A stretch of 64,000 nucleotides of DNA from NCBI GenBank assembly GCA_031308135.1, contig JAHLJT010009436.1, forward strand, positions 216,252,786-216,316,785, in the 5' to 3' direction. The stretch is from Acheta domesticus (Eukaryota > Arthropoda > Insecta > Orthoptera > Gryllidae). The notes beneath the pieces were generated by a model. That model had not been told where the DNA came from, did not search any database, and saw only the letters and a program-made list of their open reading frames with translations. A program made the translations under genes and the position numbers. Each line of letters starts with the position of its first letter. The stretch's first letter is position 1. Below are positions 1-64,000 of the stretch, in pieces.

Positions 1-1800
1 TTCCATTTTCCGGTGCACGACACTTCATCTTTTTACATTCAAAAGGGCGAGAAAGTCAATAGGGGAATGACAAAGAGGCAACTCTGCAAACAATGGATAG
101 CAACATACATTTTTTAATTCGAATAAAATAAACCACGTTAAACGAAGTAATATGCGTACATTACACAACATAAACAAAAAAATAATACGAGAAATCCCCA
201 AATTTACCAACTGTCTGAATCCCTTTATTTTAAAAGTCATGTTTGGATAACAACACGCTTATTAGTATGCTTTACAGAATGTTTTGATTCTCTGTTTTTC
301 GAATACTCGAGGGATTTTGGAACGCTCCTAGAATTAACTGTGAGCTTTACAGTGGCAATTTTAGTAATAAAGGCAGATGAATTAGTTACCTAGCCATTAA
401 TGTGAACGAGCAATAACAAAATCGCACTTTCATTACAGTATTTTCAGTTGTTGTGACATGCAAAATCGAGTCAGTTTAATCAGCGTACACCTGACCGCTC
501 CATGAGCACAATTTTCACGAATTTATAGCATGTTTTCCAGGTCACACAACTGTATGCTCTTGCACCGTAAAATGACATGTGCAAATGTTCGCCGTATCTG
601 TGTTCATAACGTACAATATTGGTGGGTGAAAGTAAGCTAGACACAACAAACTTTACGGCTTTGCATAGGCAAACAAAACTGTTTCAGTTAACAGAACGGT
701 AACTGCGTAGTTTGCTGAAACGTCCATGATCTTTTACATTCACGCTCGTCACATGCGATCTCTGAAAGCTACTGGTGCATTTGCCGTACCGTTGTTTACG
801 ACAGAAAATAATTTTATGATAGATTGCTGCTCTAATTTACTTCATATTTGAAACAACTTGATAATAAGAACTCAGTAATTAGTTCGTGCAATGAAGAGTA
901 TTGGGACAATATTTGGACAATATTCTTTCACGGTTAAAAAATATTTATTTAGCATTGTGTTATTGAACTATATTCGCTTACAACAACTACTTAAAGAAAA
1001 ATCAAGAAACATTGTTAATAAAATAAATGTAATAGTGATAGAATGTGCAGGATAGTAATAAACCTATATTCATCTGTGGGAAACTTTTTTACGTATGGTA
1101 TTACATTTTTTATAAAAGTTATTTAAAGTACTTCTGTTCATATCGGAACCGGAATGAAAAAAGAGAAATATACAACGAAACTAATTAAAATCGACACCAA
1201 ATATTTATTAAGTACAATTTCGATGCACCACTTTCTCGTTGACAGCACAAATCCATACCATTAGTAGCCCAGTCCGTCTAGGGGCCAAGATACCAACTTT
1301 TGACAGCAATTAAAGTAAATGTACATGAAAATGTAATTTTCATTATAGTATGTTATTTAAATAGTAACGATGTATGAACATTTGATACAAAATACTTTCT
1401 TTTGTAGGTAGAACGTTTTCCTATTAATTTCGAATTAACTGAGTACCCTTGGGAGGTACTCATGATGATATTAATGGGATCCCTGCTACAAAAAGTATTA
1501 CGTGCACTATTATAGAAAAAAAAATCAATCACAAGAAGAGACGTGAAATAAAGCAAACGGAACGTTAAAACAGCCCAGAAATTGCTAATACCTCATCAAA
1601 ATGTCTGTGATCTATTTACTGAAAATGAACGTGCTCTAGCACATTACGTGAAATGCATAACTACCGGTACATAAACCCTACATAATCATCATGGATGCAG
1701 GTATGCTAGTGTTAGCGAAACACCATTACGAGTAGTTAAGCGTTAAAACTTTAAGTTCCAAAAAACGCTCACTAAACTAATAAAAAGCACTCGTCCTTTA
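1..1800. other. AT-rich non-coding DNA, no gene seen
   Basis: The stretch is AT-rich with stop codons scattered in all frames and only short unrecognisable ORFs. I see no tRNA-like arms, no tandem repeats of note and no transposon termini. It ends at the first GC-rich island. Confidence 0.6.
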
Positions 1801-1844
1801 CCGTTCATGTGTCGTCACGCTCATAAAAAAAGATACCACGCCGC

Positions 1845-2140
1845 TTGCGGGGAGAGAGGGGGGGGGCTGCCCAGACGTCCCGTTGCGGCGTGTCGCCACC
1901 GTCGCTTCGCGTCGGCGTGGCCGGCCGGGGGCCGCGCCAGCGCCGTCGCTTCCAAGAGGTGCCGGGGATGGGAGAGTCTCGGCACGGCGCGGGGCGGGGC
2001 GGGGCGGAGCAGAGCACTTTATTGCAGGTCTTCGCCTTTCTTCATTGTCCCGGGCCGCGCGCCGCCCCGCCCCGTCCCGCCCCTCCACACCCCTCCCCGC
2101 CCCACCCCGCCCCGCCCCAGCTACGAAGCGGCGCTCTAGG
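1845..2140. other. GC/CpG-rich island with a G-rich half and a C-rich half
   Basis: Base composition changes abruptly from AT-rich to CpG-rich. GGGGCGGGGCGGGG-type runs near 1990-2010 are followed by CCCCGCCCC-type runs near 2060-2118 on the same strand, so the two halves could pair. ORFs are open in several frames at once, as expected for stop-poor GC-rich DNA, and none resembles a known protein. Confidence 0.6.
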
Positions 2141-2239
2141 GAGCAGCGGCGATGAAAATTTAAAAAGCGACGTTGCGTTTTAGTTACGCGTCACTGCTGA
2201 ACGTCGCTGCGGAGTGGCTCCACTGACTTCACGACTCCG

Positions 2240-2520
2240 CCGTGCGGCGCTGGGCAGGGTGGGGTAGGCCAGGGTGGAGCGGGCTAGGGTGGAGCAGGCT
2301 AGGATGGGGCGGCTAGGGCGGGGCGGGGCGGGAGAGGGTGGGGCGGAGCAGAGTGGGGCGCGGTGGGGCGGAGCGGAGCGCGGCGGGGTAGAGCGGAGCG
2401 GGCGGGGCGGGGCGGAGCGGGGTGCGGCGGGGCGGGGCGCGGCAGGGGGACCGGGGCGGGACGGGGCGGGCCACGTCGGCGTGAAGTGCGGTAGGGCAGG
2501 GCAGGGCGAAACGGCGTGAG
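2240..2520. repeat. G-rich degenerate minisatellite (GGGGCGG-based)
   Basis: The top strand is a long G-skewed run built from variants of GGGGCGG, GGGGTGGAGC and GGGGCGGAGC. The unit length drifts, so it looks like slippage-driven expansion. Several closely spaced runs of four G allow G-quadruplex formation. Confidence 0.65.
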
Positions 2521-3394
2521 AGGAAGGGAAGGACAAAAAATGGAGGGAAATGGCGAGATGCGACGGTGCTCCTCTTCCGAACGCTAGTGCTGGTTGGGGT
2601 GATGACCATTGAGGGAATACTACAACGAGGATAAGGAATGTCCACAGGCGTTTAAATGGAAAAGAACAAATGACGTGGTTTTGAACACGTTAGGTTATTT
2701 CTCATCACGAAGTATATGTATTTCAATTAACAGATTTCGTCCCAAGGTCTTTGTCCGTTATAACATACTATTTTTAATCGTCTAATCTTACGTTTACGTC
2801 TAATTTTTACGTGAAAATAGAAGGATTATATTAACAAAATGCTACTTCAAAGTTAGTTGGGAAAGTACGCAAATTTTCTAACAGTAGATAAACACAAAGT
2901 AAAATTTACATGCACAAACTTTACATGTAATACAATAATTTCAACAATAAGGAAATATTTCTAAACATAGCACGCGAGCAAGTACGTTTAGGACTTACAC
3001 GAATATGAATCTGATGATGACATGTGGACAACCACCAAATATATTGGCTTTATGGCGGTCTCTCTATTCCAACATTCAGTGTTTTGACTGGTTCTGGTGC
3101 CCTCTCTGAGGATGATCGGTTAGCTTCCTGTTGGTGCTATCTACAGATCTGGAAACTGTTATCTACCCCAAGATATTTGATAATCGTAGAACGATCAGGG
3201 TAGTCAATGGCGTTACTCTGTTTGCGTAAATGAAAAAGAATTTCTTAAGATCCAGTACATTGAAGCTTCCTATAAACCATCCGAAAAATCTAATATCAAA
3301 TGCGCTTAGCCACATCATAACCAACAATTGCTCGTCTGAAACTATTGTTTTGACGTACGCTTGTAACATACGATGAAACATACTCGAGAGAGTT
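2521..3394. other. AT-rich non-coding DNA, no gene seen
   Basis: Nothing is recognisable on either strand. The minus-strand reading through 3163-3531 picks up the CA repeat downstream and is not a gene. Confidence 0.55.
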
Positions 3395-3399
3395 TTTTG

Positions 3400-3570
3400 A
3401 GAGTTCCGCCAAAAAAACGGACCAAGATTCGCGCGCGGTCTTTCCTTCCTCTTCCTTACCTTATGATCACCTCTACTTACACACACACATACACACACAC
3501 ACACACTTACATGCACCACACTAGCACACATGCTGGAAGACCAATCGGGAGATTTGAGCTTGTCCCGGCT
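3400..3570. repeat. Dispersed repeat copy A with a CA microsatellite
   Basis: A GCGCGCGGT motif, a pyrimidine-rich tract and then a CA/CATA microsatellite (about 3478-3510) with a flanking ACATGC recur in the same order at about 32370-32550. The match outside the microsatellite is imperfect, roughly three quarters by eye. Family unknown; the CA tract could be an internal or terminal part of a retroposon. Confidence 0.45.
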
Positions 3571-3800
3571 CGAGCCCTACCCCGCTGATGAAAAACACCT
3601 GGTTGAGGAAAAAGCCCGCAAGCCGATGGATAGGCAGGAGTCGAATCTTTCCATCCAGCGGAAGATCACCGCCAAATCCGCAATAAAACATGCACTACAC
3701 TTACTGGTATAATGACCTCAGAAGTTGACCCGTCCGATCAATCAACAACGTACGCTTTAAACTTAAAATGCCACACAAGAAAACATTCTGTGAGAATGGG
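3571..3800. other. Unassigned sequence between repeat A and a GC island
   Basis: This may continue dispersed repeat A, because a GGAAGACCA-like motif near 3535 has a counterpart in the second copy. No gene is recognised. Confidence 0.35.
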
Positions 3801-3809
3801 TACCACGCG

Positions 3810-3919
3810 TCTCTCAAAGGTCGGGCGAAAGAGGGAAAGGACAGCCGCAGAGGAAACCGTGACATCGGCGCGGCTGTCGGCGAGCAGAAGCGAGGAAGCA
3901 TGTCGACCCGCCGACGCCG

Positions 3920-3951
<32 letters not shown>

Positions 3952-4010
3952 GCTCCACAGCGGAGCTGCCACCTTGCGGAATCGTCGCCGGGAGCGCCAT
4001 ACAAATGAGG
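3810..4010. repeat. GC-rich island with a (CGCCGT)n microsatellite
   Basis: A hexamer-based CGCCGT/CGCCGC run occupies about 3910-3952. All frames are open through it, giving Arg-, Ala- or Val-rich translations. These are repeat artefacts rather than proteins. Confidence 0.65.
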
Positions 4011-4910
4011 CGCACTTTTTCAAGGGCGGCTACAAGAAATCTCGGCATTACGTCTACACACAAAGACGTGCCTTCTCGCCGCATTTATATTTGTGGTGTT
4101 TGGACGCAATTAAATTAATTAGAGGCAAAGTTTCAACCGTCAGAAGCCAACCCGTTTTTATGTCTACATCAGTTGAAATAAACTGCAGTAAAATTTGTGA
4201 GATTCGGGAGGGTGATCGAAATAATTGCTACTTGGAATTCTTTTGTTCGTGTAGTAGACCAGCAATAGCACCACTTGATTTCTACATCTTCTCAAAGTTT
4301 CGCAGTCGTTATCCACTATTTATGCAGCAATTAGAGAATAATCTCTTAAATTAATTTCGCAATAGATTCAGAAGGAAGATATTCCCGAAATAAAGATTAA
4401 CACTCTGAAAAGAATAAGGTAGTATTCTGACTACGGTCCATTTACATTTACGAAAAGGATGAATCATCGTAAGTTTGAGATTATATATTGTAGAACCATT
4501 GCGGCATGGCAATACATACCTTAAACACATAAATAACAATAAATACGTAATAAATTATTTACATTTTCATTCGTGTAATAATATTATAAAAACTGTAAGC
4601 AGTCACGGCCGGGTGCATGATTAAATTATTTTTCTAGCTTTAATAGGCCATGGTTCACTTGAAGTCCTACTTCCAAAGGTTGAAAACATCGCCTGTGTAC
4701 GATAAAGGTTTCCCATGGCGATTTCCTAAAACAGTGAAGTAGTATAATGGTTATTTATCACCCCAAGAGTACAGCAAAAACCATAAAAAACGAATAATCT
4801 TTGCCCGCCGAAAAACTTACTTCCAGTCCATATGTTCCAATAACGCTCCTCCTCAAACGAAAACTTCAACTCCGACCGTTCCGATTTACATGCATTTTTC
4901 CCGCGATTGG
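4011..4910. other. AT-rich non-coding DNA, no gene seen
   Basis: No recognisable coding, RNA or repeat feature was found on either strand. Confidence 0.5.
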
Positions 4911-5330
4911 GCAAAGAAGGTAGAATTCGAAGAGGCCGGCGCGGGAAGCGATCTCATCCCTTATCGCGGCGCTCGCCGGAGCCATAAACTTAAATTTTTA
5001 TTCCGCCGCCCGCGGGCGGGCGCGCAATTTCCCCCAAATTCATATCGACCTATCGATCACGCGGTATCGAAACCGGAGCCATGAAACCGCATGAGTTATT
5101 CGCCCGAGCCCGCAAGGTGGGGCAGCGCGGCGGCGAGGGAGGGGTGAGGGATGATGAGGGAGGAGTGGGGAAGGGGAGGAAGGGGGAGGGGCTTGGAGGC
5201 CGCCTCCCGCCTCGGTGCCTGCCCCCGCATACTTTAAAGCCGCTGCCAATAATAATTCGCGGATACGCCGCCGCCACCTCGGCCGTAAATTCAAACGCCG
5301 CCGGGTAAACGGGGCCACGAGTGGCTGGTA
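4911..5330. other. CpG-rich island with AT-rich homeodomain-like cores
   Basis: GC-rich sequence surrounds a GCCATAAA motif (4980-4988), a perfect 14-nt palindrome CCGCCCGCGGGCGG (5006-5019) and an ATCGAT core near 5052. A G-rich tract follows (about 5115-5200). The mixture of CpG-dense DNA with embedded A/T cores resembles a regulatory element more than an exon. The regulatory role is inference. Confidence 0.45.
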
Positions 5331-6547
5331 GCACCTTCCCCTGCCTTCATTCCTTCAGGGGTTTCCTCGGATTATCCTTGAACGGTTTGGGATTCTGTGC
5401 TCCATCATCACTCGACGTTGAGATGAGATCTTAATTTCGGATTTTGCTTCCCGTTGATAGCTAATTCTCTTATACAATAGTATTTCTGCTATATTCATCT
5501 TTTTCCAGAAGTGATGCGACACTTTCAGAGTAGCATATGTATTTGATCCTATTTCAAATTACTGTTAGTTAATTAATAATTGTTCACTCGATTCTTTAAG
5601 CTCCTTCGGGTGTTTACATAGCTTCTTATATGTTTTGGATTTTGGGCTTGCTTTGTCTCTCAGCGATGAGATTCGTGTCGTTCATCTTCCTTGTTTTTTC
5701 GGTTAATGTAAATAGATAATTCTGGTAATACACAGCAGTGATTTCGTTACGTCCCAAGAAGTGATTATAGTATTCAACATGACATTTCTTCGTAGTATTA
5801 TTGTTGTCAACAGTCTGTACTTCTAACAAATGACAGGCATTAAACTTGATCCCTGCGCTAGAACTTCCTAAGCGGCTTCTGTGGTTTGGTATTTTGTTGT
5901 TGTTTTTTCCCACTTCAATACGTGTGGTCTGACCTCTCTAGCTCCTATGTGTTTTGCCTCTCATTAATTGCCTAATGCTTGTATAGAAGTGACTTTGCTC
6001 GTTTGGCGGTGTTATTCATTTCGAAATTGTTATCAATGTATCACTTACACAAATAAAAGATGTGGCCACCATTTCTAAAGAACGGTAGTTCATCCTAGTT
6101 TTGGCATTTTAAAATGCTGTTGATGAGACCCTAGCAATTGCACAGATAAAGAGAAGGCAAACATTTAAGTGACGTTTCAGAATTTTTTAGCATATATACA
6201 ACTGAAATATTGACCATAGCACTGTACAAAAACTTACGAACTTGCAAATTTCATTTTAGTGCCCCTGTACATACATATTAACATTTTGTGATTAATCCCC
6301 TATTATTATTACTGCTAGAATCTTCCTAAACACCTTTTGATTTTATCATTTTTATTTTTTCCAACACATCCAAGTATTACTTCCAAACAAAGGATGCTGA
6401 CACATAAGAATTCTATGAGGTTTATATTTTATTTTATTTTGTTATTTTAGGTCGCATTAACATCAAGATCATTAGCGACCACTATTAGGTTTAACGTTGT
6501 GTAATATGTTGATGAGAGGGGGTGAAAGAACGAAAACAATTACAAAC
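5331..6547. other. AT-rich non-coding DNA, no gene seen
   Basis: Only short ORFs without recognisable similarity occur. I found no tandem array and no obvious transposon ends. Confidence 0.5.
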
Positions 6548-6628
6548 ATGCCCGAGGCGGGACTCGAACTCGAGATCTTTGAGTCCGAGATCGCTATGAC
6601 ACTACCCACTTGACGATCTGGGCCACCG
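6548..6628 (-). mobile_element. tRNA-derived SINE-like head, minus strand
   Basis: Read on the minus strand, this has an A-box-like segment (AAGTGGGTAG) and, about 45 nt further, a B-box-like GAGTTCGAGTCCC (plus-strand 6559-6571). The spacing fits an RNA polymerase III internal promoter. Acceptor and T-stem pairing are too poor for a functional tRNA, so a tRNA-derived SINE or tRNA pseudogene is the better reading. Confidence 0.55.
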
Positions 6629-6749
6629 CGGATCTACTACTTGGTATTTGTAATTGTATAATTTACCTTAACATTATCTCTGAGCACAGACAAATTAATT
6701 TTGTTTCGGATTTCCCTTCTCATCCCTTTCATTCCATTCCAGCTGTCCT

Positions 6750-7320
6750 TCCTGACTTCCACTCGCTTATTTCGCGGCGCCGGCCGTCCGCGTATAACTC
6801 CTTGCGCTAGGGGAGCTCTCCGCGCTGGCCGCTCGGGCGCGCTGCGGGCCGGCCCGCCTTCCGCAGCAGACGTCCCTCCGGCGCCCTCGGGCTTCCTGCA
6901 TCGCGACAAGCGCCCCGGCGCGGCAAGGCGGCGCCGGCGGCGGGACCGAACCCGGGCGCCTGATTTGTGGAGGTGCGCGGGTTTACGACCCTTCGTCTTA
7001 TTTATGCGGACGTTCCATTTCCGCGGCCGACTCGCGCGGCCCGGAAGAGAGAGAGAGAGAGAGGGTGGGGGGAGAAATGCAGAGGATGGCGGCCGAGGGG
7101 GTTGAGCGGGGAAGGAGGGCGTGGCGGCGAAGGGTCACGTCTCGCCCAAGAGATTCCCCAGTCGCGAGGGTCGCGCGCAACCCCCCACCAGCCCCGCCCA
7201 CCCCCGCGCGTCCTGATCGCCGCCCTACTCGAGTACTTCGCGATCGCCCACGCTGGTTCCCGCTCGCCCCCGCTCCGCCTCGCTCGCCCACTCTTGCTCC
7301 TGCCTCCAAGAAACGATAAC
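6750..7320. other. GC/CpG-rich island
   Basis: CpG-dense DNA with GCGC and GGCC runs, a CTTATTTATGCGG core near 7000 and a short GA microsatellite (about 7048-7063). Frames on both strands are open without recognisable domains. Confidence 0.5.
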
Positions 7321-8110
7321 CGGTTTACCCAACAGGCTCTTCACCTGCCTCTCCAGGGAGTAAGCTTTACCAAGGAGAAACCTATAAATACAAGAGGAGG
7401 ACGGAGGAGGAACATCTTGCCGATATTCAATATGTGCGCCGGTACGATGAGCCGAGCAGGTGGAGATGCGGAAATAAGGTTTGGGCGGAGGCGCTTGTAG
7501 AAACACTTTGACGTCTCGATCATGTATACCAGCAACTGTTTAAGGAACGACAGTAAGTGGAAATAGCTGGAAAACGGAAACAGATAAAACAACTGTTTTA
7601 CCATTTACAATAGGTTTTATATCTGTGCAATACTCACATTAACAAAGTTAGAGTTGAACTTATTGGCGAGAACGCAGATTATTTTCTATAATTCAATTTT
7701 GAGTTTGTTTAAATTAAAACGGTCTCGAAGAAACATTTCGGGGTTTGGTATTCTTGAATCTTTAGTGATATCACTTGGCAAAGTGTACGACAGTAAACAG
7801 TACGTATAATATTCTACAGATAATCTGCCGATCATAATGTTCTAACTTACATTGTCAAACTTGAAAAAACTGTGATTATTATTGTCCATTGGGAGAGCAA
7901 TGTCCCCAATTTAACAGTTCAACATAAAAAATTAATTTTTGTTTAGGTTGAGTAACAAAGATATACAACATTCTAAGGACTTCCAGCAGTATCTTAATGT
8001 CTTATAAACGCGAAATGTTTTCTCCTTTTTAGTCAAGAAACAAGCAGTCCCGGAGAAAACTGTAAAATAGACGTTCTAAAGTCATAACCACGCTCAGGGC
8101 TCTTTCAACA
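7321..8110. other. AT-rich non-coding DNA, no gene seen
   Basis: No supported feature on either strand. Confidence 0.5.
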
Positions 8111-8960
8111 TCGCGAAGTGACAATCGCGAGTGCTGCGCAACCTTCCCAGTCGCCCTGGTTGCCGTCCTCGGCGCCGTCGCCGCCTTATCTCGCATCGCG
8201 CGCACGCGACCCGGCGGCAGCAGCTCGCGGATCTCGGCAGAAATATCCGGGACCCGGCCCGGCCCGGCGGCGCCGTGCGTCACTGTATCTCCCCTTTATC
8301 ACGGCTTTCGCCCGCGAGCGCGCGCGCACGGGCGGGCGGGCGCTCACGGCGTAGGCGCGACGCAGTGCCGAGCCCCGCCCCCGCTCTCCGCGCCGACTCC
8401 TCCCCGCCCGCGCTCGGGGCGTGTATCTTCTCCGGAGCGTACTGCTTATCTGTTTCTTTAATTGCTCGTCTCCCCCCCATCCCCGCGCCGCGCCGACAAG
8501 GCGCCGCGCCGCGCCCCGCCCCGCCCACCCGGTGAGTTACGCGCCGCTCCACCCCCCGCGTAAATCTGCCGCGGGACGCCGCGCCGCCCGGAACGCACCA
8601 AACGGGGTGAGCGGGAGGAGGAGGAGGAGCAGGAGGAAGGGGATGGAGCGGGAATGGGGACGTGCACGTGCTCCGGAGTCGTCGGAGGGGGAGAGGCGGC
8701 GCGGCGGTGGCAGCGACTACTCGCGGGGGCTGGCGGGAGACGGGGGCGGAACCGCTCAAGAGCTTCCTTCCGACGGCGGGGCCGCGGCGCAGGCACGTGC
8801 ACTTTCGCACTGCGGAAGGCTCGCGCGCCCCGCCCCGCCACGCCTCGCCTCCCCGACACGCGCCGCCCGACGCGACGCCTTGCCTGCCTGCCTGCCGCCC
8901 GTGAAAGCGGACACGGCGAAGGCGACGTGCGGGGTGAAGGATGACGGGGTGACGTTGGCA
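8111..8960. other. Large CpG-rich island with repeated TTATC (GATA-type) cores
   Basis: The island is about 850 bp. TTATC cores occur near 8186, 8297 and 8447, each set in GC-rich DNA. The 271-aa minus-strand ORF across it is proline/arginine-rich, overlaps open frames on the other strand and has no recognisable domain, so I do not call it a gene. It could be a CpG-island promoter or enhancer; no start site can be assigned. Confidence 0.5.
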
Positions 8961-9180
8961 CTTGGAACAGGGAGATGTTTTTGCGATTCGGCATGGCAAT
9001 GAGCAATGATGTCGCCAGCGATTGTAGCCACAAGACGGAAATTTGTTTCTTAGAATGCTGCAAGGAATGATGCGAAGTTCTAGGTTCTTGTCCAATCGGG
9101 GCGAAATAGCTCGTAAATATTAATTGATAACTGATGGGGATTACCATAAAGTAATGGCACAGAAGCAGCCCTGAATGCTT

Positions 9181-9310
9181 GAGGTGGCTAGAACGTGTAC
9201 CGAATCAGCGCCTCTGTCTGAGGGATCGCGGGTTCCAGTCCCGCTATGGGCACAGTTATTTGTCCCTAATCTTTCATGTGTGTGTGTGTTTGTGTGTGTG
9301 TTGCCGCGAA
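9181..9310 (+). mobile_element. tRNA-derived SINE-like element ending in (TG)n
   Basis: An A-box-like TGGCTAGAACGTG (9185-9197) is followed by an anticodon-arm-like hairpin (GCCTC...GAGGG) and a well-formed T-arm: GCGGG, a 7-nt loop, CCCGC (9228-9244). A TG-rich simple repeat follows at about 9278-9302. The head resembles a tRNA but lacks a matching acceptor stem, which is typical of tRNA-derived SINEs. The sequence after the TG tract (to about 9450) may be its body. Confidence 0.6.
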
Positions 9311-9953
9311 AAGGCTTGTGAGTCTTCTGACCACAGACTGAGGAGCCCGCAAGGTTAAAATGTTAATATGCGACCCCATGAGGAACGCAGCCGGGTACTC
9401 CATGGGTACCCGGCGCGGATAGTGGAAATCGACATTCCCTGAAGCTGGAGAAAGCCGCAAGGAAAAAAATTGTTAACAGGTACATTTTGAAAAGTCTCCG
9501 AAACGTATAATTTTGAGACACTTGTTGGCCGGAATGCCACTTTTATACAGAAACTAGGAAAATCCAGCAGACGTTTTTCTGTCCTTCATCTCCCTCTTTC
9601 CCCTCCCACCACCCATTCTCACTGTCTCTCCCACATTCCCTCACCCTGTCCCTGTCTGCCTCTGTGTGCCTCTGTCTCTGGCGCATTCTGTCCCTCTCAT
9701 TCAGATTTACTTGCAAATTCTGCACGTCTCTGAGCAGGTGAGGTAATATCGGGAAACGCCGGACCAGCAAAAATGCAATTGAGTGTTTGAAAAATTCATT
9801 CTGTAGAGTAAGGTGTGAGAAAGGTTTCTTTGAGGCCGTTGGTCTCAGAAGTTTGGTTTTTAAGCCCCTAGAACGTCTCGTTTTGGAGTTATTTAACGAT
9901 ATAGATTCAAACGGCTGGCGAGTGTGTTGCGGGTTGCATATGACGTAACTATT
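9311..9953. other. Non-coding DNA with a polypyrimidine tract
   Basis: About 9575-9712 is strongly pyrimidine-biased (TCTCCC, CTGTCTC and TGCCTCTGTG motifs). The rest is ordinary AT-rich DNA. No gene is seen. Confidence 0.5.
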
Positions 9954-10169
9954 TATGGTCCGATTAAAATAAGTTGGTGATTGAGGAAGTTGCTTCTGAA
10001 GCTGTAGCTTCGTACAATATGAGTATATGATTTGGTTACTTCAATAAGTATTTATTTCAAGTGTTTATTTTTGTGTCCCGGGAACAATTGATCAGTGCTA
10101 CGCAACCTGTCAACGTCGCCCCCTTCCATTCAATACTGTCAATCACCAACTTATTTTAATCGGACCATA
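9954..10169. mobile_element. MITE-like element with 29-bp inverted ends and TA flanks
   Basis: A left end reading TGGTCCGATTAAAATAAGTT and onward (from 9956) is repeated in inverted orientation at the right end (to 10167), with about 29 matching bases by eye. A TA dinucleotide abuts each end. The element is about 216 bp with no coding capacity, which fits a non-autonomous Tc1/mariner-type MITE. Superfamily assignment rests only on the TA flanks. Confidence 0.75.
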
Positions 10170-10379
10170 GTTTTGTTCTACAGAGCCATGTAGTGTAATT
10201 ACAACAGAATTAAGAGCACATAAACCTTCTGAGAAAAAAAAACTCGTAGAAGTGCCAACTTTCATGAAGATTGGTCCAACCTTGTCGGAGTTTAAACGAG
10301 AGAATGCGAAAAGAAAGAAAATCGCTGGGGGGGGCGGTAAGTGCAGGAAAGCGTCTAGAGGGAAACGTCGTAGCCGGGA

Positions 10380-10870
10380 GGAAAGAGGTGAGCTCGGGCG
10401 GGCGCCACACAGCGCGCGCGGCGTCCGGCGCAGGCGTCAGGAAGCGGAGCCGCGGGCCTGCGGGCGCGCGGGCGGCACCGACGGCGGTGCTTAGCCGCGC
10501 CGAGGAGAGCGCAGCCAAGTGGAGCGGCGAATCCGAGAAGCCGCCAAGCCACACTCTCCGAAGACAGCGCCGCGCTTGTAAGCCGAGTTGCGAGCGGACG
10601 CCGCCCCCGGCGCCTCGCTTTCTGCGCTTGCTTCTCCATTTCCACCGCAGCCGCCACCACCTACCCCCGCAACCGCTCCGACCACCACCACCGTCGCCGC
10701 CAGCGACTCTCGACACCCCAACCGCCGCTATCCCAACCATCGCCACTGCCACCCAAACCATCGCCATCCCAACAACCGTCCCCGCCCCCCACCATCGTCA
10801 CCGCCACCCCAACTACCGCCACCGCCACCGCCACTGCCACCATCACCGCAATGACCTCTCGTTCCCCCGC
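10380..10870. other. GC-rich island, CCACC-rich in its second half
   Basis: CpG-dense DNA passes into a C-rich tract of CCGCCACC/CCAACC variants (about 10640-10860). The long plus-strand frame from 10271 to 11584 runs through it but is proline/histidine-rich and domainless. Confidence 0.5.
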
Positions 10871-11136
10871 TGCGGCTACCGTCTCGTGAACGAAGAGATC
10901 TCTCGGAGCTTCGGACTGGTATCCCGTGCAGCTCACGCTCTGGATGCCGAACTTGTTCTTTCCACCGCCCTTCGCGTCTTGCCTCCCTTACACGTCCACT
11001 TCTCAGTCTACGCCGTGCTCTTCGTCCCGCTCCCTGCCCACGCTCACGCCTCGCACGCCCATCGCGCTCAGGTCTCCGTACTGCGCGTCATGCCGCTATT
11101 GCCCCCAGAGGTGGTCCATTTCACCATCAAGCTCTC

Positions 11137-11500
11137 CATTGTGTTCTTCATCCCACACCTCCGACTCAATTCACTCCACACTACAGACGTCCCACCGATC
11201 CGTCTTCCCCGTCATGCTCTTCATCTCACACCTCCGACTCAATTCACTCCACAATACAGCTGTCCAATCGATCCGTCTTCCCCATCGTGTTCTTCATCCC
11301 ACACATCCGATTCAATTCACTCCACACTACAGCCGTCCCGCCGATCCGTCTTTCCCATCGTGCTCTTCCTCTCACACCTCCGACTCAATTCACTCCACAC
11401 TACAGACGTCCCACCGATCCGTCTTCCCCGTCATGCTCTTCCTCTCACACCTCCGACTCAATTCACTCCACACTACAGCCGTCCCATTCGTTTCTACATC
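11137..11500. repeat. 73-bp tandem repeat, about 4.6 copies
   Basis: The anchor CCGAYTCAATTCACTCCAC recurs at 11161, 11233, 11307, 11380 and 11453, giving steps of 72, 74, 73 and 73 bp. Units share the intervening ACACTACAG, CGTCCCACCGATCCGTCTT and TCTTC motifs with scattered substitutions. Because 73 is not a multiple of three and no unit contains a stop, all three forward frames stay open. That explains long frames here without a gene. Confidence 0.9.
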
Positions 11501-11750
11501 GCACACCGAGTTTCACGATCATCCCTCTGTCCGTCTTGTCGCCCCCACCATCACAAGCTCACACATCGACGCCGCTCCGTTTGAGTTCAATCTCAGAAAA
11601 TGACATTCGCTCCGATCGATGAATTCGCTCAATTCACCTCCATTACAATCATTTTTTAAACGTTATTAGTATCAAATTGATTCTCGCCTCTTCCAGTCGT
11701 ATTTACTCAACCTTCTAAAATACCATTACCATCCAGTATTCTGATCCTCA

Positions 11751-12035
11751 GGGTAGCTCACTGGTGAGCGTGCTCGCTTTCCGGACGAGATCCCGGGTTC
11801 GATTGCCGGTCGGGGCAGATAGTATGCGCTTTCCTTGCTATGTCCCAGTATCTGTTGCTGGGTGATGAGAAAACGTCACTTCTCAGGTTGAGAAAGCCAG
11901 ATTACAGTGTAAAGAATGTCCGTGTTCTAACCACACGTACTCGAATACGTGTCCACAAGGTCGGGACGCCGCAGGTAGGTCTTGGCGCCGTCAGAGGCTG
12001 TTGTGTCAGTGTAGACAGACAGACCTAATGTACCT
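11751..12035 (+). mobile_element. tRNA-derived SINE-like element
   Basis: GGTAGCTCACTGGTGAGCG (A-box region) is followed by a hairpin (CTCG...CGAG) and a B-box GGGTTCGATTGCC (11795-11807) flanked by CCGG repeats that can pair. The unrelated body beyond 11816 probably continues to about 12030, but the 3' end is not marked by a clear tail. A functional tRNA is unlikely, because no acceptor stem closes the structure. Confidence 0.6.
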
Positions 12036-12330
12036 CTCAGCATTACACAACGCGACATCTTGTTAACCAACGAGGTCGTACAAAGCGTCTCCACACCACA
12101 GGGATTTCCACATTTTCTGACCATACACATACCCAAGATATTTCGTCTTCTTACTGCTATCCCCACCCGACCATTTTCTCTCACTGATCCCGTAAAGCTG
12201 TTCCAATCAACGGCTTGCACAATCCACAACGCTCACAATCAAACACGTCGCACAACTTCCACACTATTATCAATTACGCCCTCATCTCTTTCCCCATTTC
12301 ATTATGTCCGCCCATCCAGCTCACCCCAAT
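12036..12330. other. Non-coding DNA, no gene seen
   Basis: The composition is mixed. Frames opened here belong to the neighbouring GC island and encode nothing recognisable. Confidence 0.4.
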
Positions 12331-12780
12331 GCAGCACAGTACCTCGCTCCTTCGTCCTCCGCCTTCACGGCATCCGCCTCTCGCCCTACCTCCCCGCCCG
12401 CGCTGCTGCCCACCGAGCAGGGACGGCTCCGAGAAGTGGTGGTCAGCGCTCGGCCGGAGGACTTGTCGCTTCCTCCCCGCGCTCTCGGCAACCCCGAGGC
12501 GGAGGCCCTCGAAAAGCACTTGGCCGCGTCGAGTGTTTCAGCAAGAAATTCGAGACGCCCTCGCTTACGGTTTTCAACAGCGCGCGCCTCCCGCCCTCCG
12601 GGGGCACCGCCTCTCACCGCGCCGGTGTTTTACGCTCAAGCTTTTTATCTCCGGGCGAAATTAAAATTACGCCCGCGCGCGCGCGCCGGTCGGTCGGTCG
12701 GTCGGTCGGTCCGTCGGGTAACTCGAGCGCGCCGCCCTCCCCCAACGCCCCCGCCTGAGGGCGGCAGGAGGGGAGGAAAA
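12330..12780. other. GC/CpG-rich island
   Basis: CpG-dense sequence with an AT-rich core (AAATTAAAATTA near 12659) set directly beside a (GC)n and GGTC tetramer run (about 12670-12712). It leads into the G-skewed minisatellite downstream. Confidence 0.5.
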
Positions 12781-13009
12781 GGACAAAAGATATGCGCGGT
12801 GGGCGAGGTGCAGGGGCGGGGCGGTCGTAGAGGATGGGGGAAACGGTGCAGGTGGGAAGGCAAGACGGGCAGTGAGGGACAGGCGGGTTGGCAGGGCGGG
12901 GAAGGGCCCGAACCGGGGGGAGGGGATGGCGAGGAGAGGCAAGCGGAGCGGGCAGGGCGGGGAGAGCAGGGCGAGGTGGGCAGGGCAAGAATAGGTGGAT
13001 AGGGCAAGG
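12781..13009. repeat. G-skewed degenerate lead-in to the 14-bp minisatellite
   Basis: GGGGCGG, GGGCAGGG and GGGAGGGG variants without a fixed period; it grades into the regular array. Confidence 0.55.
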
Positions 13010-13500
13010 ATAGGTGGGCCGGGCAGGGCGAGGTGGGCAGGGCGAGATGGGCAGGGCAGGGCGAGGTGGGCAGGGTAGGGATAGGAGGGCAGGACAGGGC
13101 GTAGTGGCAGGGCAGGGCGAGGTGGGCAGGGCATAGATAGGTGGGCAGGGCGAGGGGGGCAGGGCGAGGTGGGCAGGGCGAGGTGGGCAGGGCGAGGTGG
13201 GCAGGGCGAGGTGGGCAGGGCGAGGTGGGCAGGGCAGGGCGAGGAGGACAGGGAAGGACGAGGTGGGCAGGGCGAGGTGGACGTGGCAGAACGAGGTGGG
13301 CAAGGCAGGTTGCGCGAGGCGGGCTGGGCGAGGCGGGCTGGGCGAGGCGGGCTGGGCGAGGCGGGCTGGGCGGGGCGGGCTGGGCGAGGCGGGCTGTGCG
13401 AGGCGTGCTGGGCGGGGCGGGGTGGGCGAGGCGGGCTGGGCGAGGCGGGCTGGGCGAGGCGGGCAGAGCAAGGCGGGCAGAGCGAGGCGGGCAGGGCGAA
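13010..13500. repeat. 14-bp minisatellite array (GTGGGCAGGGCGAG family)
   Basis: Two sub-arrays share one 14-bp framework: GTGGGCAGGGCGAG-type units to about 13300, then GCGGGCTGGGCGAG-type units from about 13315 to 13490. The top strand is almost free of T and very G-rich. The 378-aa and 349-aa minus-strand readings (Pro-Ala-Arg-Leu repeats) and several plus-strand Gly-Arg readings are products of this array. Confidence 0.9.
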
Positions 13501-13720
13501 GAGGGGCGGGCGGGATGGACAGAACGGGGCGGGCGAGGGGGGACGGGCAGGGTGGGCGGGACTGGGTGAGGTGGGGTGTGACAGAGCGGGGTGAGATAAG
13601 GCGGAGTAGGGAGACTGTTGGGGTGGGTGGGGTCTGTGGGGCGGTTGCTGCGCGCGGGGTGGGTGATCGTCCGCTTCGATGGACGCTGCAGGTCGGGAGG
13701 TCGGCAGCGCGTGCATAAAA
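13501..13720. other. Decaying edge of the G-rich array
   Basis: GGGGCGGGCG and GGTGGGGT variants lose periodicity toward 13720. No gene. Confidence 0.45.
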
Positions 13721-14445
13721 CTCTTGGAGATTCGCTGCTCGGTATATCACAAAGGGGTGAGCCGCTCCGACGTGGAAAGCCCGTGTACGTCGGGGATGCC
13801 CCGAGATCGCATCTCCGACGGGTTTAGAGCGGCTGGATTGTTTTAGCTTGCGACTTGTTTTGATATGATGGCTTGTTCTATCTGCGGGAGAAGAGTTGCA
13901 AGCGTAGAGATTACTGAATCATATTTAATCTTTTTTGGTAAGGAAGAAATTGCAGAGCAAATAAATATTTTAATATTAATACGTTGGGGTTCTTATTGTC
14001 AACGTAATCTGTTTACAATTCCCATTTAAAATTCATCCTCTCTGCAATGGAAAAACGGTATTTCTTTGATGAGACGAAATCACTGATAATATTATGGTGA
14101 TACAACTACTTTACTTCTATGAGCGATTGAATTGTTGATCTTTATAATTATTAGATTGAAGTCTTGCATAATTCTTTCTGTGGATAGTAAAAAAGATAAT
14201 TTGACTCTGTATTAGATGGCAGTGAATAACTCATATATTCATATAATGGTTAAATGATATCCAATAAATGGTCACTTGCTTCATAGATTTGTCATTATCA
14301 ACGATCTTCAGACAGGCGAAAGTATTTCTTAAAAATAAATAATTCAAAGAAAAATATATTATGCGAGAAAAAAATATCATAAATTAAAATAATTAAGAAA
14401 ACTTTTATGAATAGAGAGATTTGACAGCTTTATTAATCCAGCCTT
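13721..14445. other. AT-rich non-coding DNA, no gene seen
   Basis: No supported feature on either strand. Confidence 0.5.
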
Positions 14446-15060
14446 TATGAAGCCACCAGACCAGGAACCGGCGAAGCTGCAACGACGTACGCCTCGGAAA
14501 GCAAGTCGTATCGTCACCGACGGAGCAACTAGTCGAAGGGGGCGAGGGACGGGGCGGCGACGGGAGCGGAGCGGCGCGGGCGAGCGGAGCGGGAGCAGAG
14601 GCGGGGGCGGGGACCGCAGGGCGGCGGAGGCAACAGTCGGCGGCCGGAACCGTAAATCAGAGGACCGAACAACAAGAAACGAGCAGGTACTCCGCAGTAG
14701 ATAAATAAACGGGGGATTATTTACTTCTCCCGCCGCTGCGCCAACTTACATCGTTTCGGGAATTTTATAGGGCCGCGTCACGCCATCCTTAATTACGCAG
14801 CACTGCGCCGTGCAGAGACGAGCCGCCGCCTTCTACTCCCACTCCTCCGCCGTCGTGTGTAACGATGGCAGCGGTGGATAGGAGGAGCGTGGCGTGCCTC
14901 CGAAGTACTTGCTCTCCGCGTGGTCTTAGGAGAGGACGGGGGAGTTCAACAGAGTTGAGGTTGAAGGTGGGAAATGAAAATGGAAAGCTTGGAAAACTCA
15001 AGCTTCTCCGCGCGAAGGGAGATACAATGAAATCCCTCTTGGAGATCACCCTCAATAAAC
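14446..15060. other. GC-rich islet followed by a CpG/TAATTA mixed segment
   Basis: About 14520-14660 is G-rich (GGGGCGG, GGAGCGG). About 14720-14870 is CpG-rich and contains CCTTAATTACGCAG (homeodomain-like core near 14790). Short frames are unrecognisable. Confidence 0.45.
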
Positions 15061-17200
15061 AACCACCACTTCCATCCCATTTTTGTCGGAACGGTCATTG
15101 AATCCTATATATTGTATGTAAATCGTACTTTTATTTACGAGTCCACCCCTCACCCCGACCAACCCCTTAATCGTACTTAATTTACCTATTTCAAGAGACT
15201 TTCAGGAAAATTATACAGTACATTAAATGTTCAGTAGCTAAAATGAAAATTGGCGACTTTGAAAATAACACTCGTGCAAAATCCCCTGTGCTTTAGCTTC
15301 AATCCTCCAGAAAATCTTGGCGAGGTTATTCCGGTAATCATACAACAATATTTCGTGACCACTGATACGGTACCCAACTGCTCGCTCCTTTCGGTTTAAT
15401 TTCTTCTAATGTGACGATGGCTATGAACGTTCAATTCTTTCACTTAACAAAGCCTTCCTTACTTTACTTTCTTGGGCGAACATCTCCTACGAAGATCAGC
15501 AATGGCGGAAGTCAGTGCTAACGACCTACGCCTGTAAGCGATTGTTTGGGACGCGTTTGAAATTTGTGCGAAACGCTCACCCAAGTTTTTGCTGTTGGTT
15601 TTTTATTTGTTTTTAATTTTGCGACGAAGTGTAAGAAAAACTAGATTTTCAGCTGCTAAGATATATCGGAATGTGTCATGCGTGCATAAGTCTACGCAAG
15701 GAAATGAACGTTCTTTAACTATTTGGATACTAAAATTATAAATTATATAAATGTTTGTTTTTTACCAAGCGATAAAGGAAACATGAATAACCATGAAATT
15801 CAATTTAAATGAAAGTAAACACGTATTAAAAGCAGTTAGTATATTAAAAATAGGCAAAAGGGCAAAATAAAACTTCATCCACATCCATTAAAAGTTTTAA
15901 AATATTTTATTAGAATAAAATATACACTTTCACACCATCCGATGTGTAGTGATACTAAACCAATTTGTATAACAAGATAACAATTGCTATTATGAGCAAC
16001 CACCACACCAAAATACCATTTATTTTCGGAGGAACCAAAATTGATTGCACGATACTAGGTTTCACTGCAGTTGGATATTTCGGAAAGGAAGGCTTTAGAG
16101 ACTTTAGGGATCAAATGTCATTTTGAATGCTTATTATAAAAGATAAGGAATCAAATAAAAATATTTTTCTTTCTCCATATGACACACAAAAAGTAGTTTT
16201 TTATTTCTTTTATGTATTTTACGCCAAATACAGTTAAAAACTATGTGTGGCTGCTATGGGGAGAAGTGAATTCTGTGTACTTTTTCAGAATTCTATGATC
16301 TCTACCCTATGCCATATTCTAGTCAAATTTTGAATACCCAAAAAAATAGCGTTTTTTTTCAAGTTTTGGTGATAAAATATTCGCTCCTATGTAATGAAAT
16401 CTAAAAGTAAATTAGTAAAATCTAAAGGTAAATTAGCTATAAATTTGTGCTCTTAACCCTCATATTCGCCATGAAAGAATAATACTTTTTGTCATGACAA
16501 CATGGAGAACGATACTTACGAGAACGTTATTTTAATTGATAAGAAATAAGACTATATTACCCAAATTGTTTATTAGGGAAGTCAGTAAATGAGAGAGCGT
16601 TATGTTACATAAACGTGAAGAAATTTCTGGACTAAATTAATAATCTTTCACAAATAACTAGAATAGCGATAAATTAAAATTCACACCTGATGGTGATAAA
16701 ATAGAAAAGGAATAATGAACACTGACAACGCATATGATTGGAACTTATACGCTGTTGGAGATATTTCTTGAAAGGCCATAAATTGCTCGCACAAATTAGA
16801 GAGAAGAACGAAAGTTGCTTCACTTCAGTATGTTTTGTTAACATCTAATGGAAAGAAATTATTATTATAATAATTATTATCATTATTAATATAATAATTA
16901 TTATTATTAAATAACAAATCATATTAATGCGGTAGCCAATTTTGTCATGTATTTTTTGAACGCATATTAATTTGTTGCGTACTATTACGATTCCTGCTAT
17001 GTTAGGCTGTGAAAATATTGACCAATTTTCGTAGAAATTTACAACAACTGGAAATTTCCGATCAGCTTGAAATTTCATAGCAACCTGTTCTAACATGTAA
17101 TTTAGCGTCAGAAGATAGATGCACCGCCAGATTCTCATAAATGATTACCACCACGATTCACTCCACGAAGTGCGGTAAACTTTCAATGGCCCAGCATTCC
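15061..17200. other. Long AT-rich non-coding stretch
   Basis: No gene or transposon end is recognisable over 2.1 kb. An imperfect (ATT)n/(AAT)n microsatellite occupies about 16859-16912. Confidence 0.55.
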
Positions 17201-17660
17201 CAGCCTCTAAATTAAAAGTGACACGCCGACTCGGCAAGACGCGCGTTCCCACCTCCGGGACGCAGGCGGCGCGAGACGACAGTCGCGCCCTCCCACACAA
17301 AGCGGCGCGCGGCGGCGTCGCGACCCGAACAATCCGGAGGCACCGGGAGTTTACCCAGCGGCACATAAACAATCCAAAATTAGTAGGCAGCGACCGGATT
17401 GTTTCCCAGGCGGAGGAGGTGGGGCGCAGGTGGGAGTGGGGGCAGGGGCGGGGGCGGGGGAGGGGGCGGGGCGTCTGGTGCCTCCCTCGCAAGATGAATG
17501 CGCGCACGCTTCGCCCCGCTGAATCCCCGCCGCCCGCCTCCTCCCAATCCCCTCCCCTCCTCGCGTACGCGCGTTTCGTGGGAGTAGTAATAATAATTGT
17601 GCCCTTACGAAGCGAAGCGGGATTCAAACCCGAGATACCGTGAAAGAAATTACACACACA
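17200..17660. other. GC/CpG-rich island with a strong G4 tract and a tRNA-like T-arm fragment
   Basis: The top strand has GGGGGCAGGGGCGGGGGCGG-type runs at about 17437-17473. At 17617-17634 the minus strand reads as a T-arm (CGGG, 7-nt loop TTTGAAT, CCCG), probably a fragment of a tRNA-derived repeat. A TTTTAATTAA core lies near 17665. Confidence 0.5.
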
Positions 17661-17736
17661 GAATTTTAATTAACGAGATGGAGAATAATGAACTGGCGGT
17701 GTCGAAGATGCCGGGGGCTCGGGAGGCTCCGCGGAG

Positions 17737-17832
17737 GCGATGGCGGGGGCGATGGCGGGGGCGATGGCGGGGGCGATGGCGGGGGCGATGGCGGGGGCGA
17801 TGGCGGGGGCGATGGCGGGGGCGGGGGCGGAG
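17737..17832. repeat. 12-bp minisatellite (GCGATGGCGGGG)n
   Basis: About eight almost perfect 12-bp units. Because 12 is divisible by three, each frame gives a simple peptide repeat (for example Gly-Asp-Gly-Gly). The array has a sharp start and end, and unit identity is very high, so it expanded recently. Confidence 0.9.
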
Positions 17833-18080
17833 ACGGCGGCGGCGGAGGAAACGGGCACGGTGCCGGAGCAAGCGACTGCTGGAGAACGCAGTAATTAAGG
17901 GCGTGCGGAACCCGAACGCAGCTACGGCGGCAGCGCCGCGGTGCGGCGGACGCATAAATCAGACACGGAGGAGAGTCGGCGGGGGCGGTGAAGGGAGCGC
18001 GGGAGACGGCGGTGGCGGCGGTGGCGGCGGCGGCGTGCGCGGACGGGGGGCTTCGGGGGGTGGGGGACAGAAAGAATGTT
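17833..18080. other. CpG-rich island core after the 12-bp array
   Basis: Contains GTAATTAAGGGCG (about 17891) and GACGCATAAATC (about 17949) inside CpG-rich DNA, then a GGC/GGT-rich run (about 18005-18035). A regulatory role is inference only. Confidence 0.4.
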
Positions 18081-18440
18081 GGCAATGGTAGGGCAGTAGT
18101 CACGGTGGTGTTGGTGGTTTTGGGTCGTCACTTATGAAGATGTTTGTTTTTTGTAGAGCTTATAGTGCTTGTTGCAGTGCTCGTGGTATTTGTTGAAGCG
18201 CTTGTGTGTTTGTTTGGCCGCTGGTAATGTCTGAGTGGTGATTGTGGTGAAGGAAGTAACTACGGTCTTCTATCGTGTTCAGGAGTATGCCTTGGCGGGG
18301 TGTCGTGTGAATAAGAATCGGTGAGAGAAAGTGAGGCTGCATGAAATGCTGAGTATAGTGAATATGAATGAAGTGAATAGTTGACCATCGTAGCTTTCGC
18401 GGTTGTTCCGTTGTGCTTACTATAACGGTTGCTGAAGGAG
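18081..18440. other. Non-coding DNA, no gene seen
   Basis: The top strand is G/T-rich with TGTTTG and GTTGTTG variants; nothing is recognisable. Confidence 0.4.
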
Positions 18441-18554
<114 letters not shown>

Positions 18555-18930
18555 TGTGTATGTGTGTGAAAAGTGTGTGTGGACGGTGTGGTTTATGTGT
18601 TTTGAGATCTGTGAGATGTTTGTGGGATTGCGGCCAGTGTGGCGGGACAGATCTACAAGATGTTTCCGCGGCGATTATGTGAGTTGTGACAAACGTGACG
18701 AATACGGTGACTAACCCCTGGTGACGTGAGTGGCAACACAGAACCGTGACAGGTAGAGGTTTGTGACAATCGTGACGTCCGAGCCGTCCACTGTGACTGC
18801 TTGGAGAGAGGCGTGGCAGTCGAGCGGCGTATGGGGGCGTTGCAATGCTCGTGATGGATGTGATGCGGAGATCAGGGCCGTGACAAGACGAGGGGAACAG
18901 AACAGCGAGTGACAGAGAGTGCGGCGGTGG
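18555..18930. other. Segment enriched in GTGAC pentamers
   Basis: About ten GTGAC occurrences lie between 18670 and 18915 on the plus strand, often as CGTGACG or TGTGACA, with irregular spacing. This exceeds chance expectation for the length. It may be a decayed tandem repeat. No gene is seen. Confidence 0.45.
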
Positions 18931-19200
18931 CGGAGTCAGCGGTGGCGTCGGAAGAGCTGGCAGGAGCTTGCTTGCTCCCCCACCCGCCCCACCTCAACCC
19001 TCGCCCACCTTCCTGCGTGGAGCTCGCAATTAGAAACACTGACTCAACTAGTTCGGATTTTAATTAATGGAATCTGCAACGCCGCGGGAATATACGTGTC
19101 GCTGCCACGGCCCGCGCGCCGCCCGGGCGCCGTACGCGCTCCGCTGGAGCCAGGCCGCGCCGCGCCGCACACTGGTCCCAACGCACACGAACCAATATGT
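18931..19200. other. Small GC-rich island with a TAATTAA core
   Basis: TTTTAATTAATGG (about 19058) lies immediately beside CpG-dense DNA (19080-19180). Confidence 0.4.
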
Positions 19201-20640
19201 AAATGCACGTAATGAGTGGACATGATCAAATAAATACGGCAGGAACAAAGAAACATCTGAAAATAAATATTTTCGGTGATAAAAGTGTAGCGAAAGCTTT
19301 GCGTGAGGGAGCTTATTTTCTCCGCCGAATGTTTTTTCCGCTAAAAACCACGAATACGTCTGTGGTGCTATACTTGTAAAGAAAGGTACCCCCATTAAAG
19401 TCATATGAAATCTGATTTAAGTTGTTTTGGTATACATCACTAATATCAGTTATGTTGTTAAATTTGTGAGTTTGTGAAAATCTACACCTTTAAAAAATCA
19501 AATAATGTCTTAAAAAGTAGGTTTCAACTGACCTATTGCATAATTATTCCCATTAGGAACAACTGTTAACATAGTATTAAATTACAATTAAATATTTCTT
19601 TATGCGATATTTTTCCTAACCTTTCCCCTAAATATAAATAAAATAAGTAGATCTTATCAATTTATTTACACATTATTTAATAATTCTGTTTCTTCGTTTC
19701 ATATTATATTATTGTTCCTCTTCGTCTTCCCTCTCTTGCTTTGATAATACAATTGCAATTCACTCGTCTTGGACAGAATCAACTGTATATATAAATACAT
19801 TGTATCAAAAACTCCGTACATCTTTATTTTTAGTTACCGGCTAACATGAAATAAAAACAAACATTAAATAAAGGTTCTCTTAGTTACAACACGTGTTTAT
19901 AAATACTTTTGACAGTCCGTATTAATCCATTTACGTCTCAAAGCTACAATATCAAATCATCACTTTGCTCTCCTTCGCCATTGTTTTGTTTTTCTTTATT
20001 TATTTATTTGATCTCTGAAAATATTTTTTTTCTTATTTTCATCTTTTGAGTTGAAATGACTCATCTCAATACTAACTGTTGTTATCTTAAATACCAGTTC
20101 TATCAACAACGTTCCTCATAACTCGTCCCCTCGAACGTGTCTGAGTTACCTCACCAATCATGGCTTGACTTCTTCACTTCTACCTCATCACCCTAATCAG
20201 CATGAGCTAATGAAATTATTCTCGACGTTTCTACCTCACTAGATGCCATAGAACGAACCTAATCGTAGTTCTGTTCTACATTTTTTTCTAACAATAGAAA
20301 CATTTTTAGTATGCTACGTCCGTGGCGAATTTTGATCAATACTGCAACTGTTTTGATTAATATTATAACTTCCATAAAAAATGAACAGATTCTTCTTTTT
20401 TTTCAATAGATGTATAATACTCAATAAATGTGCCAGAGTGCCTCTGGAAAATGATCACGGCGCCCAAGAGCAAAATTAATTTCATTCAATTCACAAAGGA
20501 ACAAATCACATGACTTCACATCTCTCAATGAAACAGCGGATGAGAAAGAAATGTATGTTAGAACATTGGCGAAAACGGAATAAATCCGATAGTGTTTGTA
20601 AAGAATTATCAAAAAGATAATAGACTCATTAAATATCGAT
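19201..20640. other. AT-rich non-coding DNA, no gene seen
   Basis: No supported feature on either strand. Confidence 0.5.
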
Positions 20641-20739
20641 ACGATACTTAAATGTTTCACATGCGGAAGAAATTATTCTTTTTATTTATTATATTGCTAT
20701 TATTTATGAGCGTGACTTGCTTGGTAATTGTAGAAAACC

Positions 20740-21150
20740 TTCGCGTGCCCGAGGCGGCAGTTATGCGTGCTGTACGAGACCATACCCTGAGGGCGCGAAA
20801 GTTGTCGGCAACTGCAGGAGAGCCCCTGCGAGAGAGCAGTGGCGCCGGGCGCTGACGCTGGCAGACGGCGAGGCGCGGGGTGGGGCTGGGCGGGGCTGGG
20901 CGGGGCGGGGCGTGGCGGGGCGGGGCGTGATGGCGTGGGTGGGGCGTGGAAGGGAAGCGCGGGGAAGGGGAGGGTGCGTTGTCGCCGCGGGCGTCCGGCG
21001 CACGTGGCAGCGTAGGGGCGGAAGGCAGTTCTCAGAAGTGCATTATATGCACTCTGTGCCGCAGGCGCGGCAGAGACAACGACGAAACCACACTGCTGGC
21101 ACGACGCACGTTCTGTGGGTGAAACTGGAAACTGATAATGCTTCGTAGTG
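20740..21150. other. GC-rich island with GGGGCGGGGC runs
   Basis: CpG-rich sequence with a G-skewed run at about 20875-20950. Overlapping frames on both strands are not recognisable proteins. Confidence 0.5.
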
Positions 21151-21960
21151 GATCTCACAATCTACTAAATAAGTTATTGAACACACCAATAGTGAAATCG
21201 AAGTTGCATTAATTCAAATTCAGGTCAAAATGTACGTTTCAAATGTGATCACAAAAACTACAACAGGACGAAACATGCACGAAATCTGTAGTCACCTGTT
21301 TTTTACCTAGTTTCTTTAACCACTTACCAAATCGAGCATTTTTCCTACCATTTTCACACGCCTGGTATAAGTATATAATCCGTCACTACCTTGTCACCTC
21401 ACTGGAATTACAAACATGATGGACTCGTTTTTACACAGTAAAAACGACATACTATGGTTAAAATTTTCCGAATGAAACACATTTCCGACGTATCTGAGAA
21501 TCTTCAAAGATGTATGAGCGATAAAATTTGATTACATACAACTACATACAACTTTACTCAAAGAACTTGTTTTTATTAGGAACAATACAATAATCAATAT
21601 TTTATCAAAATGTTTCCACTAATATCACCGTCGAAATATTATTATAGTACACAATGATTAAGCTGCTTCTATGGTTAACTATTTTAAGCCTTCTGGTTAT
21701 TACTCAACGAACAACAATATTTAGGTACAACAAGCATGTAGTAAAGAAAGGGCAGACAGCATAAAAATTTAAAGATAAAGTAAAACAAGAAAATGAAACA
21801 CACAGATCATATTTCCTACCTCACAAAAGTTTTTCCTGCAAATCAAATAAAGCAACATCATTGAATGCAGTCACTGCTCTGGAAAAACTACCTGTCCTTA
21901 GCTCTGTACACAGCTATGAAAACGCTGAAATTCTCTCACGTAAAACTGGACACGAGCAGC
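21151..21960. other. AT-rich non-coding DNA, no gene seen
   Basis: No supported feature on either strand. Confidence 0.5.
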
Positions 21961-22720
21961 ACTCGCCCGAGCGGGCAATTGGCCCAGTCAAGCCGCCTGT
22001 CACCTGCCTGAACAGACCACGCACCGCACGCCTACCAACTTTTTCATTCGTGTTCTCTCTTGAGGTGGCGTGCAACGTACGTTGCCGCCGGTCTGCGTCC
22101 GCGTAGCCTCTTGTTAATCTGCGCGAAGCTGCTCGCGTGTCAGGGGACGCGGCAGCAACAGCGGAAACGACGACTGCAGAGAAGATAGAGGGTGTGGATC
22201 GGCGGGTGTGGATGCGACGGTGACGTGAATGGTGCCTGCTGCCAATGGAGCAAGGGCGAAGCCGCGGAAGCGGCATCGACTGGAGAGACCAAGGGTCAGA
22301 GGTAAGGACGGTGCAGTCTGGTTGAGGGCAGCGGAGTCGAGTCGAGGGCGGCGGAGTAGAGTCGAGTCGAGGGTAGCGGAGTCCAGTCGAGGGTGGCGGA
22401 GTAGAGTCGACGACGGTCGAGTCGAATCGAGGGGGGACGAGGGCGGCGGAGAAAGAAGGCTGTGTAGATGAGAGTAAGTGAGGCGCGGGCGGCGTGGAGC
22501 CGAGGACGGGGGAGGGGGGTAGAAGCTTCAGCGAGGACGGCTGCAGCAGCTGTGTACACGAGGTGACCGCGGGGCCCGAGAGAGGGCGGACTAACCGGTT
22601 TGCCGAGCGGCTCGACGAGAGCCGATTGTTTTACGTGTGCTGAGATGGAAGACGACTGAGAGGGAGGATGAGGAAAGCCGGGAGGCGGAGATGTAACGCA
22701 TGAGCACGGAGAACAGTAAT
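21961..22720. other. GC-rich island with a GCGGAGTCGAG-type short tandem
   Basis: GCGGAG recurs at 22331, 22351, 22376 and 22396, with GTCGAG repeats between (irregular 20-25 bp units). No conserved protein is encoded on either strand. Confidence 0.55.
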
Positions 22721-23290
22721 GGGTGGAGGTTACACAAATTATAAGAAATGTGGATTAATAGTATTTGGCAGAATATTTTGAGGGGAAGCCTGTAAAAGCA
22801 ATATGTAGCCTCCAGAAAATATTCAATAGTGCGGGTCGTCGTGAATGTTAGGAAATAGGTAAATGAATTGGAATCTTATATACATCTGTTACGATAATGC
22901 TATCACATTACAGACTTGACAAAAACATAACGACGTAGTTGCCGGTTAATATGAGTGCTGAACATCCAGTTCACGGAAAAGATAAAAAAACTTCCTCGTT
23001 CACTGTGACCACTATGAGTTTAAGAGGTTTCAAACTACGCACATGGAAGAACGATATAACCCAAAATACAATGATTTGATGGACCCTCTAAGGAGCAATG
23101 ATTGGGAAGGTAGCTACTACAATGAAAGGCAATCGCAATCAGAGCAGCAGTATTGAAAAAAAAGTGTTTAATACTTCTGTCTCTACACAAGATTTTTAGA
23201 CATTTTATGAGAATTGCTCATTTAACAATGTATAAACTGTAGTGAATTAATACTGAAGTGAGACTACGTGAAAACGACAGAATCGTCAAA
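22721..23290. other. AT-rich non-coding DNA, no gene seen
   Basis: No supported feature. Confidence 0.5.
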
Positions 23291-23740
23291 AAAAGGGGAG
23301 GTACCTCCCCTGACTTCCAAAAATGTCCCTTGAATTGCCATCATGGACAGGAGCAGACGAATTTCGGTTGGCGAAACCGACAAGTCCACCGCAAACAGCG
23401 CGAGGGTCTGTGACGACTGGCGCCGCGCAGGCATCGCAGTCTCCAGCCGCGCCCCGCCCACGGCCATTGTGCGGCGAGTGTAGCGGAGCGGCAAGGCGCG
23501 GGGGCGGCGCGTCTCAATAATCTCGTTCGTAAATGAAGGCGGGCGGCGGCTGCGGCTACGGCGGTCGCGTCCTCGTAATTGGACGCCGTCCGAGGAGGAG
23601 CGGCGCGGAGTAATTAAAAGGCGGGGGCGGGGGCGCCACCTGCGGCCGCGAACCGCCTTCTCCCCGCGTGTGTCAGTCCTCCGCTCCCGCCCCGTCGTCC
23701 CCGCTCTTGGAACGGCCTCCGCCCCGGGCACCCCCCACCA
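23291..23740. other. CpG-rich island with two AATT/TAATTA cores
   Basis: CTCGTAATTGGACG (about 23571) and GAGTAATTAAAAGG (about 23608) are embedded in CpG-dense DNA. The combination recurs in other islands of the window. Confidence 0.4.
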
Positions 23741-23800
23741 GTGTCACCCCGACCCTGCTCCCCACCATTGTCCCCACCACGCACCCTCTCCCGCTCCACC

Positions 23801-23987
23801 GACCCATCCTCCATCTCCACATCCTCAGTCATATTCATCCCTAGCCCACATCTTATGCAGTTGTCCCCGCCGCCGACCTCCATCTCCGCCTCCGACCCAT
23901 CCCCCATCTCCACATCCTCCCTATCTGTCCCCACCCCACATCTTATCCAGTTATCCTCACCGGCCGACCTCCATCTCCATCTCCGTC
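23801..23987. repeat. 93-bp tandem duplication, two copies
   Basis: GACCCATCCYCCATCTCCACATCCTC starts at 23801 and again at 23894. The copies share the motifs CCCACATCTTAT and CAGTT, then CCGACCTCCATCTCC, with many substitutions. The period is divisible by three, so peptide repeats appear in two frames, but composition rather than coding explains them. Confidence 0.8.
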
Positions 23988-24240
23988 TCTGTCCCCTACC
24001 CCGTCTGACACCTTGGTCTCCCGCATCCCCGCTATCACTTTACCTCCCTGCCGCCGCCGTCTCTACCACCATCACCAACCGCGTCTCCGCCCGCGCCCTC
24101 GACCGCACCGCAACGGACGCCGCGGCCGCCTCCGGCCCCCCGTCAGCGAAGCCGCCGCCCCGCACCAGAAAACGGCCCGGCGCGGCGCTCGCTGCTGCTC
24201 CAGCAGCGGGGTGCTTACCGTAATATACACATTCATGAAG
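23988..24240. other. GC-rich island tail
   Basis: C-rich and then CpG-rich DNA with no recognisable gene; it ends near 24235. Confidence 0.4.
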
Positions 24241-24785
24241 GGGCTTAGTTCCCCGCAAGGGCCGGCTTCAGGTGCCGAGCGAGAAGCAAGGGAGAAAATT
24301 AATTTCAACGTGATATACGTGGTGTATGAACTTATTTCCCCTTACGCCGTTTGTTATTATTTTACACGAAGAATAAGCTCTTCTTCTGAAGAAATTAAGT
24401 TTCATTTTACAGGGGAAAAGTAATGCGATGTATTTGCATTTTCTCCCTGACAGCCGGCTTGTTTAGAATATCTACAGTGTATTTTTTTTTTAAATTCCAT
24501 TTCAGATTTTTACATGCGACCAAATTTTATTTCCTCTCGCGGAACCTATTCAACGTAGTGTCTTACACGGGATTGTAAAGACCGCTATAAAATCTCTCTA
24601 AATGCGTTTAAATCTCTCGTCGGTTCTTCGATGCTCTCAGGGCGTTTCGCAGGAAGCAGCGCAAGAACCTTTCTAACACTTCGCGCTCGTAAAAGGCAAA
24701 ACAAACAGATGGGAATGAACAATAGAATTACTTCTGAGGGCCTGCAACGCTGCTGGATGCCGCCTCGTGTTTCACGGATCCGATC
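24241..24785. other. AT-rich non-coding DNA, no gene seen
   Basis: No supported feature. Confidence 0.45.
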
Positions 24786-24935
24786 TTTCTGATCGCTGTG
24801 AGTGCACAAGAGGATTCGTAAAACTAGGGCGCGTATTCACACGTCCCCAAGAGATAAAACGCTCCCGCTTCGGTCGCGGACGCAAGCACTATCGAGTGGA
24901 ATGGAAGAGAGTTCTGATGCTCACCACTGCGCCAC
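24786..24935 (-). mobile_element. Possible tRNA-derived SINE fragment, minus strand
   Basis: The minus strand from 24935 reads GTGGCGCAGTGGTGAGCATC, a strong A-box-type tRNA start. A degenerate T-arm-like hairpin (CCGC, 7-nt loop, GCGG) follows about 50 nt later. The B box itself is poor, so this is a decayed copy at best. Confidence 0.4.
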
Positions 24936-25001
24936 TACATTTCAATTTCCGCTTTGGAAACAGTGGGTGTCTGTAACGGTGAGGGACGTCGAAAAGAAAA
25001 T

Positions 25002-25240
25002 TATACTTCGGTGTTTATAACTTGGCGCGTCAGGGCCTGTCTTCACAGTGGAATATATCTCACGGCATTTTCACGTCTTTCTCGGTTGTGTAGCTACATG
25101 TCGCATGATCGCGCCCATTTCTAGCAGTGCGATTTGACTTGCGTCATATAGCGACACGACCAAGAAAGAAGCGAAATGCCGTGAGATACTCCACTGTGAA
25201 GACAGGCCCTGACGCGCCAAGTTATAAAAACCGAAGTATA
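25002..25240. mobile_element. Foldback MITE with inverted arms of about 110 bp and TA flanks
   Basis: Almost the whole element is a palindrome. The left arm from TACTTCGG (25004) is repeated inverted up to CCGAAGTA (25238), including long shared blocks such as TTATAACTTGGCGCGTCAGG. Divergence rises toward a short central loop near 25115. TA dinucleotides border both ends, consistent with a TA-targeting (Tc1/mariner-like) non-autonomous element. No coding capacity. Transcripts would form a long hairpin. Confidence 0.85.
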
Positions 25241-26960
25241 TATACATGTATATATACATTTACACAATTATACTCATGTGTAAGTGCGCCTGAATATGAA
25301 GGATTCTGAACGGTTACTTAGAACACTTGCATCTAAGTTGACTGTGTGGGACCGTAAATATTTCCAATGATTGAACACCACCAAATATTTATATTAAATG
25401 ACGCCGTAAGACAATCTGCCCCACTTCATTCTATACAGACATTTCTACTACCCGCAACAATATTCACTTACAGCAATGCACATTTGCAGAAATCCTGTAA
25501 TTGCTTTTCCTTGCTCTGCATCTGGTTGTCGCAGTCATGAATGGAAGCTTTTCACTTTAGATGTTCCATTTTGAAATCATAAATTCCGAGAATCCCTTAC
25601 CGCATTTCCCTAACTGTTTTTCTGCTATTCGTGCACAAACGTACAATTATTTACTTTCCATTAACGTAATATGTTTTGATAATGCCTTCTTGGAAATATT
25701 GTAGCTTTTGATATAGTTCTAAATTTAATGTAATTCATGGGAACTTTGATTAAGTGCACATTACACGCTAAAAAGTCAATTGAACTATGGAAATGAATTG
25801 AACAACCCTAAAAGTAAATTGGGCAATATTTATTATTGTAGATATCATACTATCTTTCAATTCATCAGGTTTCTTAATTTGTCAAAAATACAGAAAGTGC
25901 AACACAAACAATCTGACAATTGCAATTGAATTACACGGAGGACAATGAAGCCTTGACCCGCAAGAAGGTACCGCCATCTGGCGCCCGGGCTTGGCGGGCC
26001 CGCTATCCGATAACCCAGTTTTCCGAGAGTGTTCGAAGTGTGCAGGCGTGATCAACTTTTCTTTGGAGCTGAGAATCTTTCTTGAGGACACGAAGTTTTA
26101 AACACTATCTATAATGACAATCGAATAATTTAGTGGTGGATTGTAACCTATCAGTTTACCTGATATAATCCCACGTAATCTTTCTCTTCGGGATAATGAA
26201 AAGATCAAATGTACGCGGTAAACCCTCAGGTGGGAGATGATCTCCAGTGCTCTATTGAACCGCCGCGCCGCAATCCCGCGTAATTTGCTAAAAAAGGTAA
26301 ATAAAAATATGTTCCAAATGTGCCAAGAAAACATTCAAGCCGAAGAACCTCATTTTTAATATCAATTCAATTTAAATCAAGTCAATGATTTTACGCGGCA
26401 AGACTCAGGTTATCAGGCATTCTCTTCCAATATATATTCTCGTTTCTTCTCATGCAAATAACGCTACGCTCCTTTCACTAGAAGAAAGAAGGTATGACTT
26501 GGTCGACGAAACTTACGATTTGAATTTAGCGTAGAGGCTTCTTTTGGTTTTGAGCATCTTTTACATGCAGTAAATCTACAACATGGGACAGACTGTTTTA
26601 CTTACCCTGCGACGAAAGGTCAACGAAGGTCAAAGAAGACCCTTAAAATAACATGGCTTCGATCGAGTTTGAATCTGTGAACTTAGGTGTAACAGTCCGA
26701 TAATCAAACTGTCACAACACCAAAGCCGCCAATTTCATACTTAACATAAATTAAGCGCAACAAATGTAGCTCACAGCTCAGCGCGGGGGACTGAGCGCCC
26801 GCCGGGCGATCCACGAGGGCATCTCGGCTCACAGCGCAACGCCTGCCGTTTTCCCGGCGACCATTAAGTTGTCCCTACTCTATTACGAAATGTACTGGAA
26901 ATCAGTAAACTTTGAAAAAACAAGTAAACTAAACCCTAAAGTCTAAAACCTAAAACCGGT
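25241..26960. other. AT-rich non-coding DNA with two small GC patches
   Basis: Small CpG-rich patches occur near 25975-26005 and 26780-26850. No genes or transposon ends are recognised. CTAAA-type repeats (about 26925-26960) lead into the next SINE-like head. Confidence 0.45.
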
Positions 26961-27110
26961 TTAGGTGGCTCAGACATCCACTGATGTCACTGCAATATCT
27001 GTGACAGGGAGGTCCTCGGATTCCAGTTCGCAGGCCTGGGTCCTGTTTTTATTTATAATCCTCGCTTGAGGGTAAGTGAGGCCATGAGACGGGCTTGACG
27101 TATTCCCTTC
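26961..27110 (+). mobile_element. Degenerate tRNA-derived SINE-like head
   Basis: TAGGTGGCTCAGACATCC resembles an A box, and GGATTCCAGTTCG (about 27018-27030) a B box, at tRNA-like spacing. A hairpin (GTCAC...GTGAC) sits between them, where the anticodon arm would be. Stems are imperfect. Confidence 0.45.
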
Positions 27111-27820
27111 GCCGAATCTATCATACATGGCCTAACTGAGCTTTTCCTTCGAAACACAACTATAGAAATTGAGACGGTTGTAATACAGAACTACACATTG
27201 ATTTTGGTTGCAATCGGGAATCGATGCCGATCTGCGATCACGGAAAACTAGCACGCTGTCCATGAGCCAACCAACTTTCTTCTCCTTCTTCTTTTTCTTC
27301 TTAGTATTATTGTTGTTATTAAAGTACAAATAAAATCATTTGTTCAAGTAATTAAATATTATGGATTGTTGATATTTTATATACACGTTTTTGCTTTTAT
27401 GAAAAGATGTTGTCGAACAATGTTAAGAAGTAGCTGTTAATCAACAGCTAATGTGTCTCGGAATACTACGGGATTCTCATCCCCAAAGTATCTTTCATCA
27501 AAATTGAAGCCTATTACGAAGAGTGGTACATATAACTGCATTAAATTCTCAAAATACGTTTGCAAAACAATGCAACATGTACCTTTTGTTTTGATCGTTC
27601 GCATGTTCAGATTTTAATTGTTTCTCTTGTTACAATATAATTTTATCTTCAAAATATTAGTATTAAATTTTAATCTAATCTAACCGATTTCTACTTGAAT
27701 GATGCAATTGTCTCACATCTCTTCATATCTAGAAGGGCCTTTCTTCTCTTCCACATCTAGAAGGGCCTTTTCTTATATCCCTATTTACGCTAGGGGCCAG
27801 AGGAATTCTGAAGACTGACC
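27111..27820. other. AT-rich non-coding DNA with a short direct repeat
   Basis: ATCTAGAAGGGCCTTT occurs twice, about 34 bp apart (near 27728 and 27762). A CTT/CTTTTT tract lies near 27279-27302. No gene. Confidence 0.45.
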
Positions 27821-28019
27821 CAGTCGAACGCCCGCCAAAAGCAAACCGCGCTGGAGGGAACGGGCAAGATCTTTCCGTTCCCAAGAACTCTCAGCGGTGA
27901 TGCTTTTTCAATTGCCAACGACCACTCCTCCCTTCTCCACCCCTAGCTCCATCGATGCCGCCGCGCCGGGAGATTAATGACGCCCCGGCCGCTCCGCTGC
28001 GAGGAGCGACTGGGCAAGG
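27821..28019. other. GC-rich island edge
   Basis: CpG-rich DNA with a GATTAATGACG core near 27971, next to the G-rich heptamer array. Confidence 0.4.
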
Positions 28020-28310
28020 GTAAGGGCGGGGAAGGCGGTGGTGGGTGGCGGGTGGTAGGAGGCTGGCGGCCGGCGGCGGGTGGCGAATGACGGGTGACGA
28101 GGGGCGGGTGGCGAGTGCTGGTGGCGGCTGGCGGCTGGCTTGCAGTGGATGGCGAATGGCGGGTAGCTGGTGGCGGGTAGCGGATGGCGGGTGGCGGGTA
28201 GCGGGTAGCGGGTGGGAGGAGCGGGTGGTGGGGGCGAGTAGGGATAGCGGTGGCGTGTTATGGATGGAGGTTGGCGAGTAGCGGGTGGCGGGTGGCGAGT
28301 TGAGAGTGGA
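28020..28310. repeat. Heptamer-based minisatellite (GCGGGTR/GGTGGCG)n
   Basis: The top strand consists of GGCGGGTG, GGCGAGT and AGCGGGT variants in an approximate 7-bp register, most regular at about 28160-28215. Both strands show long simple-composition frames that are repeat artefacts. Confidence 0.75.
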
Positions 28311-28319
28311 GAGTGTTGG

Positions 28320-28774
28320 CGTCTTCTATGAAACATCGCGAATACAGAAAATCTGCATTGTAGGAACAGTGGGAGCTTGCTCCTCAAAAAAAAAACCTGA
28401 ATACAACTTTAAATGACTAAGATAACGTTGACCAAAAATATGTTTATTTGCCGAGAGGTGTTTCAAACACTCTGCGAGCTGTTATATAACCTTCCTTCGC
28501 CCTACCCGTAGTCGACAATCCGTTTTCCACTCCACACTACTCGTGAGACGTTAGTCACAACGCGTCCGTATAGATGTGGATGTAGTATGTGCGATCGAAA
28601 GAACACAAGGCATTTGTGATGAAACGAAACTATCTATTAAATACACGACCACAATGTACATCACAAACGAATGTTTCACGACAGTTTATTATAGTTTACT
28701 AAATGGTTCATAAGTGATCAAGAATTGTTAAGAAGCATTCTCTCTGACGATAGACACGTTCACGTTTATTTGTA
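28320..28774. other. AT-rich non-coding DNA, no gene seen
   Basis: No supported feature. Confidence 0.45.

Positions 28775-28809
<35 letters not shown>
28775..28809. repeat. (AAT)n microsatellite
   Basis: About eleven uninterrupted AAT units. Confidence 0.95.
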
Positions 28810-28811
<2 letters not shown>

Positions 28812-30460
28812 CAACCTATCATATGCAATGATTAATATTTATTGGATTAATGTTTATGCACGATTAGCAAATGAAGTTCCCTTCCATTTAATCATATTTT
28901 ATCTGTGCACAAAAATAAGCCTTAATGTTTATCGTGTCTTGCAACTGTAACATCTGAATGAAAAAGTTAATTATTAATTGAATCTATAAATTGCTGGATT
29001 ATATTTCATTTATTTAAAAAAATATGTATGTTTTGGCTTCTTAAAACGTTTAAATTACAAAACAAATTTCTATTTTTTAGGCAGTGTAATTTTCACTAAC
29101 GTGTGATCCATTCTATCTTCCCTTGTGAATATATATTTACTGACATTTGTTTCTGTTAGAAAAATAAACGAAATGAGAGCAAAATATTCACACTTCCCTT
29201 TCAAAATATTATATATGATAACTTGTAGAGAGATGTGTCTGGAATTAATTTGTGTTTCAGTATACATACTCCAATCAAATATCGTCCCTTGAACAGACAG
29301 TAGCCATTAGCGATAATTATCGTTGACATTAATCCAGTTACACATGCATTATGTCAATTAGAAACAGTCAATCTACAGATTACGCAATTGGCACGTTTCT
29401 GTACAGCAATTTCTCGTTTATATGTTAATGCCAGTCGTAAAGCTGACTCTCGTTTACTACAAATCTACAATCCTACTCCATAAATATAATTTTCACTTCA
29501 ATCATTCACGTTGGTAATTTACAGAATGGGTTTTGCTTCCATTCTGATTCATTATTATTGGAGAGAAGAATACTAAAACACTGTCATTTATAATACATGA
29601 TATTGAAGGTAAAAAGTTGTTTTAAAAATAATCATTTGTAGAAACGAAAAAAAGTTCCATTGATTTTAGTTCATTCTTAAGGTTTTATGGTTAATCCAAA
29701 TTGTATAGCAATTTTTTTCAATTATTACGCATTTAATGTTCTTGGATGGTGGAAACATCCAAGTACTTTCAAAGAAGTACTGAAGAAAAGCATCAAGTCG
29801 GATCCTTGTTCATTCTACGCACATAAAAATGAGTTTGCGAAATAATACGTGAACTAGTTGTCTTACAACACATTCGCCTCTGCAAGTCTGCACTGTTCCA
29901 AGAAATTTAAAAAAAACTATATGTAGTTTATAAATTATTTCCGTGGTTAAGCACTCTACTTCGCGAGTTTTGTTTCTATATACTTTGCTACAGTACAAAT
30001 GTGTCCTGTAACTTTCAACTGATATAGTGAAGCTTGAGATGACCAAACATTCTACGTAGAGAGTACTCGATTCCTTGACGGTTTATGATGCAGAGGACAA
30101 GCGTTTTAATACTGCATCCAATAGAAATGATGTTGTTACAATAAAATAACAAGAGAACTTAAGTTCCTTTACTGAGTTACATCTCCACTGCGTGTAAACA
30201 AAATACAACTCTAACACATCGATTCTTATCAGCTCTAGTAAGAAGTGCATTCATCCAAATGAACATTTTCATCACTATTAACATTTTATTACAAATTAAC
30301 ACATAATTTCACAAAAGAAGCGTTTTTTTCTGAATGAATATCTGTTCATTTATAATCGAGAAAGTACGGCGTTATGGGTTCATCATCCACGCTAAGTAAA
30401 AGAATAATCCAATAAACTAAAAAAAAAATACTTGATCGGACCACAATATAAGGTACAGAG
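28810..30460. other. AT-rich non-coding stretch with a double hairpin at 29741-29781
   Basis: No gene. At 29741-29763 an 8-bp stem with a 7-nt loop is followed immediately, overlapping by two bases, by a 7-bp stem with a 6-nt loop (29762-29781). Nothing else is recognised. Confidence 0.45.
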
Positions 30461-30539
30461 TGCCTAAGAAATTACCTTCCTTACCCTTCCGAGCACGCCC
30501 ATCAGATGAGCAAACGTCAGATGATAAAACTGTCGCTTG

Positions 30540-30720
30540 TCCGAGTGGCGAATTTCTCACGGGGTGCGCGCGTTGCCCAGACGAGGCACGGATGGTGTGG
30601 AGGGGTGGCGGGGGAGGGGGAGGGGGAGGGGGAGGAGCAAGGAGAAGAGAAGAGCGCTGCGCGGCGGCGCTCCCTGGAATGAACGGCTTCAGGAAAGAAC
30701 GCCACTAAAAATCAGAGACG
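30540..30720. other. GC-rich island with a strong G-quadruplex tract
   Basis: The top strand at 30602-30633 has GGGG followed by four runs of five G separated by single bases (GGGGGAGGGGGAGGGGGAGG type). This is the best G4-forming sequence in the window. Confidence 0.7.
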
Positions 30721-31560
30721 AGAAAAAGATTACGCTCGCTGCAGGAGCTGAATATTTTTCCGGCAAAAATCGGTTCACTCGAAGTTGGAGTGGCCGTCTT
30801 TTTTTGCTCTTTCGCTTTAAAAGGAATTTACAATACAGTGCCTACGGACTGTTCGTTTCTGAGTACACCGTAAAACGAAAGTGCCGTAATAGAATTCGAA
30901 AGAAGCCGAGGCGGAGGTCGTTTTCGGAAGCGGAGTTCTCGCTTAGCAAGCGAAATACGTATTACTGACCTCTTGATTTGTGTTGAAAGTTCATTCGCAG
31001 AAACAGAAGAAGGCTTCACAACAATCCTGGGCCAAAATTGTAAGGTTAACTTACGCAAAACGTATTTCCGAAATCGTTTTCATAACTTTGAATTTAACTC
31101 TGGAAGGAGGATAAAAAATATTATCAATTATCGTATGGATTATGAAGAAAAAAGTGCAATTGTTGCAAAGAAAATGCCTACTAAGTAATAGTCAAAATTT
31201 TACTTCCGCCGATAATCTACGACTCAAAACTTTTGAAACACACACTCTTAGTGAACTTCACACTCTTAGTTATAGAGAATGCTTAATTTCCATATGCGAA
31301 CATTCACGGAAAACTGTGAAACCTTCGAAATGTGAATTATGGTGATGGATAAATTATTAGATATAGTACAAACAACAATGTTATTCCTAAATGTATATTG
31401 TACTTTCCCAGAATCACAATACTTGAACAGTCAAATTCGTTATACGCGGGAGAAGGTTAAAATAAATCATATTTAAAAATCCTGAAAGACACGACGACTA
31501 CCGCGTCATTTCATACTATATTGCTATCGATTCTGACTTTTATAAATTACACTACACGCT
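30721..31560. other. AT-rich non-coding DNA, no gene seen
   Basis: Frames are short and unrecognisable. Confidence 0.45.
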
Positions 31561-31799
31561 CACCCCAATACGCATTGCTTTTCCTTTCGTCCAGGCGCGG
31601 AGGTGAGAACAGGTAGGCAGCGAACGCACCACAATCCATCAGTCACCGCATTGTTGCAACCTCTCACTGCGTTCACCAACCGAGTGTGAATACCGAGAGT
31701 GTTTCAAACCCCGCGCAGCAAAACACCACTTACTCCGACCAAAACTACACAGAGACTAATATTTCGCGCTAAGCTCTTTAAAGGAGGGTATTACGTAGG

Positions 31800-31892
31800 C
31801 AGAGGCCATAAATCGTGTAACGTGCTGGCGGCAGGCGCGCCGCGCGGCCACCCGCAGCACAGCGCAGCGCGGAACCCCGCCGCGTCAACGGA

Positions 31893-31954
<62 letters not shown>

Positions 31955-32190
31955 GGGCGGGGGCGGCGGCGGCAGCGGCAAAGGCGGCGGCGACGATGGC
32001 GGTTGCGACAACGACGACGGTGACTGCGGCGGCGACTGCTGCGACGACGATGACGACGGTGACAGTGACAGTGACAATGACGGCGACGGCGGCGGCGGAT
32101 GCAGCGGCGGATGGAGTGACGGATGTGGGAGCGGCGGTGGCGGCGGCGGCGGTACTGGCGACAGTAGTGAAGATGGTACTGGCTGCTACA
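31800..32190. repeat. GC-rich island with trinucleotide runs (GAC)n(GGC)n
   Basis: GACGACGAC passes into an uninterrupted GGC run (about 31911-31950) and then imperfect GGC/GAC/GAT triplets to about 32170. A GGCCATAAATCG core precedes it (31803). Poly-Ala, poly-Arg or poly-Gly translations are artefacts. Confidence 0.75.
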
Positions 32191-32365
32191 GCTCAGAGAT
32201 AATTTTGGCAGCTCGACAGAGGCGGGCACTATATACATAGCTGGGTCGAATTCAGCCACTGTCTAGACGAGAATTCTAACGAACGGATGCTCTGATCGGC
32301 ACTTTTCTGTGGATTCTTCGATCAACAGGTGTATCGCGAATTAAACAGGCGAATCCGGAGCAGTA

Positions 32366-32560
32366 CTTTGAAAAACGGGCCACCGACAGCGCGCGGTATT
32401 TCCTTCTTACTATTCCTCTCCTCTCCGCTTACAAACACACACATACATACACACACACACAGACGTACATGCCTTACACTTCCAAAGTGTGGGGAGACCA
32501 GACATGTGCTTAGAGAATGCCCCGGCCACAGCGGTGTCTCTCTGCGAAAGATACCTGGAG
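32366..32560. repeat. Dispersed repeat copy B with a CA microsatellite
   Basis: Counterpart of the element at about 3400-3570: AAAAACGG, GCGCGCGGT, a pyrimidine tract, CTTACA, a CA/CATA tract and ACATGC in the same order and orientation. The similarity fades into GGAGACCAGACATG. Family unknown. Confidence 0.45.
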
Positions 32561-32689
32561 AGGGGAAACGTCTTAAACTGTCCTGTAGGTCGATGCCAGG
32601 TCGACGCCTTATCTCACATTCCAGTGAGGGAGGAATACCTTTATCTCTCTGTTCCACTTACGGATCGAATGACTCTAGGTAGTTGATGC

Positions 32690-33130
32690 GCCAAAGACGA
32701 ATCAATTAATACTCATTCACTCACGACGCCGCCGATGGTGGTGGTGAAAGTGAAGGAAGAAGAGGGGAGTGACTACGCCGGAGGCAGTATGGTTAAGTAG
32801 AGGGGGTATATCGTAGGTGAAGGCATAGATAGACCGGACTGTTGCGTGGCTGGAGAAGGCGGCATTACCTATGGAGCATGGGTCAGAGGGCGATGAAGAG
32901 CATTAGGGGTTATTGGTGGCGATGAGGTCGTGGATGCAGACGGGGTCAGGAATGGAGGCGGCCACGGGAGCGGGCGTGGGAATGTGGACAGTCACGGTGG
33001 CGGCCGGGGAGGACCGACATGTTGAGGGTGAGAATGGAGACGGGGACAAAGACGCGGTCGAAAATGGGACGGAGGCATTTGTGAAGATGTGGGTGGGAGA
33101 AAGGTTGAGAGTGCAATGATTCGGAGCAGA
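32690..33130. other. Purine/G-rich non-coding segment
   Basis: GATGGTGGTGG, GAAGGAAGAAG and GGAGACGGGG variants on the top strand; no periodicity and no gene. Confidence 0.4.
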
Positions 33131-34850
33131 GGACGCTGGTAGGATAGCTGAGCCAACTGGCGTGACAGAGCGTGCGCTGTTAGATAGTTAGGTGAAATAA
33201 CTACGCTATATCGCACCTGAAGTTTCCGATATTTGTGTCTCTTATTCTTTCTCATTTCGCATCGTTGTTATAAAATGCGACAATCAAAACAACTTATTGA
33301 TATATAAGAATGGTTGACGCCTATTACTTTGCGAAATAATGGTTAATACCTATTAGTACATCTTCCGTCTCTTATTTGGATTCGCTTCACCCTTTATCTA
33401 ATGAGCTGGACATAGATCACATAAGTTTCCCAAATCCCACTGTCCACTGCAGCATTAATATCGCAGACAAGGAAGGTGTTACCACTAAATTTACTCTCCT
33501 TTTCCCACTTTCCGATGCACCGCTTGCAGCCCTCACAGCAGACAAGTGCCGCCGAAAACCCCAATTTCGTTTTCCACTCTACATAAATAGAGAATTGCAT
33601 TGGAGCACCAGCCATGGCTCAGTTCACGTCGCTGCGTCTGTTCATGATATCCTCTTTTCATTACAATAGATTCTGATGCCGATGCACATACGCCACACGT
33701 TATTCTCTGAAGCCATTCCATTTGTTCTGCGGATCACATCCATCCACTACGCTAGCTAAAATAGCGATCACTTCCCTGATGATTCTTTAGCAGCATACAG
33801 TGCTCGCCTCTCGAGTCGTGGCGGACGGTTCTGAAAACTATTTGAGTGCTATTAGCGGCGACTTAGCTAAGCTTTTTAAGCACCCGGGGCAAACAAATTT
33901 AACCCCCCTCTGAAGCTTATTTTATAGTTATTAAAGTGTTTTGTTAAAATAATTTTAGAAAATGTTTAAAATTACGCACGAAAATTACATACAAATCTGT
34001 TTGAATGATTGTTCCTAGTTTAAAATAGACCCATATAAAATTGATAATGCAACGATACATTTTACATATAAAAATAATTTGTATATCATAATTTATATTT
34101 TATATGGTAATTAAGCTTTTCATTGACAGTTGATAGTAATGACAGAAAATAGAATACCAAAAACCATGTGGCTGGCAGATCTATGAAGTACTGCCAAGAG
34201 TACTGCTCGCGAGTACTGCTCGGTGCTGTGAATTTCACAGTCTTTAAGAACATAAATGGCCAGCATTTTAGGGCATGCGTACAACACGAATTGTCGTGCT
34301 CCTCACGTCATCAGGTTTTCTTATTTGAAACAGTACATCGCAACTCATTCCAGGCCCCTGACCAAGCTGGACAAAAGTGCACATGTTAAGAAAAATCCGA
34401 AAATTTAGAACATAATTGTTTAATTTAATCAAGGTAACAGATGGTGTACTGCAGCATTGCAACACTTCCTTGCCAGCAACCATTGCTCTCGAGCGACATC
34501 CATTAACTTTCATCGAATAATCTACAGTAAATTGTACTTCGTTTAGCTGTTGTCGATCTCTTACGTTCTTTAGTCTCCCATGTCTCTTGGCTCCCAAATT
34601 ATAGTCTATCGAATCCCATGCCTTCAGTTCCTCCTTATTCCTCCAACGCACATGTCAATTTCTAGCTCTAACTACGTTACTGCAAACATTATTCACACGT
34701 TCCCCTTTCCCAAAGTCACCGCAACCTTCGTGACAATCAAAACAGACCATGTTCGTTACAAATCCAATATCCGCATACTGCATATACTTCACTTTTAGTA
34801 CCTCTAACCTCATAATTCCCTCCTACATCCTCAACGCTGCAGATCTCTCA
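33131..34850. other. AT-rich non-coding DNA, no gene recognised
   Basis: Two open frames of about 100-130 codons (33376-33669 plus, 34268-34651 minus) have ordinary amino acid composition, but I recognise no domain and see no supporting splice or promoter context. I leave them uncalled. Confidence 0.4.
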
Positions 34851-35760
34851 TCCACCCCCACTGTCATCACAGCCAGCTCCGCCCGTTCCATCCCCCGCCG
34901 CTCGCACCCCCTGCGTTGCAGATCTCTCGCCGCCCCCGCCGCGGTGCCGCAGGCCGCCAACTTTCGACGCCGTGGTTTCCAGCTTGGTTTTCTTAATTAA
35001 ATATTACACTCCGAAATAAATCTCCTCGCAAATTAGCGAAGCGGACGCGCTCTCGTCTCGAAAAGTTGTGTGTTATGTACATTCGCGAGAAGATATCCGC
35101 GATATTAAACTTGCGCCCCGAGTTTTAATTACGGAATTATTAAGCTATTATTTATGGTTGCGTGAAATGAATTTAAAACTTTCAGTTCTTCGAGTGTGTA
35201 ATGCGTGCCGGTCGGGTGGGCAGCACGTCGCCACTCCACCCCCCACCCCACCGTCAACGCCGCCTTCTTCTCGGGCCTCTCGCAGTCCTCTCGGCGTCCT
35301 CGCCGCTCTCGTGGCGACGCCTTTCGGCGAACAAACATGTTTCGAGCGCTGAGTAGTTGAGAACAATTGCGCAGTGTGCGGCGCAGGCTGCCCGTTCCAG
35401 CCCGCCCCCGCACGCGCTCCTCCGCCTCGACGGCGCGGCGCGGCGGCGCTGTGTGCAGCTGCTGAACTTTGCCTCCCGCTAGCCTCGAACTCCCCATCCC
35501 AATTACACCAGAAAAAGGGTGAGGGGGGGACGCGGCGAAATTCCGCCTCCCGGTTCTTCTTTGAAGCGGGCGGAAGGGGAATTATTCAGAAGTTTTCTAT
35601 CTCAAATTACGAAAAACCCAGTCGGGTCGGCGGGCGGGTGGGTGCGGGGTGCGCGCGCTCGCGCGCCGGTTAAAATTTTACGCCGCGAATATGAGGCGTC
35701 GGCCGAGCGAACAAAGAAGCGGAGGAGGAGGAGGAGGAGGAGGAGAAGGCGGTAGCGTTT
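34851..35760. other. CpG-rich islands with a TAATTA core and a (GGA)n tract
   Basis: A small island (34870-34970) is followed by AT-rich DNA holding GTTTTAATTACGG (about 35122), then a larger CpG island (35200-35700) ending in a GGAGGAGGA run (35720-35745). No gene is recognised. Confidence 0.45.
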
Positions 35761-36900
35761 AGGAAAGGTTCGCCTTACTTCGTTGGATTATCCACAGGTC
35801 AGTGCTCAAGGAATGCCACGAAGAAAGAAGTTTCCAAATTAACTCCCTTTCGCAGCAGTAAACGAACAAAACTATTCGAAAATGTGGCGTTATATTAGCA
35901 GTTAAACAAATTGCGTAACTTGTTTTTCGCCTTGCATTCTGAAGTAAAATTATACGTAGAAATAACTATTATACGTAGAAATTCCAGTAATTTAGTTAAA
36001 AGGGTCATTGAATTATTAAATTTAGAATTACTAAACTACACTCTAAAATATCGAATATATATATTTTTAGTTTCGTTTCTTGTTTCACCTCAGAATTGAC
36101 ATTCGATTTACAGATCAAGCACGTACAGATAAATCATCGCACTGACTTTTTCTATTAACCTACGTTCAAAATCGTACAGAATTGTTTTAACTCCATTATG
36201 AGCTAGCGGTGATAAAGTAATTTACGGTGAATTCACTTCATTTAAGTGAGGAGAGTGATCTGAGACAAGAAAATTAAAGTGAATATTATATTTACTTTAT
36301 TTTTGTCAATACTCCTTGCATGTATGTACATTTAGTTCTCGCATCATTCTACCAACCACACTGAAGTACATAAATTCCTCCAATTGTATTCCCATATATT
36401 TTATATACGTTATTTAGAATATATGGTATAAATTTTCTTTGCTAGAACACAACCTAATAATTACACAAAAATATTACTAAAATAATTTCTTGTGTAGAAT
36501 ATATGCAAAGGTTCTGATCGCTGCTTAGTGCGACAGTATTGCCGAAAGGCATCACAATATCGAAAATCATTACTACAATAGTAGTTGTTCTAAAGTAATA
36601 TAATAAAACAATGAAAACTAAGTCATAAAAACTGAGAGTTCAAACGTGATGCACATTATTTCGTATTGTATTTCAATTGTTTAACGACGGACGTCTTACA
36701 AACAACTATTACAACTTCTACTGTAACTTATAAAATGCCTCTGAAGATATCAACTGATAAATTAATACTCTGCATTTTATAATAGTCTCTTATCTTTTAA
36801 TGAAAGAAACTGTTCAGTCTCCTGTTCGTTCCATTAACAACTTTTCTTTTTAACGATTAAGTGTGAAAACGAGATGCACCGAAGACACTCCAAAACCCTC
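35761..36900. other. AT-rich non-coding DNA, no gene seen
   Basis: No supported feature. Confidence 0.5.
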
Positions 36901-36929
36901 CACGCAGGTCAGCATCGAAGGTGCAGAGT

Positions 36930-37200
36930 CCCGCCGCGTACCTGAACGTGGCCTAGGGCAGGGCGGGACGGGGCGAGGGTGGCGGGGCGGGGCGGGACGT
37001 TGTAGAGTTGGTATGAGGAGCGTGACGGAGGCGGGTAGACCGGCGGGGGCGAGGGTGGACCCGGGGGAAGGCCGGGGGTTCATATCCGGTCGGGGGCGGT
37101 GGCGCGGCGCGTCCCGGCGACGCCGAAGGGCGTGGCCACCCGCTTGCAAACAGCTGACGGCAGATCGAAGGGCGGTGTTCCCGTGCTGCAAAAACCGAGA
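36930..37200. other. GC-rich, G-skewed island
   Basis: GGGGCGGGGCGGGACG runs near 36980-37000, then CpG-rich DNA; no gene. Confidence 0.5.
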
Positions 37201-37500
37201 GACGCAGCGGTTACGAGTTCCATCCAGAGTGAAATACAAATTTTGAAAAATTTCTAGTTACAGTGATTTTGTTTTTTAATAGAACGAAAGCAAAGGATTA
37301 ACGTTTTCTTTTTGCCGACTAAACGACTCCAGGAAAGAAAAATAATTCAGTCTTACTAATTGAACCCGGATGAATATACCGCTCTTTGTAAATCATTGTT
37401 TTAGAAGTGAATACATCCTCACGATGGAATAACTGCGACCGAGCAGGCTATGAACTATTCGTCACGTCATATGGACTTGGAACTAAACGCATGCAAATTT

Positions 37501-37590
37501 TGGGTAAGGACGGAGAAGGGCGGGCCAGGGTGGGTAAGTGCGGATTAGGGCAGGGCAGGATGGGTTAGGACGGAACAGGGCAGGCCATCG
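37501..37590. repeat. 30-bp tandem repeat, three exact-length units
   Basis: Units start at 37501, 37531 and 37561, each TGGGTWAGKRCGGANNAGGG-like and ending in GGGCRGGSC variants. A fourth degenerate unit may begin at 37591. The array sits in AT-rich DNA away from a larger island. Confidence 0.8.
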
Positions 37591-38330
37591 TGGTTTACGA
37601 CAAAGCAGAGATCGATATCTTACCTTTTTTGTCATGTAGATGATAGTGATTAATAATTTACCGGGTTATGTATCGATGGGGCTCCTACAAACCGTACAAA
37701 ACCGTCATGTTTCCTCATTGTATTATATGTGGAAGATAAGTATTATTATTCTATTCGTATAAGCTATCTTGATTCAAGGACAATTGAACCATCAAAAAGA
37801 TCTAAACGAGATACAAGTTACTGGTACTGCTAGGAACCGAAGAGAGAACTAAATATTTCATCGGTAAATATGTTTTTGCTACAATTGCTCATTTTGTTTA
37901 TTTTACTTACTATTTAACTTTATCAGTATTTTTGCTATAATTGATGAGAACCGTCACGTTATCTAATCTAGATTTAAATATTTCCATTAATATTCTATGT
38001 ATACCGTTCCCTTGCATCATCTTTCAATCACCATTTAATTGGAGGACGAATAATCTCGGTGGGCCTCAGAAACTCTATCTGTGTAACATTTATTCTGTGT
38101 GAACTAATAGTGTTCACAATAGCCTCGAATTCAAATTAGGATATAACTGGTCAATAATTACATCGTCGTATGTAGCTGTTCATTAATTTTTCATTGAGGC
38201 AGTTCTTACATGTTACTTCTTCAACAAAAAATTGTAAAATATCCTCGTTTGTTTGTAATTAACTGCAAACTCGCTAGTAAGCTGCAACTCGCGCAAGAAA
38301 GCAACAGATGAAAGAACGATCCCTCCGATC
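37591..38330. other. AT-rich non-coding DNA, no gene seen
   Basis: No supported feature. Confidence 0.45.
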
Positions 38331-38579
38331 ATAACAGCAAAAATATATCGTACAGTAGCGCGTCAGAAAAACTCGCGTATTTCCAACGCCGGTGTTTTAT
38401 GAGCCCGTTTATTTCTCCAGCGAAAAGGTCAAAACTGAACACGCCCTGTCATCCCCGATGTTCTTTTCTCACATAATCACCATTCTAAACGCTCGCAAGT
38501 ACACCGCACGAGAACAATAGCCTTGGAAATTCGATTTCCACGCTCCGTTTACCTCCGCAGCGCTGTAAAACGACCGCAA

Positions 38580-39240
38580 AATACGACGTTGCCTCTTACC
38601 TTCCGCGAAGCAGGAGAGGAGAGGAAGAGGAGCGGAGAGGCGAGGAGAGGAGAGGAGCGCGCCTAGGATCAACGGTATTCCGAGGGCCCTCTCCAATTTG
38701 TCGGCGAGTGGACTTCATGCAGGAAGAGGAAATTCGCTCACAATGCGAAGCACTTGACTCACTCACTTTCCCGACTCCTGGCCCACCCGCCGGGGCGGAC
38801 GCCGATGCCAAGCCGGGCGCGCCGGGGTGGGGGCGGCGCGGTGGCAGCGCGGGGGCGGCCGCTGCTGCTGCTGCTTCCTTACCTGCGAAAGGGAAACAAT
38901 ACCATTACACATCGTAATACACCGGGCGCAGGCGAAGTGAGCGCGTGCGTCGGTGTGGGTGCGCCAAGCTCCGGTCGGGGAGGAGGCTGGTAGGAGGAGG
39001 GGTGGGGCGGGGCGGGGCGCTGCGGCAGACAGCAGACAAACGCAGGGCAATTTACGACCGCGGCGGGGGCTGAGGAGGGCGACTGCGCGGGGAGGGCCGG
39101 TGCCAGAGGTGGCTGGATGCGACGCACGTCTGGCGCGGACAATGGCAGCGTTGGCGGGGGCGGTAAGGAGGAGGAGGGGGGCGGGGACTGGAAGGATGCG
39201 AGGGAATATCCGATGTTGGAAGGGGGTTGATGAAAGCAAT
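38580..39240. other. CpG-rich island with a purine (GGAGA)n edge
   Basis: A GGAGAGGAGAGGAAGAGG purine tract (38608-38660) precedes CpG-dense and G-skewed DNA (38790-39190). Frames are open on both strands without recognisable domains. Confidence 0.5.
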
Positions 39241-39850
39241 GATTGGAGGAGGTGATAAAAGACTGTGCAGAAATGATGATGGATACGTGAAATAATGAAA
39301 GATGGTGTTCAAAGTGATTTTTATTTGTTTATTATTTGACAGTTATAGCTGTCATCCATTTAACATATTTTTATCATCTCCATCTCTGATAATTAAACAT
39401 TATGCTCTTAGGAACCTTTTGGAATATAGGAACCAAAACAATAACTTTCAAATACAATTGGGTATTAGGGATTCAAAATATATCTAACAACAAAATTCTG
39501 TATTTGTTCCTTTTACGCAATACTTTCAAATGAACCATTGTGAACTAAGTGTTTTTGCAATAATAAGATGCACAGTAAGTTTATATGATAATAAGATGCT
39601 ACAGAAATAATCTACAGTAATGATACACAATAATAAGATGCTACAGTAAGTTAATAACATGACAGCTTTGGAAATGAATCTACCAACGAAATTACATTAC
39701 AGAAAAATCTGAAGAAAAAAATACGTTTAAATTAAAATGTATAAAACAAACACCTAAAAGAACAATGTAAAATTAATAAATGCGTTTCTGTGATCTCACA
39801 CAGCAAAAAAAAAAATGCTAAACAAATAGCCATAGAACGACTTTTTGGGG
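39241..39850. other. AT-rich DNA with a short irregular direct repeat
   Basis: AATAATAAGATGC(T)ACAG-type motifs recur near 39558, 39588 and 39629. No gene. Confidence 0.45.
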
Positions 39851-39879
39851 CACGTTGGCAGCTGTATTAGCCCATGTAC

Positions 39880-40260
39880 GACGAGAACATTCCACAGCGG
39901 CAGAAGCGTCGCGTAACAGCTTCGAGAGCGAGATGACACAGCCGAAGAGGCTCCGAGGAGCACGGCGGATGGGTTCGTACCGCGCGGGGGGAGGGGGGAG
40001 GCGGGGGGGGCGGGGCGGAGGAAGGAGTCCCGCGGGGGCGGCAGGTGCCGCACCGGCCGCGACCCGCGCGCCCAGACAACGACCCCGCGCTTAATCCCGA
40101 CGCAGCCTTCGAGGGCGCATGTTTAATTCATGGTCCCCGCTGGGCCCTCCTCGCTCGCCGCCGCCGCCGCCGCCACCGCTCACTGCCCGGCGCCGCCACC
40201 GCCGCCACCGCCGCCGCCCAGCGCCTGGCAGGTTGGCCTGTCCGCCGAATTCACGTCTCC
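39880..40260. other. CpG-rich island with a CCG-triplet run
   Basis: A G-rich run (39988-40020) and CCGCCGCCG triplets (about 40153-40215) in CpG-dense DNA; CGCTTAATCC core near 40088. Confidence 0.5.
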
Positions 40261-41020
40261 GTTATGGAAATCGACACCGATCCTTCGCTCTCAATGACAG
40301 ATCGTCGAACGAGACGGTTCTGCGTTATCTTCTTGCTGGTGATTACTGTGCCGTGAGTGGTGCAACAGCAATTGCATTTTCGTTTTTGCCTCGATTTAAC
40401 GTTCTCCAGGTTCTCTTCCCATCGTTATCATCATTCCACATTCAGTCATCTTCATCAATATTACTGTCATTCACTGTTTTCACCTCCCCTTCATTTAAAA
40501 ATGAGCTAAGGAAGAGGTGCTACACTCTCTCATTAATTCAATTCCAACTCCGAAAGCAATGCGTGCTTAATGACAAAAAATTAAGAAAATCTCGAAGCAC
40601 GTGACCATATTTCCAATATGAATTTTTTAAAATTAATATCATTAACTTTAAATCATTTTATAAAGTCACTTTTCTCAATACTATCGTTAGAGATACCATA
40701 ACGTTCTTGTATGACGCACGGAAATACAGTGCAGCGACGATTGCGATGATATTTCACTTAGAGATGGGTACCAGAGATGGGTACCAGGTTGACCTGTGAT
40801 TTTTTGGTAAATAAGTCATGAAACTGAGCACAAAATAATTAGAAACAGCCCTGCGAACACAAGCATAGGCGTAAGACTTTACAACAGCATTCGGCAGAAG
40901 GAATTGGTTTTCTCTAGCCATACATTCGCGTAGAGTACATCCGATTTTATACAGTATTTTCTGTCCTATTTTACGCACCTCATCTCCAACGTACGACTTC
41001 ACAAAAATGATCTTGCACCA
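40261..41020. other. AT-rich non-coding DNA, no gene seen
   Basis: A 13-bp direct duplication (AGATGGGTACCAG, near 40762 and 40775) is the only oddity. Confidence 0.45.
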
Positions 41021-41270
41021 GCCCGTTGTCAGATTGGTTGTTAGTGAAGGTGGGGGTTTAGGCGGATGGCTCGCGAATGTCGCAGTCCCTCCTCCCGCGG
41101 CCGCACCAGGCCCTGCCAGGTCTCGCGGCGCGGCGGGGGCGTGGCGGGGAGGGGGGCGTGGCGCGGAGGGGTCCCGCGGCGCAGCGACGCGGCGAGGCGC
41201 GGAGCGCACCGTGATTCGATTATTTGCGAGTAATTTACTCAGCGCGCGGAATGGTGTAGATTGACCGAAA
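41021..41270. other. Small GC-rich island
   Basis: CpG-rich with GGGGCGTGGCGGGGAGGGG near 41135-41160. No gene. Confidence 0.45.
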
Positions 41271-42408
41271 TGACAGACATGATTGTAAACACGAGACAAC
41301 GGAGAGCGAGTGTGACAATTGAGTCGATATGTAAATGTCAACATGTGATGTCTCCACCTCTCAACTTCATCACGTACTACGGGTCGGGATTAGTATTTGA
41401 ACGGAAGGGAATATTACAGAAAAGGGAGGGGTCGAATTTATGCACTGTCAAAATTACCTTGGAAGAAATTACACGCTTGTAAGTTTCAAATGGAAATGAG
41501 AATCACTGAGCAGAGTTTACTGCAGGGTAGACTTTCATGAATGAGTTAAAAAATACATGCTTAGATTTGGGCTCCATTGCGTTTTATGTTTCGAGTAGAA
41601 ATTTATTTTTCCTGCTGTCGGTTCCTGCAGCTTCATTTTACGTTTTTATTGAAATTGCTCTGTCTAATCTAAATATAAATTATTTATCAATGGAAATAGT
41701 GTTTGAATGGTGACATTTACATGCCCATTTCGTTTATTTTGAAAAGAAATAATGACTACTGTCGTGTAAAAATTTATTCATGCATTTTGTCAATGTCGCG
41801 CTGTCTGACACCTGAATTACGAAACAGGCATCAGAATACAAATGAGAACACTCGTTACTGCCCATGGGTTCGTGTACTATAGGAAGTTCGGCTGAAAACA
41901 CAAGCCACAAACAAAAGTGATAAAACAGGGAGAAATTTAATTAGTTGTACAAATCATATCAATTAAAGCAGTCGTAATATTGCGTTGGCCTAACATTTCA
42001 CACAGTGAAAAAATACATCTTTGAAAAAAACGTGTAATTGGAAATGAGATCTTTTACACATTACAATCAATATTAATATAACTGGGAGAAAATTACTAGT
42101 ATATGGAAGAACAAACCTGTTTATACGCTCAAAATCAATAAATTTTGGTGATTTTATCACATAAATTCTCCTAATGTTGTATCTAATGAAATTGATGAGT
42201 AACTGCATTATTTTTAATTTTTAAATACAATACATTTAATCATGCAAAAAAAGTTGCAACAAACAGATAAGGTCAGTGAAGCTTAAGTCGTTGAATAGGC
42301 GCATTCTAAAAATTGTTTCATAGACAAAATATTTTTTGTAATTTTGATTAGTGCTTGTACTGAAATAGATTTTAATCACGGAAGCGAAGCACCATAATAT
42401 GGAGAAGA
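41271..42408. other. AT-rich non-coding DNA, no gene seen
   Basis: No supported feature. Confidence 0.45.
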
Positions 42409-42480
42409 TATTCAATACGTTTATTCTACATCATCATCATTATCATTATCATCAATAAATCACGGATGGACTTACGTACT
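42409..42480. repeat. Dispersed repeat with an (ATC)n core, copy 1
   Basis: TATTCAATACGTTTA, an ATC/ATT triplet run, AATAAAT and then ATGGACTTACGTA. The same arrangement recurs in direct orientation at 43744-43815. Confidence 0.65.
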
Positions 42481-43043
42481 CGGTCGATTTGAAAACAGAT
42501 AAGCTCGATCCACTAATTAAAAATACTGTCGCACCAGTAATTAGAGAAGTATTCAATCAATGTAGCTCTAACAACCGTGAATAGATCGTAATCGGAAGGG
42601 AAAGTATTCAGCATGAAGTCTGAGTCACTGACATACACCGAAAAATATATTTGATCAATGTTCTTCTTCTCAATGAAACATTATAAATATAAATATTATT
42701 AAAAATTTCCTCATTCTACAAGGAAAGAATACTAATCTTAACTTCAGGTATTTTAGAAAGTTGAAAATGCCTCATATACGAGAGAAAATTTCTACGCAAT
42801 TATTATGATGCAATAAACCATAAGTGCAAGTGTAAATACTAAAGTAAATGTAAGTGCAAAAACTTAAGTAAGAGTAAATGTATAAACAAAAAAAAAATGC
42901 AAAATGACGAACAAAATTGACATTAGAAGTTATCTGAAAACTGAGTCCAGTTAGTATTAAAATAGCATATAGAGCAATGTACAGGCAAGCTGGTACTAGA
43001 TAGTAGTACTGTAGTGATAACACTGAATCTCTTAAAGACTCTC
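42481..43043. other. AT-rich non-coding DNA, no gene seen
   Basis: No supported feature. Confidence 0.45.
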
Positions 43044-43725
43044 TTAAGGAAGCTACCCGAAAAAAAATTCCACAATTTTGGGTCTATTTTGTTTTCTTTT
43101 GTAGGTTTGAGTTCTTTATGCGTTTAGAGATCAAATAGTGAAAAAAAATGTTTTTTTCAATTTGTTGATAAATAATTGGCAAAAACGTAGGGTTTACTTC
43201 AAACATCATAACTCAACAAATTGATTTATTTCGAAAAATATTTTCTTAAATTAATCACAACTGAATTGTTTAGTGAATGAACTAGAATTGTAAAGGTACT
43301 GTAAAAACTAGTGAGTCAGTACTTGTTTACTTGAGAAAAAAATAATAAATTTTGTCTGGACTATTCACTTCATAAAACTCAAACATTTAATGAGAGATTA
43401 CCTATTCTAGTTCATTCACTGGAGAGTTTTGTGGGTTACACAATGCAAAACGAATTATATTATTATTATTTTTAATAGCTTTTGATTTACGATGTTCGAA
43501 GTGCACGAATGTGCTACAAATTGGCATTGCGGAAAAATGCATCTCAAGTTCACTCCCTTAGGGCCTGATAGTTGACACTCGCTTCGAAAAAAAGTATTTT
43601 CACAATAACTAAGAAACGGTTTGAAGCACTTAAAAGAGAATACAACAGAGCATACGACCCAATAAATATTAAGTAACACGAAATTTAACGATTTTTCATC
43701 GCTCTCGGGTAGACAGCTACCTTAA
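43044..43725. mobile_element. Inverted-repeat element with TTAAGG ends
   Basis: CTTAAGGAAGCTACCCGA at 43043-43060 is matched in inverted orientation at 43705-43726, apart from a 4-nt insertion. Both ends abut TTAA. A perfect 17-bp inverted repeat (43272-43288 with 43404-43420) lies inside. There is no coding capacity. TTAA flanks would fit a piggyBac-type non-autonomous element, but TTAA could also be part of the termini. Confidence 0.55.
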
Positions 43726-43743
43726 GGCCCCTGCCCTTTTAGG

Positions 43744-43815
43744 TATTCAATACGTTTATATCATCATCATCATCATCATCATCATCAATAAACCAAGAAT
43801 GGACTAACGTAGAAA
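43744..43815. repeat. Dispersed repeat with an (ATC)n core, copy 2
   Basis: Direct-orientation counterpart of 42409-42480, with nine near-perfect ATC units followed by AATAAACCAAGAATGGACTA. Confidence 0.65.
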
Positions 43816-43869
43816 CTTAGTCTTGCGTGGTTTGAAGAAAACAAAGAATCACAAGCGAATTTGCCACAA

Positions 43870-44280
43870 GTCAGCTTGTTTAAATTAAATCCGACCACGA
43901 AGGCATCCGTTCGCCCGCAACCAGTATGCCTGGTGAGCGTTCCATCCCTCCTCCATGCGCCGAGGCACCGTCGACAGGCCGATGGTGGTGGTGGCGGCGG
44001 CGGGGGCGACATCTCGCTGACGTCAGGCGGCCGGCGCAGCGCGGCGCGGGGCGGCGCGGAGACGGAAGCCCCGGTGGCGTCGCGACACCGCCCGGACTTC
44101 CGGCGCGCTCTGGGACGCTCGTCGCCGCCGCCGCCGCTGCCGCCGAAGTCGTGCCGCTTCATGCCTTATGCATGAGCGCAGTACGCGCCCGAGCGCTCGA
44201 TTGATAAGGCGTCGTGGGGCGGCCGGGCCCGCCCGCCCGCCGACGCGCACGCGACATTTCCCAGATTCCTTCCAGGGAAG
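43870..44280. other. CpG-rich island
   Basis: CpG-dense sequence with GGTGGTGGTGGCGGC triplets (about 43983-44005), CCGCCGCCG triplets (44121-44141) and a CCTTATGCATGAG core (44163). No gene is recognised. Confidence 0.5.
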
Positions 44281-44369
44281 GGACTACGAAGACGTTCTAC
44301 TTGCGCACAGAGAGATTCAGTGACTTCCTCTGATTGATTATTTTGAATTTCTTGGCACGTCCACTTCTA

Positions 44370-44518
44370 TACGGTCAGCCATAAATTACGTGACGCTAAA
44401 GGGGGAGGGAGGGGGTCTGAGGTGCATTGCCTAGAGATAGGGAAGTGCGTTACAAAAGGGAGGGGGGTATTGAAAATACTCGACATTTGCGTTACGTAAT
44501 TTATGGACGGGTTCTATA
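44370..44518. mobile_element. MITE-like element with CATAAATTACGT ends
   Basis: CCATAAATTACGTGACGC at the left (44379-44396) is matched inverted at the right by GCGTTACGTAATTTATGG (about 44489-44506). TATA occurs at about 44369-44372 and 44515-44518. The element is about 150 bp with a G-rich interior and no coding. It fits a TA-inserting non-autonomous element. Confidence 0.7.
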
Positions 44519-45055
44519 GTCATTCGTCCCGGAGTTCCTTTGTAACCTTTCCTCACAACCTTTCCTCCTTTCTTTCCAATTGCTTTCCTTCATCTTTTGC
44601 CCTGCCAGCATTCCAATAGCTTTTGCTCGCATTTCTTTCTCTCTTTGAAGCTCCTGGAGAAAGTAATTTTGTCAATAACAGTTAAAAAGATGTAAAAATT
44701 CAATTTACGAATTACTCTTAATTATAATTTTCACCTGTGTTTCGCTTTTCTTATTGAAAATTATAATTTTATTATTTTAAACGATGTCTTTTAGGAAACA
44801 GGAGACATGCGCCCTGTGGTTTTATCATTGAAAAACATATACGTAAATGTCGCAATTTAAAGTCGAGTAATTGTTTGAACGTGAAGTAGTAATGTAAAAA
44901 TTAATAACGTAAAACATAAAAATTACATGCATAGATGATTTAACGGCAGCACACATAGTATTACTCAGAATACAATTCAGAAAAATAATTGTATTTAATG
45001 AATTAAACTGTCCGAGAAATTTCCATGTACATAGAAATAAAAGGCTCTAATGGGT
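44519..45055. other. AT-rich non-coding DNA, no gene seen
   Basis: No supported feature. Confidence 0.45.
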
Positions 45056-45205
45056 TAAGGTGGGTTTCCGGCCTTTGTTTGCAATTCGACTCAGATTTTT
45101 TACCCATGTTTGGATGTAGAAAATATTATTTTCAAAATATGAGGCTAAAATATCCACATGGTAAGTCCTAACAAACTTGCAAACTACGGCCAGAAACCCC
45201 CCTTA
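45056..45205. mobile_element. MITE-like element with 26-bp imperfect inverted ends and TA flanks
   Basis: TA AGGTGGGTTTCCGGCC at the left is matched by the reverse complement of the right end (TA AGGGGGGTTTCTGGCC). Matching continues through TTTGCA, about four mismatches in all. The interior is AT-rich and non-coding. Confidence 0.65.
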
Positions 45206-45619
45206 TCCGGCTAGAGCCTGTATCATACCATGTTTTTCTCTGTTTGGAATTCTTTTATTATTTAATTGGATATTAAAGCACTGAAAACATTTTAACTAAA
45301 AAAAACTACATGCTTAAGAAATTAATGTTTATATAGCCTACAGAAATCAGTAGCGCACATGATGAAAAGTAATTAACAGAAATTAAAGAAAATTATTGCG
45401 TTAGAACGAATAACTCACAAAACTTTTCCTGATACCACAGATAATTACAAAGGTTGAAAAGTGTTCCGTATCCAATAAATACAGAGCTACATCAATAAGG
45501 CCAGTTCATTCGTCACATCCAGTAAAAGCTGTTTATAGCATTTATCAACAATTGGTTGAAATAGTTTCGGGACATCATCGAACGTCCTCTACGACAGAGG
45601 TGCACAAGCGCCCCATTTG
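45206..45619. other. AT-rich non-coding DNA, no gene seen
   Basis: No supported feature. Confidence 0.45.
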
Positions 45620-45852
45620 AGATAAACTAGAAGTTTTATAATTTGTTTTATTATATTTAAAGAAGAGAGAAAAGTGTGTGCGAGAGAATTAAGTGAACTC
45701 TTCACCTCGGGGGCAATGGTGAGAAGCACGATGCATGTGCAAATTATAGGTGTAGAAGCTTGCGTGAGATTGAGCAAACAATGAAGCGAAGGTTTGGTGA
45801 GGAAAGTCGAATATTGAAATAAGCGAGTGACAGAAGATTCCAGGCTGAGGCT
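45620..45852 (-). repeat. Left arm of a long inverted repeat (unbroken copy)
   Basis: The reverse complement of this segment matches 47173-47352 plus 48350-48421 at roughly 90% by eye, including CACCTATAATTTGCACATG and TTTAAATATAATAAAACAAA. It preserves the uninterrupted GTTCACTTAATTCT site where the other copy carries an insertion. It could be one of two opposed copies of a dispersed repeat, or the terminal repeat of one larger element. Confidence 0.85.
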
Positions 45853-46400
45853 GAGGCCCTTCTTGGGGCGCCGGGAAGCCCGCGCCCCACGAGAACCAGG
45901 AAAGTTGGCGTAATCCCCGACGGCCGAGCTGTCCCTTCACTTTACTGATCAGAATCGTCGGTTCAACGCTAAATGCGAGCACGAATTTTATTCTCAGAGA
46001 GAAATGGAGCAACAACGTGTCTCGTATGTGAGAAGATGGTGTCGGAGAAAAGTAACAGCAAAAAGTAAGATAAATATTTAAAAAAAGTATGGTCAAGTGT
46101 ATTACAATCAGTTATTTCTGAACTAAATTTATGAAGTGAGAATTATTATTACAATGAGAAATTGTTAAATTTTTTGTTCTTGTAATTAATATTACAAATA
46201 TTTTCAAAATCAGTTGCAACAGTAAAGCGTAGAGTCTAGAGTCTACGAGACATCATCAAACCAACGCGTCGCCTAGATATACCAATACCCTGCAGATAAA
46301 GACACCAGCCACCAACTCCCATGGTCATAAACGCAAAACACGTCCGAGTCCGACAGTAGCCCAAATCGCAGACAAATACACTGCATTCAACACGAGCAAC
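45853..46400. other. Non-coding DNA between the inverted arms
   Basis: A small GC patch (45858-45930) and then AT-rich sequence; no gene. Confidence 0.4.
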
Positions 46401-46419
46401 AGTCCTCTGCCGGACACTG

Positions 46420-46925
46420 CGTCCTTTGCTTGGGCGCACGCTGCACCGCGGCTGTCCCCTGGCTGCGTGCTCTGCCGTGAAAGGCGGACACGCGAGCCTA
46501 TTCAAGACACGGCGCGGCGCTGCTCCCAGCGGCTAGGCGGACGGCGCCTCGCCGCCCCGCCCCGCCCCGCCTCACATTGCAAATCCCGCCTTGGATGCTG
46601 CGGAGCAGGGCGGAGCGGGGAGGGGTAGAGATAGCGCGCAGAGACGGGCAGTAGAGGTGGTGCCGAGGAGGGGCGATGGCGGAACCCAGCAGCGATGAGT
46701 GACGCTGTGGGGAAGGCAGTGGAGATGTCTCAGAGAGTGGCGACGGCCGTGAGGCAATGACAGCGATGGGGTTGGAGATGGCGCAGCTGAAGAGGCGGCG
46801 GCGGAGACGGGCTGCGTTGGTGACAGTGGTGGAGGTGACAGCGGTGGTGACAGTGGTGGCGGCGGGGGCAAGGGTATCGACAGCAACAGCGGCGGTGGCG
46901 GTGGCGATGGCGGCGACAGTGACGG
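46420..46925. other. CpG-rich island
   Basis: GC-rich with CCCCGCCCCGCCCC near 46553-46572 and G-rich DNA to 46925. Overlapping frames are domainless. Confidence 0.45.
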
Positions 46926-47119
<194 letters not shown>

Positions 47120-47172
47120 CGGCAGCGGTTTACGTAGTAATAATTAAGGTGGAGGCGATCGGATCCCGTGAT

Positions 47173-47352
47173 AGCCTCAGCCTGGAATCTTCTGTCACTC
47201 TCTCATTTCAATATTCGACTTTCCTCGCCACGTCGCTCTGCGACGCTCGGAGACTTCGCTTCATTGTATGCCCAATCTTACGCAAGCTTCGACACCTATA
47301 ATTTGCACATGTATCGACCTTCTCACCATTATCCCCGAGATGAAGAGTTCAC
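47173..47352 (+). repeat. Right arm of the long inverted repeat, first part
   Basis: Matches the reverse complement of 45689-45852 with one extra segment of about 20 bp (near 47229-47250). It stops abruptly at GTTCAC, exactly where the piggyBac-like insertion starts. Confidence 0.85.
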
Positions 47353-48349
47353 CCGGGGGTGGTAATGCGGGGTCTGTGGGAACCCCACGATCCTTTCTTC
47401 CCGCTTGTTGTATTTCCCACGTTGGTTACCCTGACCATTGCTTGAGTACCTTTCTGGTTTTTGTATCATGATATTTAGTGTGCCCTCAGTTTGCCAATTT
47501 AGTGAGTTTTATCCGTGTAGCAAGCTGTTGTTTTGTTTGGGGTGCTCAGGGACCCCCGTTACCTTTTGCGTTAGCAAAGATGACTTCAGTCTCGTATTTT
47601 CTATTAGTTTGGGAACGTATTACATGCTGTATTTTACGTTAGGATTCCAATGCAAAGTTAATACTGAAGTACTATAAACATAGGTAATTTTATATGTTAA
47701 GAAAGGAGTGGAAGAATACACCAACTTTTGCTGGAAGTGGGAACAGAATATTGTTACTCACCGCCCTGGAAAATGTCTACACGCAATTCCAAAAGACCAA
47801 GATAATGTTTTCTTTGTTTATTGATTTGTATATGATTGAGAGAATTACAGAATTCACCAACATCAAAATTGAAATGGATTTAGAGAGTAATAAAAATGAT
47901 CGCAGCACCTATAAGACTGACAAAGCGGAAATGAAGGCAGTAATTGGGCTACGTATTTTGGCTAAGTCTGTGAAATCAGGGCATCAAAATCTTTCTGAAT
48001 TGTGGAATGTGGATAATATGGGTATTAAAATTTTACATTGTACTTTCAATTTGAAAAGATTTAAATTTTAGCTACGAAACATTGGCTTGGATGTGACAAC
48101 ACGCGCAGACCGGTAGAAAAATTAACTCGAAATATTAGATGCTTTCCTGATGAATTCTCAGGCTTGTTTAGAAACTAAATTCCTAATAAATTGTTTAATT
48201 ACTCGCAAAAAATTGTTAATAATAGAAGAAGAATATTATATTAATTTATTGTTTAATAATTTAGCATATATCATGAAAAGAGTGTGGGGGGTCTGGAGAC
48301 ACCCCACGTTATCACTTTTGTTTTAAAAAGTCACGTTACCACTGCAGGG
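47353..48349 (+). mobile_element. piggyBac-like element, internally deleted
   Basis: The element lies within the right arm of the inverted repeat, at the position where the unbroken arm has TTAA; TTAA is present at its right edge (48350-48353) and absent at the left. The ends share a short GTGGTAAYG motif close to each terminus. Each end also has a subterminal GGGGTCT...ACCCC hairpin (47369-47386 and about 48288-48306). At about 1 kb it is far shorter than autonomous piggyBac elements (about 2.4 kb), and it encloses a transposase fragment. Confidence 0.8.
47694..48160 (+). pseudogene. piggyBac transposase N-terminal fragment
   Basis: The open frame 47694-48071 encodes the pre-catalytic domain typical of the DDE_Tnp_1_7 family: a MFSLFIDLYMIERITEFTN helix, then EMKAVIGLRI and NLSELWNVDN, then an RFKF-type motif, at the spacing seen in piggyBac transposases. 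Beyond 48071 another frame continues with family-like residues (RNIGLDVTTRADR) but meets stop codons. The catalytic aspartates are not present, because the rest of the gene is deleted. It cannot encode an active enzyme. Family assignment is from motif recognition, not a search. Confidence 0.8.
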
Positions 48350-48421
48350 TTAATTCTTTCGCACACACTTTTCTCTCTTCCTTAAATATAATAAAACAAA
48401 TTATAAAACTTCTAGTTCATC
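48350..48421 (+). repeat. Right arm of the long inverted repeat, second part
   Basis: Resumes the match to the left arm immediately after the piggyBac-like insertion: TTAATTCTTTCGCACACACTT and onward to CTAGTTCATCT. Reading across the insertion reconstitutes the repeat order seen in the unbroken arm. Confidence 0.85.
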
Positions 48422-48770
48422 TAACCTGTCTTTATGCATCTACATTTCTTTATAAACAACTACGTCATCACTTACATACGATCTTCGTAGTTCATTCGTT
48501 AGTCTATTAACCTTACTCATCTTTCTTGAATCTAGCATTCAGTTCCAGAATAATTATTCTCAAAATCAAAGAAATAATTTCCTACCAACTCATTTAGGAG
48601 TAACTGCCCACTTAATGTTGCAAACCCGTTCTAAACTTTTCATTCTGCACTCAGTTCCCTCAATACCGAATATTCTACATTTTGTGAGTCCTAGCTCCCA
48701 AAATGAACTGTGTGTCCTAGCTCCCAACTGAAAACTTCACGTGTGCATCTGGACCCGAAATTCATTCGCC
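48422..48770. other. Non-coding DNA, no gene seen
   Basis: No supported feature. Confidence 0.45.
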
Positions 48771-49260
48771 TCTTCACTACTTGGTTCGCCTTCCGCCGTC
48801 CGAAGCCCTCGCGATATCCAGCTCGTCCTCCCGCGTGTCCTCTATCAGGCTTCGCCTACCTCCCACGCACCCGCCGCCCGACGGATCCCCAAGAGGCAAG
48901 ATACTCCCTTCTCCTCTACACAACCTAATGCGACGCGAAATCTGAAACCGTCCCATAATGCACTCCTGCCAGAGACGTCCCGGGCATTAGCAGAAAGCAG
49001 GCCGCAACTCCGTCCCCGGGGACCGCGGGCTACGCATAAGACGCCGCCCGCCGTCGCTGCCGCCGCCGCCGCCGCCGGCCCCGCCTCCTCGGCCCGATCC
49101 CCGCCCCCACTGCGTACGCGAATCCGCCACACAGCGGCCGCATTTCGTGCCCATCGCACGGAAAAACGCAACGAACCTCGCGGATAAGCCGGCGAGCGCG
49201 TCGCGGATTCTCCGCGAGAGCAGGCGGCTCGCAGCGATATTTTTCTCGATCCAGCGCGCC
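48771..49260. other. CpG-rich island
   Basis: CpG-dense with GCCGCCGCC triplets (about 49058-49075) and a CTACGCATAAGACG core near 49030. Frames on both strands are unrecognisable. Confidence 0.5.
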
Positions 49261-50480
49261 GCGAAAGAAGAAAATATATAAAAAAAAGGCATCGAGGAAG
49301 GATAAGAGAGAGATGAGAAGAAAAAAAAGCATCATAGACGGGCGAGCAACATGCCGGAGCGGCCAGATGCCGAAGTGGAGATTACTGTTTTCCAATCAAA
49401 ACCACACACACCGCCGAGGCCACGGCGACTACACTACCACCAGCACCGCCAACACTACCACCCACGCCGAGGACCCGGGCTATAGACTTATATAATCTAT
49501 CTTCTCATTTTATCGACACGGCTGCCAACCGCACGCGCGGAAATTCCTCTCGGCCGGGCGGGAGCACAGAGGCATGCTCACGGCGAGGCTACCGGAACGG
49601 AAGACAGTGGGGAATTTTCTTGCATTTTGTGGGCCACATTTTTCAGGCATTCTTTTTCACGTTCTTTGTTTTGTTTGCAAATAAACTATGTCTAAATTTT
49701 TTTAATCACAATTTTCTACTTTTTCACACTCGATACCAAATATTAGCGGAAGGTCAAAATGTAACAGTAAAATGTCTATGATTGCTAAATTTTCAAATAC
49801 TATTGTAAATAACAGTAACTACCAGGTACAACTCCAAAATGTGTTGTTTAATGCTTTCCTGCGGTTTGGTACTTCTCAGTGTTAAGAGAATCCGAAACAT
49901 ACCTACTACGAACAAAAAGAGGTTATTACTTATATTTCTGGAGGCTTTTGACAATACAATGATAATTTCCATTTTTACATTACTCTGGAGTATGTATTTA
50001 ATTATATAATGGTCTAGGGGTTCATAAAACTCACGGAATTATAATTAAGTCACGTTTACTTTCTTACACACTTCAGACTAATGAGATAATTTGGAGAGGT
50101 CAACGAACTGAAGCCAAAGATTGTTATTAAAGCGAATCAGCCCATAACGCTCAAACGCTTATGAAACTGTTTCTAAGTAATTTAAAAACACATTAAAAAT
50201 AAAAAAGTTAAGCCGGGAGCGCCATTGCAGATCGGTTCTCCTTATAGGTTTCTACCTTGGGTATCTCGACACGTGAGGTGCGCCATATCCCATTCAACCA
50301 AGTTGATTAACAAATGTGGCCAAGTACTGTTTGAAATTTTAGTCAATAAAATCATTATAAACACTACAAGGGGATGTATTGGCCAAACATATGAAGAGCT
50401 GACACAATCGAGGTGCACTCACTAAACGTTTGACCACGAGTTTTCAAACGCCTAGCTTCCACAACCGTGCACTGAATAGT
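49261..50480. other. AT-rich non-coding DNA, no gene seen
   Basis: No supported feature; a small CpG patch lies near 49515-49600. Confidence 0.45.
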
Positions 50481-50570
50481 ACAGCAACATACCCTCCTAC
50501 CTTCTGTATGCTTTTTCTCTCTCGCGCCGAAAATCGAAGGGCGGGCTCCGGACTGCTTCTCGCCGGATCC

Positions 50571-50625
50571 GTCCCGCCCCGTCCCGCCCCGTCCCGCCCC
50601 GTCCCGCCCCGCTCCGCCCCCCTTC
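50571..50625. repeat. 10-bp tandem (GTCCCGCCCC)n in a GC island
   Basis: Four perfect units and one variant; the surrounding CpG-rich island spans about 50520-50880. Confidence 0.85.
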
Positions 50626-50899
50626 CAGACCTATCCCACCCGAACTATCACTCGTGCCTCTCCACCCCGCCTGCCCCCCCCGCCGCTTCCTCTCCCCGCA
50701 TACCCCGAGCACGCGCGCGACCGCGCTCGACCTCGGAGAAGAAATATGCAGGCGCTATTTTACGGGCTGGTGCGGGCGCGGGAGCGGGCGTGGAAAGCGT
50801 CGCGGCGGCGACTGCACATTGATTCCGACGGCGCGCGGTGGCGCGGACCCGTGCCGCGATGGTGGCGCGCTTGCTCGGTGGAAAGATGACACTGGAATA

Positions 50900-52030
50900 A
50901 TTGAGTCGGAGTAAGATTGATTGATTGTTTCCGGACGCGTCAACTCCGAAGGTCATTGGTTCCGGAAAGATAGAGCATGCGTTTATCGCGGGCGGGAGCG
51001 GTGATCTGTCTCCGCTGAATGGTGAGTCCCGGTGCCGACCTACTTGTCGCTAAGCCGGGTTTTCCTTCACCAGGTATCTCCCATCAGCGAGGCGCCGTCC
51101 CCGCGAGATGAGCTCGAAGCTCCCGATTGGTTTCCCGGCATGTGTGGTAGTGTAGTGCATGTAATAGTTACGTGTGTGTAAGTAAGGGATAGGATAGGAC
51201 AAAGAAGGAGGAAATATCATTGTATCAATCGGAGAAAACTTGGAAAAATACCGTCCAGAGGATTCGGCCGCTAGAACTCTCCTTCAGACGGCAGACAGCG
51301 ATACTGGAGGCAGCGGAGGACGAAATAATATGAAGGAAGCCAGGGGATGTGGAAACATGTCAGAGTGGTGTTCGGCGGGGAGGAGGTGATAATGGTCGAG
51401 TACCCCTAAATAGCAGGAACTAGATGCTCTGAGTAATTAAGACGGTAAAGTTAGTCCGTATCTTTATTTAGAGAGACTGGAAGTCGACTGAAAGGCCTGT
51501 ACAAAGCCGAGAATGTTATCCCTAAATGTATTCAAATCAGAAATAGGAAAGTCAATGTTTGAAAATTTATTCTAATGAACCAGTGATTGGGTCGTTACAA
51601 AGAAATTGTCAACTTATTTTAATTGTTAGATAAGATTTACTACCCAAATTCTTGTCATTAACAAGAGAATCACAGGGCTGTTGGAGAAGTGATAGATTTA
51701 CCAAAAAAAAAGTTAAATGAAGCTTACAAAGAAATTTATTTGTAATCCACCTGAGATGGAAAGGACTTATCAAGTGAAATTTCTTGAAACTTTGAAGATT
51801 GAAGTGAAATTGTTTAGGCTAGGGACAAATAGGGGTGAAAATTAGTTGAGGCGAAAAAGCTCTGAAGTATCAAATATAATATTCTGTTTAAACTTTGCAA
51901 AATACTGTGCCACTAACGAGCCGAATGTAACTGATGAGCTCAAAAGACAAAATGGGAGGGAATTTTATGTTGCTATGTGCTTTGGAAAAACCATGATAAT
52001 GTTTTAGGGTAGAAGTCTCCCCATAGTGCA
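50900..52030. other. AT-rich non-coding DNA, no gene seen
   Basis: A small GC patch at 50970-51120; otherwise nothing is recognised. Confidence 0.45.
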
Positions 52031-52079
52031 CCACCGAAGCACAAAAGGGTCAAGAAAACAGATGGCACAAGTCGGACCG

Positions 52080-53080
52080 CTGAGTAGCGCGACGACGGGC
52101 AACGTAACAGCTACAAAGCGACAGCTCGTAACCCTCGACCACGCGACTCGGGCCGGGCCGCCCCGCGCCGGGCAAAGAAGTGAGGGGCGCGAACCTGCAG
52201 AGGCGGCGCCAGAGGGGCAAACGAAGGCGGGGCGGGGCGGAGGCGGGAGCGGCGGCCGTCCATCAGGCGGGGGTTGAAGGGCGACCTCCGCGCTGGCGCG
52301 CGCCCAGAGACTGCGACCTCCCGACCTCCCGCCTTCCGCTCCACAAGTGAAGTGACTCGGAGGCGGCAGAGGCGCAGCAATGGATGGAGAACGAAGGCGA
52401 GACGGGGCGGTGGCGGGGGTGAGACGGCGGCAACAGGGAGGCTGGGAGCTGAAGGCTCGCCGGAGGGGGTGAGTGCGAAATTGGTGTCGGGCGTGGAAAG
52501 GTGGAGGCGCGATGGGTAGAGAGGGTTGCGGCTGCGAGCGGTTAGAGCGAAGGTGTTGGCGGGCATGGCCCGAGGGGGCGGTGGCGAGGTGATGGCGGGT
52601 TAGAAACGAAGCAAGGGCGGGGGAAGGGGCGAGTCGGGGGCGGGGCGGGGCGGGGGCGAGGGCGGGGCGGGGTGGGGGCGAGGGCGGGGCGGGGGCGAGA
52701 GCGGGGCCGGGGCGTGGCAGGGGCGAGGCAGGGGTGAGAGCGGGGCGGGGGTGGGGCGAGGCGGGGAGGGAACGGGGTGGGCGCGGGTCGAGCGCGGGAC
52801 GGAGCGAGCGCGAGGCGTGGCGGGGTGGGGCGGGGCGGAGCGAGCGCGAGGCGGGGCCGGGTGGGGCGGCGTGTACGCGGGGAGAGACGGGGCTGGGCTG
52901 GACGGGGAGGGTCGGGGCGCTGGGAGCGGCAGAGGTGTTGTCGTCGTCGCACGGGATGGAACAGGGGTGGGGGAGGGGAAAAGCGATGGGAAGGAAGAGG
53001 GGTGGGTTCGATGACGTGCGAGGGCCGTAAAGAGCCACTTTGTCGTCGGAGACGAAGTATCCCCGGGCATCGCGGGCGCG
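52080..53080. repeat. 1-kb GC-rich island with a G-skewed minisatellite
   Basis: CpG-rich DNA (52080-52560) passes into GGGCGAGGGCGGGGCGGGG-type degenerate repeats (52610-52870). The 344-aa minus-strand frame (Pro/Ala/Arg-rich) and several plus-strand Gly/Arg frames reflect composition only. Confidence 0.65.
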
Positions 53081-56000
53081 CCCGGAGGCTGTGTCTCAGA
53101 AAGAAGTGTCTTCAACTATTCATTTGCAGTATTAAACGGGAGGATCGATATTTAAACTTTCTGGCCTGCGGAAATAGAAAGAAGTATCGCGTCGTTGAAA
53201 CATTTATGCATAAAAGTAATAATGATGCAATGTTGTGCATTTTGATAAAATAGATTAGAGTAGAAAGGAACATACATATAAATTACCGAAAATTACCAAT
53301 GAGAAAACTAGCAATACCTAAAAAAAATTGTCTTGATTTTATTTGCAATTCCGTCTTTCTTCTTTCGTCGTTGTTATATCACAACAATTATAAATTTGTT
53401 CTTAACATTAAATAATTTCTTCAAGTAATTTACGGAATCATTTCCTTGTCATCTGATACGATGGCAATGTCATTTCGACGTAATTACGTAATATCTGCGT
53501 TAGTGTGTTAATATGTGCGATACTTCACACTTTTTTATAATCAATGTTCATCGGACCATCCCATGGGGTATATTAGAAAAAGCAATTTAGATATTCTCGG
53601 AAATTTGAGGGAGAAATTAAAAAAAAATACCAGTCTTAATTGAAGTGTTTTAATACAATATTTTTTGAAATTTGAAATGCAATAGCTTCCATAGCATAAA
53701 TCGCGCAAAGAAGGGAACTTACCATCTCATATTTTATTGTTGTTGCATGAAACAAAGTATTCAGCGAACATATTCAACCCAATTTTCTGCAAAATCGTAC
53801 TGCTATGAGCTTAGTACCTTTTATTAGACGACCAACTTTGCCGCTTGGTAAATAACTCTTATCCACCGCTAAGTTTCAACACAATTTCAATTACACGCGA
53901 AAGTTCAATTTAGAGTCAACCTTCAATTAAAAGTACACAACAATACATATTTTTTAAAGGTTAATGTTTTTTATTCCTTTTGAATGAGAAGCAAAGATGA
54001 TGCACAAGCAAACAAGAGAACACAATACCGTGTAAGAACAAAGGTGTTTTCCTTCGCGCTAATTAAAATATATGATCAAGTTTAATGTGCAAGTTTTGTG
54101 TTTTCTATACAACCCACAACTTGTCTCAGAGGGCGCAGCTTTTCGAATAACAGGAAATTATGTAAGCACACGAAGAATAGTTATTTTATTATGAAATGAA
54201 GTTTGGAAACTAACAAAAGGGGAAAACTGAATATGTTATGATGTCTTAATTCCACTTTGTTTTATGAGATTGCACACTGGACCTTTATAAACTGTTAAAA
54301 TTTCCTTCACACATCTTAACGAATGGAGGAAATGTAATCAACTCTTTCTTAATTTTGCTACGTTTTAATGTAACTGAACGTTACAAATTTATTTGAAACT
54401 GTAACCAATAGTGCTACAACAGCACAACTATCTCGCATTATTTCTTACTTGGCATTTTTCTTGGAGTTTAACGACAATGGAACATGTGCCATTCTTTTAA
54501 CCATTCTTTACACTACTCGGGGGCAAATTTTAACACATTTTTGAAGTATTTGCGAGAACATTTTCAAAATGTTGAGGATTAATGTAAAGTACCCCCCAAA
54601 ATCATAACACCCATTTTAAACTCACATGAGAGCTACTTCAAATCGATCGAGGTATATCAATTCTGGAGAATATCGTTGGAAAGGTTTAGGTGCTAGCATT
54701 GACCATAGACAGACGGACAAATAGACGTTTCACCGTAAATAGATTTTTTGGTTTCAAGGACCCACAAAAACAAGGATTCTGACTACTCAATGTATTAGTG
54801 GAACTAATTGACTATATACAGGAACAATATTTATTCACTTTTTACGAGGGCCAAGTAATAAGAGTTTTCCCTCGAAAAATCGACGTTTTTCGGTCCACGA
54901 TCACACTTTCTCTTCTTACGAAGTAAAGCGGAAAAGTAAAAATGTATTCAAGTTGTACGAGATATATTAAGGAAATAAAACAGGCAAATAATATTAAGTA
55001 AATTAGATGTTCCTAAGAGGATTAACCTAAGTAATTTTCTAGCGTAATTGTAAAAGTAAAGTGTCAATTTTGGATCCATATGTATGAAAAAAAATTGTAT
55101 GAAAAAAATGTATGAATGAAACATTGTATAAATACTGAAGATGGTTGGGAAGGTGTATGCTCGCTAAATAAACTCATTCGTCAAAGAGAGATTGCTTTTG
55201 CAGGACGAAATATGAAACCCGAAGACGTCCCTCTCGTAAAGGATGTGAGGCAATTTCATACTCCGTAACCACGTGTGTTTACGCTGGGTACACAGACGAG
55301 GTCATGCTCTCCTAGGCACAACGTACAGCAGCATTACTTGTGTCCACAAACTCGGTTAAAGCTCACTTCACAGCCGTAACTCAGCTCCTCAAAAGTAGAT
55401 CAGAATGTAATTAAACTCTAAGAACACTCGAATATTTTTAACATAACTCATTAAAAGAAATATAACGTCATAAAATGGAATTTTCCGAAATCCTTCTTTC
55501 CAAGATGCCGAGTAAAGGATTTTGCACATGTAATAATATTAAAAATTCTGAATGCATTATGAACGAATTTTCCTAACGGTAATTAATAACAATAATAAGT
55601 TTAAAATACTCGGACTCTCCTAAAAACTTTAATATGTTTAGAATGTATAAAAACTCTCTAATTAGGTTATTTAATGGCCACATGATTTTTGGTAAGAAGA
55701 AGCGCCAAATACACTTTTCTGTAAAATTAAGAGTAAATTACTTATATTGCTCTACCTTTCAGCATCTCAACTATATCAAATCTCATCGTACACATGCCTT
55801 TTCCTTTGAATTTTTCACGAGCCTTGATACATTAAATGTATTTGAACGAGAAATAATTTTAAAAAAACTATTTTTGGTAAACTTTTTTAACTTGTCATTT
55901 CTTCCATCTTCTGTTTCTAACCATTCCACCATAAAATATTCTACCTCATCCCAGTAAAGTGATGTATCTACTCTAGATTTAACTTCAACATTTGCCTTAT

Positions 56001-56157
56001 ACGACACGAATATAGTCTCATAGCGTAGTGATAAAATTCAATTTTTCAAAAGAATTATATCGCCGTCTCATGCGAGATGCCATAGCCGCGTCAAGAGCGT
56101 CCCTACGAACGGACAGTCCAAACAAGCGCGCCTCCCGTGCGTACGACGCGACACGTG
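53081..56157. other. AT-rich non-coding DNA up to the retroviral insertion
   Basis: Three kilobases without recognisable genes, tandem arrays or transposon ends. The last seven bases before the element (ACACGTG, 56151-56157) alternate purine and pyrimidine. Confidence 0.5.
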
Positions 56158-56232
56158 AGTCATGTTGGCACGACGAGTCACCGCCAGCAAGGGCATATCA
56201 GTATTGATACTGCAAATAGCCCGAGCCTTTCA

Positions 56233-56528
56233 CCCTCGGCGGCGACGAGGCCTGGCGGCGCCTGAACGGCGCCAAAGCGGCGCCCGGACTCTGCTCCCCG
56301 GCGCCAACTCACATGCATGAGCTGTCACCCTTGGCTGGGTCTTGGACCCTGCACCCTTGTGCCAGCTCACCCCGACGACGCCCTCGGCGGTGACGAGGCC
56401 TGGCGGCGCCTGAGCGGCGCCAAAGCGGCGCCCGGACTCTGCTCTCCGGCGCCAACTCACATGCATGAGCTGTCACCCTTGGCTGGGTCTTGGACCCTGC
56501 ACCCTTGTGCCAGCTCACCCCAAACGAC
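56233..56528 (+). repeat. 148-bp tandem duplication in U3 (5' LTR)
   Basis: CCCTCGGCGGYGACGAGGCC begins at 56233 and again at 56381, and nearly all bases agree over the 148-bp unit. Each unit carries several GGCGCC palindromes and one CATGCATG octamer (56312 and 56460). Duplicated U3 blocks in retroviruses commonly act as enhancers; here that role is inferred. Confidence 0.9.
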
Positions 56529-56630
56529 GCCTGACCGGCGTCCGACCTCTGCACCCTGGCGCTGGCCCGGACCCACGTGACCAGTGCGGAAGGCGCCCCC
56601 ACCACGGGACATCTTCCCCCACTAAAAACT

Positions 56631-56677
56631 AATAAATAACCCTGGAGCTAGGAGTGGCCAGCTCACTATAGCTCCAG
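56631..56677 (+). promoter_or_regulatory. LTR core promoter (TATA-like box and likely start site)
   Basis: AATAAATA at 56631-56638 is the best TATA-like box, and an initiator-like TCACT lies about 30 bp downstream (56663-56667). A perfect 9-bp inverted repeat (CTGGAGCTA at 56642-56650, TAGCTCCAG at 56669-56677) encloses the presumed start site and would place a hairpin at the RNA 5' end. Confidence 0.55.
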
Positions 56678-56700
56678 ACGTGTAACTGCGCTCTGCGAGG

Positions 56701-56706
56701 AATAAA
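56701..56706 (+). terminator. AATAAA polyadenylation signal (5' LTR copy)
   Basis: AATAAA lies about 36 bp after the presumed start site and is followed by a T/G-containing stretch (TTCTGTCTGTC). R is therefore short. The functional copy is the one in the 3' LTR at 63966. Confidence 0.7.
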
Positions 56707-56828
56707 TGTAATTGAATTCATTCTGTCTGTCATTCGTATACGCCTCCTGGTGGATCTGCATGGCATAGCGGTCCGAACCTGCGACCGCATCTCTACCTTG
56801 AAACCTTCCTGCAGTGGAGATACTTAAC

Positions 56829-56846
56829 TGGGGGCTCAGCCGGGAT
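56829..56846 (+). other. Primer binding site, tRNA-Pro type
   Basis: TGGGGGCTCAGCCGGGAT is complementary to the expected 3' 18 nt of a tRNA-Pro (ending CCA) and differs at two positions from the tRNA-Pro site of gammaretroviruses. It marks where minus-strand DNA synthesis would start and fixes the LTR edge. The exact host isoacceptor cannot be checked here. Confidence 0.8.
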
Positions 56847-57020
56847 CGGCAAGCGTCTACCCTTGCCAGGTTGACAACGTGCTGTTGGGAGACGGCAACC
56901 GACAGCCTCATCACGAGAGGCCTTTCATCCGCCGCCCGACCTGCCTGCTGCCGATCCGCACCGTGCTACGCCGGGACACCAGGAACGAGACGTACGACAG
57001 AAGTCACCACACATCGGAGG

Positions 57021-57049
57021 ATGCTGCCACTTATCATCTTTTCTAACCT
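57021..57049 (+). CDS. env: Candidate env leader exon (signal peptide start)
   Basis: An ATG followed by mostly hydrophobic codons runs nine codons plus two bases to a GTGAGT donor. The acceptor AG at 61893-61894 opens the env frame in the matching phase, and the residues after the junction are also hydrophobic, as in a signal peptide. On unspliced RNA the same ATG gives a ten-codon upstream ORF ending at the TGA inside the donor. Spliced env RNAs are known for errantiviruses; this particular junction is inference. Confidence 0.6.
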
Positions 57050-57055
57050 GTGAGT
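57050..57055 (+). promoter_or_regulatory. Splice donor for env RNA
   Basis: GTGAGT matches the insect 5' splice consensus exactly from the first to the sixth intron base. It is the strongest donor-like site I noticed in the leader. Confidence 0.65.
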
Positions 57056-57241
57056 GAAATAACCATCAGAATAACTTTATTAGTTTGAACACCCGAGAAA
57101 ACAGTGCAATTTGAGTAATCACTGCTCGTCTTTTTGCCTATATTCGTTCTCGTAGGATTTATCTGTAAACCCAAGTTCAAACGAATTTGATTCATTTATT
57201 ACCACGTCTGTTAAAAATTTAAACTTAAATTCGATTCAAGT

Positions 57242-58444
57242 ATGGCATTCAACGATATAATTTCAAAATTTGAGTATGCACATATCCAGCTGTTGCCAGA
57301 ATTCGATGGCACTGCATCATGTAGTCTGGATTATTTCCTAGCAAGGAGCGAGTCGTTTTTAAGAAATTTTCAAAGACCTGAAGGAGCACCGCAAGCAGAA
57401 TTAATTAACGAATTTTTTTTCAATGTAATAAAGTCCAAGTTAAAAGGGGATGCACGGAGCATTTTAGACGTAGAAGCCAACTCGAGTTATAATAGACTCA
57501 AAGAAAAACTTATGAGGAAATATGGTGATATGAAGGACGAGAGGCTGCTACTTAAAGAAATTTCTAATTGTTACCAAAAGCTAAGTGAACCGTATGCTGA
57601 TTATCACGAACGATTATGTTCCTTGGTCTTGCGCTATACAAATCTTTGCAAAATCAATTACCAAGCAGGTATTTTAGGAATGAAGTTAAAAGAAATCGAG
57701 GAGCTAGGGTTAAATACATTTAAATCAGGGCTTTTAGAACCATATCGTTCTTACCTTCGTTATTGTCAGGTCGCGGATCTCGATAGTGCCCTTAGAAGCT
57801 GCCGGTCATATGATAACGAAAAAGCATATGACAAATATATAGATCAGTTGAGGTTTTCCCACAAACAACCTCATCCATCATATAGGTCCAATTATGAACA
57901 AGTGCCACTACCAAACCCTTTTGTTGCACCAATTTTCTCCCCACGGCAGAGACCTCAGAACCAGAATTTCTCACGTGCGCCTATGCAAGGAACATCTCAG
58001 GCATTCAGTAATCAGAATCGGATGACCCCCCTTCAGGCGCCCCAGTATAATCACCCGCCGGATACGCGGCAAGCCGCACAAATCTCGCGACCGACAGGTC
58101 AGATCGCGCTGCCTCCGAGGCCGGTAGGACAGGGCGCTCGCCCTTATCCAACCCCCACCAACATAGGTAGGCGTTTCACCCCACAAGACCCTTCTAGGTT
58201 CCCAAGACCGATGTCAGGCGTTTCCACAATCAGAGGAAATCTAAACACTCACTATGAACCGGAGGATGAATTTTCGTATTTATCCAATACTTGCGAAAAT
58301 GCGGAAGATTCATACGATATTGTCAATGATTATGAGTACTGCCCGGAAAATGATCAAAGTTATTTGCCAACAGATCAATTTGATATAGATGAAACTAATC
58401 AGCAGGATTTTCACAAGGCCCAGTCGTCCAGGTCGAAGACCTAA
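57242..58444 (+). CDS. gag: Gag polyprotein
   Basis: A 400-aa frame with a good start context (A at -3, G at +4), intact from ATG to TAA. The N-terminal half (to about residue 200) is a helical capsid-like region beginning with a LLPEFDG motif near residue 17, typical of gypsy/errantivirus Gag. Residues about 220-330 are rich in Pro, Gln, Arg and Asn, consistent with RNA binding. The tail (about 335-400) is acidic and tyrosine-containing. No CCHC zinc knuckle is visible, as is usual for errantiviruses. It would form the intracellular particle. The last 46 nt overlap the pol frame, which lies one base back, so Gag-Pol would need -1 frameshifting. Confidence 0.9.
   Translation: MAFNDIISKFEYAHIQLLPEFDGTASCSLDYFLARSESFLRNFQRPEGAPQAELINEFFFNVIKSKLKGDARSILDVEANSSYNRLKEKLMRKYGDMKDERLLLKEISNCYQKLSEPYADYHERLCSLVLRYTNLCKINYQAGILGMKLKEIEELGLNTFKSGLLEPYRSYLRYCQVADLDSALRSCRSYDNEKAYDKYIDQLRFSHKQPHPSYRSNYEQVPLPNPFVAPIFSPRQRPQNQNFSRAPMQGTSQAFSNQNRMTPLQAPQYNHPPDTRQAAQISRPTGQIALPPRPVGQGARPYPTPTNIGRRFTPQDPSRFPRPMSGVSTIRGNLNTHYEPEDEFSYLSNTCENAEDSYDIVNDYEYCPENDQSYLPTDQFDIDETNQQDFHKAQSSRSKT
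58399..58444 (+). promoter_or_regulatory. gag-pol overlap (-1 frameshift zone)
   Basis: The pol frame is open from 58399, just after a TAA, and gag ends at 58444. No textbook X-XXY-YYZ slippery heptamer is evident. The GATTTTCA run (58406-58413) is the most slippery-looking spot. Confidence 0.5.
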
Positions 58445-59267
58445 ACAGTATATATAACGCGCCACAGTTACCTTTTGTCACTCTGCACGGACTGAAAATC
58501 TTAATTGATAGTGGCGCGTGTAATTCAATGATGAATCCGGATGTCGCCCACTCGATTTTTCCAGAATACCTCTTTAAGGAGTCGTTTTGCATCCAGTCAG
58601 TGCACGCCCAAACCTTAGGAGATAATAATGTACAATTTCCGATTTTTTCCGAGTATGAAATAAAAACTCCAGTTAATTTCAGGGTAATGAGGTGGCATCG
58701 GTATTTTGACGCCTTAATTGGCACGGCTGATTTTGTCAAACTAAAAGCCAAGATTGATTATAATGAAAATACAGTTACTTTCGGAGATAGGGTAATACCA
58801 TTTTATATGTATTCGCCGTACAAACAAAATATGATTCAGGAAAACCTAAACTCACTCTCCACAAAAGTTCCTGTGAACATACGGCAGGGTGATGTATATG
58901 TGCCTCACTTCAAACACAATGGAGTTTATTTTCCAGATGCTATCTTGCGTGCCGAAAATTACTATGTCTCTTACCCCGCCAGATTAGAAGCAGATTTTGA
59001 GCAACCGGTACTCGCTGAACCGCTCGACAGTATAAATGTTCAGAACTTAGAGATGAACTCCATTACTAATAAAGATGTCAGTGAATACCTTCGAACCCAA
59101 CATGTCAATGATATTGAACGGGAAGCCCTAACCGCGTTGTGTTCCGACTATTCGGACATATTTTACTACCCTGGATGCGATCTCTCATTCACACATACGG
59201 TAAAACACTACATTCGTACTACGGATGAAGAGCCAGTATACCATAAAAGTTTCCGCTACCCCCCCCC
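58399..59267 (+). CDS. pol: Pol, protease and linker part (frame 1)
   Basis: An aspartic protease with the LIDSGA active site (Asp codon 58507-58509), preceded by a hydrophobic strand as in retropepsins. It would cleave Gag-Pol. About 240 codons follow, ending in the acidic-basic linker that precedes gypsy RTs (KHYIRTTDEEP). The frame is then lost at a run of nine C (59259-59267): the RT continues in frame 2, so the net change is +1. The frame-1 reading beyond the run (to 59334) is out of register. The first ATG is at 58528, inside the protease, so initiation must come from Gag by frameshifting. Confidence 0.85.
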
Positions 59268-60097
59268 ACTTGAAGGAAATTATAGATCAAGAAGTAGAGA
59301 AACTTTTAGAACAGGGCGTAGTCACATCCAGTGAATCACCCTACCGAAACCCTGTGTGGGTTGTGCCAAAGAAGCCTGACGCTTCAGGGCAAAAGAAGTG
59401 GCGTTTGGTAGTAGACTTTAGGACTCTAAACCAAAAGACGATTGAGGATAAATACCCTGTCCCAAAAATCGAGGAAATACTTGATAACCTCGGCAAGTGC
59501 CAATATTTCAGCACTTTAGATCTCGCCCAAGGGTTTCATCAGATAGAACTAGATGACAGATCCATAGAGAAAACTGCCTTTACTGTAAATAATAGACACC
59601 TCATGTTCAACAGAATGCCATTCGGATTAAAAAACGCCCCAGCAACGTTCCAGCGCGTGATGGACAACGTCCTCCGCCCTTATCTGTATAAATTCTGTTT
59701 CGTTTACTTCGATGACATCATTGTTTTCAGTAAGTCGCTTGAAGAACACATTCAACATCTCGCATTAGTATTCCAAAAGCTTAGAGAAGCAAATCTTAAA
59801 ATTCAACTAGATAAGACGGAGTTCTTACATAAAGAAGTGGCCTTCTTGGGTCACATTGTTTCTAGGGAAGGCGTGCGACCAAATCCAGACAAAATCAGGG
59901 CAGTTAAAGAATACCCCACCCCCAAAACAGTTAAGGAAATTAAACAATTTCTCGGGTTAGCGGGATTTTATCGAAAATTTATTAAAGATTTCGCCAAGAT
60001 CGCACAACCCTTAACAAGATGTCTAAAGAAGGGATCAATCATTGATACTGAAAACACAGAATACAAAAATGCTTTTGAAAATTTAAAACTCTTCTAA
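59268..60097 (+). CDS. pol: Pol, reverse transcriptase part (frame 2)
   Basis: RNA-dependent DNA polymerase domain with the classical gypsy order: NPVWVVPKK, WRLVVDFRTLN, FSTLDLAQGFHQI (first catalytic Asp), MPFGLKNAPATFQ, then YFDDI (59705-59719, two catalytic Asp), LGHIVS and the thumb/connection FLGLAGFYRKFI. It is intact as a domain. It is joined to protease by the C-run break upstream and separated from RNase H by a second break: the frame stops at 60095-60097 while the homologous sequence continues one base back. Confidence 0.95.
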
Positions 60098-61923
60098 TTA
60101 ATGCCCCAGTACTAAACTATCCAGATTTCGACAAACCGTTCACGGTTACTACCGATAGTTCAGGATACGCCATCGGGAGCGTACTCTCGCAAGGAGGGCA
60201 TCCCATTTGTTACTACTCACGCAGTCTCAATCCAGCTGAAAGGAAATTTTCCACTATTGAACGGGAACTGCTAGCTATCGTCGACTCTTGTAAACATTTC
60301 AAGCCGTATCTATGGGGGCGGCATTTTCAGATCGAATGCGATCACCGCCCACTACAATGGCTCTCCTCATTAAAAGATCCGAGTTCCCGCCTCTACAGAT
60401 GGAAGTTAAAAATCGGAGAATTTGATTTTACTATCAAATATGTAGAAGGAAAGACAAATTTTGTCGCTGACGCCCTGTCGCGGATAGAATTAAACGCGAA
60501 TGATGAAACACATTCCGTTATTGCTACCGCCGGAGATCACGACTATCTTGACGAAGCCGACAACCAAACAGTCCATTCAAATGAGGAGAATCCGATCTTC
60601 ACCTTGAAAATGTCCGAACGAAATTTGAACATGAACAAAAACCAAATTGTTGTAAAATACGGGACCTCTCCAAAAGTAATTGAGCAAAAACTTTTTAAAA
60701 AGAACACTCGGCATACACTAATCGTCACTCACGACGCCACTACCAAAGACTTTGAGAAAAACCTCCCCAAACTCATTACGCCTTCAAATAAGTATGCAGT
60801 TCACTTTGAGGATTTGACCCTCGAAATACCTTTTATTCGTTGTTGTCAAAAACTATTCACATCAGAACTAATAATCATTAGATGCAAAAAATTATTAGAA
60901 GATGTAGAAAATCCTGAAACCCAAAAACAGCTAATCTTACAGTACCACGCCATTAATCACAACGGTATCGTAGAAACAGTAGAACACTTACAGACTAGAT
61001 TCTACTGGCCCCACCTGAGGGAACAAATCCGTAACGTTATCAATCAATGCAATTCCTGTCAAAGAAATAAATACGAACGGCATCCCAACCAGGTAGAAAA
61101 CCAAGGGCCCATTTCAGCAGACCACCCGTTCGCTCAAATCCATATCGACACGTTTTGTTTCGAACAAAGCCGCATCCTCACTATCGTTGACGTTTTCTCA
61201 AAATACGGGCAAGGCTACATATTACCTAACGGGACGGCGCTTGCCGCTCTCAATCAACTAAGGATTTTCTTTTCACACCACGGTTTCCCCACCAACATCA
61301 CTCACGACCAGGGAGGAGAATTTGAAAACCGGCTCCTTCAAGAATATTGCAAATCATTGAACATTAATTATCACGCTACCACTCCTCTCAATTCGTCATC
61401 AAACTCTCCCGTGGAAAGGCTTAACTCCACGCTACTCGAAAAACTACGCATCCTCAGAGACAATGATAAGTTCACGCCTCTCGATCAACTCTTAGTAACC
61501 GCCATTCTCAATTACAATTCCTCCATTCACTCGACCACAAAACGTCCTCCATTCAACATCCTCTACGGCCCACACTATGACGCATTAGAGCATATTTTCA
61601 CACCAACCACCAGAATCGACGAATACCTTCAAAGGCAGAATGACCAACACCGCGCCTTACAAGAAACTCGCCCTGAACCAAACACCTCAAATTTCCAACA
61701 TAACTACGCAATAGGCGAAGTCGTTTATGTCCTCAACCCTAATACGCGAAATAAGAAATCCGGCAACCTGTATAATGAAGGCACTATAGTAAAGATTGAA
61801 GGAAATCGAATTCATTGCAAAATGAAAAACGGTAGAATGCATGTAAGGAATTTTCGGAACATAAAACCTAAGAGAAAATCTCTTCCTATTACAGGATCAC
61901 CGCAGGACTTGGTGCAATCATAG
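60091..61923 (+). CDS. pol: Pol, RNase H and integrase part (frame 1)
   Basis: RNase H follows the break with TTDSSGYAIG, ERELLAIV, DHRPLQWL and NFVADALSR, giving its four acidic residues. Integrase has an HHCC zinc domain (HAINH... CNSCQRNK) and a catalytic core with Asp in HIDTF, Asp in HDQGGEF and Glu in PVERLNS, exactly 35 residues after the second Asp. The C-terminal part is basic (RNKKSGNLYNEG). No internal stop occurs from 60091 to the TAG at 61923. The 3' end overlaps the env frame by 29 nt past the acceptor. An ATG at 60604 lies inside the protein and is not a real start. Confidence 0.95.
   Translation, partial: LLINAPVLNYPDFDKPFTVTTDSSGYAIGSVLSQGGHPICYYSRSLNPAERKFSTIERELLAIVDSCKHFKPYLWGRHFQIECDHRPLQWLSSLKDPSSRLYRWKLKIGEFDFTIKYVEGKTNFVADALSRIELNANDETHSVIATAGDHDYLDEADNQTVHSNEENPIFTLKMSERNLNMNKNQIVVKYGTSPKVIEQKLFKKNTRHTLIVTHDATTKDFEKNLPKLITPSNKYAVHFEDLTLEIPFIRCCQKLFTSELIIIRCKKLLEDVENPETQKQLILQYHAINHNGIVETVEHLQTRFYWPHLREQIRNVINQCNSCQRNKYERHPNQVENQGPISADHPFAQIHIDTFCFEQSRILTIVDVFSKYGQGYILPNGTALAALNQLRIFFSHHGFPTNITHDQGGEFENRLLQEYCKSLNINYHATTPLNSSSNSPVERLNSTLLEKLRILRDNDKFTPLDQLLVTAILNYNSSIHSTTKRPPFNILYGPHYDALEHIFTPTTRIDEYLQRQNDQHRALQETRPEPNTSNFQHNYAIGEVVYVLNPNTRNKKSGNLYNEGTIVKIEGNRIHCKMKNGRMHVRNFRNIKPKRKSLPITGSPQDLVQS
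61881..61894 (+). promoter_or_regulatory. Splice acceptor for env RNA
   Basis: A pyrimidine-rich TCTTCCTATT followed by ACAG ends at 61894, near the end of pol and at the start of the usable env frame. The phase agrees with the leader exon ending at 57049. Confidence 0.65.
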
Positions 61924-62365
61924 CTCAGCCAATAGAAACACCTGGTTTCTATGCAAATTTGGAGGGGCCGGCCGTCGTAATCCATGAATATCACAAATTC
62001 ATGTTTAATTTAAACCTCAGCAAACTTTCCTCATCCTTAGACGACGTCCAGGATACAACCGCCTCACTACTCTCGCAGGCAAACAATAGTTTCCCCTATC
62101 TTTTCCACGAACTTACAAGGGCGCTACAAGATACTCGTAACGAATTAAATAAGATTGCGACCCCCGAGCCGCGGCTACGAAGGGGCCTTATTAATGGTCT
62201 AGGCACGGCAATTAAATTCGTATCAGGAAATTTGGACCAAGATGATTTTGACAACCTAGAAAACCAAATTCACTCGCTACGGGTCAGCCGAACGGACGAA
62301 ATTGAACACATTAACAAGTTGATTTCCTTCAGTAACTCCATATCAAAAAATTTTATGATTCAATG
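61895..62365 (+). CDS. env: Env, N-terminal part (frame 3, interrupted)
   Basis: Envelope glycoprotein precursor, N-terminal portion. The frame is open from 61872 and has no ATG near its start, which fits a spliced start in the leader. After a hydrophobic start it has an RLRR furin-type cleavage motif (62172-62183), followed directly by GLINGLGTAIKF, the fusion-peptide-like signature shared by errantivirus envelopes and baculovirus F proteins. It ends at a TGA (62363-62365), because the frame is lost between about 62336 and that stop, probably in the A6/T4 run at 62345-62354. The product would act at the cell or virion membrane in entry. Confidence 0.85.
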
Positions 62366-63472
62366 AGCCAAATTCGCATGAATATGGGTATTATACAAAC
62401 ACTGTTACAAAAAAAGAACTTGGAAATAGGCATTCTAGAGCATGTGCAGTACATTTCACTGTGCCTCGATAAAATTCGCAAAATCATAACAACCATCGAA
62501 GAAACCGTCAGCTTATCGTTTAGTGGCATAACAAATGTGCAACTTTTCTCCAGAGAAGATGTAATTAACATTGCAACTCATTTACGTTCCATATATCCAG
62601 TGAAAGTGATTTTGAAAGCCGATCCATACCATCTGTACGAGAATTTGAAGTTTACAACAACACAAGTAATGATACTTGGTCACGAACTAATTGTAATTTT
62701 ATCCGTCCCAATAACGGACGGTAGTGACTTCCAACTGTATTCAGTCTACCCTGTTCCGTCTGACAACAATCTTATCTTAATTCCACCTGAAAGGTTTTAC
62801 TTACAGGGTTCTACGCCCAAATGGACAGGCACATCGTGCATTAAAGGCACCCAGCACTTTGTATGCAACCTCAAGAACGTACAAGCAAACCCCTGCAACC
62901 TGACTAATACTGCTGGCTGCAACTTCGCGTCTGCAACAAACAACATTAAACTGTTCGCTCTATTAACAAAAGAGCACTTGCTCTTTTCCAGCACTACTGC
63001 AGAAGTCATCCTTCAAACCTGTCCTCGATACCACACCGCCATCCAACTAAAAGGCACTAATATAATATCCACAAACGAGACGTGCCCCATTTCCACCATG
63101 GGAGCGACCCTCGAACCCCGGCCTACCAACTATACTCACCATTTCATTCTCCCGGAATTCAACGAAAAACCTAAGATAGATCATACAATCAAATTCCAGT
63201 TGTCTCATCTCAATATAGACAACTTAAAAACAAATCTGGAACCAATTAAGCCCCTTAGTGATCCCATTATCATTGTATCATCCCTTAGTTTTAGTGTTAT
63301 AATTGTACTAATCTGTATTATAATAGTTCTAGCACGTACACATCTATATGCACTTTATCTAAGATGTGTTAAGAAAACACCGCCAGTTGCCGGGGACGGC
63401 AACTCCGGAGATAGGGGGGAGGAGTCATGTTGGCACGACGAGTCACCGCCAGCAAGGGCATATCAGTATTGA
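62336..63472 (+). CDS. env: Env, C-terminal part with membrane anchor (frame 2)
   Basis: Continuation of Env after the frame break; the ATG at 62363 is internal. It contains a helical N-terminal stretch, a cysteine cluster (Cys at residues 159, 168, 178 and 186 counted from that ATG, then 220 and 241), several N-glycosylation motifs (NLT, NET, NYT) and one strong transmembrane segment (residues about 301-323, 63263-63331). A short cytoplasmic tail starts RTHLYALYLR. The reading runs through the polypurine tract and 50 nt into the 3' LTR, stopping at 63472, as in many retroviruses. Confidence 0.85.
   Translation, partial: LHIKKFYDSMSQIRMNMGIIQTLLQKKNLEIGILEHVQYISLCLDKIRKIITTIEETVSLSFSGITNVQLFSREDVINIATHLRSIYPVKVILKADPYHLYENLKFTTTQVMILGHELIVILSVPITDGSDFQLYSVYPVPSDNNLILIPPERFYLQGSTPKWTGTSCIKGTQHFVCNLKNVQANPCNLTNTAGCNFASATNNIKLFALLTKEHLLFSSTTAEVILQTCPRYHTAIQLKGTNIISTNETCPISTMGATLEPRPTNYTHHFILPEFNEKPKIDHTIKFQLSHLNIDNLKTNLEPIKPLSDPIIIVSSLSFSVIIVLICIIIVLARTHLYALYLRCVKKTPPVAGDGNSGDRGEESCWHDESPPARAYQY
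63411..63422 (+). other. Polypurine tract
   Basis: ATAGGGGGGAGG, which after its T is uninterrupted purine, lies directly against the AGT start of the 3' LTR. It primes plus-strand synthesis and fixes the LTR boundary. Confidence 0.85.
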
Positions 63473-63497
63473 TACTGCAAATAGCCCGAGCCTTTCA

Positions 63498-63793
63498 CCC
63501 TCGGCGGCGACGAGGCCTGGCGGCGCCTGAACGGCGCCAAAGCGGCGCCCGGACTCTGCTCCCCGGCGCCAACTCACATGCATGAGCTGTCACCCTTGGC
63601 TGGGTCTTGGACCCTGCACCCTTGTGCCAGCTCACCCCGACGACGCCCTCGGCGGTGACGAGGCCTGGCGGCGCCTGAGCGGCGCCAAAGCGGCGCCCGG
63701 ACTCTGCTCTCCGGCGCCAACTCACATGCATGAGCTGTCACCCTTGGCTGGGTCTTGGACCCTGCACCCTTGTGCCAGCTCACCCCAAACGAC
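63498..63793 (+). repeat. 148-bp tandem duplication in U3 (3' LTR)
   Basis: The same two-unit structure as in the 5' LTR, with units starting at 63498 and 63646. Because U3 of the 3' LTR templates both LTRs, the duplication predates this insertion. Confidence 0.9.
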
Positions 63794-63895
63794 GCCTGAC
63801 CGGCGTCCGACCTCTGCACCCTGGCGCTGGCCCGGACCCACGTGACCAGTGCGGAAGGCGCCCCCACCACGGGACATCTTCCCCCACTAAAAACT

Positions 63896-63942
63896 AATAA
63901 ATAACCCTGGAGCTAGGAGTGGCCAGCTCACTATAGCTCCAG
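63896..63942 (+). promoter_or_regulatory. Core promoter copy in the 3' LTR
   Basis: Same TATA-like box and inverted repeat as at 56631-56677. It could drive transcription into the downstream flank. Confidence 0.45.
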
Positions 63943-63965
63943 ACGTGTAACTGCGCTCTGCGAGG

Positions 63966-63971
63966 AATAAA
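63966..63971 (+). terminator. AATAAA polyadenylation signal (3' LTR, functional copy)
   Basis: Located 36 bp downstream of the presumed start-site position in the LTR; genomic and env RNAs would end shortly after it. Confidence 0.7.
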
Positions 63972-64000
63972 TGTAATTGAATTCATTCTGTCTGTCATTC

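What the first reader, a model, noticed from the sequence alone, without database searches (positions are those of the whole stretch)
56158..64000. Young endogenous retrovirus with a recognisable envelope gene
LTRs appear identical over 578 bp without an indel, gag is intact, and pol and env keep all diagnostic motifs. An env-bearing errantivirus of this completeness implies recent activity in the germ line, and its polymorphism between individuals would be likely.
Basis: partly seen in the sequence, partly recalled or inferred. Interest (0 to 1): 0.75.

Follow-up and report, generated by a model that had tools for sequence, protein, structure and literature searches.

The report
Young insect errantivirus with broken genes
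An ordinary gypsy-type endogenous retrovirus of an insect-like genome has inserted recently, but two of its three genes are out of frame as sequenced, so this copy need not be active itself.

Summary
The provirus is real and starts at 56158. The two LTRs are identical over all 578 bases visible in the 3' copy; the window ends inside that LTR, and the 5' LTR is probably 672 bp (56158-56829). LTR ends AGT...TAACT, a PBS-like site, a polypurine tract, gag, RT-RNase H-integrase and an F-type env place it with the errantiviruses (Metaviridae). Near-identical gag, integrase and env sequences occur in public collections. With identical LTRs this suggests sequencing/assembly error, or errors already present at insertion, more than later decay. 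I also found a likely ZAM/Beagle-type splicing signal: the leader's single ATG opens ten hydrophobic codons ending at a strong donor, phase-compatible with an acceptor before env. Copies in the assembly, 3' flank, target-site duplication and polymorphism could not be tested, because the genome tool did not complete. New member of a known kind; low to moderate interest.

The parts
56158..56829 (+). 5' LTR, probable extent 672 bp; begins AGT, ends TAACT
   Evidence: Start from the LTR comparison; end from terminal motif and PBS-like site and published errantivirus end motifs. The end cannot be checked against the 3' LTR, which is cut off.
56233..56531 (+). 148-bp tandem duplication (2 copies) in U3; both LTRs carry the same pair of copies with the same differences, so it predates this insertion
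56829..56846 (+). Primer binding site-like sequence beginning TGGGGGCTC; resembles a proline-tRNA site (recalled, not tested)
57021..57053 (+). Only ATG of the leader (56830-57241): a ten-codon hydrophobic mini-ORF (predicted env exon 1, ending at 57049)
57050..57055 (+). GTGAGT, predicted splice donor; only GTRAGT in the 412-nt leader (0.18 expected)
57242..58444 (+). gag, 400 aa, intact; no CCHC knuckle
58399..58444 (+). gag/pol overlap; pol in the -1 frame. GGATTTT encodes part of the Gag motif QDF, kept in 10 of 11 aligned Gag proteins (11 of the 13 were aligned); candidate slippage site (inferred)
58399..59334 (+). pol piece 1: protease by the IDSG motif and relatives (no Pfam match), up to the frame break at the C9 run 59259-59267
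59204..60097 (+). pol piece 2: reverse transcriptase (RVT_1, YFDD), up to the frame break in the A-rich tract 60065-60088
60079..61923 (+). pol piece 3: RNase H and integrase (HHCC, DD35E)
61893..61894 (+). AG of predicted env splice acceptor (pyrimidine-rich tract then TTACAG|G), phase-compatible with the donor
61872..62366 (+). env piece 1: N-terminal part, RLRR cleavage site (62172-62183) and the conserved region after it; ends at the frame break at A6T4 62345-62354
62336..63472 (+). env piece 2: rest of ectodomain, 3 N-glycosylation sequons, transmembrane stretch (from about 63266), tail running through the polypurine tract into the 3' LTR
63413..63422 (+). Polypurine tract, ten purines
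63423..64000 (+). 3' LTR, first 578 bases, identical to the 5' LTR; cut by the window end

Best explanation
This is a recently inserted provirus of an errantivirus (env-bearing gypsy/gypsy clade, Metaviridae) in an insect-like genome. Shown: LTR identity, domain order, F-type env, near-identical sequences elsewhere and the frame breaks. Inferred: genomic RNA primed by a host tRNA (proline-like site); Gag from full-length RNA; Pol by -1 frameshifting near GGATTTT; Env from an RNA spliced from a leader exon, which supplies the ATG and the start of the signal peptide, to an acceptor just before env. The three breaks in pol and env are either homopolymer errors of sequencing/assembly or defects already present when this copy was made. 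In the second case the copy would have needed proteins from an intact relative, and its own autonomous activity is not shown.
For: LTR identity. Pfam RVT_1, RNase H and integrase above their cut-offs, and Baculo_F above its cut-off for env piece 1. Among solved structures the RT piece matches 4ol8 (1.8e-60; Ty3 RT as I recall) and the Ty3-G Gag-Pol polyprotein 7q5b (1.4e-59) best. TED virus is among the 120 listed of 446 hits for pol piece 3. A 72-row tree places the window in an 8-row clade at 100/99; TED sits in another clade of the same 61-row group. LTR ends fit the published errantivirus rule AGT/AnT and a Zam-clade end TAACT. Leader mini-ORF and donor match the ZAM/Beagle arrangement described in PMC12992720 section 7. 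Relative P0066 runs as one protein through both pol break points; P0006 and P0008 run through the env break point. Env P0004 matches at 352/354 over the aligned part, integrase P0012 at 98% over 67%, gag in a cluster of 6 sequences on 7 contigs.
Against: Gag Pfam match is below its curated cut-off (20.6 against 24.1 bits), the 'Gypsy' env model is too (24.2 against 27.5), env piece 2 scores 15.9 bits for Baculo_F (cut-off 24.1), and the protease piece has no Pfam match. The tree lacks gypsy and ZAM and, because of its coverage filter, the closest partial relatives P0012, P0013, P0040, P0066 and P0078. The 5' LTR end is AGTCA, not the AGTTA of the Zam model. No RNA evidence for splicing or frameshifting. 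Host, 3' flank and target-site duplication not seen. LTR identity can also arise by gene conversion or assembly collapse. No DNA of a relative was obtained, so conservation of donor, acceptor and PBS is untested.
Confidence: 0.9

Rival explanations
1. The frame breaks are assembly or read errors in homopolymers, and the real insertion has intact pol and env.
For: All three breaks fall at C9, an A-rich cluster, or A6T4. The frame pieces tile pol and env with only these three frame changes and no further stop between them. The expected number of LTR differences, had three indels accrued after insertion, is 2.6-10.5 for assumed indel:substitution ratios of 0.2-0.05, so seeing none has P 0.07-0.00003.
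Against: No raw reads were seen. Real indels also favour homopolymers, and 35 runs of 5 or more exist in the internal region. PMC12992720 reports a shared real frameshift (adenine insertion) in env of rover variants, so env loss by such changes is known.
Confidence: 0.5
2. The breaks are real and were present at insertion: a defective copy mobilised by proteins of an intact relative.
For: Identical LTRs with three breaks argue against slow decay after insertion. The best-matching env protein P0004 begins at the same Met as the first Met of the window's second env piece, which could mean a shared break.
Against: P0004 may simply start there because its contig is short (1497 nt). A pol break affects the enzymes as a whole, so trans-mobilisation would need full complementation (inference).
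Confidence: 0.4
3. An old insertion whose LTRs were homogenised by gene conversion or assembly collapse.
For: Frame breaks present.
Against: Gag is intact and pol and env show no stop besides the three frame changes in about 6 kb.
Confidence: 0.07

Closest known systems
ZAM/Beagle subclades of Drosophila errantiviruses (PMC12992720: section 7 and passages read)
   Different: PBS looks proline-like (recalled); splicing only predicted here; no direct sequence comparison to ZAM was possible
TED virus (record named Ectropis grisescens TED virus, P0038)
   Same: RNase H-integrase homologous, 37% identity over 556 aligned positions
   Different: Falls in a different supported clade
Unnamed public proteins P0005-P0011 (env), P0132-P0143 (gag), P0013 (integrase)
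   Same: Env 42-49% identical, gag 43-65%, integrase 73%
   Different: Hosts not given; probably different elements, since near-identical matches (P0004, P0012) are far closer

Membership tests
Metaviridae (Ty3/gypsy) | pol order PR-RT-RH-INT | tested here: met
   RT, RH, INT by Pfam; PR only by the IDSG motif and alignment to relatives, no Pfam match; RT best hits include Ty3-G Gag-Pol
Metaviridae (Ty3/gypsy) | LTRs, 18-nt PBS, about ten-purine PPT (PMC7879559, read whole) | tested here: met
   identity of the priming tRNA not tested
Errantivirus | env gene downstream of integrase, F-type | tested here: met
   Baculo_F 26.1 bits over cut-off 24.1 for env piece 1; piece 2 only 15.9 bits. Relatives P0006-P0009 carry PF12259
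Errantivirus | LTR ends AGT/AnT instead of TG/CA | tested here: met
   AGT...TAACT against PMC5408687 and PMC3601003 passages; 3' LTR end not visible
Errantivirus | Monophyletic gypsy/gypsy clade in pol | tested here: inconclusive
   RNase H-integrase tree puts it in one 61-row group with TED and in an 8-row clade with P0014, which carries env sequence; gypsy and ZAM themselves were not in the data
Errantivirus | Env from a spliced RNA | tested here: inconclusive
   Signals present and phase-compatible; no RNA
Errantivirus | Palindromic-type target duplication (TATA, CGCG or ATAT; PMC5408687 passages) | not testable with these tools
   3' flank lies beyond 64000; 5' flank reads CACGTG, an alternating pyrimidine-purine stretch

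The most novel reading that the evidence does not exclude
A currently infectious errantivirus lineage that has switched to a proline-like tRNA primer, which I recall as typical of gammaretroviruses rather than fly errantiviruses, with a duplicated U3 enhancer-like block, and with intact copies circulating while defective ones are carried along.
Probability: 0.2. Interest if true: 0.4.

Novelty: new member of a known kind. Interest (0 to 1): 0.22.

Why it matters
Env-bearing gypsy elements are already known to be widespread in insects, and some are recently mobile (PMC13172572 passages). This adds one young lineage, for which the searches here gave no named close match, and a bioinformatic case of leader-exon env splicing. 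It also warns that 'motifs present' is not 'genes intact'.

Tried and rejected
Recent decay after insertion as the cause of the frame breaks: rejected as unlikely given zero LTR differences, though the estimate rests on assumed indel:substitution ratios. An LTR end at 56735: rejected, since that is only where the window cuts the 3' LTR. Other copies or relatives elsewhere in the window: none found (tblastn of 143 session proteins and blastn of the 5' LTR against 1-56156 at E 1e-3). Relatives with DNA in viral contigs (4 scans) and genome contigs (1 scan): pattern matches in some, none confirmed. Rfam at gathering scores and tRNAs in the window: none. Host identification: not achieved. Age in years is only indicative: at recalled insect rates of 3e-9 to 1.1e-8 per site per year, the 0.52% bound means under about 0.2-0.9 million years.

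Papers: PMC7879559 read whole; PMC12992720 section 7 and passages; PMC13172572 passages; PMC10243637, PMC5408687 and PMC3601003 passages; PMC3383448 and PMC13524379 not held. The other search results were seen as listings only. For proline-tRNA priming in errantiviruses, a search on four terms gave a single plant chromovirus paper, and one on two of three terms including tRNA-Pro gave 61 papers, 12 listed, not read on this point except PMC5408687 (no mention of tRNA in its text).

Full report
What is there. A provirus occupies 56158 to beyond 64000. The LTR copies are identical over the 579 bases that can be compared. One search lists no other direct repeat in 55000-64000, although one search shows a 148-bp duplication inside each LTR. 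The window ends inside the 3' LTR. The 5' LTR probably ends at 56829: it begins AGT and there ends TAACT, followed by an 18-base PBS-like site starting TGGGGGCTC. Published passages give AGT/AnT as the errantivirus ends (PMC5408687) and TAACT as one end found in the Zam clade (PMC3601003); that clade's usual start AGTTA differs from the AGTCA here.

Genes. Gag is one frame of 400 aa without a CCHC knuckle. Pol overlaps it in the -1 frame from 58399. At the overlap the DNA GGATTTT encodes part of the Gag motif QDF, kept in 10 of the 11 Gag proteins aligned (11 of the 13); this is a candidate slippage point by inference only. Pol holds IDSG, YFDD, HHCC and DD35E motifs and Pfam RVT_1, RNase H and integrase domains; the protease piece has no Pfam match. 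Env holds an RLRR cleavage site followed by a region shared with longer relatives, three sequons in its second piece and one strong transmembrane stretch; its first piece matches Baculo_F above the curated cut-off.

Pol is split over three overlapping frame pieces and env over two. Relative P0066 aligns through both pol junctions as one protein, and P0006 and P0008 through the env junction, so these are breaks and not gene boundaries. The alignments and frame overlaps place them at a C9 run (59259-59267), an A-rich tract (60065-60088) and A6T4 (62345-62354). No other stop interrupts the pieces. If three indels had accrued after insertion, 2.6 to 10.5 LTR differences would be expected for assumed indel:substitution ratios of 0.2 to 0.05, against none seen (P 0.07 to 0.00003). 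Read or assembly error, or defects inherited from the template RNA, therefore fit better than decay. I could not separate these two.

Expression. The 412-nt leader has one ATG, at 57021, opening a ten-codon hydrophobic frame. It runs into the leader's only GTRAGT donor, at 57050 (0.18 expected). A pyrimidine-rich acceptor, TTACAG|G, stands at 61893-61894 within the env frame. Two bases left over before the donor and one needed after the acceptor make the phases compatible, which one site in three would do by chance; five YAG sites lie in 61872-61960. [quoted passage not shown] The window's env frame has no Met before residue 44 of its first piece, which fits. This remains a prediction.

Relatives. 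Env: 8 proteins at E <= 0.001 of 2200 candidates; the best, P0004, is 352/354 over the aligned part, on a 1497-nt contig. Integrase: P0012, 98% over 67% of the query, first of 446 hits, 120 listed. Gag: a cluster of 6 sequences on 7 contigs that includes the window's own protein, then 12 others at 43-65%. So this element or very close kin has been sequenced elsewhere, and the 2% integrase difference suggests another copy or individual. Hosts are not named. In the RNase H-integrase tree (71 of 120 hits used, plus the window; the closest partial relatives fell to the coverage filter) the window joins an 8-row clade (100/99) with unnamed elements and a record labelled Erysiphe pulchra, probably an insect contaminant. 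TED falls in another clade of the same 61-row group.

Results against the reading. Gag and 'Gypsy' env Pfam scores are below cut-offs, env piece 2 scores only 15.9 bits for Baculo_F and the protease piece has no match. The assembly could not be searched. No relative's DNA was found. Target duplication, copy number and polymorphism are untested.

Verdict. It is a new member of a known kind.

Noticed in passing
56233-56531 and 63498-63796: 148-bp tandem duplication in U3; both LTRs hold the same two copies with the same differences, so the duplication predates the insertion.
   Followed up: yes
63413-63472: The env frame runs through the polypurine tract into the 3' LTR. The near-identical public protein P0004 leaves this frame at the G-run, so run length differs between sequences or one is misread.
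   Followed up: partly
56829-56846: PBS-like site looks like one for tRNA-Pro (recalled), unusual as far as I recall for errantiviruses; no host tRNA gene was available to test it.
   Followed up: partly
45693-45791 and 47254-47352: Inverted repeat, 99 nt, 90% complementary, arms 1462 nt apart, around a (GCGGCG)n tract at 46889-47128.
   Followed up: no
11145-11486 and 12950-13560: 73-bp tandem array (4.7 copies) and a G-rich 14/33-bp minisatellite in the host part.
   Followed up: no
P0014 (record labelled Erysiphe pulchra): A powdery-mildew record carries an errantivirus-like pol with env sequence, probably insect contamination of that genome.
   Followed up: no
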